From a virus, in IMG/VR virus record IMGVR_UViG_3300032288_001980, positions 119,899 through 183,898 of that record: 64,000 nucleotides of DNA; one strand, written 5' to 3'. The position numbers and the translations under genes are program-made. A model generated the notes under the pieces. That model did not search any database, was not told the DNA's origin, and worked only from the letters and a program-made list of their open reading frames with translations. Shown here in pieces: positions 1 to 64,000 of the stretch (positions are counted from its first letter, which is position 1; each line of letters opens with the position of its first letter).

Positions 1-762
1 GCTGAGAAAAGTAAAATCATTTTTTCCGTTCAGTTGTACCAGGTCATCTTTTTGATCCATAAATCGCATCGTGCCAGGAGGTATTTCTTTAACCCAATTA
101 CCTTCTCTTTGTCCGTTCATTAAATGAATAGCAATGCTGGAAGCATAATCTGTTCTAAACATTTTACCAGGAAACTTATATAAGAACTTATAGTAATCGT
201 AATTATCTTTGACATGATGCCACATATTAAAAAACTGTGTACTGGGTTCACTTCTTTGCCAATATATAACTGTGCTCCACCACATGTCAATGCCATCGGG
301 ATGTAATCGTTGTTCTTCATGATGCGGCAGTTCCCAGCGCAGACCGCGAGCATTTCTAAACAATGCTAGTTCGTAATCGGATTCAAATAATAAATCTAAT
401 GCATTACTGTTAACAATATAATCAACATCTATTAATAAACTTTTATCCCACGGACTTAGCTCGTAGACATTATGCTTGTTACCGTTACTAAATTGTGCTT
501 GAAAACTGTGCCATGGACTATCATTATGAACACGGGTATTTTCTTCGTGTTTAATATCCTCTACAATAATTTTGTCAAAGCAATAGTCAATTAAATTGCG
601 AGGATGCGTTTCTATTAAATGCTCATGGGTTTTTACATCTGTGAGCAATGCTACATTGTTATTTTTTAAATTTGCCTTAACAGACAATGCTGTCATTACA
701 GCCAGTTTAGTATAATCCAGTTTGTCGTTGTTATAGGCAAATAGAACTACACCTTTACTCAT
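1..762 (-). CDS. Glycosyltransferase-like protein, C-terminus cut by window edge
   Basis: An open frame runs from an ATG at 762 to the window edge without a stop, about 254 residues. The start overlaps the stop of the upstream gene in the form ATGAGTAA. The N-terminus (MSKGVVLFAYNN) followed by alternating hydrophobic strands and a central LLIDVDYIVNS segment near residue 125 look like a GT-A fold nucleotide-sugar transferase, where Asp-x-Asp binds the metal and the sugar nucleotide. A HHEEQRLHPDG stretch and a WWSTVIYW segment follow. The family assignment rests on the DVD motif and its setting only. It lies downstream of virion-protein genes in the same direction, so it may modify the particle, DNA or host surface; that is inference. 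A second DxD protein is at 60592. Confidence 0.5.
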   Translation of the reverse strand, partial: MSKGVVLFAYNNDKLDYTKLAVMTALSVKANLKNNNVALLTDVKTHEHLIETHPRNLIDYCFDKIIVEDIKHEENTRVHNDSPWHSFQAQFSNGNKHNVYELSPWDKSLLIDVDYIVNSNALDLLFESDYELALFRNARGLRWELPHHEEQRLHPDGIDMWWSTVIYWQRSEPSTQFFNMWHHVKDNYDYYKFLYKFPGKMFRTDYASSIAIHLMNGQREGNWVKEIPPGTMRFMDQKDDLVQLNGKNDFTFLS

Positions 763-1108
763 TGATGTTTACCAAACTTTTAAGATTACGTTGCCGCTTT
801 AGTTTTTCGTTTTCAACAAAAAAATCATTCATAGCCATAGTGTATGCACTATTCAATTTTTCTAAAAATACCGGAAGGTCCTTTACCAAAACAGGCATTT
901 CGTTATTATCTAAGAATACTTGCTGTTCGGCTTTAACAGAAATCAAATAGTTTATGTATCCCATAATTTCTACAGAAGCTGTGAAAATGCCACTGTTATG
1001 GTTTACTAACTTTTGAATTTCTGCTCTTTGTTTGAGATTATTTCTTTGATTTGATAGTGTTAGACGATAATTGCTAAAGTCTAAGGCTTCTTGAAGACGT
1101 TTATCCAT
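755..1108 (-). CDS. Conserved-looking hypothetical protein, 117 aa
   Basis: This frame encodes 117 residues, mostly predicted helical and charged (MDKRLQEALDF, RAEIQKLVNHN), ending in a lysine- and arginine-rich segment. I do not recognise the family. It has a T4-type late promoter octamer GATAAATA (reverse of 1141-1148) 32 bases upstream of its ATG, and a purine-rich AGAGAAAGA stretch before the start. It overlaps the next gene by eight bases, so the two are probably translated together. A coiled-coil assembly factor or small structural protein would fit its late expression, but nothing in the sequence proves this. Confidence 0.7.
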   Translation of the reverse strand: MDKRLQEALDFSNYRLTLSNQRNNLKQRAEIQKLVNHNSGIFTASVEIMGYINYLISVKAEQQVFLDNNEMPVLVKDLPVFLEKLNSAYTMAMNDFFVENEKLKRQRNLKSLVNINE

Positions 1109-1140
1109 TGCGATCTTTCTCTGTGTATTAAGTACGCAGA

Positions 1141-1148
1141 TATTTATC
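1141..1148 (-). promoter_or_regulatory. T4-type late promoter octamer GATAAATA
   Basis: The reverse strand reads GATAAATATCTGCG, close to the T4 late -10 consensus TATAAATA, 32 bases upstream of the ATG at 1108. The same octamer-to-start distance is seen at 40243 on the plus strand. Late promoters of this kind have no -35 element and are read by a gp55-type sigma factor, which is encoded at 29673. Confidence 0.7.
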
Positions 1149-1157
1149 GCAATAGAT

Positions 1158-2207
1158 TTAGCTGTCTACACCGGAAGTTGTAAATCCTTCTGCCAAAATA
1201 TAAGCAGGAGGAGTAATATTAAAATTGGATTGACCGAATGAATTGGGCGCCGCATACATTACATTAGATGTTAGTACGTGTGTACCGTTTACATTTATTC
1301 TAAATGCCATGTTGTCCAACTCAAATCTAATAGCAACGGTTCCGTTATTGTCTACTAATCGACCATAGACCTTAAGTCTAAATGTGGAATATCCGCCATA
1401 ACCACCGTAACCTCCATATCCCCCGTAGCCGCCATAACCACCGTAACCTCCATATCCCCCGTAGCCGCCATAACCACCGTAACCGCCATAACCGCCACCT
1501 GAGCCAGCACTACTGGCTGTCATTAATAATATTTCATTGGCCGAAAGGTCATAAAATCCTTTATTTTCGCTAACTGCATAAGTGCCTGTATTTGATGCAG
1601 TATTGATATCTAATACAAATGTTCCTAGTTTGCTGTATACATCTTGCCATGACTGATAGCCGCGGCCGCTACCTCCGCTGGCAGTCATATGCAATCGTAA
1701 CTGACCGCCGCTATTAAAAAACCACCTAGCTTGGTCAAAACTACCAAATTGATAATTAACCGTAGCTGATATTTTATATTTCCATGGAGTAGATCTTGAT
1801 GTAGTACCTAATGTTGCAAATTGTTTTCTTGCAGATACTAAATTGTTTTTATTTGTATCAACCAGTGAATTTAATACTTTAAGAACCTGTGCTTGTTGCG
1901 CCGTAATAAGTTGTCCCACCGCTGTTCTAGACAAATTAGTTGTTAGTGGCAACGACCCTGTATTATGTGCAGAAATGTTAACTATGTCAATGGTACTATT
2001 CCATAATGAACTGGTTATTTTATTTCCGACTACTGCTAATTGTGCAGTGGGAGTTTGTCCCCAACCATATTTTAACAACGCTTTTCTTGCAGGATCAGTT
2101 GTAGGGCCACCACCTTGTTCGGTAGGTCCCCAGATTTTATTCACGGCCTGAGCTAGCTCATTCCATTGAGCCGCTGTTACTATTTGACCTTGGATAAAAT
2201 CAGTCAC
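1158..2207 (-). CDS. Virion/fiber-like protein with a (Gly-Gly-Tyr)n tract, 349 aa
   Basis: The protein starts MTDFIQGQIVTAAQWNELAQ, like the N-terminal part of several phage tail appendage proteins. Its C-terminal half is beta-rich. Between residues about 235 and 272 it carries roughly twelve tandem Gly-Gly-Tyr triplets in a row, preceded by a Gly/Ser stretch. Glycine-rich motifs are known to form the receptor-binding loops or polyglycine helices of T-even adhesins such as gp38; whether this tract does the same is inference. The gene sits directly downstream of the 2209 gene in a run of virion-protein genes. The triplets are encoded by a near-perfect 36-bp DNA repeat (see 1393-1482), which could change copy number. 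Confidence 0.65.
   Translation of the reverse strand: MTDFIQGQIVTAAQWNELAQAVNKIWGPTEQGGGPTTDPARKALLKYGWGQTPTAQLAVVGNKITSSLWNSTIDIVNISAHNTGSLPLTTNLSRTAVGQLITAQQAQVLKVLNSLVDTNKNNLVSARKQFATLGTTSRSTPWKYKISATVNYQFGSFDQARWFFNSGGQLRLHMTASGGSGRGYQSWQDVYSKLGTFVLDINTASNTGTYAVSENKGFYDLSANEILLMTASSAGSGGGYGGYGGYGGYGGYGGYGGYGGYGGYGGYGGYGGYSTFRLKVYGRLVDNNGTVAIRFELDNMAFRINVNGTHVLTSNVMYAAPNSFGQSNFNITPPAYILAEGFTTSGVDS
1393..1482. repeat. 36-bp tandem repeat coding for Gly-Gly-Tyr triplets
   Basis: Units at 1393-1428 and 1429-1464 are identical 36-mers, and 1465-1482 repeats the first half. Each unit encodes four Gly-Gly-Tyr triplets on the minus strand. Because codon choice is preserved between units, not just the amino acids, recent DNA-level duplication is more likely than selection on protein alone. 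The flanking sequence to about 1500 continues degenerate GGY triplets. Confidence 0.9.
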
Positions 2208-2208
2208 T

Positions 2209-3261
2209 TTAACGTACTCCTACGACAGCCTCGATTAATCTGACGCCTTGTTCGTCAGAATTTACTAACGAACGACCGATGACTGTGTAGGGGTCTGGTC
2301 GTTCAACCGCTTTAGCAATTCCTGGCATATTGCTAGAAACTAGTCTAGCTCCTTTCCACACAGGACCTACTACTTGCACTGGCACACGACCTGTTAAAGC
2401 TACTGGCAGTGCTTGGCCTTTACGTAGGCCTGCACCGTTTAGTATAAAGGCTGGCTCAGTGGAAACAACGCCAAACACTTGGTCGTCTGCTTCGCTTTGT
2501 GTTTGAGTAACTTCCTTTTCGCCGCCCAATTTAATTACTGTTCCTGGTGTGTAAGGAACATCTGATTCATAATATTCTGCAACGTCAGCAAATTCTGCTT
2601 GAATCGCAACGCCTCGGAATTTAACACCTGTTCTATTAGCTAAATTAAAACCTTTGCCAATAGTTGGAAATTCTGGAAGAATAGCAGTTTCTGTAGCGTT
2701 AGGAGTAAACTCGTCTGCACTCATTATACCCATAATTCTCTTAGTTGCTGTTACTGTTTGATTGGGTTGTCCTTGATTAATAACAACTTTTTCAGTGTTA
2801 TAATGAATAATGACGTCATGGAAAAGTCCGTTTGTATCTCTTATAGTTGCATAAACAATTGTGTTGCTGTCGGGGAATCCTAACATTACCCACTTTGTAC
2901 CATCCCATACATATAATGTTTTTGTAGCAGGGTTGAACCAAAAATCTCCAGCTCTGTTTCCAGCTACTAACGGTTCCGTGTCACGGACGTATCTGTTAGC
3001 AATTTCTTTCCATGCGCCGCTGGTGTCAAAAACACTAAGAGCTTTTGTAGATTTGTTAAACCATAGCTGTCCAACAATCGGATTTGCAGGTGCAGTAGGG
3101 TAAGAAAAGTTTTCTAGCATTGCTACTAGGTTTTCTGCCATTACTTCACCGTAGCCGGCATAGTTTTTACCCACTAGCCTAATGCTGGTGCTGACATCCA
3201 AGGTGCCATCGGCAATACTTGTTAGTAGCGTACCATCTGATTTATTGACATCATATGCCAT
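2209..3261 (-). CDS. Tail-fiber/structural protein, 350 aa
   Basis: The product begins MAYDVNKSDGTLLTSIADGT and has repeated short modules with tryptophans (GQLWFNKSTKALSVFD, GDFWFNPATKTLYVWDG), a pattern typical of virion fiber proteins in T4-like cyanophages and pelagiphages. A central segment FADVAEYYESDVPYTPGTVI followed by VFGVVSTEPAF resembles the D-AEYYE-PGTV motif found in the C-terminal parts of many phage tail fibers. The stop at 2209 is separated from the next start at 2207 by one base. The reverse-strand GTTAAATA at 3282-3289 and a GAGGAA Shine-Dalgarno lie upstream. The exact fiber role is not shown by the sequence. Confidence 0.7.
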   Translation of the reverse strand: MAYDVNKSDGTLLTSIADGTLDVSTSIRLVGKNYAGYGEVMAENLVAMLENFSYPTAPANPIVGQLWFNKSTKALSVFDTSGAWKEIANRYVRDTEPLVAGNRAGDFWFNPATKTLYVWDGTKWVMLGFPDSNTIVYATIRDTNGLFHDVIIHYNTEKVVINQGQPNQTVTATKRIMGIMSADEFTPNATETAILPEFPTIGKGFNLANRTGVKFRGVAIQAEFADVAEYYESDVPYTPGTVIKLGGEKEVTQTQSEADDQVFGVVSTEPAFILNGAGLRKGQALPVALTGRVPVQVVGPVWKGARLVSSNMPGIAKAVERPDPYTVIGRSLVNSDEQGVRLIEAVVGVR

Positions 3262-3281
3262 TGTAATTCCTCGTTATCTTA

Positions 3282-3289
3282 TATTTAAC
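3282..3289 (-). promoter_or_regulatory. Possible late promoter octamer GTTAAATA
   Basis: The reverse strand reads GGTTAAATATAAGATAACG starting 20 bases before the ATG at 3261. It matches TAAATA but not the full TATAAATA consensus, so it is a weaker candidate than 1141 or 48768. Confidence 0.45.
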
Positions 3290-3294
3290 CAACT

Positions 3295-3942
3295 TTAGGC
3301 CACTCTAATTCTTATAGTGTAACGTACTTGTAAAAGTCTATTTGCAGACTTTTGAACCGGGTGGAAAGTAACATGAGTTAACAATAATCCTCCGTTTAAT
3401 GTAGTTCCTTTACTTTTTAAACCAATTTCATCAAATACAAATGAACCGTCAAAAGAACTAGCATTGTCTAAGTTATCTTGACTTTGTCCTGCTAAGTTAA
3501 AAACTGTATCGCTGACCATAGGCTCATTATAATCGATAACACAGTTAACAACAATATCACTGTACGTTAAGCCATTAATGTGCTCGTAAGTGATAAAATT
3601 GCTAGTAGTATCTGTATTATTAACAGTATCGTTGCCGTCAACTACTTTAAAAAATGTAGGGCTGTATAAATCTTCGTTTTGGCCGCTGATATTTGACCCT
3701 TTGTATGTAATAACACCCATAGAGTCGATAATTGTGCCTCCGTTGCCAAAATGCATTTCATACACGGGGCCTACTCTAGTAGTAGGACCAACAAATGTAT
3801 ACGCTAAACTTTGCACAAGTGCAATACTTAGGTTTTCAGGGTTAATAGCATTTCGCTGATTTACAAATACTTGGCCCGTAACTGGGTCAAATACTTTTAA
3901 ATGTCCTTCTATTTTTAGAGTAGCATTTTCATTTGATAACAT
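3295..3942 (-). CDS. Conserved virion-like protein, 215 aa
   Basis: The product (MLSNENATLKIEGHLKVFD...) is rich in beta-strand-forming residues and ends in a basic RLLQVRYTIRIRVA strand. Proteins of this appearance lie among baseplate and fiber genes in T4-like phages of marine bacteria, but I cannot name a function. It sits between the giant virion gene and the fiber-like gene at 2209, in the same direction, with a TAAATA-type element (3963-3970) just upstream. A baseplate-peripheral or short-tail-fiber-attachment role would fit the position only. Confidence 0.6.
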   Translation of the reverse strand: MLSNENATLKIEGHLKVFDPVTGQVFVNQRNAINPENLSIALVQSLAYTFVGPTTRVGPVYEMHFGNGGTIIDSMGVITYKGSNISGQNEDLYSPTFFKVVDGNDTVNNTDTTSNFITYEHINGLTYSDIVVNCVIDYNEPMVSDTVFNLAGQSQDNLDNASSFDGSFVFDEIGLKSKGTTLNGGLLLTHVTFHPVQKSANRLLQVRYTIRIRVA

Positions 3943-3962
3943 GGTTTTGCCTTTAATTTACA

Positions 3963-3970
3963 TATTTACC
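3963..3970 (-). promoter_or_regulatory. Possible late promoter octamer GGTAAATA
   Basis: The reverse strand reads ATAGGTAAATATG, 21 bases upstream of the ATG at 3942 and overlapping the stop codon of the giant gene. Only the TAAATA core agrees with the late consensus. Confidence 0.4.
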
Positions 3971-6900
3971 TATTTAAATCACCCTCTTTTTCGGTGACAA
4001 AAATTGCAGCCAATGTGCGGCTTTCTTTCAGGGTTTTACCCGGCTCATTGAAAATTACAGTAGGTTTATTGAATATAATAGCCCCTGTTTTTTCACGTTC
4101 AACTGGAATAGTTTGTACTGGGTCAGCATCCATAACAACTGCACCTGCACTATGACTTGCGGCGCCTGTACCTAACGTTCCTCGCACTAACTTGCCTAAT
4201 ATATTTCCGTTGGCTTCGTAATATTCGATACGTTCGCCATCGATAAAAATAACACCTGGGTGACGGAAAGTAATATCTACTCCGCTTAATTTGGTTACAT
4301 CTTCAACTTCAATATACTCACTTTCTGGAGTAATTGCAGTAACCAGTGTAGTTTTAGCATCGTTAGCTATTCTAGAATAAGACCACTCATTATTTAATGA
4401 TTTTAACATACGGAAACTGTATAGTTCATATTCTCCTAACTCATAAATCTGAGCTTCGCGGGGGTATCTTGTTTCTACTAGAATTTCTAATGCGTCGCCA
4501 GCTTTAAGTATAGCTAATTCTTCGTCGGGGTTTTGTTCTAAACGTAAAATATTAAATGGTGCTCCATCAATGATGATTTGCAATTGTTCTGGTAATATGC
4601 CGAAATCGCCACCATTGTAAATTGCATCTAATAGAGCTTCTAATTGTTCTCTAGTAGGGTCAACGCCTACCCCTGGGAAATCCCATGGGCGACGATTTAA
4701 ACCTGGTTCGTATGTGTTAAAATCCATTGTGGTTGGATTACTTGTGTCTGTATTAGGGTTAATAGAATTAACTAAACTTGGACCTTGGCCTGTTCTGTTA
4801 AATTTAAGTTTTACACTTGGATACACATATTCTTCGACGGTTATTTCTCCGGAGTCAGTAACGTCTCTAGTATCTAATACTTCACGCAGTTTACTGTGAT
4901 ATGGTTTAGTTTGATCAATATAATCAATGAACTGCTCTACAGTATCTTTTTCATAGAACGGTTTTTGATCTAGACCTTTAACTGCTAGGTTGTCAACATG
5001 CAGATACGTGCTTTTTGCAATCCAGTCTACTCGGTTGTGTTCGCTGTAAACGTATCTTACCATTGCAAAGAACAATTTGTTATAATACTTGGCAAATCGA
5101 TTAATAAAAATATCTTCTCTTAGTGCTGTTAGTATTTCGTAAAACTCTTGACTTGGTTCTGGATCCCAGCGTTTAAAGTCCCATGGGCCGTTGTCCCATA
5201 GGTCCTGTTGCTTTTGACTATTAAACAGAATTTCTTTAAATGCAATAGTACCGTTCTTTCTATAACGTAAAATTTGCTGACCATCTACATATTCGTAGAC
5301 AGCAAATTTGCCTATTGCATCATTTTTAACTAAAATATAATCGCCATTGTTTAAAGTTTCTGTTAGCTGGAATATAACTTGCTCTGATTCTACTTCATAG
5401 CTATAAGGAATAGTTGCATCGTAGCTAGGATCCACGTAGTCGATGTAATTCCAGAATTTAGTTAACTCGTAAAAATGCTCGCCCTTGGTAAAATCCTGCA
5501 AATGTCTGTCCCAGTTTGCTATAGTGTTAACTAAATCAATTTCCGCTAACAATTGATTTACAACTTCAACGAAGTTTCTACGAGCTTCACTACGATTTTT
5601 AATCCAGCTTTGTTGAGTTGGACGAATTCTATTACCGTAGCGATTAAACTGATTCAGTCTTGGATCAGGTACATCATTTGGTAATGGCATCTTGATAGTA
5701 TTGTTAGCTAACAATGTATACTCGTACAATTTGTAGAAAGGTTGTTGTCCAAACGCTCTTGTTAGATCTTCAGCAGTGAATGTTCTAAAAGCTCTATAAT
5801 AACTATTGTTTTGTTTAACTATCGAACCAAATGTATATGCTGTTTCGGGTTGATAATCAGTATAGGTAGTTGTATATGTTGTGCTGTCATAACCTACTAG
5901 ACTGTCGCGCAGTCTAATATGTAGCCATTCAGGTATACCTGTTGTGCCATCATTTTCGCGAAGTATCATCCACTGGCTGTGTACATTTGTATCATCCGCT
6001 TTAAATTTAATTTGTAAACTAGTTGTAGTGTCATTTAAGAACTGTGTTACGTTAGCAATAATAAAACTGTCCTTGCTAACTGGAGCAAACCAACTGATAC
6101 CGCTGTTAGTTGGATCAGTAATTATGCTGGCTAATGTAGCAATAGGAATTCTTCTTTCTTTACGATTGTTTGGTAATGTAGTTTTATCTTTTACCCAGAA
6201 ATAATATTTTGTAGCTTGAGCACCTGTTTCTGTAGTATAAACAACCGTAGAGTAACTGTTGTTACTAATGTCGCCATTAGGTGTTATCTTTGCTGTACCT
6301 GTTGGAACTTGTCCATCAACTGGCGTGCCATTTTTAACAGCTTCGTTGTAAGCAATTGGGTCCACACTAGTTTCTATCCACTCGTAGATGTCGATGCTAC
6401 TACCAGTAAACAACTTACCCCAATTTTTAATTCTGTAGTCTAATGTACCTTGTTCGTATTCTACATACTTGACATTGCTAGTGTCCCACCACACTGTGCC
6501 AACTTGGCGATGAGTCCAATAGCTGTCAGGGTTAACTGAAATATTATCGTCAGTGGTAATTTCATACTGAGCAGGATCTACGCTACCTTTGTGATCTATT
6601 TCAATATCAGCGACACTAGGTATGATTCCTTTGTAAGGGTCATATAACTCCAAATCTATTAAGATTCTATCTAGTTTGTAATCGTATAAATTTACTTCAT
6701 GAATTTTATAAGTATCAACCAATGGGGATTCTTGGTCATATAAATCAAAGTTTTGATATAGTACAGGTATCAAAGTAATATCGTCTTCTACTCTGTACTC
6801 ATATTGCCATTGGTATACTTTGTATCCGGATTCTTCTTCGACATAGGCAAGTTCATTGTCTACCCAATTGTATCTCGGACTGGTTCTAGATGCCTCTAAT

Positions 6901-9900
6901 AAAGTCTTAGTTTTGAATACTACAGGAGCATACAGATAAACTGTTCCTTCAGTACCAGGATCAGTAACAATAGTAGAAATTTGTATTGTGTCAGAATCTA
7001 TTACGCTGTCGACCGTAACTATACCATCAATAGTATCACTACTATTAGAACCTGTAATTAACAACACATCGCCTGCTGTCATATTATGGGCTTCACTAAA
7101 TGTTACATTAGTTGGGCCAGTCGGGCTATCGTCTGCTTTGACAATTTCTGTTATTGTATAAGACTTTTGCTGTGATAAAACGCTCCACTTGCCTTCTTTA
7201 TAATTGCCTATCCAGATAGTTGGCTTTGTAGTTACATCAATGCTGTCGTATAGATCTTTTACAGATGTTGTGTCTGCTGTAACAAAATCAACGTCGTCAA
7301 AATTAATAAATCCTGCGTTAGGCAAATCTGTATCAAATACTACTTCATTTTGATCGTCGGTTAATTCAGATTTTTTACGAACAGGGAAAGTTAAATTTTC
7401 GGCGCCAGGACGATCAATCCATCGATTGTCCGAAGCCATAATATCAACGATTCTGTCGGTACTACGATCAATGTTACTAATTTCAGTAGTAGGGTCGTAG
7501 TCGGGTCTAAACCTAAACAGTTGTTTATTGTCTTTAAATTCTTTTTGTTTTAACTGTAAGCTCCATGATTGATTTGTTTCATTTGCACCAAAGTCTCCCA
7601 GCTTAAACATCCATTCTTCATCTACTTCCAACTCTTGCAAAGTATTAATTGTTCCTTCTACGTTGGTGTTACGTAAAAGTTTGCTATAGACAGCAGGAGT
7701 ACCCTGCTGACGAATCATTCCCCTTTGGAATTCAAATGTTACGCTAGGGTTTAACAATAAATTGTCAAGATAACTAGTGGTATTAATTCCTAAATTATGA
7801 CGAGCTGTTTCAACTAGTCTTGTGTTTAGAGTACTGCCTTCAATACTAAAGTATCTAGTTTCCATATCGGAAATAGTTCTATCATAGTTTGCTATAACTG
7901 TACTACCATTGATTAAATAACCGGCAGCACTTGGACGGCCTTGCCAATCTGCTGTGCGCTGGCCAATGAATTTTAATCTGTATTGTTTTAATCGTAAAAC
8001 TGGATCGTAGACAATATCATTAAATGCTGTAATGTTATCAAATATAACAGCATGTTCAATGTCTAGTATACGAATTCGAATACCAAATAATCCTGTTTGA
8101 TCGCTCTTAGTTGAAATAACAGTTACACCGTCATCTTCTCTACTAATTTTAACATTACTGATGTCCAACGGGACTTTATCTTTGTCTATCAGCGGAGCAA
8201 AGCCTCTGGTCATTACATTAAAGTCTTCAACAAAACCCTGTGGATTACTAATTATTAGTTTATTAGCACATGGACTTAATGCAATATAATATCCCTCTGC
8301 CCATTTAGTTTCGCTCCAAAACAAAAATTGTTGAGCACTTTGACGAAAGTCTTTAATACCATTCATAGTTGTATCAAAGTCACCAAATACTACCCCTTGG
8401 TCAACTATCCAGCGTTGTAGTCCTAGTAGGAAGTTAACTACTCCTTCTCTACTATTGAATACTGTGCCATAATCTACTAAACTAGGTGTTGTTTCCCAGT
8501 CTAGTGATTCTTTAACTGTAATATTACTATAAGTAAATTCGGTTACACGGCTAGTTGGCTTTGGTTTATATACTGTAAAATAAGGATTAATAAAGTCGTA
8601 ACCTTGAACTTCATAACCTTTGCCGTTATAAATTACTTTTACACCACTATAGAAGAATTCTTTATACGGAGTTCCTTTATAAAATGTTAAATTGTAACTT
8701 TCTTCGGGGATAAAATTTCCGCCGCTTTGAACTTTTAAACTGTCCGCAAGGAAACTTAAATTTCTCTTGTCAGCAAAACCGCCTAGTTTGAAAATGTTTT
8801 GTACAGTGGCATATCTTATTTGATTGTAAAAATAATCTGCCAATGTTTTACTGTCGCTGATTAAACTTTCAGCTATAATATTTTCTAGTCCGTAACGTAT
8901 AGTGGTATTGTCAGAATAAATGTTGTCGCCATATATTTCCCTGTGGAAAATATACTCCCCTACAGGAGGACGACTGCTTTGTAATTTACTTACAGAATAT
9001 TGAGTATTGTAAAAATCAGTGCCTTCAAATTCTGGTTGCCACGACTTTTCGATATACTTGTTAGGTGCTACTGTAAAGTACCATTGGGCCGCGGCCCAAG
9101 GATACTCTTCGCTTCGAATCCATGCAAGTTCTTGGTTGCCTAAGTCGCCTGCGGCCCAATCTAATTGAGCGGCTTCTTGACTAGGAGCAGATGTAATACC
9201 AGCCGTAACTGGATCTAACAAATGACCTAAATTGTTAACAGGAAAAATTGCGCTGGGTCTAGCAACCATATGATCAACTAATACCGCAGGAGGACAAGCA
9301 ACATTGCCTAACTGTAAGGCGTCAATTAACGGCTGTCTTTTGTAAGGGTCGGTCCAACTATAATGTGTATCCCACCATGTAGGCTTGACACTATAGCCCA
9401 ACATTTCCCATGGGTGAGTATGTGGACGATCTGTGTCATACAATGCTTTATAAATGCTTCTCCAACTGCCGCCTAGGCCGTTGCTAACAGTAGTGTAGTT
9501 CCAGGTAAATTTATTAGTCTGCTGATAAAAAGCAGTATTATCTAATTGATTAATACCATTGGTTGTTTTCCATAGTCTAAACAAATCACCAACATAGCTG
9601 GCCTTGTCTTCTCTAGAAACACGAGTGGATCTAAATAGTCCAGGTTCAGCATTAGTCCATCTAAAGCGTTTTTGTTTGAACCCGTCAAATATGTTATTAT
9701 AAATTCTTGTTTCTAATTCAAGTATTATATCATCTCTGTAATCGCCGTAAGCAACAATCATACTGCCGTCATGACATTGAATAAATGTTTTTGCAACGGG
9801 ATATGTGTTATCTGTAATAACCTCTGGCTTGTAAACTGGAGCCATGCCCAGTTTACTCAAACTAGCTGGCACAAAGCTATTGTTTTTAGTTTCATATACT

Positions 9901-12900
9901 ACTATATCAATAGTACAAGGTCCACCTAACTGAATAAACTCTACAGTTGTATTGCTTAGAGTGTAATGAACTCCTTGTGTTTTAATTCGATTGTTAATGT
10001 AAACATAAACATGATTTCTATAAGGATCAGTAATATCAACTGCAATAGGCAATGCATAAGTAACCGTTTGCGGAGAAATTTCGCTTATATTATAACTTAC
10101 GGAACTTTTAACAGGACCATAATAGACCATATCACTGTATGCGTGAGTAAAGTCTGAAGCTTTTCCGATATTGATGTCGGCCAATGCTTTATCTAGTTGT
10201 TCTGCCGGAGTTAATTCCGTTACATCTACTTCGGAATCTAGCATTGAAATTTTCTGCAAAAACTTTTGTCTAAATATCTTAGACTGTTCCGCACCAAAAC
10301 GTAATGCATTAATTGGATTAGTTTCGCTTAATCTTAACAATGCCGCTAGCTTTAATGAACTATTTTCTTGTTGTTGTATTACCCAACCTGATCCAGGATT
10401 TTTGTGTATATTATAATAGTTATTTTTACCGTAGCCGTGTCCTTCGAATCCATAGGTGCTTAATAGTTTACTCTTAAAGTGATTGAATACTTGATTATAT
10501 CCAACACTGGTAAAAGAAGCGTTATCGGCGTTGGCCTCTAGTGTATTGTGTACAGCATAAATGCCCCATTCAACAGAACTTTCAAACAATACTTCAATAA
10601 TATCGCCGTTAGATAATATACTAGGTTCAACAGTAATTTCAATTAGTCCTGCATTTTCCTGGTAAGTGAACCCTTCTGTTTTGTCGTAACCGTTTACTCT
10701 TACTAGGAAACTACGAGGATCGTTATAAGCATCTGTAACGATTACTTTACCAGTTGTTCCATTAAACAAATATCTAAAATTTGTTTGCGTTGTGGCATAA
10801 ATTTCTATAGAGCCTTCTGTAGCTCCGTTATTAGTAACAAACCCAGCTGGAGTATTGTCTATATCATTAATAAATGTTAGTGACAGGCCACTCATGTTAT
10901 AAACTGTAGCTTGTCCTAATACAGGTACTACCAGTGTGTTAGTAACTGGATCAAATCTTTCCCATTCGCCGGCCTTGCTCAAACACCAAAATACAGGTTT
11001 GCTGTTTTCTTGAGTTACCATGTAAGTATAACTAGGTGTGCTGTCTAGTGGAATACTAATTACATTATCTGAATATTTGTTATTAACTGGTTTGCTAACA
11101 CGCTGATAAGTCTTTGGTGGCTCACTGTTTTTAACCCAACCGTTACTTTGATTGTAGCGGCCTAGTTTTTCATCCCAATACTGATAATAATAGTTACCTG
11201 GAATCTGACTACGCAAGTTTAAAGAATCTCTATAGTATAAAGGATAATTTTGTGTTACATCAAATAATAAATTTGTAAATGTTTTAGCAAAAGGACTAGC
11301 ATTGTCTACAATGTCAAAGTTTGTAGATCCGTAAGAAACTTCGAACCCTAGTTCTTCGTCATAGACAGATCCTACTTGATATTGGAATAATGTATTTCCT
11401 GCAAAATCACTGTCAGGATATTCGTTGGTATTGCCAATGCTTACTGCATTTTTATCATACATTGTAAACAACGGAAATTGATTACGTTTTGTTTTATTTT
11501 GTCCTAGTACCCAATTGGTACCGTCAAACCATAGTTCTTTATAAATGTACGTACTTCCTCTTAGGACAAACAACTTGTCGTCTGTACTGTCTATGCTAGG
11601 ACTGTCTGGCTCAAGTACAAAACTAATTGCAGATCCTACTCCGGTTACACGATATATTTTATTGTTATAATTATGGTTGCCGTTAATGAATACTACCCTG
11701 TAATCATTTTTTAATTGTATACCATCAACAATAAACGCAGATTCACTGGTAATTGTTGCTGGAGCAATATTATCAATTACTAGGTCAACCGGAGTGATTG
11801 GGTTTTTTCCGTAGTTGTATAACTCCAAGTCTCTAATAAATTGTACAATAGGACGAGCCGCACGTTGTTCTACTTTTAGATAATCGGCGCTGTTTACTCC
11901 TAAGAACTCACAAACTTCTTTGACTGCATCAACGTGATACCATTTGTTTGTTCTACTCCACGGATTTTGATCGCGGGCGCCGCGTTCCATGACAATATAC
12001 TCTTTTTGTATAGGCGCAGGCTCGCTGGTATCCCAACGCTTACGATCCCAGTTAACTCCATCCCATGGCACATAGGCCAACATTGTATAAGACGTGCGAG
12101 GATCTAATTCGATACTAGGAATTAACTTAATACTATCTCCTACTCCACTTACAATATAATACTCAGGATCTACCAATGGATCAGGATCGCTTACATATTC
12201 TGCGGGTGTTACAGTTGGCGCTGTAATACCTGTTACTGTAACACTAAACAAACTACCAGCTCCAATTATACCAGGACTGGCTCTTAGCATGTCACCAACT
12301 TTGTATCCTTGACCGCCGTCTATTAATACTACACTAGTAACTTGGCCACCGCTGACTGTTAGATTTACTCTGACACCAGACCCAGTTACAGTTTCGTCTT
12401 GTCCAACTAGTGGAACGTTTTGATAAAAACCGTTGTTGTATCCGCTGCCAGAGTTTGGGCCGCTTAAACTAGTAATTGTATTTTTGTTAATAAAATAAAT
12501 TTTCATTCCGTTATGGAATGTCAAAGTTTTTCCGTTAGGCTGAACTGGTGTTGTATACTCTAGCTTGCCAATAATATCACTAGCTACATTAATTGTACCT
12601 TCCAATTGAATAGGCAGCGGATCAAACTTTAACCAATAATAACTGGTAAAGTTAGTAAACATGTCTGCATCAATAGGAGGGTTCCAAACGTAATATTCAC
12701 TGTCTAACTGATCTGGTTTTGTTCTGTTCCAATTTAACTTTAGCTGTGAAAGAAAGTCGTCGTAAGTCAAGCTATCAGTAACATTACCGTTAATGTCATT
12801 GAATACTACTCCGGGTTCTAACTGATAGTCGGATCTAATTGAACGTGGCTCTTCTAAATAAAAATCTTTTGTAGGACGATATACTGTACCACTTTTTTTA

Positions 12901-13106
12901 CCTACATATAAGTTAATATCTTCGGGCGAGCCTTTGCTTATTAATTTGTCTAATGTATTGGATAAAAATTTTGTGTTAATATCGGTTCGGATATAGCCCG
13001 GCAAGAAGTTGCTAGATTTGATTACTTCGTTGCCAGCACCTTCCCCGGGTACTGTATTTTTACTGGCCACTACGGGCTGTGCGGAGAAATTCTTCTTTTC
13101 TGCCAT
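3966..13106 (-). CDS. Giant virion structural protein, 3046 aa, baseplate-associated
   Basis: A single uninterrupted frame encodes 3046 residues. The N-terminus reads MAEKKNFSAQPVVASKNTVPG, and the chain continues as repetitive tryptophan- and tyrosine-rich beta modules (for example YYWLKFDPLPIQLEGT, QYQVGSVYDEELGFEVSYG). Near residues 230-300 is a Gly-rich SGSGYNNGFYQNV and DGGQGYKVGDML segment of the kind repeated in viral surface proteins. The C-terminal part has VEEYVYPSVKLKFNRTGQG and a hedgehog-like IFIDGERIEYYEA strand pair. It directly follows gp6 with one base between, the position of gp7/gp8 in T4, and T4-like cyanophages also carry one very long protein here. A wedge or peripheral baseplate role is inferred from synteny; T4 gp7 has only about 1030 residues. 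Confidence 0.75.
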   Translation of the reverse strand: MAEKKNFSAQPVVASKNTVPGEGAGNEVIKSSNFLPGYIRTDINTKFLSNTLDKLISKGSPEDINLYVGKKSGTVYRPTKDFYLEEPRSIRSDYQLEPGVVFNDINGNVTDSLTYDDFLSQLKLNWNRTKPDQLDSEYYVWNPPIDADMFTNFTSYYWLKFDPLPIQLEGTINVASDIIGKLEYTTPVQPNGKTLTFHNGMKIYFINKNTITSLSGPNSGSGYNNGFYQNVPLVGQDETVTGSGVRVNLTVSGGQVTSVVLIDGGQGYKVGDMLRASPGIIGAGSLFSVTVTGITAPTVTPAEYVSDPDPLVDPEYYIVSGVGDSIKLIPSIELDPRTSYTMLAYVPWDGVNWDRKRWDTSEPAPIQKEYIVMERGARDQNPWSRTNKWYHVDAVKEVCEFLGVNSADYLKVEQRAARPIVQFIRDLELYNYGKNPITPVDLVIDNIAPATITSESAFIVDGIQLKNDYRVVFINGNHNYNNKIYRVTGVGSAISFVLEPDSPSIDSTDDKLFVLRGSTYIYKELWFDGTNWVLGQNKTKRNQFPLFTMYDKNAVSIGNTNEYPDSDFAGNTLFQYQVGSVYDEELGFEVSYGSTNFDIVDNASPFAKTFTNLLFDVTQNYPLYYRDSLNLRSQIPGNYYYQYWDEKLGRYNQSNGWVKNSEPPKTYQRVSKPVNNKYSDNVISIPLDSTPSYTYMVTQENSKPVFWCLSKAGEWERFDPVTNTLVVPVLGQATVYNMSGLSLTFINDIDNTPAGFVTNNGATEGSIEIYATTQTNFRYLFNGTTGKVIVTDAYNDPRSFLVRVNGYDKTEGFTYQENAGLIEITVEPSILSNGDIIEVLFESSVEWGIYAVHNTLEANADNASFTSVGYNQVFNHFKSKLLSTYGFEGHGYGKNNYYNIHKNPGSGWVIQQQENSSLKLAALLRLSETNPINALRFGAEQSKIFRQKFLQKISMLDSEVDVTELTPAEQLDKALADINIGKASDFTHAYSDMVYYGPVKSSVSYNISEISPQTVTYALPIAVDITDPYRNHVYVYINNRIKTQGVHYTLSNTTVEFIQLGGPCTIDIVVYETKNNSFVPASLSKLGMAPVYKPEVITDNTYPVAKTFIQCHDGSMIVAYGDYRDDIILELETRIYNNIFDGFKQKRFRWTNAEPGLFRSTRVSREDKASYVGDLFRLWKTTNGINQLDNTAFYQQTNKFTWNYTTVSNGLGGSWRSIYKALYDTDRPHTHPWEMLGYSVKPTWWDTHYSWTDPYKRQPLIDALQLGNVACPPAVLVDHMVARPSAIFPVNNLGHLLDPVTAGITSAPSQEAAQLDWAAGDLGNQELAWIRSEEYPWAAAQWYFTVAPNKYIEKSWQPEFEGTDFYNTQYSVSKLQSSRPPVGEYIFHREIYGDNIYSDNTTIRYGLENIIAESLISDSKTLADYFYNQIRYATVQNIFKLGGFADKRNLSFLADSLKVQSGGNFIPEESYNLTFYKGTPYKEFFYSGVKVIYNGKGYEVQGYDFINPYFTVYKPKPTSRVTEFTYSNITVKESLDWETTPSLVDYGTVFNSREGVVNFLLGLQRWIVDQGVVFGDFDTTMNGIKDFRQSAQQFLFWSETKWAEGYYIALSPCANKLIISNPQGFVEDFNVMTRGFAPLIDKDKVPLDISNVKISREDDGVTVISTKSDQTGLFGIRIRILDIEHAVIFDNITAFNDIVYDPVLRLKQYRLKFIGQRTADWQGRPSAAGYLINGSTVIANYDRTISDMETRYFSIEGSTLNTRLVETARHNLGINTTSYLDNLLLNPSVTFEFQRGMIRQQGTPAVYSKLLRNTNVEGTINTLQELEVDEEWMFKLGDFGANETNQSWSLQLKQKEFKDNKQLFRFRPDYDPTTEISNIDRSTDRIVDIMASDNRWIDRPGAENLTFPVRKKSELTDDQNEVVFDTDLPNAGFINFDDVDFVTADTTSVKDLYDSIDVTTKPTIWIGNYKEGKWSVLSQQKSYTITEIVKADDSPTGPTNVTFSEAHNMTAGDVLLITGSNSSDTIDGIVTVDSVIDSDTIQISTIVTDPGTEGTVYLYAPVVFKTKTLLEASRTSPRYNWVDNELAYVEEESGYKVYQWQYEYRVEDDITLIPVLYQNFDLYDQESPLVDTYKIHEVNLYDYKLDRILIDLELYDPYKGIIPSVADIEIDHKGSVDPAQYEITTDDNISVNPDSYWTHRQVGTVWWDTSNVKYVEYEQGTLDYRIKNWGKLFTGSSIDIYEWIETSVDPIAYNEAVKNGTPVDGQVPTGTAKITPNGDISNNSYSTVVYTTETGAQATKYYFWVKDKTTLPNNRKERRIPIATLASIITDPTNSGISWFAPVSKDSFIIANVTQFLNDTTTSLQIKFKADDTNVHSQWMILRENDGTTGIPEWLHIRLRDSLVGYDSTTYTTTYTDYQPETAYTFGSIVKQNNSYYRAFRTFTAEDLTRAFGQQPFYKLYEYTLLANNTIKMPLPNDVPDPRLNQFNRYGNRIRPTQQSWIKNRSEARRNFVEVVNQLLAEIDLVNTIANWDRHLQDFTKGEHFYELTKFWNYIDYVDPSYDATIPYSYEVESEQVIFQLTETLNNGDYILVKNDAIGKFAVYEYVDGQQILRYRKNGTIAFKEILFNSQKQQDLWDNGPWDFKRWDPEPSQEFYEILTALREDIFINRFAKYYNKLFFAMVRYVYSEHNRVDWIAKSTYLHVDNLAVKGLDQKPFYEKDTVEQFIDYIDQTKPYHSKLREVLDTRDVTDSGEITVEEYVYPSVKLKFNRTGQGPSLVNSINPNTDTSNPTTMDFNTYEPGLNRRPWDFPGVGVDPTREQLEALLDAIYNGGDFGILPEQLQIIIDGAPFNILRLEQNPDEELAILKAGDALEILVETRYPREAQIYELGEYELYSFRMLKSLNNEWSYSRIANDAKTTLVTAITPESEYIEVEDVTKLSGVDITFRHPGVIFIDGERIEYYEANGNILGKLVRGTLGTGAASHSAGAVVMDADPVQTIPVEREKTGAIIFNKPTVIFNEPGKTLKESRTLAAIFVTEKEGDLNR

Positions 13107-13107
13107 C

Positions 13108-16100
13108 TTAAACCTTAACTTGTTTTAAATTAACATCAGTTAGTTGCGTAATAATATCAATGTCATCGATTGTTGAACTACTTATAAACAACTCATTTGC
13201 CCCACTGCTGACTTGGAATAAGTCTCCAAAAGTATTACTAGTGCCTTGTGGAACTAAAACCACAGAGCTAATGGAACCAGCTAACTTAGTGTGTATGTAG
13301 GCAGCAAGTTCTGTAAAGTAAAAAGTTTCGCCAAATGTCCAGTTGACTATGGCAAAAAATTCATCTATTGCAGCCAGCACTTTACTTTTAATTTCGTTGT
13401 CTGTCATTGCTGTACCTGGCATTTTAATTACTTTAAATCTACCCGATAGTTCTTTATCTGCATACTTGCCAAACAATAATTTGTATTTGGCAGGCCTGTA
13501 TACAATAGTATCACTGGAAGTTTTTACATCTTCTAGTGTAGCAAAATTTTTGTACAATTCTTGTGGTGTTGGCGGCTGTGGCATATCTTGTACTCTGCCA
13601 TTGTTCTTTAACCAACGTCTAAAGCTCATGTCGTAGTCACTGGTTAGTACAAATAAATCAATGATATTAATTGTACTAGGATCAATACGCTGATTGCTTT
13701 CGGCAACGTGATGCCACTGCATATACAAACCTTTGCGGCCTATTACAGTTTTAGTTGTTGCAGTATCATCGTATTCTGTATCGTAGGCCTGTTGGAAGGT
13801 TATTCCGTTAACAGTAGTAAAATCTAACTTGATTTGATTTGATCCTACTAGCGTTTCAAATACATATGGATCGTCTGGTAAAAAGTCGCTGTTATCGTCA
13901 GATACGCTGACAACCAACTTAGTATTGTCTGTAAAACTATCAGCACCGATAAAATACTTGTCACTCTTAAATTCAGATTTTTTACCTAACATGCCGTTGC
14001 CTAACGCATTGGTATTGGTTGGCAAGAAATAAATGCTGTCACGTTCAATTTTCGTAGTTTCGGCATTTAGAGATTTCTTAAAGTTTTCGTTAAAGAAACG
14101 TACTTTGTTTTCACTGCCAACAATATACCTTAGGCCTTTGTTTACAATAACATACTGTCCATTTTCGTAAGTAACTTTTATTAACCAACTGTTGTCTTTG
14201 TTAAGCTCGCTGACATCTCCTGCAAACTCGTCGCTGTAAAACTCACTGGTTCCTAAATTGTTTTGTGTAACAATTTTATAAGTTTGTGTTAGATAATCGT
14301 AACGAATACCAAATGTATTTTTGGCTGCTAGCAATTCAAATATTAAATTGTACTCAGTTGTGCCAAAAACCTGTTTGAATCTAGGAACAATGCGGCTAAT
14401 AGTACTGTTAGATTTAATATTTTTAGACAACGCAATAGTTCCTGTGCCGTCTAACTTTTTACCAGTATCAGCGCCAGTTAAGTTTTGTTCTCCAAGACCA
14501 TTGCCATATATTCCTGTTACTGCGGCCCATGTTTTAGTTCCGTTGGTGTCAAATTCAACTAACGATCCTTGCTGTATAAGTCTCATTAATCCTGTTGTTG
14601 CTGACCCCACTTTGATAACTTCGGCTGTTGTTCCGCTTTGTGGAATTCCTGTAAAGTAGCCGGTGCTGGCACCACTGTTAATTGTAGCTCTATTCCATGT
14701 AACATTAGTTGGCTGTCCTGTTATCTCGCTGTATGTTACTGCTGGGTATATGCTGTAAAACATGTTAACTAGCTCGGGGCTAGAAAATAAACCGGAAATA
14801 TTTTCTCCAATTAAATTACGTAAGAAATAGTTATTGCTAACAGTATAGTAATTAGTTGTGTAAAATTCATCTTTGTAAATGTAGCCGTCATCACTGAAAA
14901 TATCTAAACTTTGATTTGTTCCAGTTGGATCAGTAATGTTAGTGTATCGACTGAATCCGCTGTGAATTCTATTAACTGCTCTAATCTTAAGAATATTAGA
15001 ACTTTGAGTTAACGGATACACACTATAGTCCTGACCTGTTACCATGCGGTCTTGACTGTAATAAGCATTAGGTGCGTTAGCACGTACACTTTCTATAGTT
15101 TCAGAAGGTGTACTGTTGTTTACTGTATATTCTAAGTCAGCAGTTAATGTTAGGAATTGTTTCTTTCCTACTCGGTCAAAGTATGCTATTTCCCAAGTGA
15201 TGTTTTTCATATCGTCTGGGCGAATAGTATATGTTAGTCCATTGCTGGTACGAGTCCATATTCTAATAATTCCACGTGGAACATCACTAAAATAGCCGTC
15301 ACCAAACTTAACGCTGATTTTATCACTGTCGCGTGTGATTACGCTACAAATTTTTCTTTGACCCAAACTATAGCTGTTATAAATTACGTTGTTACCTACC
15401 AAGTTAGGAACGTTTTTCCAGGTGTTGACTATGCTACCATCTTCATTAATAGTTTGAATGTAAACATCTTGCTCGTTAATATTTTCAATATCTACGTCTA
15501 ATACACGATTTTCAATATAGTCATTTAACTGAAAGTCATTTTTGTTTAATTGACCCTGCTTAAATGTTACGAAGAATCCTGTGTTTGCACTGGTGTTTCC
15601 TGTACCATCATTTCTATAAAGCAAATTAAATGCCGCATATGGATCTGGAATAGCTTCTTCGTAATAGCCTAGGTCAGCAAAGTCGCTGTTACAAATTTCA
15701 AAATTACTACTAATTCCAGCGACGCTGGCATTGTAGCTAACGGCCACTTGTTGATCCGGTACAGAATTTAAACTGTATAACTGACTAGTAACTCCGCCTA
15801 CAGTTCCTGCTTTTACAGGGTTTCCAAATAAATGGTTGGCTATAAAGACGCTGTTCATTACTGTGATAAACTTTTCAAAACTATCAGGATCATTTACCCC
15901 AGCCCATTGAATTACTTTATTGGCCAAGTTATTTCCAGTATTGTCTAAGACATTTTCTGTAGTTTTGATAGATTTGATCTTTAATAAGCCTTGGGCGCCA
16001 ATATTACGCTTTGGGTTATAACTTAAAAATCTAGCTAGTCGTAGTACGTTTTCTTTTCGTTCTGCTGTATCAATAAAGTTTTCTCGACTGTTTAAGTCGA

Positions 16101-16335
16101 TACGAAAACCTAAGTTTTGTCCTAAGAACGCAACTAAGTCAATAAGGGCAACAAATTCACTGGATTGAATCCAGTCATTGAAATCTTCAGGGTAGTTAGT
16201 GCGAATGTAATCAATCATTGCAGTACGCAATGTATCAAAGTCGTAGGCTTTAAAATCAGCGTTACGGAAACTTTGATATACACTTTGCCAGTTTTCTGCG
16301 GCAAATAAATTTTCTTGTCTAATAGTTTGAGTCAT
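13108..16335 (-). CDS. 6: Baseplate wedge protein gp6
   Basis: The N-terminus (SFRNADFKAYDFDTLRTAMI, then WIQSSEFVALIDLVAFLGQN, then RENFIDTAERKENVLRLARF) is the hallmark of T4 gp6 and its relatives. gp6 dimers form the continuous ring that links baseplate wedges. The C-terminus carries the J-like baseplate features FKVIKMPGTAMTDNEIKSKV and FAIVNWTFGETFYFTELAAYI. At 1075 residues it is longer than T4 gp6 (660), with extra beta-rich sequence in the middle (about residues 400-800), as in many marine relatives. It follows gp25 by nine bases and has an AAGG ribosome site before the ATG at 16335. Confidence 0.93.
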   Translation of the reverse strand: MTQTIRQENLFAAENWQSVYQSFRNADFKAYDFDTLRTAMIDYIRTNYPEDFNDWIQSSEFVALIDLVAFLGQNLGFRIDLNSRENFIDTAERKENVLRLARFLSYNPKRNIGAQGLLKIKSIKTTENVLDNTGNNLANKVIQWAGVNDPDSFEKFITVMNSVFIANHLFGNPVKAGTVGGVTSQLYSLNSVPDQQVAVSYNASVAGISSNFEICNSDFADLGYYEEAIPDPYAAFNLLYRNDGTGNTSANTGFFVTFKQGQLNKNDFQLNDYIENRVLDVDIENINEQDVYIQTINEDGSIVNTWKNVPNLVGNNVIYNSYSLGQRKICSVITRDSDKISVKFGDGYFSDVPRGIIRIWTRTSNGLTYTIRPDDMKNITWEIAYFDRVGKKQFLTLTADLEYTVNNSTPSETIESVRANAPNAYYSQDRMVTGQDYSVYPLTQSSNILKIRAVNRIHSGFSRYTNITDPTGTNQSLDIFSDDGYIYKDEFYTTNYYTVSNNYFLRNLIGENISGLFSSPELVNMFYSIYPAVTYSEITGQPTNVTWNRATINSGASTGYFTGIPQSGTTAEVIKVGSATTGLMRLIQQGSLVEFDTNGTKTWAAVTGIYGNGLGEQNLTGADTGKKLDGTGTIALSKNIKSNSTISRIVPRFKQVFGTTEYNLIFELLAAKNTFGIRYDYLTQTYKIVTQNNLGTSEFYSDEFAGDVSELNKDNSWLIKVTYENGQYVIVNKGLRYIVGSENKVRFFNENFKKSLNAETTKIERDSIYFLPTNTNALGNGMLGKKSEFKSDKYFIGADSFTDNTKLVVSVSDDNSDFLPDDPYVFETLVGSNQIKLDFTTVNGITFQQAYDTEYDDTATTKTVIGRKGLYMQWHHVAESNQRIDPSTINIIDLFVLTSDYDMSFRRWLKNNGRVQDMPQPPTPQELYKNFATLEDVKTSSDTIVYRPAKYKLLFGKYADKELSGRFKVIKMPGTAMTDNEIKSKVLAAIDEFFAIVNWTFGETFYFTELAAYIHTKLAGSISSVVLVPQGTSNTFGDLFQVSSGANELFISSSTIDDIDIITQLTDVNLKQVKV

Positions 16336-16344
16336 CGCTTAACC

Positions 16345-16710
16345 TTATTTTATATCCGAATTAGCATCAAAATTTACTTGTAAATCTGTTACTAAGTCAT
16401 CTGGCAAATAATTCAATCTTATCATTACTACAAATCCGTTATCAACTTGAATGATTTCTGCGCCCATGTATTGAAATCTAATGTCTTGCGTTACTATTGC
16501 TTCGCATTCACGTTTAATAAAAGTTTGTAACTCGGGAGTTAAAGGATCAAAAATATAGTCCCAAACTGCTGTGCCAAATGTTGGCGCCATTACACGCTCG
16601 CCTTTACGAGTGTAAAAATGATTCAATAGATCCTGCTTGGCCAAATCAATATTGTAGGCCTTGAGTGATGGTGTTCGAGTTGTAAAACCTTTATATCTTA
16701 ATGTTGCCAT
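16345..16710 (-). CDS. 25: Baseplate wedge protein gp25 (gpW/gp25 family)
   Basis: The 121-residue product starts MATLRYKGFTTRTPSLKAYN and contains FYTRKGERVMAPTFGTAVWDYIFDPLTP, the conserved EPR-like loop and G-x-W segment of gp25, the lysozyme-related sheath initiator that contacts gp6 and gp53. I place the start at the ATG at 16710. An in-frame TTG at 16725 would add five residues but has no ribosome site. Unusually, the late-promoter-like GGTAAATA (16717-16724) lies only six bases before the ATG, so a transcript from it would be leaderless or nearly so. Confidence 0.92.
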   Translation of the reverse strand: MATLRYKGFTTRTPSLKAYNIDLAKQDLLNHFYTRKGERVMAPTFGTAVWDYIFDPLTPELQTFIKRECEAIVTQDIRFQYMGAEIIQVDNGFVVMIRLNYLPDDLVTDLQVNFDANSDIK

Positions 16711-16742
16711 ACTAATATTTACCAATAAAATAAACTACATAC

Positions 16743-16979
16743 TTAATGCAACGTAGGTTTAAGCTCATTTATTTTCATCTTTTCAATTAGCTCTGTAATG
16801 TTTTCGTCATTGAGCATTTGATTATTAATCAGCTTAATAACTTCTTTAAAGAACTCAACGTTTTTGGGCAGTTCGCTGATATAGTTTAAATTAGGATATA
16901 TGAAGTCCAACTGGCCATTTTCTTTAATAATAATGGCGCAGTCCTGTGGGTCACATTGATATCCTTTATAGGTTGACAT
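16743..16979 (-). CDS. Small hypothetical protein, 78 aa
   Basis: The frame encodes MSTYKGYQCDPQDCAIIIKE and a helical C-terminal half rich in Asn, Glu and Lys (FFKEVIKLINNQMLNDENIT). Two cysteines at residues 9 and 14 are the only notable side chains. I do not recognise it. A good late promoter octamer AATAAATA lies 24 bases upstream (reverse of 17004-17011). It precedes gp25 on the same strand, 32 bases away, so it is probably transcribed with the baseplate genes. Confidence 0.6.
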   Translation of the reverse strand: MSTYKGYQCDPQDCAIIIKENGQLDFIYPNLNYISELPKNVEFFKEVIKLINNQMLNDENITELIEKMKINELKPTLH

Positions 16980-17003
16980 GAAATATAATTTAATATAAAA
17001 TAC

Positions 17004-17011
17004 TATTTATT
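17004..17011 (-). promoter_or_regulatory. Late promoter octamer AATAAATA
   Basis: The reverse strand reads CCAAATAAATAGTATTTTATA. The octamer is seven of eight matches to TATAAATA and sits 24 bases upstream of the ATG at 16979. It would serve the 16979-3966 baseplate and virion run. Confidence 0.6.
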
Positions 17012-17033
17012 TGGTTATTTTCTGGAGATTTTT

Positions 17034-17429
17034 ATGACTATGCATTTGGCTCACCCTAGTTTAACTATGTCTGGCAAACGCAAGGGCAAGAAAAAATTTC
17101 GTAATGCCGAAGAAGCTCGTAAAGCTCGCGCATTGGACGAGTCTTGGCAAGAATTGCAAAAGAAGTGGGGCATCGAAGCAGAAGAAAAGAAACGCAAGCG
17201 AGCGATGACAGCGCCATTGCTGACTACTGTTAAACCGTTTATTCGTGACACTGGTCCTCGTATTCCTAGCCTTAACGGCGGGCTTGATTCCGCTCCTGCC
17301 ACTTTAGCACCTAGTAAAGTGTATACCGGCACCAAAGTCAAAGGTATTGCTACTATGCACAAGTCAAATGCTGTACCAGTATTCAGCGACGAAGAAGCGG
17401 TTGAAATCAGCCGTATGCGTAGGGGTTAA
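17034..17429 (+). CDS. Small basic hypothetical protein, 131 aa
   Basis: The product is strongly basic at its N-terminus (SGKRKGKKKFRNAEEARKAR), then has a short coiled segment with LDESWQELQKKWGIEAEEKK and a Pro/Thr-rich C-terminal half ending DEEAVEISRMRRG. A TGGAGA ribosome site lies nine bases before the ATG; a second in-frame ATG is two codons on. Similar short basic proteins are common in T4-like phages, but I do not know a function; nucleic-acid binding is plausible from charge alone. Its last four bases overlap the end of the convergent oxygenase gene at 17426. Confidence 0.75.
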   Translation: MTMHLAHPSLTMSGKRKGKKKFRNAEEARKARALDESWQELQKKWGIEAEEKKRKRAMTAPLLTTVKPFIRDTGPRIPSLNGGLDSAPATLAPSKVYTGTKVKGIATMHKSNAVPVFSDEEAVEISRMRRG

Positions 17430-18109
17430 TCTTTACAACTTGTAAAGACGCTGAGTCCTATCTTACGGCGTGCGCCTGCTTGCAAAAAGTTTGTAGATAC
17501 ATGTAAGCATCTGCGATCAAAAACTATTACGTTTCCTGGTCGCCATTCAAATCGTTGCTGTACACTGAGTCCTTCAAAGTTATTGCGGGGCAAATGACTA
17601 CATTCTTCTACTAATTGCTCGTCGAATCCATGGGTAAGTTCAGCAACGTCTGAGTAATCTGTGATAACTTTGTTATATTCTTCTTTGACATCTGTGCTAC
17701 CTTTAACAAAAAACGCCGCTGGTCCATACCATCGTTGATTAAGTACGTATAGGGCATTCTTTGCGGGATTGTACTCTGTGCCGGCAAATACCTTTAAGGG
17801 AAACACAAATGTTTTCCACGGATTAGGGTCAGGTAGACCTGTGTCTGTATGTACTCTATATGGTACTTTGGTATCAAAAAAGTTTGCGTTATCTATTTTC
17901 CAAGTTCCTTGACCCAATTCATTGTTAATAATTGGAGTGATTATTTCTACAACTTTGGGTGTTATGTCGGAAAAATATCTACCTGTAAACTGAACATAGT
18001 TACTAGCATCGTACTGCTGTTGTTCTTGTTTAAAACCAGTATTGTGATGCTCCATTAATAATTCTGTTCTAGTATATAAATCTAAAACATTTTCTAATAC
18101 ATAAGCCAT
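17426..18109 (-). CDS. 2-oxoglutarate/Fe(II)-dependent oxygenase-like protein, 227 aa
   Basis: The predicted double-stranded beta-helix carries the facial triad pattern: H87-x-D89 in YRVHTDTG, H203 in FDRRCLHVSTNF, and basic R214/R215 in ARRKIGLSVF, where 2-oxoglutarate is normally held. Enzymes of this class hydroxylate or otherwise oxidise amino acids, nucleobases, lipids or small molecules; the substrate here is unknown. The ATG at 18109 overlaps the stop of the PP-loop gene as TAATG, so the two are translationally coupled. It is the last gene of a four-gene operon that starts at 19981. A frame reading further upstream is out of register with the PP-loop gene and is not needed. Confidence 0.8.
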   Translation of the reverse strand: MAYVLENVLDLYTRTELLMEHHNTGFKQEQQQYDASNYVQFTGRYFSDITPKVVEIITPIINNELGQGTWKIDNANFFDTKVPYRVHTDTGLPDPNPWKTFVFPLKVFAGTEYNPAKNALYVLNQRWYGPAAFFVKGSTDVKEEYNKVITDYSDVAELTHGFDEQLVEECSHLPRNNFEGLSVQQRFEWRPGNVIVFDRRCLHVSTNFLQAGARRKIGLSVFTSCKD

Positions 18110-18741
18110 TACTGTATGCCTGGATCTTTTTTGTTTAATTGTGCAAATGCCCACTGTCGTTCTGCACATTGGAAACACTGACCGCATCTGCCTACTTGTT
18201 GTTCTGTGCAACTATGGCTAAGTTCTAATAACTGCTCTTGCCCAAATTGATAATACAAATCTAACGTATGTCTTTTATCGAGATCTACAAAAGGAATCTG
18301 AGCTCTTTTATATTTGTTATGTACAGGACGTTCTGGATACAGTCCTGGCATCGGCCATTGTACTGGCGGTGTTTGTTGACTTCCATAAAATATATAATCT
18401 GCTATGCCATTTAACACTTCGATTGTGCCAGTTTCAACTTGTTTGCTATGATGAACAGTTGGATCACCTACCGGAATGGGTGCAGGTAAGTTTAGTCCTA
18501 GTACTCTGTTAACATACTTAACTATATCTGGACTGTATCTATAAGCACCATCAGTTCTGGGAACTGTAAAAGGAATCAGTTCTTTTGGTTGACTGCGCTC
18601 TTTGTTTAGTTTTGCAACTAGATATAACAGTATGGCGCTGTCCATGCCGCCACTAACAGTAACGGCTATTTTAGTTGGCCATTCTGGAATATAAATGTTA
18701 AATGTCCTGCGATCATTGGCAGGTCCGCATGTAATAAGCAT
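18109..18741 (-). CDS. QueC-like PP-loop ATPase with Cys4 zinc site, 210 aa
   Basis: The PP-loop SGGMDS is at residues 30-35, after a beta-strand KIAVTV, as in N-type ATP pyrophosphatases that adenylate a carboxylate or carbonyl. Near the C-terminus C178, C186, C189 and C192 (pattern C-x7-C-x2-C-x2-C followed by AERQWAF) match the zinc-binding signature of QueC, which makes 7-cyano-7-deazaguanine. Sequence length fits QueC (about 220). However, no QueD, QueE, FolE or transglycosylase gene is in this window, so the substrate may be different. The ATG overlaps the upstream stop as TGATG. Neighbours are two oxygenases and an HNH nuclease. Confidence 0.78.
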   Translation of the reverse strand: MLITCGPANDRRTFNIYIPEWPTKIAVTVSGGMDSAILLYLVAKLNKERSQPKELIPFTVPRTDGAYRYSPDIVKYVNRVLGLNLPAPIPVGDPTVHHSKQVETGTIEVLNGIADYIFYGSQQTPPVQWPMPGLYPERPVHNKYKRAQIPFVDLDKRHTLDLYYQFGQEQLLELSHSCTEQQVGRCGQCFQCAERQWAFAQLNKKDPGIQ

Positions 18742-19445
18742 CAATGTCTGTGTTGCAGATGTGCAATAACCTTATTGACATTAGCAACTGTAAAAGGAAT
18801 ATTCATAATTAAGTGGATACTGTCGTCTGTCCAACTAATTGTTCTGTGTGTCTTTTTTGTATTTACATAGTAGACACGGCCCTGTTCTATGTTAATTTTT
18901 TTATCGTCCATCCACCAATCATATTGTAGTGGGGCAACGTTTTTAACAAAACATGCCAATCTAAATTCTCTACGAGGAAAGCCCGGGCTATCTCTGTGCG
19001 GAACAAAATATCCGCCGGTATTACACTTAACAAAAAAGCTACGGCCAACAGGTGCAAATTCTTGAAATAAAGGATGCAGACTGGCGCAAGCATCGTAAAG
19101 TGCTGTAGGTTTAGTAAATGCGCTATCACCTACTGGACGACCTAATGCTTGCGCGGCTTCGGGCAAGCTCGGTAAACTACGATGGTCCCAGCCTTCAATG
19201 TCTAACGTAGTTAAACTAAGACCTTTGCGATTGTTTGGTCTGTCTGTTCTGGGCAAATAGTCGACCCAGTCGTTGGAAAACACCGCCAACTCTTGTTCAA
19301 GTTGGGCGGTGTCGATCATATAATCCAATGGCTCGAAGTCTCCGATACCCAGCAATGCAGTTTCTGCAACTAGTTTGTCGTAGTTACTGATTGCTGGGTC
19401 TACTGTACTCCTACTGTGACTTATGCCTTTACCATCTACTGTCAT
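18741..19445 (-). CDS. Aspartyl/asparaginyl beta-hydroxylase-like oxygenase, 234 aa
   Basis: The C-terminal half has the AspH-type cupin pattern: GGYFVPHRDS with H150 and D152 as metal ligands, then IEQGRVYYVNTKKTHRT with H200 as the third ligand, then a hydrophobic strand. AspH-family enzymes use 2-oxoglutarate and Fe(II) to hydroxylate Asp/Asn or related carboxylates in proteins or small molecules. The N-terminal 110 residues are of unknown role. The start ATGA overlaps the HNH stop by four bases. A related but apparently metal-ligand-free protein lies at 23284. Confidence 0.75.
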   Translation of the reverse strand: MTVDGKGISHSRSTVDPAISNYDKLVAETALLGIGDFEPLDYMIDTAQLEQELAVFSNDWVDYLPRTDRPNNRKGLSLTTLDIEGWDHRSLPSLPEAAQALGRPVGDSAFTKPTALYDACASLHPLFQEFAPVGRSFFVKCNTGGYFVPHRDSPGFPRREFRLACFVKNVAPLQYDWWMDDKKINIEQGRVYYVNTKKTHRTISWTDDSIHLIMNIPFTVANVNKVIAHLQHRH

Positions 19446-19981
19446 GCGGCCTTTACTAATTCTTCAGGCCAATGTATGTATTCTTTCCATGCATTGTCCC
19501 TAATGTAAATTGTTTGTTTACGAGCAAGTTTAGCCATTTCCCAGTATGTAGGTGCTCTTGGTTGTACCAATGGCTCCATTGGGTCCGTACCTTTAACAAA
19601 GTTACAAGTACGGCATGCTGTTACAATATTGTCCCAGTTAGTTTCGCCACCTTGGCTACGAGGCACCACGTGGTCAAAGGTCAAGTTGTCCACATGAAAC
19701 TGTTCGCCGCAGTACTGGCAACGGTATCCGTCTCGCATATAAACCATTTTACGGTTAAATGCTACACCAAAACTAGGATTAATATATCTTGTAGCCACAA
19801 TGATGCTAGGCACAGGAATAGTCAAATGTTGACTACGTACATGCCAATCATCATAGTTTTTAATTACTGTGGCCTTTTCCGAAAAAATTGCTTTTATAGC
19901 GGTTTGCCAGTCTACCGTGCTCAGTGGCACTAAGCATAGCGGCTGATAGTCTGCGTTCAGCACCAGTGTGTCATTGCTCAT
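19442..19981 (-). CDS. HNH endonuclease, 179 aa
   Basis: The HNH module spans about residues 80-130: C88-x2-C91, then LTFDHVVPRSQGG with D103-H104, then N118 and C123-x2-C126-N127. The two Cys pairs bind a structural zinc and the DH plus N form the beta-beta-alpha-metal nuclease centre. Length and layout match the short bacterial and phage HNH proteins of the McrA-like group, often free-standing homing or DNA-processing nucleases. I start it at ATG 19981; an upstream in-frame codon would add eight residues without a ribosome site. It leads the oxygenase/PP-loop operon, behind a sigma70-like promoter at 20012-20039. Confidence 0.88.
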   Translation of the reverse strand: MSNDTLVLNADYQPLCLVPLSTVDWQTAIKAIFSEKATVIKNYDDWHVRSQHLTIPVPSIIVATRYINPSFGVAFNRKMVYMRDGYRCQYCGEQFHVDNLTFDHVVPRSQGGETNWDNIVTACRTCNFVKGTDPMEPLVQPRAPTYWEMAKLARKQTIYIRDNAWKEYIHWPEELVKAA

Positions 19982-20011
19982 AATAATATTTAAGCTAAAG
20001 GTCAAAACGCT

Positions 20012-20039
20012 AGTATAACATAAAAAAGATTTTCTGCAA
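20012..20039 (-). promoter_or_regulatory. Sigma70-type promoter for the HNH/oxygenase operon
   Basis: On the reverse strand TTGCAG (20039-20034) and TATACT (20017-20012) are 16 bases apart, close to TTGACA-17-TATAAT, and 31 bases before the HNH start. It points away from the early promoter at 20092, so the two operons are divergent. Confidence 0.55.
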
Positions 20040-20046
20040 TTACTGG

Positions 20047-20089
20047 AAATACCAAAGTAAATTTACAGCAAATACCAAAGTAAATTTAC
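20047..20089. repeat. Two tandem 20-bp operator-like repeats with palindromic core
   Basis: AAATACCAAAGTAAATTTAC occurs at 20047-20066 and again, perfectly, at 20070-20089, a 23-base period. Each copy ends in the perfect palindrome GTAAATTTAC. The second copy ends two bases before the -35 box at 20092. Tandem palindromes in this place normally bind a dimeric regulator or act as an upstream element. Confidence 0.85.
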
Positions 20090-20091
20090 GG

Positions 20092-20120
20092 TTGACAATT
20101 AATCCAATTAATTATACAAT
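20092..20120 (+). promoter_or_regulatory. Early promoter P1, sigma70 type
   Basis: TTGACA at 20092-20097 and TACAAT at 20115-20120 with a 17-base spacer. The spacer begins ATTAATCCAATTAATTA and is nearly the same in three further promoters downstream. The first early gene starts 29 bases after the -10 box. Confidence 0.85.
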
Positions 20121-20149
20121 CAATTTATCGTTAACCTTCGGGGCTTGAC

Positions 20150-20440
20150 ATGGATTTTAATATTAACAATTTTGAATTCCTTGGTTGGAATAACAGCACA
20201 GGACACGACAAAATATGGGGGCTGGTACAGACCAGTCAAGGCGTTTTTAGTTTTTGGGGACGGCGTGGCAAAAGTCTGTCCTTCAAACAACATTTTAGCA
20301 TTTGGGACGCAAGGGCCACAGCCGACAAAAAGGAGCGTGCCGGTTATACTAAATGTAGTACTGAAGTGTTACCCGCAGATTTTGAGGGGCAATTAATGAT
20401 GGCCTGCTTGGGCCGTGTAAAATTTGGGCTTGACAATTAA
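20150..20440 (+). CDS. Small WGR-like early protein, 96 aa
   Basis: The segment KIWGLVQTSQGVFSFWGRRGKSL resembles a WGR domain, a small nucleic-acid-binding fold known from PARPs and some bacterial and phage proteins. The whole protein is little longer than such a domain (about 80 residues). The start at 20150 follows a purine-rich leader (ACCTTCGGGGCTTGAC) without a strong Shine-Dalgarno. Its last codons and stop (GGGCTTGACAATTAA) contain the -35 box of the next promoter. Under a strong early promoter it is a likely host-takeover or DNA-binding protein, by position only. Confidence 0.7.
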   Translation: MDFNINNFEFLGWNNSTGHDKIWGLVQTSQGVFSFWGRRGKSLSFKQHFSIWDARATADKKERAGYTKCSTEVLPADFEGQLMMACLGRVKFGLDN

Positions 20441-20458
20441 TCCAATTTAATATATAAT
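20430..20458 (+). promoter_or_regulatory. Early promoter P2, sigma70 type
   Basis: TTGACA at 20430-20435 lies inside the last codons of the preceding gene; TATAAT at 20453-20458 follows after 17 bases. Spacer and flanks copy P1, P3 and P4. Confidence 0.9.
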
Positions 20459-20486
20459 ATTGGTATAGTAACAAAACGGGTACAAA

Positions 20487-20720
20487 ATGCTTACAGCAGA
20501 CACTCTTAAAACTCTTATGGAGTTTGGTCCCCAGGGCCTTACTGTACTGATCCGCAGGGCAGGTTACAAAGAAGACAGTTTTGTCAAGTCCAAGTTTCTG
20601 GGCATGACTAACGGCGGGCAGTTTTGCTATCAATGCACTTACAAGGGCGATTTTGAAGATACTTGTAAAGTATTCCTGACATATAACCATGACACTGGCA
20701 AGGTTTCTGCCGAATACTAA
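20487..20720 (+). CDS. Small early protein, 77 aa
   Basis: The product MLTADTLKTLMEFGPQGLTV... has two cysteines (residues about 49 and 52, CYQC) and a beta-rich C-terminus. I do not recognise the family. It has its own promoter (P2) and begins 29 bases after the -10 box behind AACGGG, and is followed at once by P3. One promoter per tiny gene suggests a highly expressed early product of the host-takeover type. Confidence 0.65.
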   Translation: MLTADTLKTLMEFGPQGLTVLIRRAGYKEDSFVKSKFLGMTNGGQFCYQCTYKGDFEDTCKVFLTYNHDTGKVSAEY

Positions 20721-20724
20721 TTGG

Positions 20725-20753
20725 TTGACAATAAATCCAATTTATTATATAAT
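20725..20753 (+). promoter_or_regulatory. Early promoter P3, sigma70 type
   Basis: TTGACA at 20725-20730 and TATAAT at 20748-20753, 17-base spacer ATAAATCCAATTTATTA. The leader that follows (ATATTGATATTGTAACGC then AAAGGAG) is nearly identical to that after P4. Confidence 0.92.
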
Positions 20754-20783
20754 ATTGATATTGTAACGCAAAAGGAGTCCTAG

Positions 20784-21209
20784 ATGGCCTACGTTTCCCA
20801 GGATATGAAAGCAAAGTTGGCGCCTGCTATCAAAGCCCTACTGAAAAAGTATGGTATTAAAGGCACCCTGGCTGTGAATAACCACAGTACTCTTGTGCTT
20901 AATATCAAGTCCGGCAAAATTGATTTCGTTGAAAACTTTATTCAAACAGATCTCGCCAAGCCCCATGCTGGCAAAATGTCTGCGGATCAAGTGGCTTATC
21001 TGCGTAAGCATCAGACTTTGGATGTTAACACTTATTGGGCGCACGACCATTATTCCGGTAAGGCCCGGGACTTTTTAGTTGCAGTAATTGACGCCATGAA
21101 GGGTCCTGAGTTTTTTGACCACACGGATGCCCAAACTGACTATTTTCATTGTAGTCACTACGTTAGTATTAATATTGGTAACTGGAAAAAGCCCTATATA
21201 GTGGCTTGA
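20784..21209 (+). CDS. Conserved-looking early protein, 141 aa
   Basis: The protein starts MAYVSQDMKAKLAPAIKALL, then KYGIKGTLAVNNHSTLVLNI, and ends with the aromatic-rich DYFHCSHYVSINIGNWKKPY. Proteins with this opening are widespread in phages and plasmids, but I cannot attach a proven function. A strong AAAGGAG site is six bases before the ATG. Its stop TGA lies within the TTGACA of promoter P4, so the coding end and the next promoter are interlocked. Confidence 0.75.
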   Translation: MAYVSQDMKAKLAPAIKALLKKYGIKGTLAVNNHSTLVLNIKSGKIDFVENFIQTDLAKPHAGKMSADQVAYLRKHQTLDVNTYWAHDHYSGKARDFLVAVIDAMKGPEFFDHTDAQTDYFHCSHYVSINIGNWKKPYIVA

Positions 21210-21234
21210 CAATAAATCCAATTAATTGTATAAT
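21206..21234 (+). promoter_or_regulatory. Early promoter P4, sigma70 type
   Basis: TTGACA at 21206-21211 and TATAAT at 21229-21234, 17-base spacer. The -35 hexamer contains the stop codon of the upstream gene. Leader and ribosome site (CACAAAGGAG) match P3. Confidence 0.92.
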
Positions 21235-21266
21235 ATTGATATTGTAACGCACAAAGGAGTTCGAAA

Positions 21267-21587
21267 ATGGCTAAACTGCTGATTACTACCCAAGTTTACG
21301 AAAACTATGCTTGGAACGAAGACGGCTCCTTGGGCACTGGCGAGAACGCCTATTGGAAGGCCAAGGGCGGTTCGGACTATGTGGTTAAGAACTTTAAGGA
21401 TTTTGGTCGTGTTACTGAAGTCGTGATGGCTCTGCGTTCGCAGATTGAATCCGACAATGATGCTTTCCGCGAGCATATTATCGACTGGGAAGTTGTGGCC
21501 GACGACTACCTCACTGAGTTCGAGCGCGATCAGTTGGAGTACGAAGGCGTGATTCGTTTTGGTGCTAAAGAATTGGCTCTTGCTTAA
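21267..21587 (+). CDS. Early protein, 106 aa, acidic
   Basis: The product (MAKLLITTQVYENYAWNEDG...) is acidic and rich in aromatic residues; the segment ENYAWNEDGSLGTGENAYWKAKGG is distinctive and is found in small phage proteins of unknown role. The AAAGGAG site ends nine bases before the ATG. No catalytic motif is visible. It is the first gene of a promoter-P4 unit that continues into the 21598 gene and the DNA ligase. Confidence 0.72.
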   Translation: MAKLLITTQVYENYAWNEDGSLGTGENAYWKAKGGSDYVVKNFKDFGRVTEVVMALRSQIESDNDAFREHIIDWEVVADDYLTEFERDQLEYEGVIRFGAKELALA

Positions 21588-21597
21588 GGTAACCATC

Positions 21598-21750
21598 ATG
21601 GACAATTTTGATACTGAAATTCAATGCGACGAGTGCATTCCTGCACTTTATGAAATGACTCCCGAAGAGTATGCGGAGTTTTGCAAAGAATACAACGAGT
21701 GGCTAGACAAACAAGAAGAAGGCTATGAGCCGGAGAAAGAATATGCGTAA
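21598..21750 (+). CDS. Very small acidic protein, 50 aa
   Basis: From ATG 21598, with AAGGTAACC just before it, the frame encodes MDNFDTEIQCDECIPALYEM and an acidic tail rich in Glu, Tyr and Lys. C10 and C13 form a C-x2-C pair that could be half of a metal site. It overlaps the ligase start by eight bases (ATGCGTAA), a T4-like arrangement that supports it being real. Function unknown. Confidence 0.65.
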   Translation: MDNFDTEIQCDECIPALYEMTPEEYAEFCKEYNEWLDKQEEGYEPEKEYA

Positions 21751-23056
21751 ACCTTGGCAAGTTATTACAGAGCTAGAATCAGACAATAGTCGACTGGCCA
21801 AAGAAGCAATTATAGAAAAAGAAGCCCAAGCAGGTAATTCGGAATTTTTCGAAGGCGTTCGCATGGCGCTGGACTGCATGGTAACTTTTGGTGTTAAAAA
21901 AGTTCCCACTCATGGTGGACCCGACGGACAGGGCCTGCCATGGTCGGCGTTTAAAGAACTAGCAGACAATCTTGCTAGTCGTAGCCTAACTGGTCATGAT
22001 GCTCGTAATGCCATTGAGCTTTGCCTAAGTGCGGCTACAGAAGCAGAGTGGAATAACTGGTATCGTCGTATCCTTATTAAAGATCTGCGTTGCGGTGTCA
22101 GCGAAAAAACTGTAAACAATGTAGTAGGCAAAAAATACAAAGCATATTCTGTGCCTGTGTTTACTTGCCAATTGGCTCATGATAGCACTAACCACGAAAG
22201 CAAAGTATGTGGCAAAAAACTAATCGAAGTCAAACTGGATGGGGTGCGAGTATTGACAATCGTATACCCCAACGGTCAAGTGGATCAATTCAGTCGAAAC
22301 GGCAAGGAATTGCTGAACTTTGGTCACCTCAAGGATCAGTTCGCAAAAACAGTGACTGGCTTGACGGAGCCTGTGGTGTTCGACGGCGAAGTGATGTCAA
22401 GTAGTTTCCAAGACTTGATGAAGCAGGTGCATCGCAAAGACAATGTCAGTGCTCAAGATGCTGTACTGCATTTGTTTGATTTTATTCCTCTTAAAGACTT
22501 CCAAAAAGGTCGTTGGGACAGGCCACAGGATCAGCGTAGCGAAAAGCTAAAAGCATGGAAAGACCTATGGGCCGAAGAAACGCCTGATGTTCAAATTCTC
22601 AGTCACGAAGTAGTTGACTTGGACACTGAGCAAGGACAAATTAAATTTAAAGAAATTAATGCTCGGGCCATTGCAGGCGGCTATGAAGGTATTATGATCA
22701 AAGAGCCAAATGCGCCTTACGAGTGCAAACGTACTGTAAGCTGGCTCAAGCTCAAACCTTTTATCGAAGTCAGTCTTAGTGTTGTTGGTGTCGAAGAAGG
22801 CACAGGCAAGAACCTAGGCAGATTGGGTGCTATTATCTGTGAGGGTGATGATGACGGAAAATACATCAACGTTAACGTTGGTAGCGGCTTTACTGACGCT
22901 GATCGCGATTCTTATTGGAACGGCAAAAATAAGCTTCTTGGACAAGTTGTTGAGGTTCGTGCAGACGCCGTTACACAAAATCAGGATGGCAGTTATTCGC
23001 TCAGGTTTCCGAGGTTCTTACGTTTCCGAGGCTTCGAGGCTGGGGAAAAAATTTAA
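21743..23056 (+). CDS. 30: ATP-dependent DNA ligase (gp30-like)
   Basis: The nucleotidyltransferase motifs are clear: EVKLDGVR with the AMP-accepting lysine K164, FDGEVM, YEGIMIKEPNAPYE and SWLKLKP, followed by an OB-like C-terminal domain (GRLGAIICEGDDDGKYINVN). ATP-dependent ligases of this size (437 residues; T4 gp30 has 487) seal nicks during phage replication and repair. I start at ATG 21743, which has a GGAGAAAG ribosome site; an ATG at 21725 in the same frame lacks one. It overlaps the upstream small gene by eight bases and is probably read from promoter P4. Confidence 0.93.
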   Translation: MRKPWQVITELESDNSRLAKEAIIEKEAQAGNSEFFEGVRMALDCMVTFGVKKVPTHGGPDGQGLPWSAFKELADNLASRSLTGHDARNAIELCLSAATEAEWNNWYRRILIKDLRCGVSEKTVNNVVGKKYKAYSVPVFTCQLAHDSTNHESKVCGKKLIEVKLDGVRVLTIVYPNGQVDQFSRNGKELLNFGHLKDQFAKTVTGLTEPVVFDGEVMSSSFQDLMKQVHRKDNVSAQDAVLHLFDFIPLKDFQKGRWDRPQDQRSEKLKAWKDLWAEETPDVQILSHEVVDLDTEQGQIKFKEINARAIAGGYEGIMIKEPNAPYECKRTVSWLKLKPFIEVSLSVVGVEEGTGKNLGRLGAIICEGDDDGKYINVNVGSGFTDADRDSYWNGKNKLLGQVVEVRADAVTQNQDGSYSLRFPRFLRFRGFEAGEKI

Positions 23057-23066
23057 TAAGGTAACT

Positions 23067-23306
23067 ATGACGCCAGAAGCAGTTAAAGCAATGTTATACG
23101 GAGGCTTAAAAGAGCTGACCGAAGACCGTAAGCTATTTCGTAAAAGTGAAATTGGTCGTAAGCACGAATACAGTTCGTGGACTGAAGAAGGCGAAGTGGC
23201 CGTAAAAGATTTTATTAGTCTTGTGACTACTCAAATGTTGATGGCCGAAGAAGCACGTATAGAATCCAAAGCCAAAGATATGGTCATGGACAACCTAAAG
23301 AAATAA
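23067..23306 (+). CDS. Small hypothetical protein, 79 aa
   Basis: The ATG at 23067 follows AATAAGGTAACT and encodes MTPEAVKAMLYGGLKELTED, a helical, charged chain (many Lys and Glu). Its frame extends upstream inside the ligase gene, but the leader at 23056-23066 fits this start. I do not recognise it. It overlaps the convergent 23284 gene by 23 bases, and is the last gene of the P4 unit. Confidence 0.65.
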   Translation: MTPEAVKAMLYGGLKELTEDRKLFRKSEIGRKHEYSSWTEEGEVAVKDFISLVTTQMLMAEEARIESKAKDMVMDNLKK

Positions 23307-23769
23307 GTTCTAAATTAGGATCTGTATTAACTAGGTCAATGACCTGTTCTATGGGTACTTTGAACTTAATACTGGCATAGACCATGCCTTTGTTTTTAAC
23401 GTCCCACATCATAGGTTCGGATTGTATATTAACTAGATAAGCACGACCTGCTTCTAGTTTTACAGGTTCCTGATCTTTGACGCAGTAATATTGCTCTCCA
23501 GCAGTATGCAAGTGCATGATCATAGATGTAAACCACAAACTCTTTCCGTAATGTAATCGCAACGTTGGGCCATACATGCTGTAACTAGGCTCTATGGCTA
23601 TGTGGGCTACACAATCGGGTATTCTATTTAAGAAATCTTGTTTATGTTCTCCCAATGGGGTAACAGATTTTTTATGCTGGGCAATGTGTATCTTATCCCA
23701 GTTTACCCATCTTAGATTTTCTTCCTGCCATCTATTGGGAAGACTAATACCTTTAATTTCGTATATCAT
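23284..23769 (-). CDS. Cupin-like protein related to the AspH-type gene, 161 aa
   Basis: The C-terminal part (KLEAGRAYLVNIQSEPMMWD, then YASIKFKVPIEQVIDLV) aligns by eye with IEQGRVYYVNTKKTHR and MNIPFTVANVNKVI of the protein at 18741, so the two share the beta-helix fold. But the H-x-D pair is absent from the expected strand, and the third histidine is replaced in SEPMMWD. It may therefore be a non-catalytic relative, or have shifted ligands (HLHTAGEQYY holds two histidines). The start overlaps the lysozyme-hub stop by four bases. It is the last gene of the 29573-23284 baseplate run, so late expression is likely. Confidence 0.6.
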   Translation of the reverse strand: MIYEIKGISLPNRWQEENLRWVNWDKIHIAQHKKSVTPLGEHKQDFLNRIPDCVAHIAIEPSYSMYGPTLRLHYGKSLWFTSMIMHLHTAGEQYYCVKDQEPVKLEAGRAYLVNIQSEPMMWDVKNKGMVYASIKFKVPIEQVIDLVNTDPNLELISLGCP

Positions 23770-25727
23770 ACTGGAAATAATCCTTTAACCGCTTCCCATT
23801 GACGTTTTTGTAATTCTGTAGGTGCACCGAATATAGGCTTCCAACGACCTGGGCTTAACTCAGGTCCTTTGATTTGTGCTCTACCGTTTTCTATAGCTTT
23901 TTTCGATGCTAGGTAACCTTCTTTTTCTAATTGTGCTCTAGTTTTGCCAGGAGGATAATTACCTGCCTTCATGATCTGTGCTTCTTTTAGTCTGCGACCA
24001 TTCTCATGAGGACAGCTACTAATACAGTTAGCAACGTTGGCCCAGTCTCCGGCTTGTGCATATTCTTTAATGTTTTTATTATTATAACTTAATGAGCTAG
24101 CACCGCCAGCACCCATGTTATATGCCAAACTTACTAGTGCATCAAATTGACTTTGTGTTGCTTTGACTCCTTTGAATCTGTTTTTGACAGCATTTTCAAT
24201 TTGCTGGACATCAACTAGAAACTTATTATAGGCTTTTTCGTAAGGTTGGCCATTGTCAAACTCTCCGGGCTTGTCCCACGAAACACCCTGTTGTAAGTGT
24301 CCAAAACCAATACTGTTAAAACGGAAGTCCCAATAATCGATTGGTCTAAATGCTTCCATGCCCAGGATAAAGTCTGCGCCAGGTTTACTTAAATGCATAC
24401 CGGCAATAGGTTGAGCATTTGTATTATCCACGTTAGCATTAGGTTCGATGCCAGTAGTATCCAACGGAGTAGTGCTGGCATTAGGGTCTGGTGGCAATCC
24501 AGGTCCGCCATCTGCGGCTGTTTGTTGTTCACTGCGTGTTTTGCTAGTTAATCCAGGATTAGGCAAGTTCACGTGGCCTCTCCATGGTTCGTGTTCTGGT
24601 ACGCGGCTAGCAATACTACTACGAACACTGGAGTTAACTGCTAGACCATTTTCCTTAGGAGTTTCAGGGCTAGCAGGTGATGGACCGTTTAAGTGTAACT
24701 GTGCGCCGCTCATTACTAAGTTGCCAGTAGCTCCTAGGTTTGCAGAACCTAGCGCACCCATTTTAAGATCGCCACCTACAATTAAATTACCACTGCCTGA
24801 TACACTAATTTTAAGGTCTGATCCACTGTTCATTTGAATTTGGCCGGCGGCTTCTAAATTAATGTCTTTACCAGCGCGAACGTTGAAATCTCCTAAAGTG
24901 TGGAGATTAATACCGCCTTCGGCATAAGCATCTATATGTCCGTCTGCACTTAATTCAAACCATGCTGTGCCATCTCTGTTGATCAAATAGATCATACCAA
25001 ACGTATCGTTAATAAAAATTTGTGCGCCGTTTTGTGTACGTAATCTTATATAAGCATTTTTTGGATCATCGTCCATGACAAACTGATGTTGACCAGGCGT
25101 TAGTATTCCATATACTTTGCTTATACTGTCTCGTTGAGCTCCACTAGTACTATTGCCTCGTAAAAAGTCTTTGGTAAGTCCTTGATCTTCCAGTGCGTCG
25201 GCAAGTGTGGGATGACGGGGTCTTAGACTAGCATCGTTGTCTAAGTCACGTTTATTCTTTTCTGCGCTAGGATAAGATTCAGGGTTAGTGGTCTCACCAT
25301 ATGTTTTACCAAAAGGTATACCAGGCACTGTGTATGTATTAGCATCCTGATATAAGCAAGCAAACCATACGCCTTTGGTAATATCTCCGTTGGCAAAGCA
25401 GACTAGTACTTCGTTGTTTACATCAGGAGGCACAAACCAAAAACCATATGCACGTTGCGTTTCGGTACTGCTTTTAGGATTAGAGCCTGTTGCCCTGGGA
25501 TCACTGGCACCTGCAAAAGGACTGGCATAACTTACAGTTACCCAAGACGAACTGTCACTAGGATCACTTTTAAATTCTGGTATCCATACTCGTAGTCTGC
25601 CCATGCCTTTTTCGTCAGCATTATCTTTGACGATACCCAAGTATACGCCCATAGGCATATTAATTCTACTGGCGGTATCGTCTTTTGATTGAGGTCTAAC
25701 TTTACTGGCTGCGTTACTGATTGGCAT
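23766..25727 (-). CDS. 5: Baseplate hub protein with C-terminal lysozyme (gp5-like)
   Basis: Residues about 20-130 form the gp5 OB domain (MPMGVYLGIVKDNADEKGMG, RVWIPEF). Residues about 250-380 are a short-repeat beta-helix needle (SGSGNLIVGGDLKMGALGS, LVMSGAQLHLNG). The C-terminal 200 residues are a GH24 lysozyme: GMEAFR carries the catalytic Glu, YWD the Asp, NSIGFGHL the T4-lysozyme glycine strand, and ENGRRLKEAQIM the terminal signature. The protein punctures and cuts peptidoglycan during injection. In T4 the lysozyme lies between OB and needle; here it follows the needle. It precedes the 23284 gene with a four-base overlap. Confidence 0.9.
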   Translation of the reverse strand: MPISNAASKVRPQSKDDTASRINMPMGVYLGIVKDNADEKGMGRLRVWIPEFKSDPSDSSSWVTVSYASPFAGASDPRATGSNPKSSTETQRAYGFWFVPPDVNNEVLVCFANGDITKGVWFACLYQDANTYTVPGIPFGKTYGETTNPESYPSAEKNKRDLDNDASLRPRHPTLADALEDQGLTKDFLRGNSTSGAQRDSISKVYGILTPGQHQFVMDDDPKNAYIRLRTQNGAQIFINDTFGMIYLINRDGTAWFELSADGHIDAYAEGGINLHTLGDFNVRAGKDINLEAAGQIQMNSGSDLKISVSGSGNLIVGGDLKMGALGSANLGATGNLVMSGAQLHLNGPSPASPETPKENGLAVNSSVRSSIASRVPEHEPWRGHVNLPNPGLTSKTRSEQQTAADGGPGLPPDPNASTTPLDTTGIEPNANVDNTNAQPIAGMHLSKPGADFILGMEAFRPIDYWDFRFNSIGFGHLQQGVSWDKPGEFDNGQPYEKAYNKFLVDVQQIENAVKNRFKGVKATQSQFDALVSLAYNMGAGGASSLSYNNKNIKEYAQAGDWANVANCISSCPHENGRRLKEAQIMKAGNYPPGKTRAQLEKEGYLASKKAIENGRAQIKGPELSPGRWKPIFGAPTELQKRQWEAVKGLFPV

Positions 25728-25730
25728 TTA

Positions 25731-28055
25731 TTAACCCTTTGCGCTTGGTGTTTTGACTGCTAGTGCATTAGCTTGAGTTTCGGCTGTTTTGCGTGTAGCG
25801 GATTGCTGGTTCTGTTGCGCGGTCTGTTGTTTTTGAACAGCTTCTTTACTTAGTCCTAGATAACTAGCCACAATACCTGCATCGCGTACTGCTGTAATTT
25901 TTTGTAAGAACTGTCCTTTGAATGTATGTTCTACTCTAGTGGCTAGATACAAGCCCGATATCATATTATTTTGATCAAATTTCATTAAACCATCGGTGGG
26001 ATCATAGTCGCTTGGAGTTTGTACAGTTAGATAAAAATAATTGCCGCCTTTATTATAGTCCGCCAAGGTCATTGAACTATTTTTCATTTGATTGTTGCCG
26101 CCTAGTTTTTCTAATAAAATACTGTTTGGCGTACCAAACCAAAACGGGTCTCCTACTATTTCTATATCAATTTTACATAAGTCCGCACTGGCACGTAGCT
26201 GATTAAAAATATAACCAAATGTGCCGCGATTGTTACTAAAAGGACTTTCTACACCTTGTGTGCTTTCTTTATCCGTATCGTCCTCTAAGAATCTATTCAA
26301 TAGCCATCCGGCATTAACGCTAGCATCATCTACTACACCTTGACTGTCTTGATATGTTAGCCCTGATGTACGTAGCTTGTGCGGGTCGCCTTTAGGTGCG
26401 TTTTGTCCGAACTTTCTAATAGGACCTAATAATGTTGTAGCGGCTTCCTGTTTGGCCTTCATTACAGGATTATTGGCCTGTGCTTGAACTAGTTTAGCTT
26501 CTTCTTTAGCTCTGTTGTTAAAAAGATAAAAGCCTTTGCCTTCCCTAACATCTTTTAATTTTTGTGCATTATCTTTCCATTCTTTACGTGCTTGGTCAAT
26601 GGCAGCTCGCTCCCCGTCTGGATTCCCTTTAATCTTTGGACCATGTTGGCTAGTGTCTACGAATGCTGTGCCGTTAGTAGGAACTGGCTGAAAGAAAGCA
26701 TTGTTTAGAGTAATTTTAAAAGATTTCACTTCAGTGTTTAGTCCAGTATAAAAATAATCATAACGTTTATTCAACATGTTAAGTACTTTTAACTTTTCAT
26801 ATCTCTTTTTAATAGTTTCCCTATTAATAGCTTCATCGCCACCTTGTTGTGCATCTTGATCTGCTGGTGTTACTATTTGCGGAGTAATAAATTCCATTAT
26901 TCTGTAAGTAATCTTTTTAGCATAGTCTTTGGTAAAACTATCAAACTCGATAGCTTGTGTATAAGTTTGTACCCGGAAAAACTTATAAGGGTCGGCAGCT
27001 TCGTCTGGAGTTACTTTACTAGGTAGTCCTTTTTCATTGCCGGCACTGCCTTTACGTTCTACTTTTTGCAATTTTTGCATTTCTTCTGTGCCGGCCAAAA
27101 TAACATTAATCAAACCTAATATGCCAGATCCTTCCCTAAAAATCTGGTTGCCTTTGCCGTCAGCGGATACTTGAGTGTTTTTGGTTGTAGCAATAGACCC
27201 TGGGTTAAAGTTAGCAAATTTATATTTGGCTATCTCGGGGTCTACAATAAATTCATACTCGTTAGGTATAATTTTGCTTACGTAAACTTTTTGTTTTTCT
27301 TTATCATTCAATGCTTGCTGTAGTCCTTGAAAATATTCTCCCACTGTGGTTGCACTTACGTTAACAATGTCTTTTAAATTTTCTACTACAAGCTCTTGAG
27401 CACTAACTTCTAAGTGAACAAAGTCGATTTTATATTGACCGCCTTTTTCAGTTATATTCATTTCAACTTTTCTAAACACAATGGGCCAAACATAATATAA
27501 CCCTGGAATGAATACTTCATCGCCCGACGGAGTAGTGCCTTTAAATGTTATTTCTAAATAGTACTGGGCTTGAGTGTGATTTGAAATTCTAAGTGCATTG
27601 GCTGTTCGAACAAGTTTGTCTAAGAATTGTACACCCAGAGGTTCTGTAATATTCATAGTGCCGGTGGTTGCTACTACGTTTTGAGTTTTACTATCCCAGT
27701 TACAAACGGTATTGACCTGCAAGTCGCTGATAATCATATCACTAGTGGCCGCAGTTTCGGCTATAACAACACCTTGTGCTGGATTCCAATCTTGTAACAA
27801 CTGCGGGTGAATCATTGTTAATCTTAGATAGTAAGCAGTATTTTGATATTCGTTAAGTACGTTGGGCCTAAAACTGCCCATTGCTTCTGCGCTTTTAACA
27901 ATGTCTACTTGTACAGGTGTAACTTTTTTATCAGCTTGGTCTACTGCTTTTATTGTTGCAGGATTTCGTAATGCTTCTGCCCTAGCATTAATATTGCTGG
28001 CTGCTTGCGATGGAGTAACTGTCTCCCTAGGAGTCATTGGTGGTTTGTTTGACAT
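25731..28055 (-). CDS. Large baseplate hub-like virion protein, 774 aa
   Basis: The product (MSNKPPMTPRETVTPSQAAS...) has hub-like segments such as LRLTMIHPQLLQDWNPAQGV, IFVPGLYYVWPI-like beta strands (here VFIPGLYYVWPIVFRKVEMN), a Lys/Gln-rich coiled middle (residues about 480-550, RAKEEAKLVQAQANN) and a GIVASYLGLSKEAVQKQQTAQ tail. It lies directly upstream of the gp5-like gene with three bases between, where a gp27-type hub protein is expected, since gp27 and gp5 form one complex. At 774 residues it is twice T4 gp27 (391), and I cannot verify the homology by eye. Confidence 0.6.
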   Translation of the reverse strand: MSNKPPMTPRETVTPSQAASNINARAEALRNPATIKAVDQADKKVTPVQVDIVKSAEAMGSFRPNVLNEYQNTAYYLRLTMIHPQLLQDWNPAQGVVIAETAATSDMIISDLQVNTVCNWDSKTQNVVATTGTMNITEPLGVQFLDKLVRTANALRISNHTQAQYYLEITFKGTTPSGDEVFIPGLYYVWPIVFRKVEMNITEKGGQYKIDFVHLEVSAQELVVENLKDIVNVSATTVGEYFQGLQQALNDKEKQKVYVSKIIPNEYEFIVDPEIAKYKFANFNPGSIATTKNTQVSADGKGNQIFREGSGILGLINVILAGTEEMQKLQKVERKGSAGNEKGLPSKVTPDEAADPYKFFRVQTYTQAIEFDSFTKDYAKKITYRIMEFITPQIVTPADQDAQQGGDEAINRETIKKRYEKLKVLNMLNKRYDYFYTGLNTEVKSFKITLNNAFFQPVPTNGTAFVDTSQHGPKIKGNPDGERAAIDQARKEWKDNAQKLKDVREGKGFYLFNNRAKEEAKLVQAQANNPVMKAKQEAATTLLGPIRKFGQNAPKGDPHKLRTSGLTYQDSQGVVDDASVNAGWLLNRFLEDDTDKESTQGVESPFSNNRGTFGYIFNQLRASADLCKIDIEIVGDPFWFGTPNSILLEKLGGNNQMKNSSMTLADYNKGGNYFYLTVQTPSDYDPTDGLMKFDQNNMISGLYLATRVEHTFKGQFLQKITAVRDAGIVASYLGLSKEAVQKQQTAQQNQQSATRKTAETQANALAVKTPSAKG

Positions 28056-28058
28056 ATA

Positions 28059-28352
28059 TTACAAGTACGTCTTTGCGTTATCTTTGCTTAATAATTTAAT
28101 CTTTGTTCCAGCTTTAAAATCAAACACTGGATCCGACAGTACGTCGGGATTTACTGCTCTAAATATCCACCACAATTTACTAGAACCATAAGCATCGTAT
28201 GCTAATAGATCGGGTCTATGGTGGTATCTAGATTCAATGATTGCTTCTATTTCCGTGCCGTCTAAATTGACAGTGGGTAAAGTAGCCAAATCTAAATAAA
28301 AACGATTTACCCTCGTAGTTGCGTAGGGACTAGTTTGTTCATACATTGCCAT
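28059..28352 (-). CDS. 53: Baseplate wedge protein gp53-like, 97 aa
   Basis: The central segment YHHRPDLLAYDAYGSSKLWWIFRAVNP is the gp53 signature: a short LysM-like motif with RPDLL, YG and WW-I---N, then DPVFDFKAGTKIKLLS. gp53 attaches adjacent wedges around gp6 and gp25. T4 gp53 has 196 residues; this one is half that length and may hold only the core. The start at 28352 shares TAATG with the stop of the upstream gene. Confidence 0.75.
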   Translation of the reverse strand: MAMYEQTSPYATTRVNRFYLDLATLPTVNLDGTEIEAIIESRYHHRPDLLAYDAYGSSKLWWIFRAVNPDVLSDPVFDFKAGTKIKLLSKDNAKTYL

Positions 28353-28963
28353 TATACGTATCCTTGTTTAGCTAATTTTCCAGCCGCAAAGTCACTTAGA
28401 TTAAAGTTTCTTGCAACTGGGCCAGTGTTGTATTGTGTCATTAAGTCAATAGTCATTTCTAATACAATAGGAACTACTACTTGACCAATCGGTGTTTGTA
28501 CTGGCACATAATCTACATCGCTGGGATATCTATAGTTTACTGCACTAATAACAACCGGGACGTTTTGAAATATTGCAGGGCCATATGCATTAAACTCCAT
28601 TACCTGCGGAGGACTACCGCGAAGTCCGTCTGATCGTCCAAAGTGCATTTTTGTAATAGTTTTAAAAAAGTGCATTACTGCTACCATGTATTGTGCTTCC
28701 TCTACAGTACTAGCTGTAAACTTTGCACCATTTATACTTATTTTAGGGTTAGTTGTTCTTTGATAAATGTTAGGAGCATAGTTTGTATGCGTTAATGGCT
28801 GTTCTTCCCAAACTGAACGAACATCGTATTGAATGTCTGGCATGTAAGGAAACATTACTCCACCGAACTGCTTCAATGGTGCTAGCATCGGACTAGAAAA
28901 TAAAGGATCCCTTACTCCTTTTTTACTGGCCAAAGCCACTCGCTTTGTGTAATCAATTGCCAT
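28352..28963 (-). CDS. Baseplate tail-tube cap-like protein, 203 aa
   Basis: The protein includes KQFGGVMFPYMPDIQYDVRS, HTNYAPNIYQRTTNPKISIN and YMVAVMHFFKTITKMHFG, the layout of tail-tube-like baseplate proteins (gp48/gp54 group) that start tube polymerisation. I judge this from the YPYMP--Y pattern and its place next to gp53 and the hub, not from an alignment. The ATG at 28963 overlaps the nucleotidyltransferase gene by eleven bases. Confidence 0.55.
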   Translation of the reverse strand: MAIDYTKRVALASKKGVRDPLFSSPMLAPLKQFGGVMFPYMPDIQYDVRSVWEEQPLTHTNYAPNIYQRTTNPKISINGAKFTASTVEEAQYMVAVMHFFKTITKMHFGRSDGLRGSPPQVMEFNAYGPAIFQNVPVVISAVNYRYPSDVDYVPVQTPIGQVVVPIVLEMTIDLMTQYNTGPVARNFNLSDFAAGKLAKQGYV

Positions 28964-29573
28964 TGGCGTCTCCTAGTTTACTGTTAACTACATTAAATAA
29001 GTCTTGGTCAAAACGTCCAAATAATTCAGTAAATAATTTCATTCTTGTTTCTTGGTCTGCGGCAGCAAACATGTTTCTAATTTCACTGGCACTGGATATA
29101 TTCTTTCCTAACAAAGAAAACTGCACAGTAGGTGCTACATAAACATAGCCATGCTTGTCAAATGTATCAAAGTCGAAATCTTTTGAGTACGGTTGTAAAT
29201 AGCTTGGACTACCATCTTTTTTAGGTTTAAATGCAAAACGCGGATCTTCTGCCATATCTTTTTCGCTGACAGCAAACACTAAAATATCTTTGGTAGGATC
29301 ATGTTGTGCTGTTATTTCTTGTGCTTGATAGGGATTTTTAGTTTGTACGATAGCAGATCCCGGAACTCCGGTTAGCATCATTAGTGCTTTCTTTTCTGCA
29401 AAGTTAAAAGGACTTTTAGGTGGTTCCACTTTGTCACTGGTAGCAATACTAACTGCATCTTCGCCAAATTGTTTTATTAAATGGCCGTAGACGCTTCTGT
29501 GACCCATGTGAAAAGGCTGAAATCTACCTGGGTAAACTACTACAAAGTTTTTGTTAATTTGACTAAATCTCAT
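28953..29573 (-). CDS. HxGH-type nucleotidyltransferase (cytidylyltransferase superfamily)
   Basis: YPGRFQPFHMGHRS carries the H-x-x-H (H22, H25) ATP-binding signature of NMN adenylyltransferase and related transferases, and ISSASEIRNMF near residue 170 is the matching I-S-S-x-x-x-R motif. Such enzymes join a nucleotide to a phosphorylated small molecule, for example in NAD or cell-wall precursor synthesis. It is the first gene of a baseplate operon, which is an unusual place for an enzyme; T4-like marine phages nevertheless often carry one here. The substrate cannot be read from sequence. A CATAAATA late promoter lies 20 bases upstream. Confidence 0.85.
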   Translation of the reverse strand: MRFSQINKNFVVVYPGRFQPFHMGHRSVYGHLIKQFGEDAVSIATSDKVEPPKSPFNFAEKKALMMLTGVPGSAIVQTKNPYQAQEITAQHDPTKDILVFAVSEKDMAEDPRFAFKPKKDGSPSYLQPYSKDFDFDTFDKHGYVYVAPTVQFSLLGKNISSASEIRNMFAAADQETRMKLFTELFGRFDQDLFNVVNSKLGDANGN

Positions 29574-29593
29574 AATTGTGGATCCTTATCTAA

Positions 29594-29601
29594 TATTTAT
29601 G
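29594..29601 (-). promoter_or_regulatory. Late promoter octamer CATAAATA
   Basis: The reverse strand reads CCATAAATATTAGATAAGGATCC, the octamer matching seven of eight consensus bases, 20 bases upstream of the nucleotidyltransferase ATG. TAAATATTAG is shared with the promoter at 61327 and with the element before gp25. Confidence 0.65.
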
Positions 29602-29635
29602 GCAAGAAAAATGGCTGTTTTTGAGTTGACAATAG

Positions 29636-29665
29636 TTGACTTTGTTAGTACTGACCTGCTACAAT
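29636..29665 (+). promoter_or_regulatory. Sigma70-type promoter of the late sigma factor gene
   Basis: TTGACT at 29636-29641 and TACAAT at 29660-29665 are 18 bases apart; a second TTGACA lies at 29626. The ATG at 29673 is only eight bases after the -10 box, so the mRNA would begin at or next to the start codon. Confidence 0.65.
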
Positions 29666-29672
29666 CTTATTC

Positions 29673-30572
29673 ATGACCGCACCTAAAATATATCTAAGCA
29701 ACAAAGAATTACTCAAAGAAATTCACAAAAGTAAGATGACTTACTCCTGGCTCAAAGCGCCAGAATACTTTCAATACGACATTATTGTACGAGATTTAAA
29801 CGATTTTAACGATAAACCTACTGAAAAATACCCCGACGGTGTTATTGCTGAAGCAAAAGCTAATAGGGCCGCGGCTCTAAGTTTAAAAGCCCACGAAACT
29901 GCTGTTAAAGAATGGGAGTCAAAAGGCAGCAAAGGCGAAAAACCCAAAGCTATTCAATATAAAGTAGACCCCGAATCCGTTAATACAGATGATCTTGTGA
30001 TTAGATTAATGACGTTTGAACATATTCCCGAAGAGCCCGGCCGCAAAAATAAACCAAAAATTACTAGCGATTACCACAGTAAAGTTAACTTTCCCCCTTA
30101 TAAGCATTTTGCTAAAATAAATGCCCAATGGGAGGAAGTAGCCCGAAGTCATTGGCGTGGTGATTTAGCCACAGGGGAGTTTAGTGTTGACCATGGGCAA
30201 ACTACTCGCGGTTTAGCCCAAATGTATATTAAACTCTGTGAGCGTTATAGTATGCGTAGTAACTGGCGTGGCTACACTTACGTAGAAGAAATGCGTGGAC
30301 AAGCTCTGTTGCAGTTAAGCCAAATTGGTCTACAGTTTGATGAATCAAAATCAGAAAACCCGTTTGCTTATTACACAGCGGCTATTACTAATAGCTTTAC
30401 TCGTATTCTTAACATCGAAAAGAAAAATCAAGTTATTCGTGATGATCTATTAATTGACAGCGGACAAATGCCTAGCTATACTAGACAGTTAGAATACGAA
30501 GCACTAATGGCTCAAGAGCGAGAAAGAAATAGTGCTTTGAGATCTGTAGAAATGGAAGACTCCAGTGATTGA
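29673..30572 (+). CDS. 55: Late transcription sigma factor gp55-like
   Basis: The C-terminal half carries the gp55 core: YTYVEEMRGQALLQLSQIGLQ, then SENPFAYYTAAITNSFTRIL and NIEKKNQVIRDDLLI, the sigma region 2-like helices that recognise TATAAATA. The N-terminal half is longer than T4 gp55 (185 residues against 299 here), with an added acidic/basic stretch at 60-150. gp55 directs RNA polymerase to phage late promoters, several of which are visible in this window. The upstream promoter is of sigma70 type, so it can be made before late transcription. Its stop overlaps the GTG of the next small gene by eight bases. Confidence 0.85.
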   Translation: MTAPKIYLSNKELLKEIHKSKMTYSWLKAPEYFQYDIIVRDLNDFNDKPTEKYPDGVIAEAKANRAAALSLKAHETAVKEWESKGSKGEKPKAIQYKVDPESVNTDDLVIRLMTFEHIPEEPGRKNKPKITSDYHSKVNFPPYKHFAKINAQWEEVARSHWRGDLATGEFSVDHGQTTRGLAQMYIKLCERYSMRSNWRGYTYVEEMRGQALLQLSQIGLQFDESKSENPFAYYTAAITNSFTRILNIEKKNQVIRDDLLIDSGQMPSYTRQLEYEALMAQERERNSALRSVEMEDSSD

Positions 30573-30738
30573 TATCCAACCTAAAGATACCAGTAAGGGC
30601 CACTTTTATGTAAGCCTTGTCAAAAGTGCTACTCGCATTGCCGCAGGTATTAGTTTAATTTGGCCTCAAAGCATAATTCTTGCAGGCATATTTCTTATTG
30701 CCGCAGAAATATTAGGCATTGTCGAGGAAATTGTATGA
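30565..30738 (+). CDS. Small membrane protein, 57 aa (GTG start)
   Basis: A GTG at 30565 opens a frame of 57 residues that begins MIDIQPKDTSKGHFYVSLVK and continues as a single long hydrophobic helix (GISLIWPQSIILAGIFLIAA) to the end. It overlaps gp55 by eight bases and the next gene by ATGA, a strong sign of real coding. Small membrane proteins of this type occur beside gp55/gp47 in other T4-like marine phages; function unknown. Confidence 0.6.
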   Translation: MIDIQPKDTSKGHFYVSLVKSATRIAAGISLIWPQSIILAGIFLIAAEILGIVEEIV

Positions 30739-30899
30739 AGCTAATTTTAATTCAATTTTATTTGACTATGATTGTTGCACTACAACAGACTTGTTTGGCT
30801 GTTAGTAATGGCTGTTTGTTTTTGTACGGCAAGCTATCTGACTTGGCGTTTAAAGCAAGACTGTTGATAGAGGATTTAAAAAATGGACCAATTGTTTAA
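30735..30899 (+). CDS. Small membrane-like protein, 54 aa
   Basis: From ATG 30735 the frame encodes MKLILIQFYLTMIVALQQTC, a signal-anchor-like hydrophobic start, followed by a second weakly hydrophobic segment and a charged C-terminus. It starts within the previous stop codon (ATGA) and ends 17 bases inside gp47. I do not recognise it. The tight overlap with both neighbours suggests coupled translation. Confidence 0.55.
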   Translation: MKLILIQFYLTMIVALQQTCLAVSNGCLFLYGKLSDLAFKARLLIEDLKNGPIV

Positions 30900-31902
30900 A
30901 AAAGTAGCTTGTTTTACAGACATACACTTTGGTATGCGACAAAACAGTCGTAGTCACAATCAAGACTGTGAAAACTTTGTCAACTGGTTTTGTGAAACAG
31001 CAAAAGCAGAAGGCGCAGAAACTTGTATCTTTCTAGGCGACTGGCATCACCATCGCGCTACTGTTAATGTCAGTACACTGAACTACACAGTCAATAATTT
31101 AGAAACTCTAAGCAAAAACTTTGAAAAGGTCTACTTTATTACTGGTAACCATGATTTGTATTATAGGGAAAAGCGCGAATTAAACAGTTTGCCTTTTGCT
31201 AAAAACATAGACAACATTATTATGGTTGACGAAATGTTACAGCTGGGCGGTGTTGCTATCGTTCCTTGGTTAGTCGAAGACGAGTGGACTAAAATGCGTA
31301 ACTTAAAAGAACGTTATGTGTTTGGACACTTTGAACTGCCTAATTTTTATATGAATGCCATGGTAGAAATGCCTGACCATGGTGGCCTTAATGCCGGGCA
31401 TTTTCCCAATCAAGAATATGTATTCAGCGGACACTTTCATAAACGTCAAAGCAGAGGCAATGTACATTATATTGGTAATGCGTTCCCTCATAACTATGCA
31501 GATGCCAGCGACGATGATAGGGGTATGATGGTTTTAGAGTGGGGTGGCAAACCTAAATATATTACTTGGCCGGAACAACCTAGGTTCAGAACGGTATTGT
31601 TAACTCAGCTTATAGAAAATCCTGACAAGTATCTAAATCAAAACACTTTTATTCGTGTAACTGTTGATGTAGATATTAGTTATGAAGAAAGTACGTTTCT
31701 TAAAGAAAACTTTATGGACACGTACAAACTTAGAGAAATAAGTTTTATTCCCGGTAAAAAAGAAGAACACTCAACTGAATGGGACGGCGGAGAGATAAAA
31801 TTTGAATCAGTAGACACAATTGTATTAAATCAATTAACTGCTATTGAAAGCAAAGTAATCGATAAGCAACTGCTAATTGACATTTACAGCGGATTACAGT
31901 AA
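30883..31902 (+). CDS. 47: Recombination nuclease subunit gp47 (SbcD/Mre11-like)
   Basis: The metallophosphoesterase motifs appear in order: D13-x-H15, GDWHHHR near residue 57, GNHD near 92 and GHFHKRQS near 185, which bind two Mn ions. gp47 forms with gp46 the nuclease/ATPase that resects DNA ends for recombination-dependent replication. T4 gp47 has 339 residues, the same as here. It lies twelve bases before gp46, the usual pairing. Confidence 0.95.
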   Translation: MDQLFKKVACFTDIHFGMRQNSRSHNQDCENFVNWFCETAKAEGAETCIFLGDWHHHRATVNVSTLNYTVNNLETLSKNFEKVYFITGNHDLYYREKRELNSLPFAKNIDNIIMVDEMLQLGGVAIVPWLVEDEWTKMRNLKERYVFGHFELPNFYMNAMVEMPDHGGLNAGHFPNQEYVFSGHFHKRQSRGNVHYIGNAFPHNYADASDDDRGMMVLEWGGKPKYITWPEQPRFRTVLLTQLIENPDKYLNQNTFIRVTVDVDISYEESTFLKENFMDTYKLREISFIPGKKEEHSTEWDGGEIKFESVDTIVLNQLTAIESKVIDKQLLIDIYSGLQ

Positions 31903-31913
31903 ACTAGTATTTT

Positions 31914-33689
31914 ATGATTAAAGTTAAAAATCTAACTATCAAAAATTTTATGAGCGTGGGTAATGTTACCCAGGCAGTTAATTTGGATCAACATGGTCTT
32001 ACCCTAGTACTAGGTAACAATATGGACTTGGGTGGAGACGGCAGTAGAAACGGAACAGGAAAAACTACTTTAGTTAATGCATTATGCTATGGCTTGTATG
32101 GTCAAGCCATTACTAATATTAGGAAAGATAATCTTGTTAACAAAACAAACTCCAAAAACATGCTGGTTACTATCGACTTCGAAAAGAATGGTTCGAGTTA
32201 CCGAATCGAAAGGGGTCGTAAGCCAAACATATTCAAATTCATTGTCAACGAAAGCGAGATTACTGATGGCCCGACCGACGAAGGCCAGGGAGAAAATCGC
32301 TTAACACAGGAACACATAGAACAAGTGTTAGGCATGAGCTATGATATGTTCAAACATATTTTAGCTTTGAATACATTTACTGAACCCTTTCTAAGCATGA
32401 AGGCCAATGACCAACGTGCTATTATTGAACAATTATTGGGCATTACACTATTAAGTGAAAAAGCCGAAGTTCTTAAAGAGCTGATCAAATCTAGCAAAGA
32501 CAGTTTAAAAGAAGAAGAATTTAGAATTAAAGCTCAACAGGAAAGCAATAATAAAATTAAAAGTTCTATAGACGATCTTGAAAGGCGCAGTAGTGTTTGG
32601 CTTAAAAAGCACGACGAGGACCTTGTAATATTACAACGAACTGTAGAAGAGCTTGAAAACATAGACATTAATACTGAATTGGCCAATCACCAATTGGTTA
32701 CTGCTTGGCGTGAAAAAGAAAATAAAATTAAACGTCTTAACAAGGATATCAGTACACATCAAAGTGCAGTTAAACGATTGAATATTCAATTGACTGAATT
32801 AACTAGTGCGTTGAGTAAAGCAGAAGATCACAAGTGCCACGCCTGTGGACAAGATATTCACGACACACAGCAAGAGTCAATGCTTAACGAAATTCAAGAA
32901 GCAGTTGAGCTGATTCGAACTGATTTATCTAAAGAACAAGTTTTAGAAAAAGAAACCACGGATGCAATTTTAGCACTGGGGGAACTAGGTACTTGCCCTA
33001 GCCTAAAGTATGCTAACTTAGATGATGCTATTAATCACAAAACTACATTGGATAATACGTATCACCAACTAGAAACTAAACTTCTAGAAGTAGATCCTTA
33101 TGCAGAACAAATTGCACATCTTAAAGAAACTGCGTTAACTGAGCTGAACTGGGACAGGGTTAATGAACTTACGCGATTAATTGAACATCAAGAATTTTTA
33201 TTAAAACTGTTAACTAACAAAGATAGCTTTATACGTAGGAAAATTATTGAACAAAATCTTAGCTATCTAAATCATAGACTAGAATACTATTTAGAAAAAC
33301 TAGCGTTACCGCACGAAGTTAAATTTCAAAGTGATCTAACTGTAACTATTACACAGCTAGGACAAGAGTTTGACTTTGATAATCTAAGTCGCGGCGAGCG
33401 TAATAGATTGATTTTAGGGTTAAGTTGGAGCTTTAGAGATGTTTACGAAAGTCTCAACAATCCTATTAATATTTTGTTTATTGACGAAATGATTGACTCG
33501 GGTATGGACCCTAATGGGGTAGACAGCGCACTGGGAATTCTTAAGAAAATGTCGCGCGAACAGAACAAAAATATATTCTTAATTTCGCACAGAGACGAAT
33601 TGGTCAGTCGTGTAAATACAATTCTACAAGTTACTAAAGAAAACGGATTTACTACGTTTGGACTAGATGTAGATATGATAGAGGTATAA
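31914..33689 (+). CDS. 46: Recombination ATPase subunit gp46 (SbcC/Rad50-like)
   Basis: The N-terminus has a Walker A loop in GDGSRNGTGKTTL; two long coiled-coil arms flank a zinc hook CHACGQD at about residues 306-312; and the C-terminus carries the signature NLSRGERNRL and Walker B ILFIDEMID. This is an ABC/SMC-type ATPase that works with gp47. Its 591 residues compare with 560 in T4. The start lies twelve bases after gp47. Confidence 0.95.
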   Translation: MIKVKNLTIKNFMSVGNVTQAVNLDQHGLTLVLGNNMDLGGDGSRNGTGKTTLVNALCYGLYGQAITNIRKDNLVNKTNSKNMLVTIDFEKNGSSYRIERGRKPNIFKFIVNESEITDGPTDEGQGENRLTQEHIEQVLGMSYDMFKHILALNTFTEPFLSMKANDQRAIIEQLLGITLLSEKAEVLKELIKSSKDSLKEEEFRIKAQQESNNKIKSSIDDLERRSSVWLKKHDEDLVILQRTVEELENIDINTELANHQLVTAWREKENKIKRLNKDISTHQSAVKRLNIQLTELTSALSKAEDHKCHACGQDIHDTQQESMLNEIQEAVELIRTDLSKEQVLEKETTDAILALGELGTCPSLKYANLDDAINHKTTLDNTYHQLETKLLEVDPYAEQIAHLKETALTELNWDRVNELTRLIEHQEFLLKLLTNKDSFIRRKIIEQNLSYLNHRLEYYLEKLALPHEVKFQSDLTVTITQLGQEFDFDNLSRGERNRLILGLSWSFRDVYESLNNPINILFIDEMIDSGMDPNGVDSALGILKKMSREQNKNIFLISHRDELVSRVNTILQVTKENGFTTFGLDVDMIEV

Positions 33690-33697
33690 TCCCGGCC

Positions 33698-34153
33698 ATG
33701 GACATTGTAATTACTAAAGAAAAAGATAAAACCGGAGAAGAAGTTGTTGTTAAATTAGCCCAGCAAATCGGGGGCAGTCCCGTGATGCCTTTCTTTTTAC
33801 GTAACTATGCGGATTTGATAGACAACGGGCATTCCAATCCCTTTATGTTTGGCACTAATAAAAGCAAAGCAGTTTATATTGAAGTCAACAATGAAGTTGC
33901 AGGGCATATTGTTTATGATATCTTAGACGATGCTTACAAAACTGCTTGGATTGTGTTTAGCTGTGTCGAAGACGGTTTTCGTCGAAGAGGCCTTTACATG
34001 ATTATGCACAGACACTTTGAGCAAATAGTCAAAAATGCGGGTAGCAAAAGAATAGCTAGCCATGTACATGTAGATAATAAAGTTCGTTATGCCAGCTGTG
34101 AAGCTGTTGGCATGAAACCGGACTTTTATAGAATGGAAAAGACAATAGCATGA
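33698..34153 (+). CDS. GNAT-type N-acetyltransferase-like protein, 151 aa
   Basis: VEDGFRRRGLYMIMHRHFEQ near residue 90 matches the R-x-x-G-x-G/A acetyl-CoA loop of the GNAT fold with its following helix, and the flanking strands (AVYIEVNNEVAGHIVYDI, KRIASHVHVDNK) fit. Typical substrates are amines of proteins, antibiotics or small molecules. It opens an accessory cluster after gp46 and shares ATGA with the next gene. Confidence 0.75.
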   Translation: MDIVITKEKDKTGEEVVVKLAQQIGGSPVMPFFLRNYADLIDNGHSNPFMFGTNKSKAVYIEVNNEVAGHIVYDILDDAYKTAWIVFSCVEDGFRRRGLYMIMHRHFEQIVKNAGSKRIASHVHVDNKVRYASCEAVGMKPDFYRMEKTIA

Positions 34154-34989
34154 CATTAAAAGAACAATTTGAACAAAATGGATGGGTAGGACCTATTCAA
34201 ATTATGTCGCGAGAAGAAGCACTGGCTTATAAAGAAATTGCGATGGACACTGAAGAGCAACTAAAACTAATGAACAGTGACTATCGTTGTAAAAGCAATG
34301 TGTTGTTTCCTTTTGTCGATCGCATTAGTCGCAGTCCTAAGTTGATAGAAGCCTTAACTGAACTTATTGGGCCGAATATTCATTGTTGGGACACACTATT
34401 TTGGATTAAAAAGCCAGGTGATGGCAAAGATGTTAGTTTCCACCAAGACGCTACTTACTGGAACTTTGATAAAAAACATCTAGCAGTTACCGCATGGTTC
34501 GCATTCGATGATGTTGTACCTGAACACGGCAGTCTTGAATATGTACAAGGCAGTCATAGAGTTTTTCAACGTAGACACAAAGATGTTAAAACTGACACTA
34601 ATCTTTTGATGCGTGGCCAAACTGTTGATGAAGACTTGCCTAAAGAACGTGTTAAAACTACAGTTCCGGCCGGTAGCGTCTTGTTACACAGTCCTTATAT
34701 TATTCACGGGTCTGGTCCTAATCGTGCGGCCACTAACCGCGTGGCCATGGGAATGATCTTTGCCAGCACAGAATGTAAGCCTATTTTAAATAGAGCTCCA
34801 GAATCTACTGTAATGGTTTCGGGTACCGACACTTATAACTATATGATACATGATCCCCAGCCAACGGGCAACTGGGAAGCCGATAAGGCTAATTGGCGCA
34901 AAGCCTATGATCGTCAACATGACAATTATTACTTTATGGAACAATCTCCTGCAAGCCCTTATAAGGAATTCGAAAAGGCAGTTGCATGA
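34150..34989 (+). CDS. Phytanoyl-CoA dioxygenase (PhyH)-like oxygenase, 279 aa
   Basis: The PhyH pattern is well kept: FHQDATYWNF with H98 and D100 as iron ligands, HGSLEYVQGSHR after it, and IIHGSGPNRAATNRVAMGMIF with H186 and R197 as the third ligand and 2-oxoglutarate anchor. PhyH-type enzymes hydroxylate fatty acyl-CoA, amino acids or nucleobase derivatives; here the substrate is unknown. PhyH-like genes are frequent in marine T4-like phages. It overlaps both neighbours by four bases. Confidence 0.88.
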   Translation: MTLKEQFEQNGWVGPIQIMSREEALAYKEIAMDTEEQLKLMNSDYRCKSNVLFPFVDRISRSPKLIEALTELIGPNIHCWDTLFWIKKPGDGKDVSFHQDATYWNFDKKHLAVTAWFAFDDVVPEHGSLEYVQGSHRVFQRRHKDVKTDTNLLMRGQTVDEDLPKERVKTTVPAGSVLLHSPYIIHGSGPNRAATNRVAMGMIFASTECKPILNRAPESTVMVSGTDTYNYMIHDPQPTGNWEADKANWRKAYDRQHDNYYFMEQSPASPYKEFEKAVA

Positions 34990-35510
34990 TTTTTAAAGAT
35001 TGGCGCGATTGCGATCAAAGTCCTATTGACTTAAATTTTGAACGTCATAAAATATATTATGTACATGCTAGAGCATGGCATATTAAAGGATACCTATTAG
35101 GTAGACATAGTTATCTTACTTGGTGGGATAAAAAACACAAAAAGCAATTGGTTATTGAATACACTGATAGAGAAACTTTAGATATACAAAATGCTAACAT
35201 ATTGTATTCTGGAAGAGAAGAGTATACACTACACGCTCCTTATATCAGTGACAGGCTAGCTAATGCTCGTTGGTTTGGTGCCGATCCTGTTATCAAAGCA
35301 GAATGTACTAATCATTTACAGTATGAAGACCTTGTTAGTGCTTGCGAACATTATCCTTATAAGACAACATCTTTTGATTTATTAAAAAATAACTGTAACA
35401 CTTTTACATCTTATTTGTTGTATCAATTAGACTTAGACATCAAGCAGCCTTGGCCTGCAATTGGACACAAAAACAGACAGACATGGATTAATTATGGACT
35501 TGAAATTTGA
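34986..35510 (+). CDS. DUF3750-like protein, 174 aa
   Basis: The chain has the DUF3750 layout as I remember it: ARAWHIKGYLLGRHSYLTWW, then ANARWFGADPV, then YPYKT and NNCNTFTSYLLY, ending PWPAIGHKN. The conserved Asn-x-Asn-Thr-Phe region and His suggest an enzyme with a papain-like arrangement, possibly a hydrolase or transferase, but the family has no established function that I know. It shares four bases with the PhyH gene and 17 with the next PP-loop gene. Homology is judged by eye. Confidence 0.5.
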   Translation: MIFKDWRDCDQSPIDLNFERHKIYYVHARAWHIKGYLLGRHSYLTWWDKKHKKQLVIEYTDRETLDIQNANILYSGREEYTLHAPYISDRLANARWFGADPVIKAECTNHLQYEDLVSACEHYPYKTTSFDLLKNNCNTFTSYLLYQLDLDIKQPWPAIGHKNRQTWINYGLEI

Positions 35511-36579
35511 GTATACAGAGAACAATCATTTCAAATGGGGATTCGGTGACGAGTGGTATAATCGACCGGACCCCACTAAACAATATAAAATACATCTAGG
35601 ATATACTACTAGACCGGTAATGCGCTTCAGAGAAGAATGCATCGACGTGGCTAGAAAAATTGCCGCAAAAGCTACTAAGCCCATAATAGTGGGGCTCAGT
35701 GGTGGCAGTGATAGTCAAATGGTCTGTTTGAGTTTTAGAGAAGCAGGAGTTCCGTTTAAAGTTGTTATTGTAAAAATGTATGATAACGAAGAACGATTAG
35801 TTAACGGACACGATATTAAGACTGCTTATGCTTTTTGTGAAAAGTACAACATCGAATGGATTGATTTCGAAATTAATGTCGACGAGTATTATCAGACTAA
35901 GGGCGCAGAATACGCAGCCAAGTACGGCTTAACAGGTGTTCATACATTATTACAATGCGCCACCATGGACTTTGTAGGGCAAGATTACTGCTATATTATG
36001 GGCGGTGGCGATATTGTGTTTGCCCCTTATAAAACTTATGTAACTCCTGACGTTGCAGATCAATTGCCTACCATTCCTAATTTAGATCAAATGGTTAGGC
36101 CTTGCTGGTGGCAAACACCGTTGCCTATCATGCAACATATGATGACTATGGGCTATGAAGGTACTAGTAAATTTTATTTGTATACCCCGGAAATTATTGC
36201 CGCTTACTTAACAGATCCAGTAGTCACTGACTTTTTAAATGCTCAAGATACTATTTACGAAGTGTTTTGCAGATGGCATCCTTATTCTAGGATGTGGTGG
36301 CGCTGTTTCCATATGTTGTTTAAACCATTGATGACACAACGCGAATGGCCTGAAATGCTTCCTGCAAGAAAATACACAGGGTTCGAACAGTTACAAGGTA
36401 AAAATTTTAACTCTGGTAAAGAAGTGCTTTATCAAAAATGGATTAATGATGCCGCCGGTGGAATATCAGACGGTCAAGTTATAACTACTCCGATTCCGGA
36501 ATTAATCAAATATGTAACTACTCCTCACGATCATAATTTAGTTTCTACTAGAATTGTACGCGGAGTTAATGTAGGTTGA
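35494..36579 (+). CDS. PP-loop ATPase, asparagine-synthetase-like domain, 361 aa
   Basis: The PP-loop SGGSDS (residues 69-74) follows a strand PIIVGL, and helix QMVCLSFREAG follows, as in asparagine synthetase, GMP synthetase and ExsB/QueC-type enzymes that adenylate a substrate. A second conserved-looking GGGDIVFAPYK segment lies near residue 173. No glutaminase domain is present, so nitrogen, if used, would come from ammonia or another donor. I start at ATG 35494; an ATG at 35461 in the same frame lies deep inside the DUF3750-like gene. It is one of two adjacent PP-loop genes. Confidence 0.8.
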   Translation: MDLKFEYTENNHFKWGFGDEWYNRPDPTKQYKIHLGYTTRPVMRFREECIDVARKIAAKATKPIIVGLSGGSDSQMVCLSFREAGVPFKVVIVKMYDNEERLVNGHDIKTAYAFCEKYNIEWIDFEINVDEYYQTKGAEYAAKYGLTGVHTLLQCATMDFVGQDYCYIMGGGDIVFAPYKTYVTPDVADQLPTIPNLDQMVRPCWWQTPLPIMQHMMTMGYEGTSKFYLYTPEIIAAYLTDPVVTDFLNAQDTIYEVFCRWHPYSRMWWRCFHMLFKPLMTQREWPEMLPARKYTGFEQLQGKNFNSGKEVLYQKWINDAAGGISDGQVITTPIPELIKYVTTPHDHNLVSTRIVRGVNVG

Positions 36580-36581
36580 TT

Positions 36582-37619
36582 ATGAAACAGTATTTGTGGG
36601 CAAATTGGAATAAATTAGATTATTCGTCTATGCCTTATAGGGATGGTTTTAAAAGTGTAGCCGGCTGGTTTGAATTTCCTGTGGACCGATTTAATGTACT
36701 GAATAATAAATTAGAACTACCCACATATAACATTGTTAAAGATCCAGTGTACTCTTTAACTAATTTAACCAATGATTGGGAATGTAGACTTTATAGTATA
36801 TTAGATCAAATTGCCGATAGAGTTTTTAAAACTGCTGGTGAAAAAACTATTGTGCTGACTTGGAGTGGTGGCATTGATAGTTCTTGTATTTTAGTTTCGT
36901 TAAAGAAACATCCTGAATTTAAAACAAAATTAGAACAGGGCAAATTTAAAATTGCCTTAACTAGCACAAGCATAGACGAATATCCTGAACAATTTTATAG
37001 AGACATATTACCTTCAATCCCTATTACTACCTTAGATTATCTCAGGTTAATGAATGATCCTGATGTAATGTTAGTAACCGGAGACATGGGAGATCACGTA
37101 ATAGGCTCAACAGATGTCCTTAGATTTACTAACGGGCTACCTGGAGATTTAGATTTAATGTTACCATGGAAACAAGTATTACCTAGAATAGTCGAAGTTA
37201 ATGACAATGCGTTTTATCAAGATTTATTGTTTACAATAGTTAAAAAAGCACCTTTTGAAATTTTATCTATTAATCAATTGATGTGGTGGTGGGCAAATGC
37301 TTTAGACCATCAGGACGATTTACTACGACCATGGTACTGGAGCACTACTACTGATTTATCGGAAATAGCTAGCCAAAACAAAGTCTTTAGATTCTTTTAC
37401 GATGATGCATTAATGACTTTTAGTTTTGAGTACATGAGTACTAATCCCGAATATCATACTTACATTGACAATAAATTATGGATTAAAAGATATATTGTAA
37501 ACAGCAACGGCGACGAACACTATATTAATAAACAAAAAATATTCAGTCAACGTATGAGTTTGCGTCATACATTTAAAACAGAGATATATTACGAAAACGG
37601 TGCAGTTGCATGGCAATAA
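36582..37619 (+). CDS. PP-loop ATPase, second copy type, 345 aa
   Basis: TIVLTWSGGIDSSCIL holds the PP-loop SGGIDS at residues 95-100. TGDMGDHVIGS further on recalls the GDG/GD loop of asparagine synthetase that binds Mg. It is not a close copy of the 35494 protein: only the loop and surrounding strands agree, so divergence is old. Start at ATG 36582, overlapping region with the previous stop at 36577-36579 by none; a TTG six bases upstream is less likely. It is followed by an overlapping gene of unknown type. Confidence 0.78.
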   Translation: MKQYLWANWNKLDYSSMPYRDGFKSVAGWFEFPVDRFNVLNNKLELPTYNIVKDPVYSLTNLTNDWECRLYSILDQIADRVFKTAGEKTIVLTWSGGIDSSCILVSLKKHPEFKTKLEQGKFKIALTSTSIDEYPEQFYRDILPSIPITTLDYLRLMNDPDVMLVTGDMGDHVIGSTDVLRFTNGLPGDLDLMLPWKQVLPRIVEVNDNAFYQDLLFTIVKKAPFEILSINQLMWWWANALDHQDDLLRPWYWSTTTDLSEIASQNKVFRFFYDDALMTFSFEYMSTNPEYHTYIDNKLWIKRYIVNSNGDEHYINKQKIFSQRMSLRHTFKTEIYYENGAVAWQ

Positions 37620-38251
37620 CTAGAATTAAAATATTAGTTGATCAGGTTACAGAACAAGTAATTTGGCTAAGTTATTTCTTAGATACAAAGCCACCTGTTA
37701 TCGAATCTAACTTAAACTTTTTTACCTATAGCGGTGAACCTACTGTAAATGTATGGCAATTGTATTTGTCTTACAAATTACATTACAATATTAAAGACAA
37801 AGTTTTTTATAAAAAATTACCAAATTCCAATTCATTTAAGCAAATACAATTTACCAGAGCTAAGTGTATTGCCGTAAATTATATTAGTTCTGCTTGTGAT
37901 TATCAGTATGAAAAATACAATTATATTAATCATCAACTATATTTGGATCAAAATTCTTTCAATCATGAACGTTGGGTTGAACTTATGATGCATACTCATA
38001 GTTGCACTAAAGATGAAGCCAAAAAACTTTTACAATTTAAACGAGAAGAATATGAACTAGCAGTTTTTCATTTTGAATCTATCAGATATACATTTGCAAA
38101 TAAAATCAAACAGGCACAGACATTAGAAGAAGTTAATGATTATTACAAAGAAACTATAGCAAAACTAATTAGTCCCAACAGCGCAAAATTAATAAATTCA
38201 CCAATCATACAGGGCGTAGGCCTAGAAAGTGGTCAAAATTCTGCACCCTGA
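37610..38251 (+). CDS. Hypothetical protein, 213 aa
   Basis: I do not recognise this one. The N-terminal half is rich in aromatic and beta residues (VIWLSYFLDTKPPV, YKLHYNIKDKVFYKKL); the C-terminal half is helical and coiled-coil-like (EAKKLLQFKREEYELAVF, AQTLEEVNDYYKETIAKL). It overlaps the second PP-loop gene by ten bases and is the last member of the accessory cluster, so it may act with those enzymes, perhaps as a carrier or adaptor; this is inference from position. Confidence 0.6.
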   Translation: MAITRIKILVDQVTEQVIWLSYFLDTKPPVIESNLNFFTYSGEPTVNVWQLYLSYKLHYNIKDKVFYKKLPNSNSFKQIQFTRAKCIAVNYISSACDYQYEKYNYINHQLYLDQNSFNHERWVELMMHTHSCTKDEAKKLLQFKREEYELAVFHFESIRYTFANKIKQAQTLEEVNDYYKETIAKLISPNSAKLINSPIIQGVGLESGQNSAP

Positions 38252-38264
38252 TATATAGTAAGCA

Positions 38265-38693
38265 ATGACTTGGCTGTATAATGGAAGTGAGATTTTAGAT
38301 TTACCTGAGGACTGTATTGGATTCGTTTATATGATAACCAATATAGTAACTGGCCGCAAATACATAGGCAAGAAATTGGCAAAATTCTCTAAAACAACTT
38401 ACAAAACAGTAAAACTCAAAAACGGCAACAAAAAGAAAAAGAAAATTCGCTCCAAGATAGATAGTGATTGGCGCGATTATTATGGCTCAAACGACCAACT
38501 CAACAAAGACGTGGAAACTCTAGGCAAAGAAAACTTCAAACGAGAAATACTTTACTATTGTAAATCTAAGGCAGAATGTAGTTATATTGAGGCACGAGAA
38601 CAATTTACACACAGAGTATTAGAATCACAAGACTACTATAACGGGCACATTCAAGTTCGCGTCCACGGCTCCCACATTATCAACAAACTTTAA
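38265..38693 (+). CDS. GIY-YIG endonuclease, 142 aa
   Basis: GFVYMITNIVTGRKYIGKKL carries the V-Y / Y-I-G signature of the GIY-YIG nuclease (the G-I-Y is degenerate, VYMI), followed by a Lys-rich insertion (KNGNKKKKKIRS), the DWRDYYGS segment and FKREILYYCKSKAECSYIEA with the catalytic Glu. It resembles T4 Seg-type or intron homing nucleases. It ends seven bases before a highly structured non-coding stretch (38700-39153). Because the next genes are on the other strand, an intron split of a known gene is not evident. Confidence 0.85.
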   Translation: MTWLYNGSEILDLPEDCIGFVYMITNIVTGRKYIGKKLAKFSKTTYKTVKLKNGNKKKKKIRSKIDSDWRDYYGSNDQLNKDVETLGKENFKREILYYCKSKAECSYIEAREQFTHRVLESQDYYNGHIQVRVHGSHIINKL

Positions 38694-38699
38694 TAACCA

Positions 38700-39135
38700 C
38701 TACGGATAAGCTGAGTCCCGGCTGATTACAAGGGATCCTAGACCTGGCCAAGCGTGAGCACAGGGATGGAAATTCTGCGCCGTAGCAGAGACTGAAACCA
38801 CTATCCTTAACAGGACGAAGTTCAATTGCTTGAAAAGAACTGGGTTTAGTATATGTAAAGCTGAAATGAGTGAGCTCTGTTGACAATTACAACTCACAGG
38901 TTATAACAGATTGCTCTAATAGTTTGTTAAAACCGCGTTAAGTCTAGCGTAAAAGGGTACAGCAGAACCGCCCTTGCTTGGTCAAAACAAGTTGCTTAAT
39001 TAGAGTGTGACATATGGATGAAGGATAATGTCTAAACATTTGGCCTTGAAATAAGGCTAAGTGTGACTGAACTCAGGATAATACTATACCAGTTAAAAAA
39101 AATTATTCGAGCTTTACGAAGTAAAGTGAAGAATA
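38700..39135 (+). ncRNA. Candidate structured RNA, about 435 nt
   Basis: No convincing gene lies here, yet the stretch holds many complementary segments. A three-way junction is formed by AAACC (38795-38799) with GGTTT (38843-38847), enclosing TCCT/AGGA (38804-38815) and AGTTC/GAACT (38819-38841). Other helices are GGTT-TAACA-ATT with AAT-TGTTA-AACC (38899-38934), AAGGG/CCCTT (38953-38975), AATG/CATT (39027-39040), GCCTT/AAGGC (39043-39057) and TATTC-CTTTAC with GTAAAG-GAATA (39104-39135). A GUGA tetraloop (38754-38757) lies inside CCTG/CAGG. The loop CCGTA of hairpin 38774-38789 can pair with TACGG at 38701-38705, a pseudoknot. I do not recognise an Rfam class. It is transcribed together with the GIY-YIG gene if at all. 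Confidence 0.6.
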
Positions 39136-39153
39136 GGCTGTGTTTACACAGCC
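39136..39153. terminator. Hairpin between convergent genes
   Basis: GGCTGTG-TTTA-CACAGCC is a perfect seven-base-pair stem with a four-base loop. It separates the structured RNA from the minus-strand gene ending at 39155. On the plus strand it is followed by the pyrimidine-rich GTTATCTTCTTTT, which is weak for a terminator; it may act as a processing or pausing site for either strand. Confidence 0.5.
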
Positions 39154-39154
39154 G

Positions 39155-39352
39155 TTATCTTCTTTTACTTGATTCTTTCATTGCTCTTTCTTCTTGTTCT
39201 GCCTTGTACTGAAGTGCTTCTCCAAGAGCTTCACGTTCTTCTGGGCATAAATTATAGATTTCGCTGTATGGCATTCCGCTGTAAATGGCTAATAGCATTA
39301 AATCTTTCTGTGTGGCTTTCTGGTCTTTTTCGAAAGAGCTAACGAAATCCAT
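39155..39352 (-). CDS. Small tape-measure-chaperone-like ORF (gp51-like), joined to gp26 by -1 frameshift
   Basis: The reading frame is open from the -1 register of the gp26 stop region through to 39155. Read on its own it begins MDFVSSFEKDQKATQKDLML and contains LAIYSGMPYSEIYNLCPEER, a segment resembling small proteins found after gp26 in marine T4-like phages and, in arrangement, the T part of lambda G-T. No ribosome site precedes its ATG, which supports synthesis as a fusion rather than as a free protein. The fused product would be 358 residues (279 from gp26, 14 linker residues RLRLSQLLKEPAKL, then 65). Confidence 0.7.
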   Translation of the reverse strand: MDFVSSFEKDQKATQKDLMLLAIYSGMPYSEIYNLCPEEREALGEALQYKAEQEERAMKESSKRR

Positions 39353-39358
39353 TAGTTT

Positions 39359-39400
39359 AGCGGGCTCTTTCAGTAATTGAGAAAGCCTTAGCCGAAAAAA
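39359..39400 (-). promoter_or_regulatory. Programmed -1 frameshift signal at the end of gp26
   Basis: On the reverse strand the heptamer U UUU UUC (39400-39394) lies in the gp26 frame as GAT TTT TTC GGC TAA, the X XXY YYZ form with X and Y both U. Directly after it GGCT-AAGG-CTTTC-TCAATTACT-GAAAG-AGCC can fold into a bulged stem-loop (stem bases GGCT/AGCC and CTTTC/GAAAG), with the inner stem starting eight bases past the heptamer. The -1 frame is open from here into the 39352-39155 ORF. Confidence 0.75.
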
Positions 39401-47507: not shown

Positions 47508-48674
47508 ATGTCAAGTCAACTTTTTGAGTCTCAAAACTGGTCAGCTACTAAAGAAGCTCTGCTAGAAGGACTCGACGGCAACAAGAAAGCCGTAATGGAA
47601 ACAACATTAGAAAATACACGTAAGTATTTGAGCGAAAGTGTTTCTGCTGGTGCTACATCAAGCGGTAACGTTGCAGTTTTAAACAAAGTAATTCTGCCAG
47701 TTATCCGTCGTGTTATGCCAACAGTTATCGCTAACGAAATCGTTGGTGTTCAGCCAATGACAGGCCCAGTTGGTCAGATCCACACATTGCGTGTACGTTA
47801 TGCCCAAACAGCTAACGGCGCAACAGCTGGTGAAGAAGCTCTAAGCCCATTCAAGATTGCTGAAGCTTACTCTGGTGCTGCCAGTGGTAAAGCTGCCGCA
47901 ACAAGCGCACTAGAAGGTGAAGCTGGTAACAAACTAAGCATTCAAGTATTGAAGCAAACAGTTGAAGCTAAGACACGTAAGTTGTCTGCTCGCTGGACAT
48001 TTGAAGCTGCCCAAGACGCACAAGCCATGCACGGTTTGGACGTTGAAGCAGAAATCATGGCTGCTTTAGCACAAGAAATCACTGCTGAAATCGACCAAGA
48101 AGTTATCGGTTCTTTATTGAGCCTAGCTGGTACAGCAGTAAGCACATTTGACATGTCTGGTGGTTCTTTCACTGGTACACCTACATACGTTGGTGATCGT
48201 CACGCTGTTCTTGCTATTCTTATCAACAACGCCGCTAACTTGATCGCTCAGCGTACACGTCGCGGTGCTGGTAACTATGTTGTTGTTAGCCCAACAGCAT
48301 TGACAGTACTACAAAGTGCTACAACATCTGCTTTCGCACGTACTACTGAAGGTACATTCGAAGCTCCAACAAATACCAAGTTTGTTGGTACATTAAACAG
48401 CTCTATGCGTGTATACGTAAACAGCTATGCCAACGAAAACAGCCCAGTTCTAGTTGGTTACAAGGGTCCTAACGAGATGGATGCGGCTGCTTTCTACTGC
48501 CCATACATTCCTCTAATGAGCTCTGGTGTTGTTCTTGATCCAACAACATTTGAACCAGTTGTAAGCTTCATGACACGTTATGGTTATGTTGAGCTTACAA
48601 ATACAGCAAGCTCTCTTGGTAACGCCGCTGACTACGTTGCAAAAATTGCAATGGCTAACATCAGCTTCCAGTAA
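47508..48674 (+). CDS. 23: Major capsid protein gp23
   Basis: The sequence holds LNKVILPVIRRVMPTVIANEIVGVQPMTGPVGQIHTLRVRY, KTVEAKTRKLSARWTFEA-like and EAEIMAALAQEITAEIDQEV segments, and the C-terminal VVSPTALTVLQSA and VLVGYKGPNEMDAAAFYCPY, all hallmarks of T4-type gp23. A likely gp21 cut is after LSE (residues 41-43), just before the HK97-like fold. With 388 residues it is shorter than T4 gp23 (521), mainly from a smaller insertion domain, as in other marine relatives. AAGGAGA precedes the ATG. A strong terminator follows. Confidence 0.96.
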   Translation: MSSQLFESQNWSATKEALLEGLDGNKKAVMETTLENTRKYLSESVSAGATSSGNVAVLNKVILPVIRRVMPTVIANEIVGVQPMTGPVGQIHTLRVRYAQTANGATAGEEALSPFKIAEAYSGAASGKAAATSALEGEAGNKLSIQVLKQTVEAKTRKLSARWTFEAAQDAQAMHGLDVEAEIMAALAQEITAEIDQEVIGSLLSLAGTAVSTFDMSGGSFTGTPTYVGDRHAVLAILINNAANLIAQRTRRGAGNYVVVSPTALTVLQSATTSAFARTTEGTFEAPTNTKFVGTLNSSMRVYVNSYANENSPVLVGYKGPNEMDAAAFYCPYIPLMSSGVVLDPTTFEPVVSFMTRYGYVELTNTASSLGNAADYVAKIAMANISFQ

Positions 48675-48700
48675 TCCAAGGATTGCATTAGCAAAGTTCA

Positions 48701-48726
48701 AAAAAGCGCCGCAAGGCGCTTTTTTG
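48701..48726 (+). terminator. Rho-independent terminator after gp23
   Basis: AAAAAGCGCC-GCAA-GGCGCTTTTTT: a GC-rich stem with a four-base loop and a T run. It ends the head cluster transcript. Confidence 0.92.
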
Positions 48727-48767
48727 TTGATTATTGAGATTTTTTCAAAAATAAAAAACATTTTTGG

Positions 48768-48775
48768 TATAAATA
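48768..48775 (+). promoter_or_regulatory. Late promoter TATAAATA, tail-fiber locus
   Basis: GGTATAAATATAAAAATATTAG, an exact consensus match, 25 bases before the ATG at 48801 and just past the gp23 terminator. Confidence 0.82.
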
Positions 48776-48800
48776 TAAAAATATTAGTAACTGAATAGAC

Positions 48801-49220
48801 ATGGCCATTAATCTTAACCATCAAGACAATGCATTATCAACATCGAATGACACATTGAACTTTCAAAGTACAATGATGCAAAACGTAAATGTTGAGCGTG
48901 TAAGCACAGACCCAGCACCGACAGTATCCGGAAGAGTTTGGTATAACACTACTGATAAGCACATTAAAATGTCAGCTTTAAATGATTTAGGGCAATTAGT
49001 AGTCAAGCAGATCCCTATCAAAGACGACTTGGATTCTGCTATTGCACAGGTTAATAGCTACATTGCTAATCTAAAGTTACAAGAATTATCTAACGTGCAG
49101 GACCCTACACCAGGAGATGGTTTAAGATCCGGCGACGTATTAATTTACGCGGCAGATATCGATAAATGGTTAGTTTCAAATTACCTGTATCAACAAGTCA
49201 TGGATGCAGGCGAATTTTAA
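48801..49220 (+). CDS. Small fiber-locus virion protein, 139 aa
   Basis: The protein (MAINLNHQDNALSTSNDTLN) has short T-V-S-G-R-V-W-Y-N-T repeats (SGRVWYNTTDKHIKMSAL) of the type at the start of phage fiber chains, and a helical part DLDSAIAQVNSYIANLKLQE ending in a short strand. It is first after the late promoter 48768, before the 49235 fiber gene. It might be a fiber attachment protein or chaperone. I do not recognise it further. Confidence 0.6.
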   Translation: MAINLNHQDNALSTSNDTLNFQSTMMQNVNVERVSTDPAPTVSGRVWYNTTDKHIKMSALNDLGQLVVKQIPIKDDLDSAIAQVNSYIANLKLQELSNVQDPTPGDGLRSGDVLIYAADIDKWLVSNYLYQQVMDAGEF

Positions 49221-49234
49221 CGGAGAAATTATAA

Positions 49235-51988
49235 ATGGCATCAACAATTAGAATTAAACGTTCGTCTACCAATGGCAACCCAGCGAGTTTGTTGGCCGGC
49301 GAACTAGCGTACTCAGCATTAGCAGGTACGCAAGCGAACGGAGGTGATAGACTTTACATTGGTTTTGGAACTGAAACTTCTGGTAATGCCGCTAACCACT
49401 ACGTAATCGGCGGTAAGTATTTTACCGATATGATGGACCATGTACAAGGTACATTAACAGCGTCCAGTGCGATTTTAACCGATGCCAACAATAAAATTGA
49501 TGTCATTAACGTTGGTAACTTAACAACAACTGGTAGTACAAATACTATCAGCGCAACTAACACTAACGGCGGTATTACACTAACAGCCAACGGTTCTGGT
49601 TATGTAACAATCAGCGGAACTAACGGCTTAGTAATTCCAGTTGGAACTACGGCACAGCAAGGCCCAGCAGTACAAGGTGCTATTCGTTACAACACCACTA
49701 TTAGCCAATTTGAAGGTTACAGCGGCACAAACTGGAGTAGCCTAGGCGGTGTACGTAGCGTTGATGGTTTAACATACGTTATTGCTGAAAGCAGTCCAGG
49801 TGCCAGCGATGACATAATCCACTTTTATGCAAGTAATAATACATCGGCTGTTGAAGTTGCACAATTAAATACAACCAAATTAAACTTACTACAAACAACA
49901 GCTAGCTCTAGCACAACAACTGGTGCTCTTACTGTTGCAGGTGGTGTAGGTATTGCAGGTAACTTGTATGTTGGCGGTAACTTAGTTCTAACTGGAACTG
50001 AAACAGCTATTGGTAGTGTTACATTCAATAACGGTCTAACATTAAGCGGTAGTGACACAGCCGCTACAGAATATCTAACATTAAACAACGCTAGTGGCGT
50101 TACAAAATTCCAAGTTGATACTGCTAGTGGTAATACAACTATTGCTGGTACATTAAGTGTATCAGGTACAAGTACATACGCGGCACTTTCTGCTACTTCT
50201 ATTACCAATTCAAGTTTAACTTCCGGTAGAGTAGTTTATAGCTCAACAGGCGGTTTACAAGTAGACAGCGCCAACTTAACATTTAACGGTACTACACTAA
50301 CATCTAATGCATTGGCTGTTACAAATAACGCTACAGTTGGCGGAACATTAGGTGTAACTGGTGCTACAACATTAAGCAGTACACTGGCTGTAACAGGCGA
50401 TACAACATTAACTGGAGATTTGGCAGTTAATGGTGGTGATATTACTACTTCTGCCGCAACATTTAACTTAGTAAATGCAACAGCAACTACAGTTAACTTT
50501 GCTGGAGCAGGTACAACAGTTAACATTGGAGCATTAACTGGCACTACTGCTATTAGAAACAATGCTACAGTCGGTGGTACACTAGGCGTTACTGGTAATA
50601 CAACACTAAGCGGCACAGCTAACGTTGTTGGTGATTTTAGTGTTAACACAAACAAGTTTACAGTAGCCGCAAGCTCTGGTAACACAGCAGTTGCTGGTAC
50701 ATTCAGCGTAACAGGTACAAGCAGTCATACTGGTAATTCTACATTTGGTGGCACAGTTGGTATTACTGGCGATTTATCAGTTAACACAAACAAGTTTACA
50801 GTAACAGCCGCTAGCGGAAATACAAGCGTAGCTGGCACATTGGGCGTTGCAGGTGATGTTGCAGTTAATACAAACAAGTTTACAGTTGCAGCCGCAAGTG
50901 GTAATACTGTTATTGCTGGTACAGCTAGTGTTGCAGGCGACTTTGCAGTTAATACAAACAAGTTTACAGTAGTTGCCGCAAGTGGTAACACAACAGTTGC
51001 TGGTACTTTGGGTGTAACTGGTAATGCTACTTTCAGTGGAACAGTTGGTATTACTGGTGTAACTACACACAGCGCAAACGTTGTAATGAGCAACAATTAC
51101 ATTACAGGCTTAGCTGATCCGGTTAACCCACAAGATGCCGCTACCAAAGCCTATGTTGATGCTAGCCGTAACGGTTTGGATGTTAAACAAAGTGTACGTG
51201 CGGCTACAACTGCAAATATTACTTTAAGCAATACTCAAACTGTTGACGGTGTTGCACTGGCCGCTGGCGATCGTGTTCTTGTTAAAGATCAAACAACTGC
51301 TAGCCAAAACGGTATTTACGTTGTTGTAAGTGGTGGTTCATGGACTCGAGCACTGGATGCTAACAATAGCAGTGACGCAGGCAACGGTAGCAACGAAGTT
51401 AACCCAGGTATGTTTACTTTCGTTGAAGAAGGTACAACAAACGCTGATGCTGGATTCGTATTAACTAACGATGGCACAGTTACATTAGGTACAACCGCTT
51501 TAACATTTGCACAGTTCAGTGGTGCTGGTCAGATTATTGCCGGTGCTGGTTTAACTAAAACTGGTAACCAAATTGACGTTGGTGCTGGCCTAGGTATTAC
51601 AGTTAATGCCAACGACGTTGCTCTTGCAACTACAGTAGCAGGTGCTGGTTTAACTTACACCAGTGGCGTACTTGATATCGTTGGAACAGCAAACCGTATT
51701 ACAGTTAATGCTGACAGTATTGACATTGCCAGCACTTATGTTGGTCAAAACAGCATTGTTACTGTTGGTACATTAACAACTGGTGCGTTAGGAACAGGCT
51801 TTACTACTGTAGCAGTACCACAAGGCGGTACCGGCGCAACATCTTTTACCAGCAACGGTGTAATTTACGGAAACGGTTCAGGCGCACTACAAGTAACAGC
51901 GGTAGCCACAGTGTCAGGCAGTTTCTTACGTCAAGATGCTTCAGGAGCTCCATATTTCAGCAATGAAATTGATGGCGGAACATACTAA
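49235..51988 (+). CDS. Long tail fiber protein with major-tropism-type N-terminus, 917 aa
   Basis: The first 60 residues (MASTIRIKRSSTNGNPASLL, GELAYSALAGTQANGGDRLY) follow the IRIKR--T--G-P--L--GELA--- pattern of the Mtd N-terminal fold seen at the base of many phage fibers. Residues 90-620 are a repetitive beta structure; between 50600 and 51010 five copies of a unit of about 28 residues (VNTNKFTVAAASGNT) occur in a row. Residues about 628-780 form a globular module (GLDVKQSVRAATTANITLSN, GDRVLVKDQTTASQNGIYVV) that recurs in the 61361 gene. The C-terminus ends in a TGATSFTSNGVIYGNGSGAL module. It probably forms part of the host-recognition apparatus. Confidence 0.8.
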   Translation: MASTIRIKRSSTNGNPASLLAGELAYSALAGTQANGGDRLYIGFGTETSGNAANHYVIGGKYFTDMMDHVQGTLTASSAILTDANNKIDVINVGNLTTTGSTNTISATNTNGGITLTANGSGYVTISGTNGLVIPVGTTAQQGPAVQGAIRYNTTISQFEGYSGTNWSSLGGVRSVDGLTYVIAESSPGASDDIIHFYASNNTSAVEVAQLNTTKLNLLQTTASSSTTTGALTVAGGVGIAGNLYVGGNLVLTGTETAIGSVTFNNGLTLSGSDTAATEYLTLNNASGVTKFQVDTASGNTTIAGTLSVSGTSTYAALSATSITNSSLTSGRVVYSSTGGLQVDSANLTFNGTTLTSNALAVTNNATVGGTLGVTGATTLSSTLAVTGDTTLTGDLAVNGGDITTSAATFNLVNATATTVNFAGAGTTVNIGALTGTTAIRNNATVGGTLGVTGNTTLSGTANVVGDFSVNTNKFTVAASSGNTAVAGTFSVTGTSSHTGNSTFGGTVGITGDLSVNTNKFTVTAASGNTSVAGTLGVAGDVAVNTNKFTVAAASGNTVIAGTASVAGDFAVNTNKFTVVAASGNTTVAGTLGVTGNATFSGTVGITGVTTHSANVVMSNNYITGLADPVNPQDAATKAYVDASRNGLDVKQSVRAATTANITLSNTQTVDGVALAAGDRVLVKDQTTASQNGIYVVVSGGSWTRALDANNSSDAGNGSNEVNPGMFTFVEEGTTNADAGFVLTNDGTVTLGTTALTFAQFSGAGQIIAGAGLTKTGNQIDVGAGLGITVNANDVALATTVAGAGLTYTSGVLDIVGTANRITVNADSIDIASTYVGQNSIVTVGTLTTGALGTGFTTVAVPQGGTGATSFTSNGVIYGNGSGALQVTAVATVSGSFLRQDASGAPYFSNEIDGGTY
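50600..51010 (+). repeat. Tandem 28-aa repeats in the fiber gene
   Basis: The unit (roughly GDFSVNTNKFTVAASSGNT then AVAGTFSVTG) recurs five times, at about 50640, 50780, 50860, 50950 with spacing of 81-84 bases for most of the array. DNA identity between units is high. Such arrays can change length by recombination and alter fiber length. Confidence 0.75.
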
Positions 51989-52012
51989 ATAACAGAGTAT
52001 GTTATATACCAT

Positions 52013-52046
52013 AAACAGGATAGTACATACTATCCTGTTTGTTTTT
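52013..52046 (+). terminator. Terminator after the 49235 fiber gene
   Basis: AAACAGGATAGT-ACAT-ACTATCCTGTTT is a perfect 12-base-pair stem followed by GTTTTTC. It ends transcription before the gene at 52073. Confidence 0.88.
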
Positions 52047-52072
52047 CTATATAGAAAAAGGATTACTGCCAT

Positions 52073-53332
52073 ATGGCTTCCAATATTAAGCTGAAACGTT
52101 CAGCGGTCCACGGCCGCGTACCCGTACCCGGAGATTTAGAACTAGGTGAATTAGCAATCAACACCTACGACGGCAAACTATATCTCAAAAAATCAGTCAA
52201 TGGTGTAGAGACTATAGTTGATGTTAGTTCGGGATACTCTTTGCCTACGGCTACCACTTCTGTTCTTGGTGGTGTTAAAGTTGACGGCACTACAATTACA
52301 ATTAGTCAATCTGGCATTATAAGCGCAGGCGGCACTGCATATACAATTAATAGACAATATATAGTCAGTAACGGATCTACTACCACTTACAATCTAGATG
52401 TAGTTCCAAAAAGTGCCGATTATGTAGAAGTATACTGTGATGGTATCTATCAAAAAAGCGACAGCTACGTAGCCGGCTCAGGAACAGGAATTAAAAATAC
52501 GTTTACAGGTGACGGAGGCCAAACAGCATTTGTATTAAGCTCAACACCAATAGATGAAACTTATATTGAAGTTTACCTGTCAGGTATCTACCAAAAAGAT
52601 ACAACAGCATATTCTTTAAGCGGAAATACTGTAACATTTACCGAAGCTGTACCACAAGATGTACCTATTGAAATTATTGTTATTAATAAACAAGCACAAC
52701 TGATTTTATCAGAAGCTCCGCCAGCAACAACAGTTATTGAAGTTCGAACTTACAGTCCGGACTTAAATGTTAAAAAAATACCAATATTAGCATTATCTAA
52801 TTCAAGTTCTTTTAATTTAGGATATTCGGTGCAGCCAGGCGATTTAGTTAGAGTAGTTTGGCAAGGTGTTTACCAGCACGAGGATTCATATTCTGTTCTA
52901 GACTATACTTTGACTTTAGATGAACAAATTCCCACGGGAGATTGGCTAGAAGTTATATTGTTAACAGCTAGTCCTATTACCAGTTTGTCTGCGGATTCTG
53001 CAGGTATTATCGCAGAAAATAATGACGGTATTGGTGTTAATACTGAATTAGATTTAGGTAAACTAATACACAAACTAAGCTGGACCGGGTCATATGCATA
53101 TACTCTAGCAGACGGTGCAGAAGGGCAAGTAATTCAATTAGTTCCCAGCGCAGGAGATGCAGACCTTATATCAATTACAGTAGCACATTTACGATGGTTA
53201 AATTCTGGAGAGTCTACTACCAGTTCAAATGCTGTGTATAAACCTTTTGGTAGCGTAAACGCATTTCCTACTGTAATTACGGGAATATTTACAGACGGGG
53301 CATGGAATTTCAGCGGAGGATCAAAAGTATAA
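52073..53332 (+). CDS. Fiber-locus protein with Mtd-type N-terminus, 419 aa
   Basis: The N-terminus (MASNIKLKRSAVHGRVPVPG, DLELGELAINTYDGKLYLKK) is the same N-fold as in the 49235 protein. Next come TTSVLGGVKVDGTTITIS and two related carbohydrate-binding-like beta-sandwich modules with IVSNGSTTTYNLDV, VYCDGIYQKSDSY, VYLSGIYQKDTTAYSL and WQGVYQHEDSYSVLD. The repeated G-I-Y-Q motif suggests module duplication. A second strong stem lies after it. Its function beyond fiber structure is not evident. Confidence 0.75.
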   Translation: MASNIKLKRSAVHGRVPVPGDLELGELAINTYDGKLYLKKSVNGVETIVDVSSGYSLPTATTSVLGGVKVDGTTITISQSGIISAGGTAYTINRQYIVSNGSTTTYNLDVVPKSADYVEVYCDGIYQKSDSYVAGSGTGIKNTFTGDGGQTAFVLSSTPIDETYIEVYLSGIYQKDTTAYSLSGNTVTFTEAVPQDVPIEIIVINKQAQLILSEAPPATTVIEVRTYSPDLNVKKIPILALSNSSSFNLGYSVQPGDLVRVVWQGVYQHEDSYSVLDYTLTLDEQIPTGDWLEVILLTASPITSLSADSAGIIAENNDGIGVNTELDLGKLIHKLSWTGSYAYTLADGAEGQVIQLVPSAGDADLISITVAHLRWLNSGESTTSSNAVYKPFGSVNAFPTVITGIFTDGAWNFSGGSKV

Positions 53333-53343
53333 TTTTTGATTCA

Positions 53344-53364
53344 AAATACTTCGGTAAAGTATTT
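53344..53364 (+). other. Perfect 8-bp hairpin before the next late promoter
   Basis: AAATACTT-CGGTA-AAGTATTT, loop five bases, lies between the 52073 gene and the promoter at 53365. There is no T run, so it is not a standard terminator; it could mark mRNA processing or stabilise the 3' end. Confidence 0.5.
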
Positions 53365-53372
53365 GATAAATA
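53365..53372 (+). promoter_or_regulatory. Late promoter GATAAATA, fiber genes
   Basis: GATAAATATTTGGATATAGG, seven of eight matches to TATAAATA, ends 22 bases before the ATG at 53395. An AGGATCC stretch serves as ribosome site. Confidence 0.68.
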
Positions 53373-53394
53373 TTTGGATATAGGATCCTAAAAT

Positions 53395-55620
53395 ATGGCA
53401 CTAACAAGAGTAAAAGCAAGTTTATTAACAGGGGTAATTACACCAAGTAGTGCCTCATTTACCAGTCAAGTAGCTTTGCCCGCAGGCACGGTTTCTGCGG
53501 CCCCGTTATTATTTGAACCTGGTACTAACGTCACAGTACCTTATCAAGGTTCTATGGAATTTGATGGCACTAGATTATATTTCACTCCCGACACAACTAG
53601 AGAAACAGTTGCTTTTAGGACTGATACAACATATATTGGTACTACTAGTGTCGCATTAAATAGAGCCAGTGCCAATTTGGCCTTAGCTGGAATTACTTCT
53701 GTCGCACTTCCTGGATCCACATCTGGTACTATTACATTACAGCCTAGTGCTGTTGCAGGATCAACTACTATTACTTTACCAGCAACAACTGGTACTGTGG
53801 TTACCACTGGAGATTCGGGCACTGTAACTAGTACAATGATTGCCAATGATACTATTGTCAACGCAGATATTAATAGTTCAGCAGGTATTGCTTATAGCAA
53901 ATTAAGTTTAACTGGCAGTATTGTCAACGCAGACATCAGTAGCTCGGCTGCAATCGCCAATAGCAAATTAGCCAACAGTAGTGTGACAGTTGGTACAACA
54001 GCAATTAGCTTAGGTGCGTCTAGCACAACGTTAACTGGATTAACCAGTGTTACATCTACTAGCTTTACTGGTGCATTAACCGGTAATGCAAGTACAGCAT
54101 CTGCATTGCAAACGGCAAGGACAATTAGTTTAAGTGGTGATGTAGCCGGTAGCGTAAGTTTCGATGGTAGTGCCAACGCAACAATTACAGCAACTATACA
54201 AGCAGACAGTGTAGCCTTAGGAACAGATACAACTGGTAATTATGTAGCTACAGCAACAGCAGGGTCTGGAATCAGTATTGCTGGCTCAGGAACTGAAACA
54301 GCGGCAATTACCGTTACAAATACTGGCGTATTAAGTGCAGTGGCCGGAACTGGTGTTAGTGTCAGCGGCGCAACAGGAAATGTTACATTTAGCATCGGCC
54401 AAGCAGTAGAAACTACCAGTAACGTAACATTTGGAACAGTTACTACAACTGGTAACGTAATAGTAGGTGGCAATCTAACTGTTAATGGATCAACAACAGT
54501 TGTTAATAGTACAACTACTCAATTAGACGATCCAATTATTACTCTAGGTGGAGATACAGCACCCACAGTTGACGATGACAAGGATCGAGGAATTGAATTC
54601 CGTTGGCATAACGGTACAACTGCTAAAGTAGGTTTCTTTGGATATGACGATAGCACTGGGTATTTTACATTTATTCCTGATGCAACAAACACCAGCGAAG
54701 TATTTTCAGGTACAAAAGGTACATTAGATGTAACAGCCATTACAGGAAATGCCGCAACGGCTACTGCATTGCAAACATCTAGAACACTATCACTGGCTGG
54801 AGACCTGTCAGGATCTGCTGGTTTTAATGGAACAGCGAATGCAACTATTACGGCAACACTGGCAACGTCCGGCGTTACAGCAGGCAGCTATGGAAGTGCA
54901 ACGGGTGTAGGCACATTTACAGTTGACGCCAAAGGTCGACTAACATCAGCTAGTACAACTGCTATTGCAATACCAAGCACACAAATAACTGACTTTACAG
55001 AAGCAGTACAAGATTCTGCTAGTTCAATGATTACTAATGCAACGCATACCGGTATTACTACAACTTATACAGATGCATCAAATGTTCTAGCATTAGCATT
55101 AACTACAACCGGCGTTACAGCAGGAACTTATAACAATATTACCGTTGACACATACGGCCGAGCTACAGTAGGTTCAAACGTTGCTTATTTGACAGGTAAT
55201 CAGACCATTACAGCTACTGGTGATGCTACAGGATCTGGTACTACTAGTATCGCATTAACATTGGCTAATAGTGGCGTTACAGCAGGAACATATGGAGTTG
55301 CAAACAGTAGAACAGTTGGTACTGTTATTGTAGATGCCAAAGGTAGAGTGACTAGCATTTCTCAAGTACATTTTGGACTAGTGCATAGTGATGTAATAAC
55401 TGTTTCTAATGCGGCAACCTTAACTTATACATTCCAACAAAATGCAGGCACTATTGGAAGTGCAGGATTGAACGTCGACAATGTGATAGTTTTTAATAAT
55501 AGGTTAAAAATGAGACAAGACGAATATACTGTAAATGCAAACGGTACAATTACGTTTGTAAGTGGTACTATCGAAGTAGGCGACGAACTAGAAGTTACCA
55601 CATACACACTTATCCCATAA
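53395..55620 (+). CDS. Repetitive tail fiber protein, 741 aa
   Basis: The chain begins MALTRVKASLLTGVITPSSA and has a short constant head (FEPGTNVTVPYQGSMEFDGT), followed by modules that recur elsewhere in this locus: ITSVALPGSTSGTITLQPSA, TTITLPATTGTVVTTGDSGT, AGIAYSKLSLTGSIVNADI, ATALQTARTISLSGDVAGSV. The middle has the V-F-G-T-V-T-T-T-G-N-V unit with IELRWHNGTTAKVGFFGYDD, and the end is VVNGNRLKMRQDEYTVNANG-like with a terminal beta-strand. Sharing modules with the 55639 protein shows recombination within the locus. It is likely a fiber segment. Confidence 0.78.
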   Translation: MALTRVKASLLTGVITPSSASFTSQVALPAGTVSAAPLLFEPGTNVTVPYQGSMEFDGTRLYFTPDTTRETVAFRTDTTYIGTTSVALNRASANLALAGITSVALPGSTSGTITLQPSAVAGSTTITLPATTGTVVTTGDSGTVTSTMIANDTIVNADINSSAGIAYSKLSLTGSIVNADISSSAAIANSKLANSSVTVGTTAISLGASSTTLTGLTSVTSTSFTGALTGNASTASALQTARTISLSGDVAGSVSFDGSANATITATIQADSVALGTDTTGNYVATATAGSGISIAGSGTETAAITVTNTGVLSAVAGTGVSVSGATGNVTFSIGQAVETTSNVTFGTVTTTGNVIVGGNLTVNGSTTVVNSTTTQLDDPIITLGGDTAPTVDDDKDRGIEFRWHNGTTAKVGFFGYDDSTGYFTFIPDATNTSEVFSGTKGTLDVTAITGNAATATALQTSRTLSLAGDLSGSAGFNGTANATITATLATSGVTAGSYGSATGVGTFTVDAKGRLTSASTTAIAIPSTQITDFTEAVQDSASSMITNATHTGITTTYTDASNVLALALTTTGVTAGTYNNITVDTYGRATVGSNVAYLTGNQTITATGDATGSGTTSIALTLANSGVTAGTYGVANSRTVGTVIVDAKGRVTSISQVHFGLVHSDVITVSNAATLTYTFQQNAGTIGSAGLNVDNVIVFNNRLKMRQDEYTVNANGTITFVSGTIEVGDELEVTTYTLIP

Positions 55621-55638
55621 TTAATATAAGGCAAACAA

Positions 55639-58600
55639 ATGTCAAGAAAGTACGCAATTAAAACTAAAAACAGTACAACTAGTATTGCTAGCGGATCAAA
55701 CAACTACAAGTTGAATAAAACTACTGGCGTTTATGATACTTACACTGATGATCTGTCAGTAACAGCTACAGACATTATATTCGTTGGTAAAAAATCAAAT
55801 ATTAGTGATCGTCTAGACGCTGTTGAAAAAGACATAAGCGTTTTAGCAGGAACTGTTTTCTTCCAAGATGACGTAGATCTGTCAGGTACTACAGTGGTAG
55901 CAAATAAACTAGTTACAGCTAGAACGATTGCACTAGGCGGTGACCTAAGTGGTAGTGCAAGTTTTGACGGATCCGCAAACATAACAATTACTGCTACAGT
56001 TCAACCAAATAGTGTGGTATTAGGCACAGACACTACTGGTAACTATATGACTGATTTAACAGCAGGTACCGGTATCAGTATTACTCATACACCAGGCGAA
56101 GGTTCTACAGCAACAATCGGTGTAAGTAGTGCTACAGCATTAAGAGCAGATACTACATATATTGGTACTACCAGTGTAGCATTAAACAGATCTAGCGGGA
56201 ATTTAGCATTAACTGGTATTAGCTCAGTGGCTTTACCAGGTAGTACCAGCGGTACAATTACACTACAACCAACTGCTACAGCAGGAACAAATACAATCAC
56301 ATTACCAGCAACAACTGGTACAGTAGTAACAACAGGCGATAGTGCCACTGTAACTAACACAATGTTAGCGGGTTCTATTGCTAACGCCAAATTAACAAAC
56401 AGCGCAATCACAATTAACAGCGCAAGTACAAGTTTGGGTGGTAGCGTAACATTATATGCAGGTACAACTACATTACAAACATCCAGTGCTAACCAAGCAT
56501 TGACTGGTATTAGTAGTGTTACACTTCCTGGTAGCACTAGTGGCACTGTACAAATTATTCCAACTGCGGCAGTTGGAACTGGTACAATATTAACAATTCC
56601 AGCAACAACTGGTACGATTGTTACTACAGGCGATACTGGTACTGTAACCGGTACAATGATTGCCGATAACACAATCCTTAACGCAGAAATCGCATCAAAT
56701 GCGGCCATTGCATACAGCAAATTGAACTTGTCTGGTAGTATTGTTAATGCTGATGTGGGTGCGTCGGCAGCGATTGCTTATAGTAAACTTAACCTAGCTG
56801 GTAGCATTGTTAATGCTGACGTTGGTGCATCTGCGGCTATTGCTTACAGCAAGTTAAACTTATCTGGTAGCATTGTTAACGCAGACATTAGTGCTAGTGC
56901 GGCCATCAGCACAAGCAAGATCAGTGGTTTGGCTACATCTGCTACTACAGATACAACTAACGCCAGCAACATCAGTTCTGGTACATTGGCATTTGCTCGT
57001 TTGCCATCTCTATACCACGGCACTACATTAGTACAAAGCTCTAGTGCTAACCAAGCAATGACTGGTATTACCAGCGTTACTTTCCCAGGTAGCACCAGCG
57101 GTAGCGTTCAATTGATTCCGGCTGCTGTAGCAGGTACAGGTACAGTTCTAACTATGCCAGCAACGACTGGTACAGTAATTACTTCTGGCGATACAGGTAC
57201 TGTAACTAATACCATGTTGGCTGGTAGTATTGCCAATGCCAAATTAACCAATAGCTCTGTTACTATTACAGCCGGCTCCGGTATTACTGTTACTAATGGT
57301 ACAGTATCATTGGGTGGATCTGCAACGATCACTAACTCTGGTGTAACTAGCATCGCAGGTACTGCTAACCAAATTACTGCCAGCGCCAGCACAGGCGGCG
57401 TAACACTAAGCCTCCCAAGCTCTGTTACACTACCTGGTGATTTAACAGTTACTGGTAACTTAACAGTAAGTGGTACAAGTACAACTATTAACGCAACTAG
57501 CGTATCAGTATCTGACTTAAACATTACAGTAGCCAAGGATGCTGCCACAGCGGCAGCTGCCAACGGCGCTGGCCTAACAGTTAATGGTCCAGCAACGGCT
57601 GCAACACTGACTTATACTAGCGCAGACGATCGCTGGAACTTTAACAAAACATTAAATGCCACATTAGTTGGTAACGTAACTGGTAACGTAACTGGTAACG
57701 CTAGTACAGCAACTACACTACAAACTGCTCGTTTAATTAACGGTGTAAGTTTTAACGGAAGTGCAGATGTAACAGTTCACACAGCAGGTACTGGTATTAG
57801 CGTAAGTGGTACTACAGTTACCAATACGGGTATTATTAGTGCTAGTGCAGGCACAGGTATTAGCGTAAGCGGTACTAACCCGTTAACAATTACCAACACC
57901 GGTGTAACTAGTTTGGTTGCTGGTACAAACATTGCTGTAAGTGGCGCAACTGGTGCAGTAACAGTTAGCGTAACAGGCACAGTAGCAGATTCTAGCGCAC
58001 TAAACGGTATCTCCGCGGTGAACTTGTTCAATAACATGGGCAACATTCACAGCACTAGAACAGGCTTTGATGCTTCAACACCAAGCTATGGCCATGGTTT
58101 TAGATATGTTCAAGGTACTACTAACGGCCCAGGCACTAGCGGCACTCAGTTCTATAGCTGGTATTTAGGTTTAGGTTCTGACTATCCTGCAACAGGAGCA
58201 GGATCATATGGCGCCATGTTTGCTGTGGATAGAAACGTTACAAACCCTTATCTAAGTGTAAGATATAACGAAGGCAACAGTTTTTCTAGCTGGTATAAAA
58301 TCAGGGCTGGTGCGGCTGATGTACTAACAACGGCCCGTACTATTAACGGCGTAAGTTTTGATGGATCTGCTAACGTAACAGTAACAACAGCAGGTACTGG
58401 TATTAGTGTTTCTGGCACTACTGTAACTAACACAGGTATTATTAGTGCCAGTGCAGGTACTGGTATTAGTGTTTCTGGTACTAACCCATTAACAATTACT
58501 AACAGTGGTATTATTAGTGCTAGTGCAGGTACTGGTATTAGTGTTTCTGGTACCAACCCGTTAACAATTACTAACACTGGTGTAACCAGTTTAGTAGCAG

Positions 58601-64000: not shown

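Follow-up and report, generated by a model that had tools for sequence, protein, structure and literature searches.

The AspH-type oxygenase, the QueC-like ATP enzyme and the second oxygenase encoded together in the analysed DNA form a real and well-supported conserved phage module. From our analyses, we consider the operon, with a probability of roughly 45%, to be the version found in this phage of a three-enzyme modification module that is conserved among, and specific to, phages and that probably acts on a protein or peptide, with an HNH endonuclease gene as a passenger. Three enzyme families that are uncatalogued, or misleadingly labelled in the case of QueC, can be recognised as one linked and widespread phage module. 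Its carriers are uncultured aquatic phages of lakes and the sea, with a distant trace in one of 50,697 GenBank phage records. What makes the operon interesting is this module and the exchange of one of its partners, not 7-deazaguanine. Literature searches retrieved no description of such a module.

Operon structure

The window, that is the whole stretch of 64,000 nucleotides that was analysed, is the final 64 kb of a 183,898-bp IMG/VR virus record. By gene content, as read by us from the ORFs, the phage looks like a T4-like myovirus. The operon comprises four genes:

19442-19981, minus strand: HNH endonuclease, 179 aa (PF01844, E 1.8e-16; phrog_16726, E 2e-38)
18741-19445, minus strand: AspH-type Fe(II)/2-oxoglutarate oxygenase, 234 aa, core of the module (iron triad, hhalign)
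18109-18741, minus strand: QueC-like Zn-binding N-type PP-loop ATP enzyme, 210 aa, member of a new clade (PF06508, E 4.4e-9)
17426-18109, minus strand: 2OG-Fe(II) oxygenase, 227 aa, with a double-stranded beta-helix of the prolyl-hydroxylase/SnoN type (AF2 fold, conserved triad)

The original prediction described four overlapping genes with the junctions ATGA, TGATG and TAATG, which direct reading of 17426-19981 on the minus strand confirmed. The proposed identities were likewise borne out, by Pfam for the HNH and QueC-like proteins and by iron triads for the two oxygenases. The operon is not a chance arrangement, since the identical overlapping four-gene operon recurs in other loci (L011, L012/L034, L013/L035 and L024/L036) and dN/dS is low. 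Its genes are under strong purifying selection, with dN/dS values of 0.01-0.06 where computable between the window operon and two close relatives, at a dS near saturation. Compared with these two relatives, the AspH-type protein is the most conserved (95-98% identity) and the 2OG oxygenase the least (76%). A promoter scan of the minus strand gave no site upstream of the HNH gene. The operon holds no enzymes beyond these four, and no short conserved peptide or substrate gene was seen in it.

Conservation of the module across phages

Scans based on single proteins and close alignments retrieved only three near-identical loci. An AspH profile search of IMG/VR yielded 86 stretches, 80 of which were kept, and the genes of these loci were called with cluster-built HMMs. 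The 2OG family was present in 64 of the 80 AspH loci, in 62 of them within 3 kb, and the QueC-like family in 44. In 37 of these 44, no more than 20 nt separated the QueC-like gene from AspH, on one side or the other, the usual distance being 0-14 nt. After dereplication at 90% AspH identity, 2OG remained in 40 and QueC-like in 28 of 53 loci. Gene order and orientation differ between module loci, so that the linkage has been kept while the arrangement has not. The genes are thus tightly linked, and their relatives across these phages share common ancestry.

The reciprocal search from the QueC-like protein gave 199 relatives, with 80 loci kept. AspH was found in 48 of these, 2OG in 43 and either of the two in 50, and 62 held a member of any of six oxygenase or cupin families. 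Both AspH and 2OG were missing from the stretch examined in 30 of the 80 loci; the QueC-like family is broader than the module.

The four genes had been proposed to act as a unit, a proposal that would have been weakened by failure of the genes to co-occur in relatives. AspH, QueC-like and 2OG do co-occur across many diverged phages, which supports the small modification pathway suggested originally as the natural reading. The HNH gene does not share in this unit: it lies at most 3.5 kb from AspH in only 7 of 80 loci, and is linked in one phage clade only, outside the conserved core, probably as a passenger.

The two oxygenases

The AspH-type protein defines a phage family absent from Pfam and PHROG, as searches of both databases gave no family that explains it, and PF05118 had no match over 59 members. 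Its assignment relies on the invariant triad H150-x-D152...H200 (complete in 59/59 relatives), the likewise invariant R162, R201 and H211, a profile match to a phage family that bears PF05118 (hhalign E 7e-6, prob 84), and the similarity to a protein of the cultured Pelagibacter phage Mosig annotated Asp_Arg_Hydrox (hhalign E 1.5e-25). The Mosig relative itself scores 18 bits against PF05118, below the gathering score of 22.6. It is the only relative, and a distant one, among 50,697 GenBank phage records. No relatives were confirmed in 84,980 prokaryote genomes by a peptide-pattern search, an absence limited by the patterns used.

The 2OG oxygenase also lacks an explanatory Pfam or PHROG family in searches of both, and gave no match among the 50,697 phage records. 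Its AF2 model (pLDDT 90) has as fold neighbours SnoN, SnoK, prolyl hydroxylases, a viral collagen prolyl hydroxylase (vCPH) and PHD2, with Z scores of 13-14.6 (VIA Z 14.6 over 165 residues for SnoN and 13.4 for vCPH). The iron triad H87-x-D89...H203 and the basic residue K216 were found in 52/52 relatives, so that the fold, HxD...H and basic residue of P4H/SnoN-type DSBH enzymes are all present. The catalytic sites of both oxygenases are therefore intact, and the two enzymes show no detectable kinship to each other. They share triads and fold type with PF05118 AspH and the prolyl 4-hydroxylases, whose known substrates are proteins, peptides or amino acids, but differ from these families in being recognised by no Pfam model.

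Exchange of the QueC-like enzyme for a nitroreductase

The QueC-like enzyme and a nitroreductase-family enzyme are mutually exclusive partners of AspH and have been switched repeatedly. In 15 loci, the gene next to AspH, in the slot that QueC-like occupies elsewhere, belongs to the nitroreductase family (PF00881, E 5e-13 for one of them). QueC-like occurs in none of these 15 loci, compared with 44 of the 65 other AspH loci (Fisher p=8e-7). Among dereplicated loci, none had both genes, 10 had the nitroreductase, 28 had QueC-like and 15 had neither (p=1.7e-4). The exclusion extends to whole records (both 0, nitroreductase only 10, QueC-like only 20, neither 3; p=3e-6), for which matches below 1e-40 were counted and, as most records are fragments, a single absence is not proof. 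The first 23 whole records alone, picked mainly for length, gave p=6e-4. One of the records with the nitroreductase (G015) also contains a QueC-like paralogue, though a weak one (1.8e-22). In the 80 loci collected from the QueC side, no AspH-linked nitroreductase was present and a single distant nitroreductase was detected.

On the AspH tree, the QueC-like/nitroreductase label needs 8 changes, of which supported branches force at least 3; the swap is consequently not a single lineage split. In phage Mosig, the neighbour of the distant AspH is annotated in GenBank as nitroreductase, but a profile comparison did not tie it to the AspH-linked nitroreductases (prob 18%). The repeated replacement of an ATP enzyme by a flavoenzyme in one slot is a sharp and biochemically testable clue.

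A new clade of the QueC family

With 36.6 bits, the QueC-like protein exceeds the PF06508 gathering score of 22 bits, but it fails the NCBIfam QueC equivalog TIGR00364, with 27 bits against a 150-bit cut-off. It had no match among the 50,697 phage records. Its AF2 model (pLDDT 93) has the QueC fold, with VIA Z scores of 14.8 to Cap9, 13.6 and 12.9 to QueC, 12.3 to QatC and at most 11.6 to other PP-loop enzymes. Cap9 (PDB 9nto) was the top match in both the profile search (E 4e-8) and Foldseek.

Canonical QueC is characterised by SGGxDS, YxQxHxxE, VPxRN, YPDC, a Lys and C(x)8CxxCxxC (PMC13329287). The SGGxDS ATP loop, the conserved Lys and the four Cys are kept in 47/47 members of the clade, and SGGxDS and C-x7-CxxCxxC-x-ER are present in 46-47 of 47, the spacing in the window protein being C(x)7 instead of the canonical C(x)8. 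YxQxHxxE and VPxRN are absent, with DGxxxY and GDPxxHxxQ in their places, and YPDC has become (Y)PxR. The Cys of that site is Arg in 45/47 members, its Tyr is retained in 24/47, and the Asp position holds K, E, S, N, V or Q. In Cap9 and QueC, the 7-deazaguanine base is held by two residues of the YPD site, Tyr and Asp (PMC13279940); the clade has gained R138 and lost these CDG-reading residues.

Cap9, a QueC-family protein of type IV CBASS, is the nearest solved relative and modifies protein. The two share a compact Zn-binding PP-loop fold, SGGxDS, CxxCxxC and an acidic-Arg end. However, Cap9 keeps Tyr115/Asp117, RN and GQxxxxxE for CDG (PMC13279940, PMC13329287), whereas the QueC-like clade conserves DGxxxY, GDPxxHxxQ and PxR in these places, and the profile alignment to 9nto_B showed none of the Cap9 motifs Y/FxQ(x)5E, RN and YxDC. 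The partners also differ, being oxygenases here, and no CD-NTase was recognised by eye among the locus ORFs. QatC of qatABCD resembles the QueC-like protein in combining the QueC fold with altered substrate residues, but carries N- and C-terminal extensions and C-x19-CGxCxxRR, in contrast to the 210-aa protein with C-x7-CxxCxxC described here.

As the ATP loop, Lys and Cys are kept while the substrate motifs are replaced, we infer that ATP-dependent carboxylate activation was retained and the substrate changed, as has been proposed for QatC. The protein is predicted to be a carboxylate-adenylating amide ligase or amidotransferase. It represents a new QueC-family clade beside QatC and Cap9 that has apparently departed from 7-deazaguanine, and a QueC label assigned automatically in phages of this kind is hence not to be taken as evidence of DNA modification.

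Relation to 7-deazaguanine

A link of the operon to 7-deazaguanine had been considered, with the remark that the rest of that pathway was missing. This is correct for the window and does not hold for the whole record (G000), in which the suggested search for queD/E, folE and dpdA revealed FolE (83452-84132), QueD (8654-9157), QueE (86412-87305) and a DpdA-like 510-aa ORF (77099-78631; all in coordinates of the whole record). This ORF contains DSGGFQ, QGG, MGG and FDCASP, in what we take to be the TGT order. It had no matches in Pfam (including PF01702), PHROG, NCBIfam or PDB, and no hhalign match to the DpdA of phage 9g. Homologues of the ORF neighbour QueE in PA5oct, and in Vibrio phage 2.275.O they are located close to folE and QueF. 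It may well be that the phage analysed here has a 7-deazaguanine, with dCDG as a candidate.

As the only QueC-family gene in a record with FolE, QueD, QueE and the DpdA-like ORF, with intact Zn and ATP motifs and a PF06508 score above the gathering threshold, the QueC-like gene might be taken to encode a 7-cyano-7-deazaguanine synthase that supplies preQ0 to the DpdA-like enzyme, the reading closest to the original prediction. We regard this as highly improbable, given the equivalog score, the loss of YxQxHxxE, VPxRN and the YPDC Asp, and the position of the gene, which is distant from folE, queD and queE, so that the queD/queE linkage of QueC is missing too. Moreover, a close QueC-like copy is missing from two nitroreductase records (G014 and G015) in which QueE and a DpdA-like gene are present.

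The same gene content can be read differently. The 183,898-bp record has FolE, QueD, QueE and the DpdA-like gene, but a canonical QueC was not found in it, so that CDG would be the expected end product. The QueC-like enzyme might amidate or conjugate a carboxylated DNA base, possibly 7-carboxy-7-deazaguanine inserted by the DpdA-like enzyme, with the oxygenases adding further changes. A phage PP-loop amide ligase acting on a carboxyl handle of DNA has a precedent in CmoY of Synechococcus phage S-B43 (PMC12783734), which joins a carboxylate to an amine. CmoY, however, is of the asparagine-synthetase type and thus from another PP-loop branch, acts with CmoA/CmoX on cytosine, and has no reported oxygenase partners. 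Such hypermodification is unlikely here, as the clade no longer has the Asp for reading the base edge, and the module is present without QueE or DpdA-like genes in three records (G016, 244 kb; G017, 188 kb; G019, 159 kb). Among 23 records, DpdA-like genes were found in 8, QueC-like in 16 and both in 4, without association (Fisher 0.18). Because the CDG-recognition residues are lost and module and pathway each occur without the other, the deazaguanine idea for the operon is probably wrong.

Proposed function

Module neighbourhoods often contain genes for radical SAM enzymes, AMP-ligases, desaturases, methyltransferases and SDRs, as well as GNATs and epimerases, which makes small-molecule or glycan chemistry the main rival to modification of a protein or peptide. 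In that case, the module would make or finish an amino-acid-derived metabolite or a sugar ornament, adding an amide or other group, with the product either synthesised inside the cell during infection or linked to a polymer of the surface. The island in Mosig, with aminotransferase and MoaA-like genes and a tail fibre, is in line with this, as are the small-molecule enzymes SnoN/SnoK, GriE and proline hydroxylase H11 among the fold neighbours of the 2OG oxygenase. The neighbours nevertheless change between phages, and only AspH, 2OG and QueC-like or nitroreductase recur; there is no common committed biosynthetic enzyme. We therefore judge this explanation possible, but rather doubtful.

Our preferred reading remains a modification of a protein or peptide, of the phage or the host, which by analogy is probably the target. 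AspH and 2OG would hydroxylate or oxidise one substrate using Fe(II), O2 and 2-oxoglutarate. The QueC-like enzyme would adenylate a carboxylate other than 7-carboxy-7-deazaguanine and hand it over to ammonia or an amine, yielding an amide or conjugate, comparable to QueC and Cap9, and the nitroreductase may act on this same intermediate and finish it in another way. We tentatively propose a new phage post-translational modification system, in which two oxygenases hydroxylate a protein and the QueC-like ligase or the flavoenzyme completes a covalent mark. A protein or peptide is favoured because the nearest relatives modify proteins: all three enzymes resemble protein-modifying enzymes, namely Cap9 for the QueC-like enzyme, P4H, PHD2 and vCPH for the 2OG oxygenase, and AspH for the AspH-type oxygenase.

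7-Deazaguanine genes outside the window

Three genes of this kind and a DpdA-like ORF lie outside the window, scattered across the remainder of the whole phage record (G000; record numbering):

8654-9157, QueD
77099-78631, DpdA-like ORF
83452-84132, FolE
86412-87305, QueE

No canonical QueC was found alongside them in G000, and from this gene set we predict CDG-level 7-deazaguanine in the phage DNA. Also outside the window, at G000 63024-72183 and 115601-118010, are arrays of proteins that carry radical-SAM/SPASM-like Cys motifs, together with proteins related to them; their number is unusual for a T4-like phage.

Relatives of the operon and other window proteins

In two phages, the module of oxygenases and QueC-like enzyme is adjoined by a second, diverged QueC-like paralogue (L075, 6046-6702; L077, 6057-6704), with approximately 23% identity to the window QueC-like protein. 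In the cultured Pelagibacter phage Mosig EXVC030M (L136), an island of AspH, nitroreductase, MoaA-like, aminotransferase, desaturase, TauD and methylase genes (record 54352-66942) adjoins a tail fibre gene, and offers a cultured system open to testing.

Another coupled cluster, with overlaps of a few bases, occupies window 33698-37619, and contains genes for a GNAT protein, a PhyH dioxygenase (PF05721, E 3e-23), a PPPDE-like peptidase and two asparagine-synthetase-like PP-loop proteins. Similar PP-loop genes occur at G000 37246, 105508 and 110014.

A 161-aa protein of cupin/AspH-like appearance (window 23284-23769), without a clear HxD pair or a family match, keeps its position in the relatives L012 and L013. 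The protein encoded at window 1158-2207 bears an extended GGY repeat run (YGGYGGYGG...).
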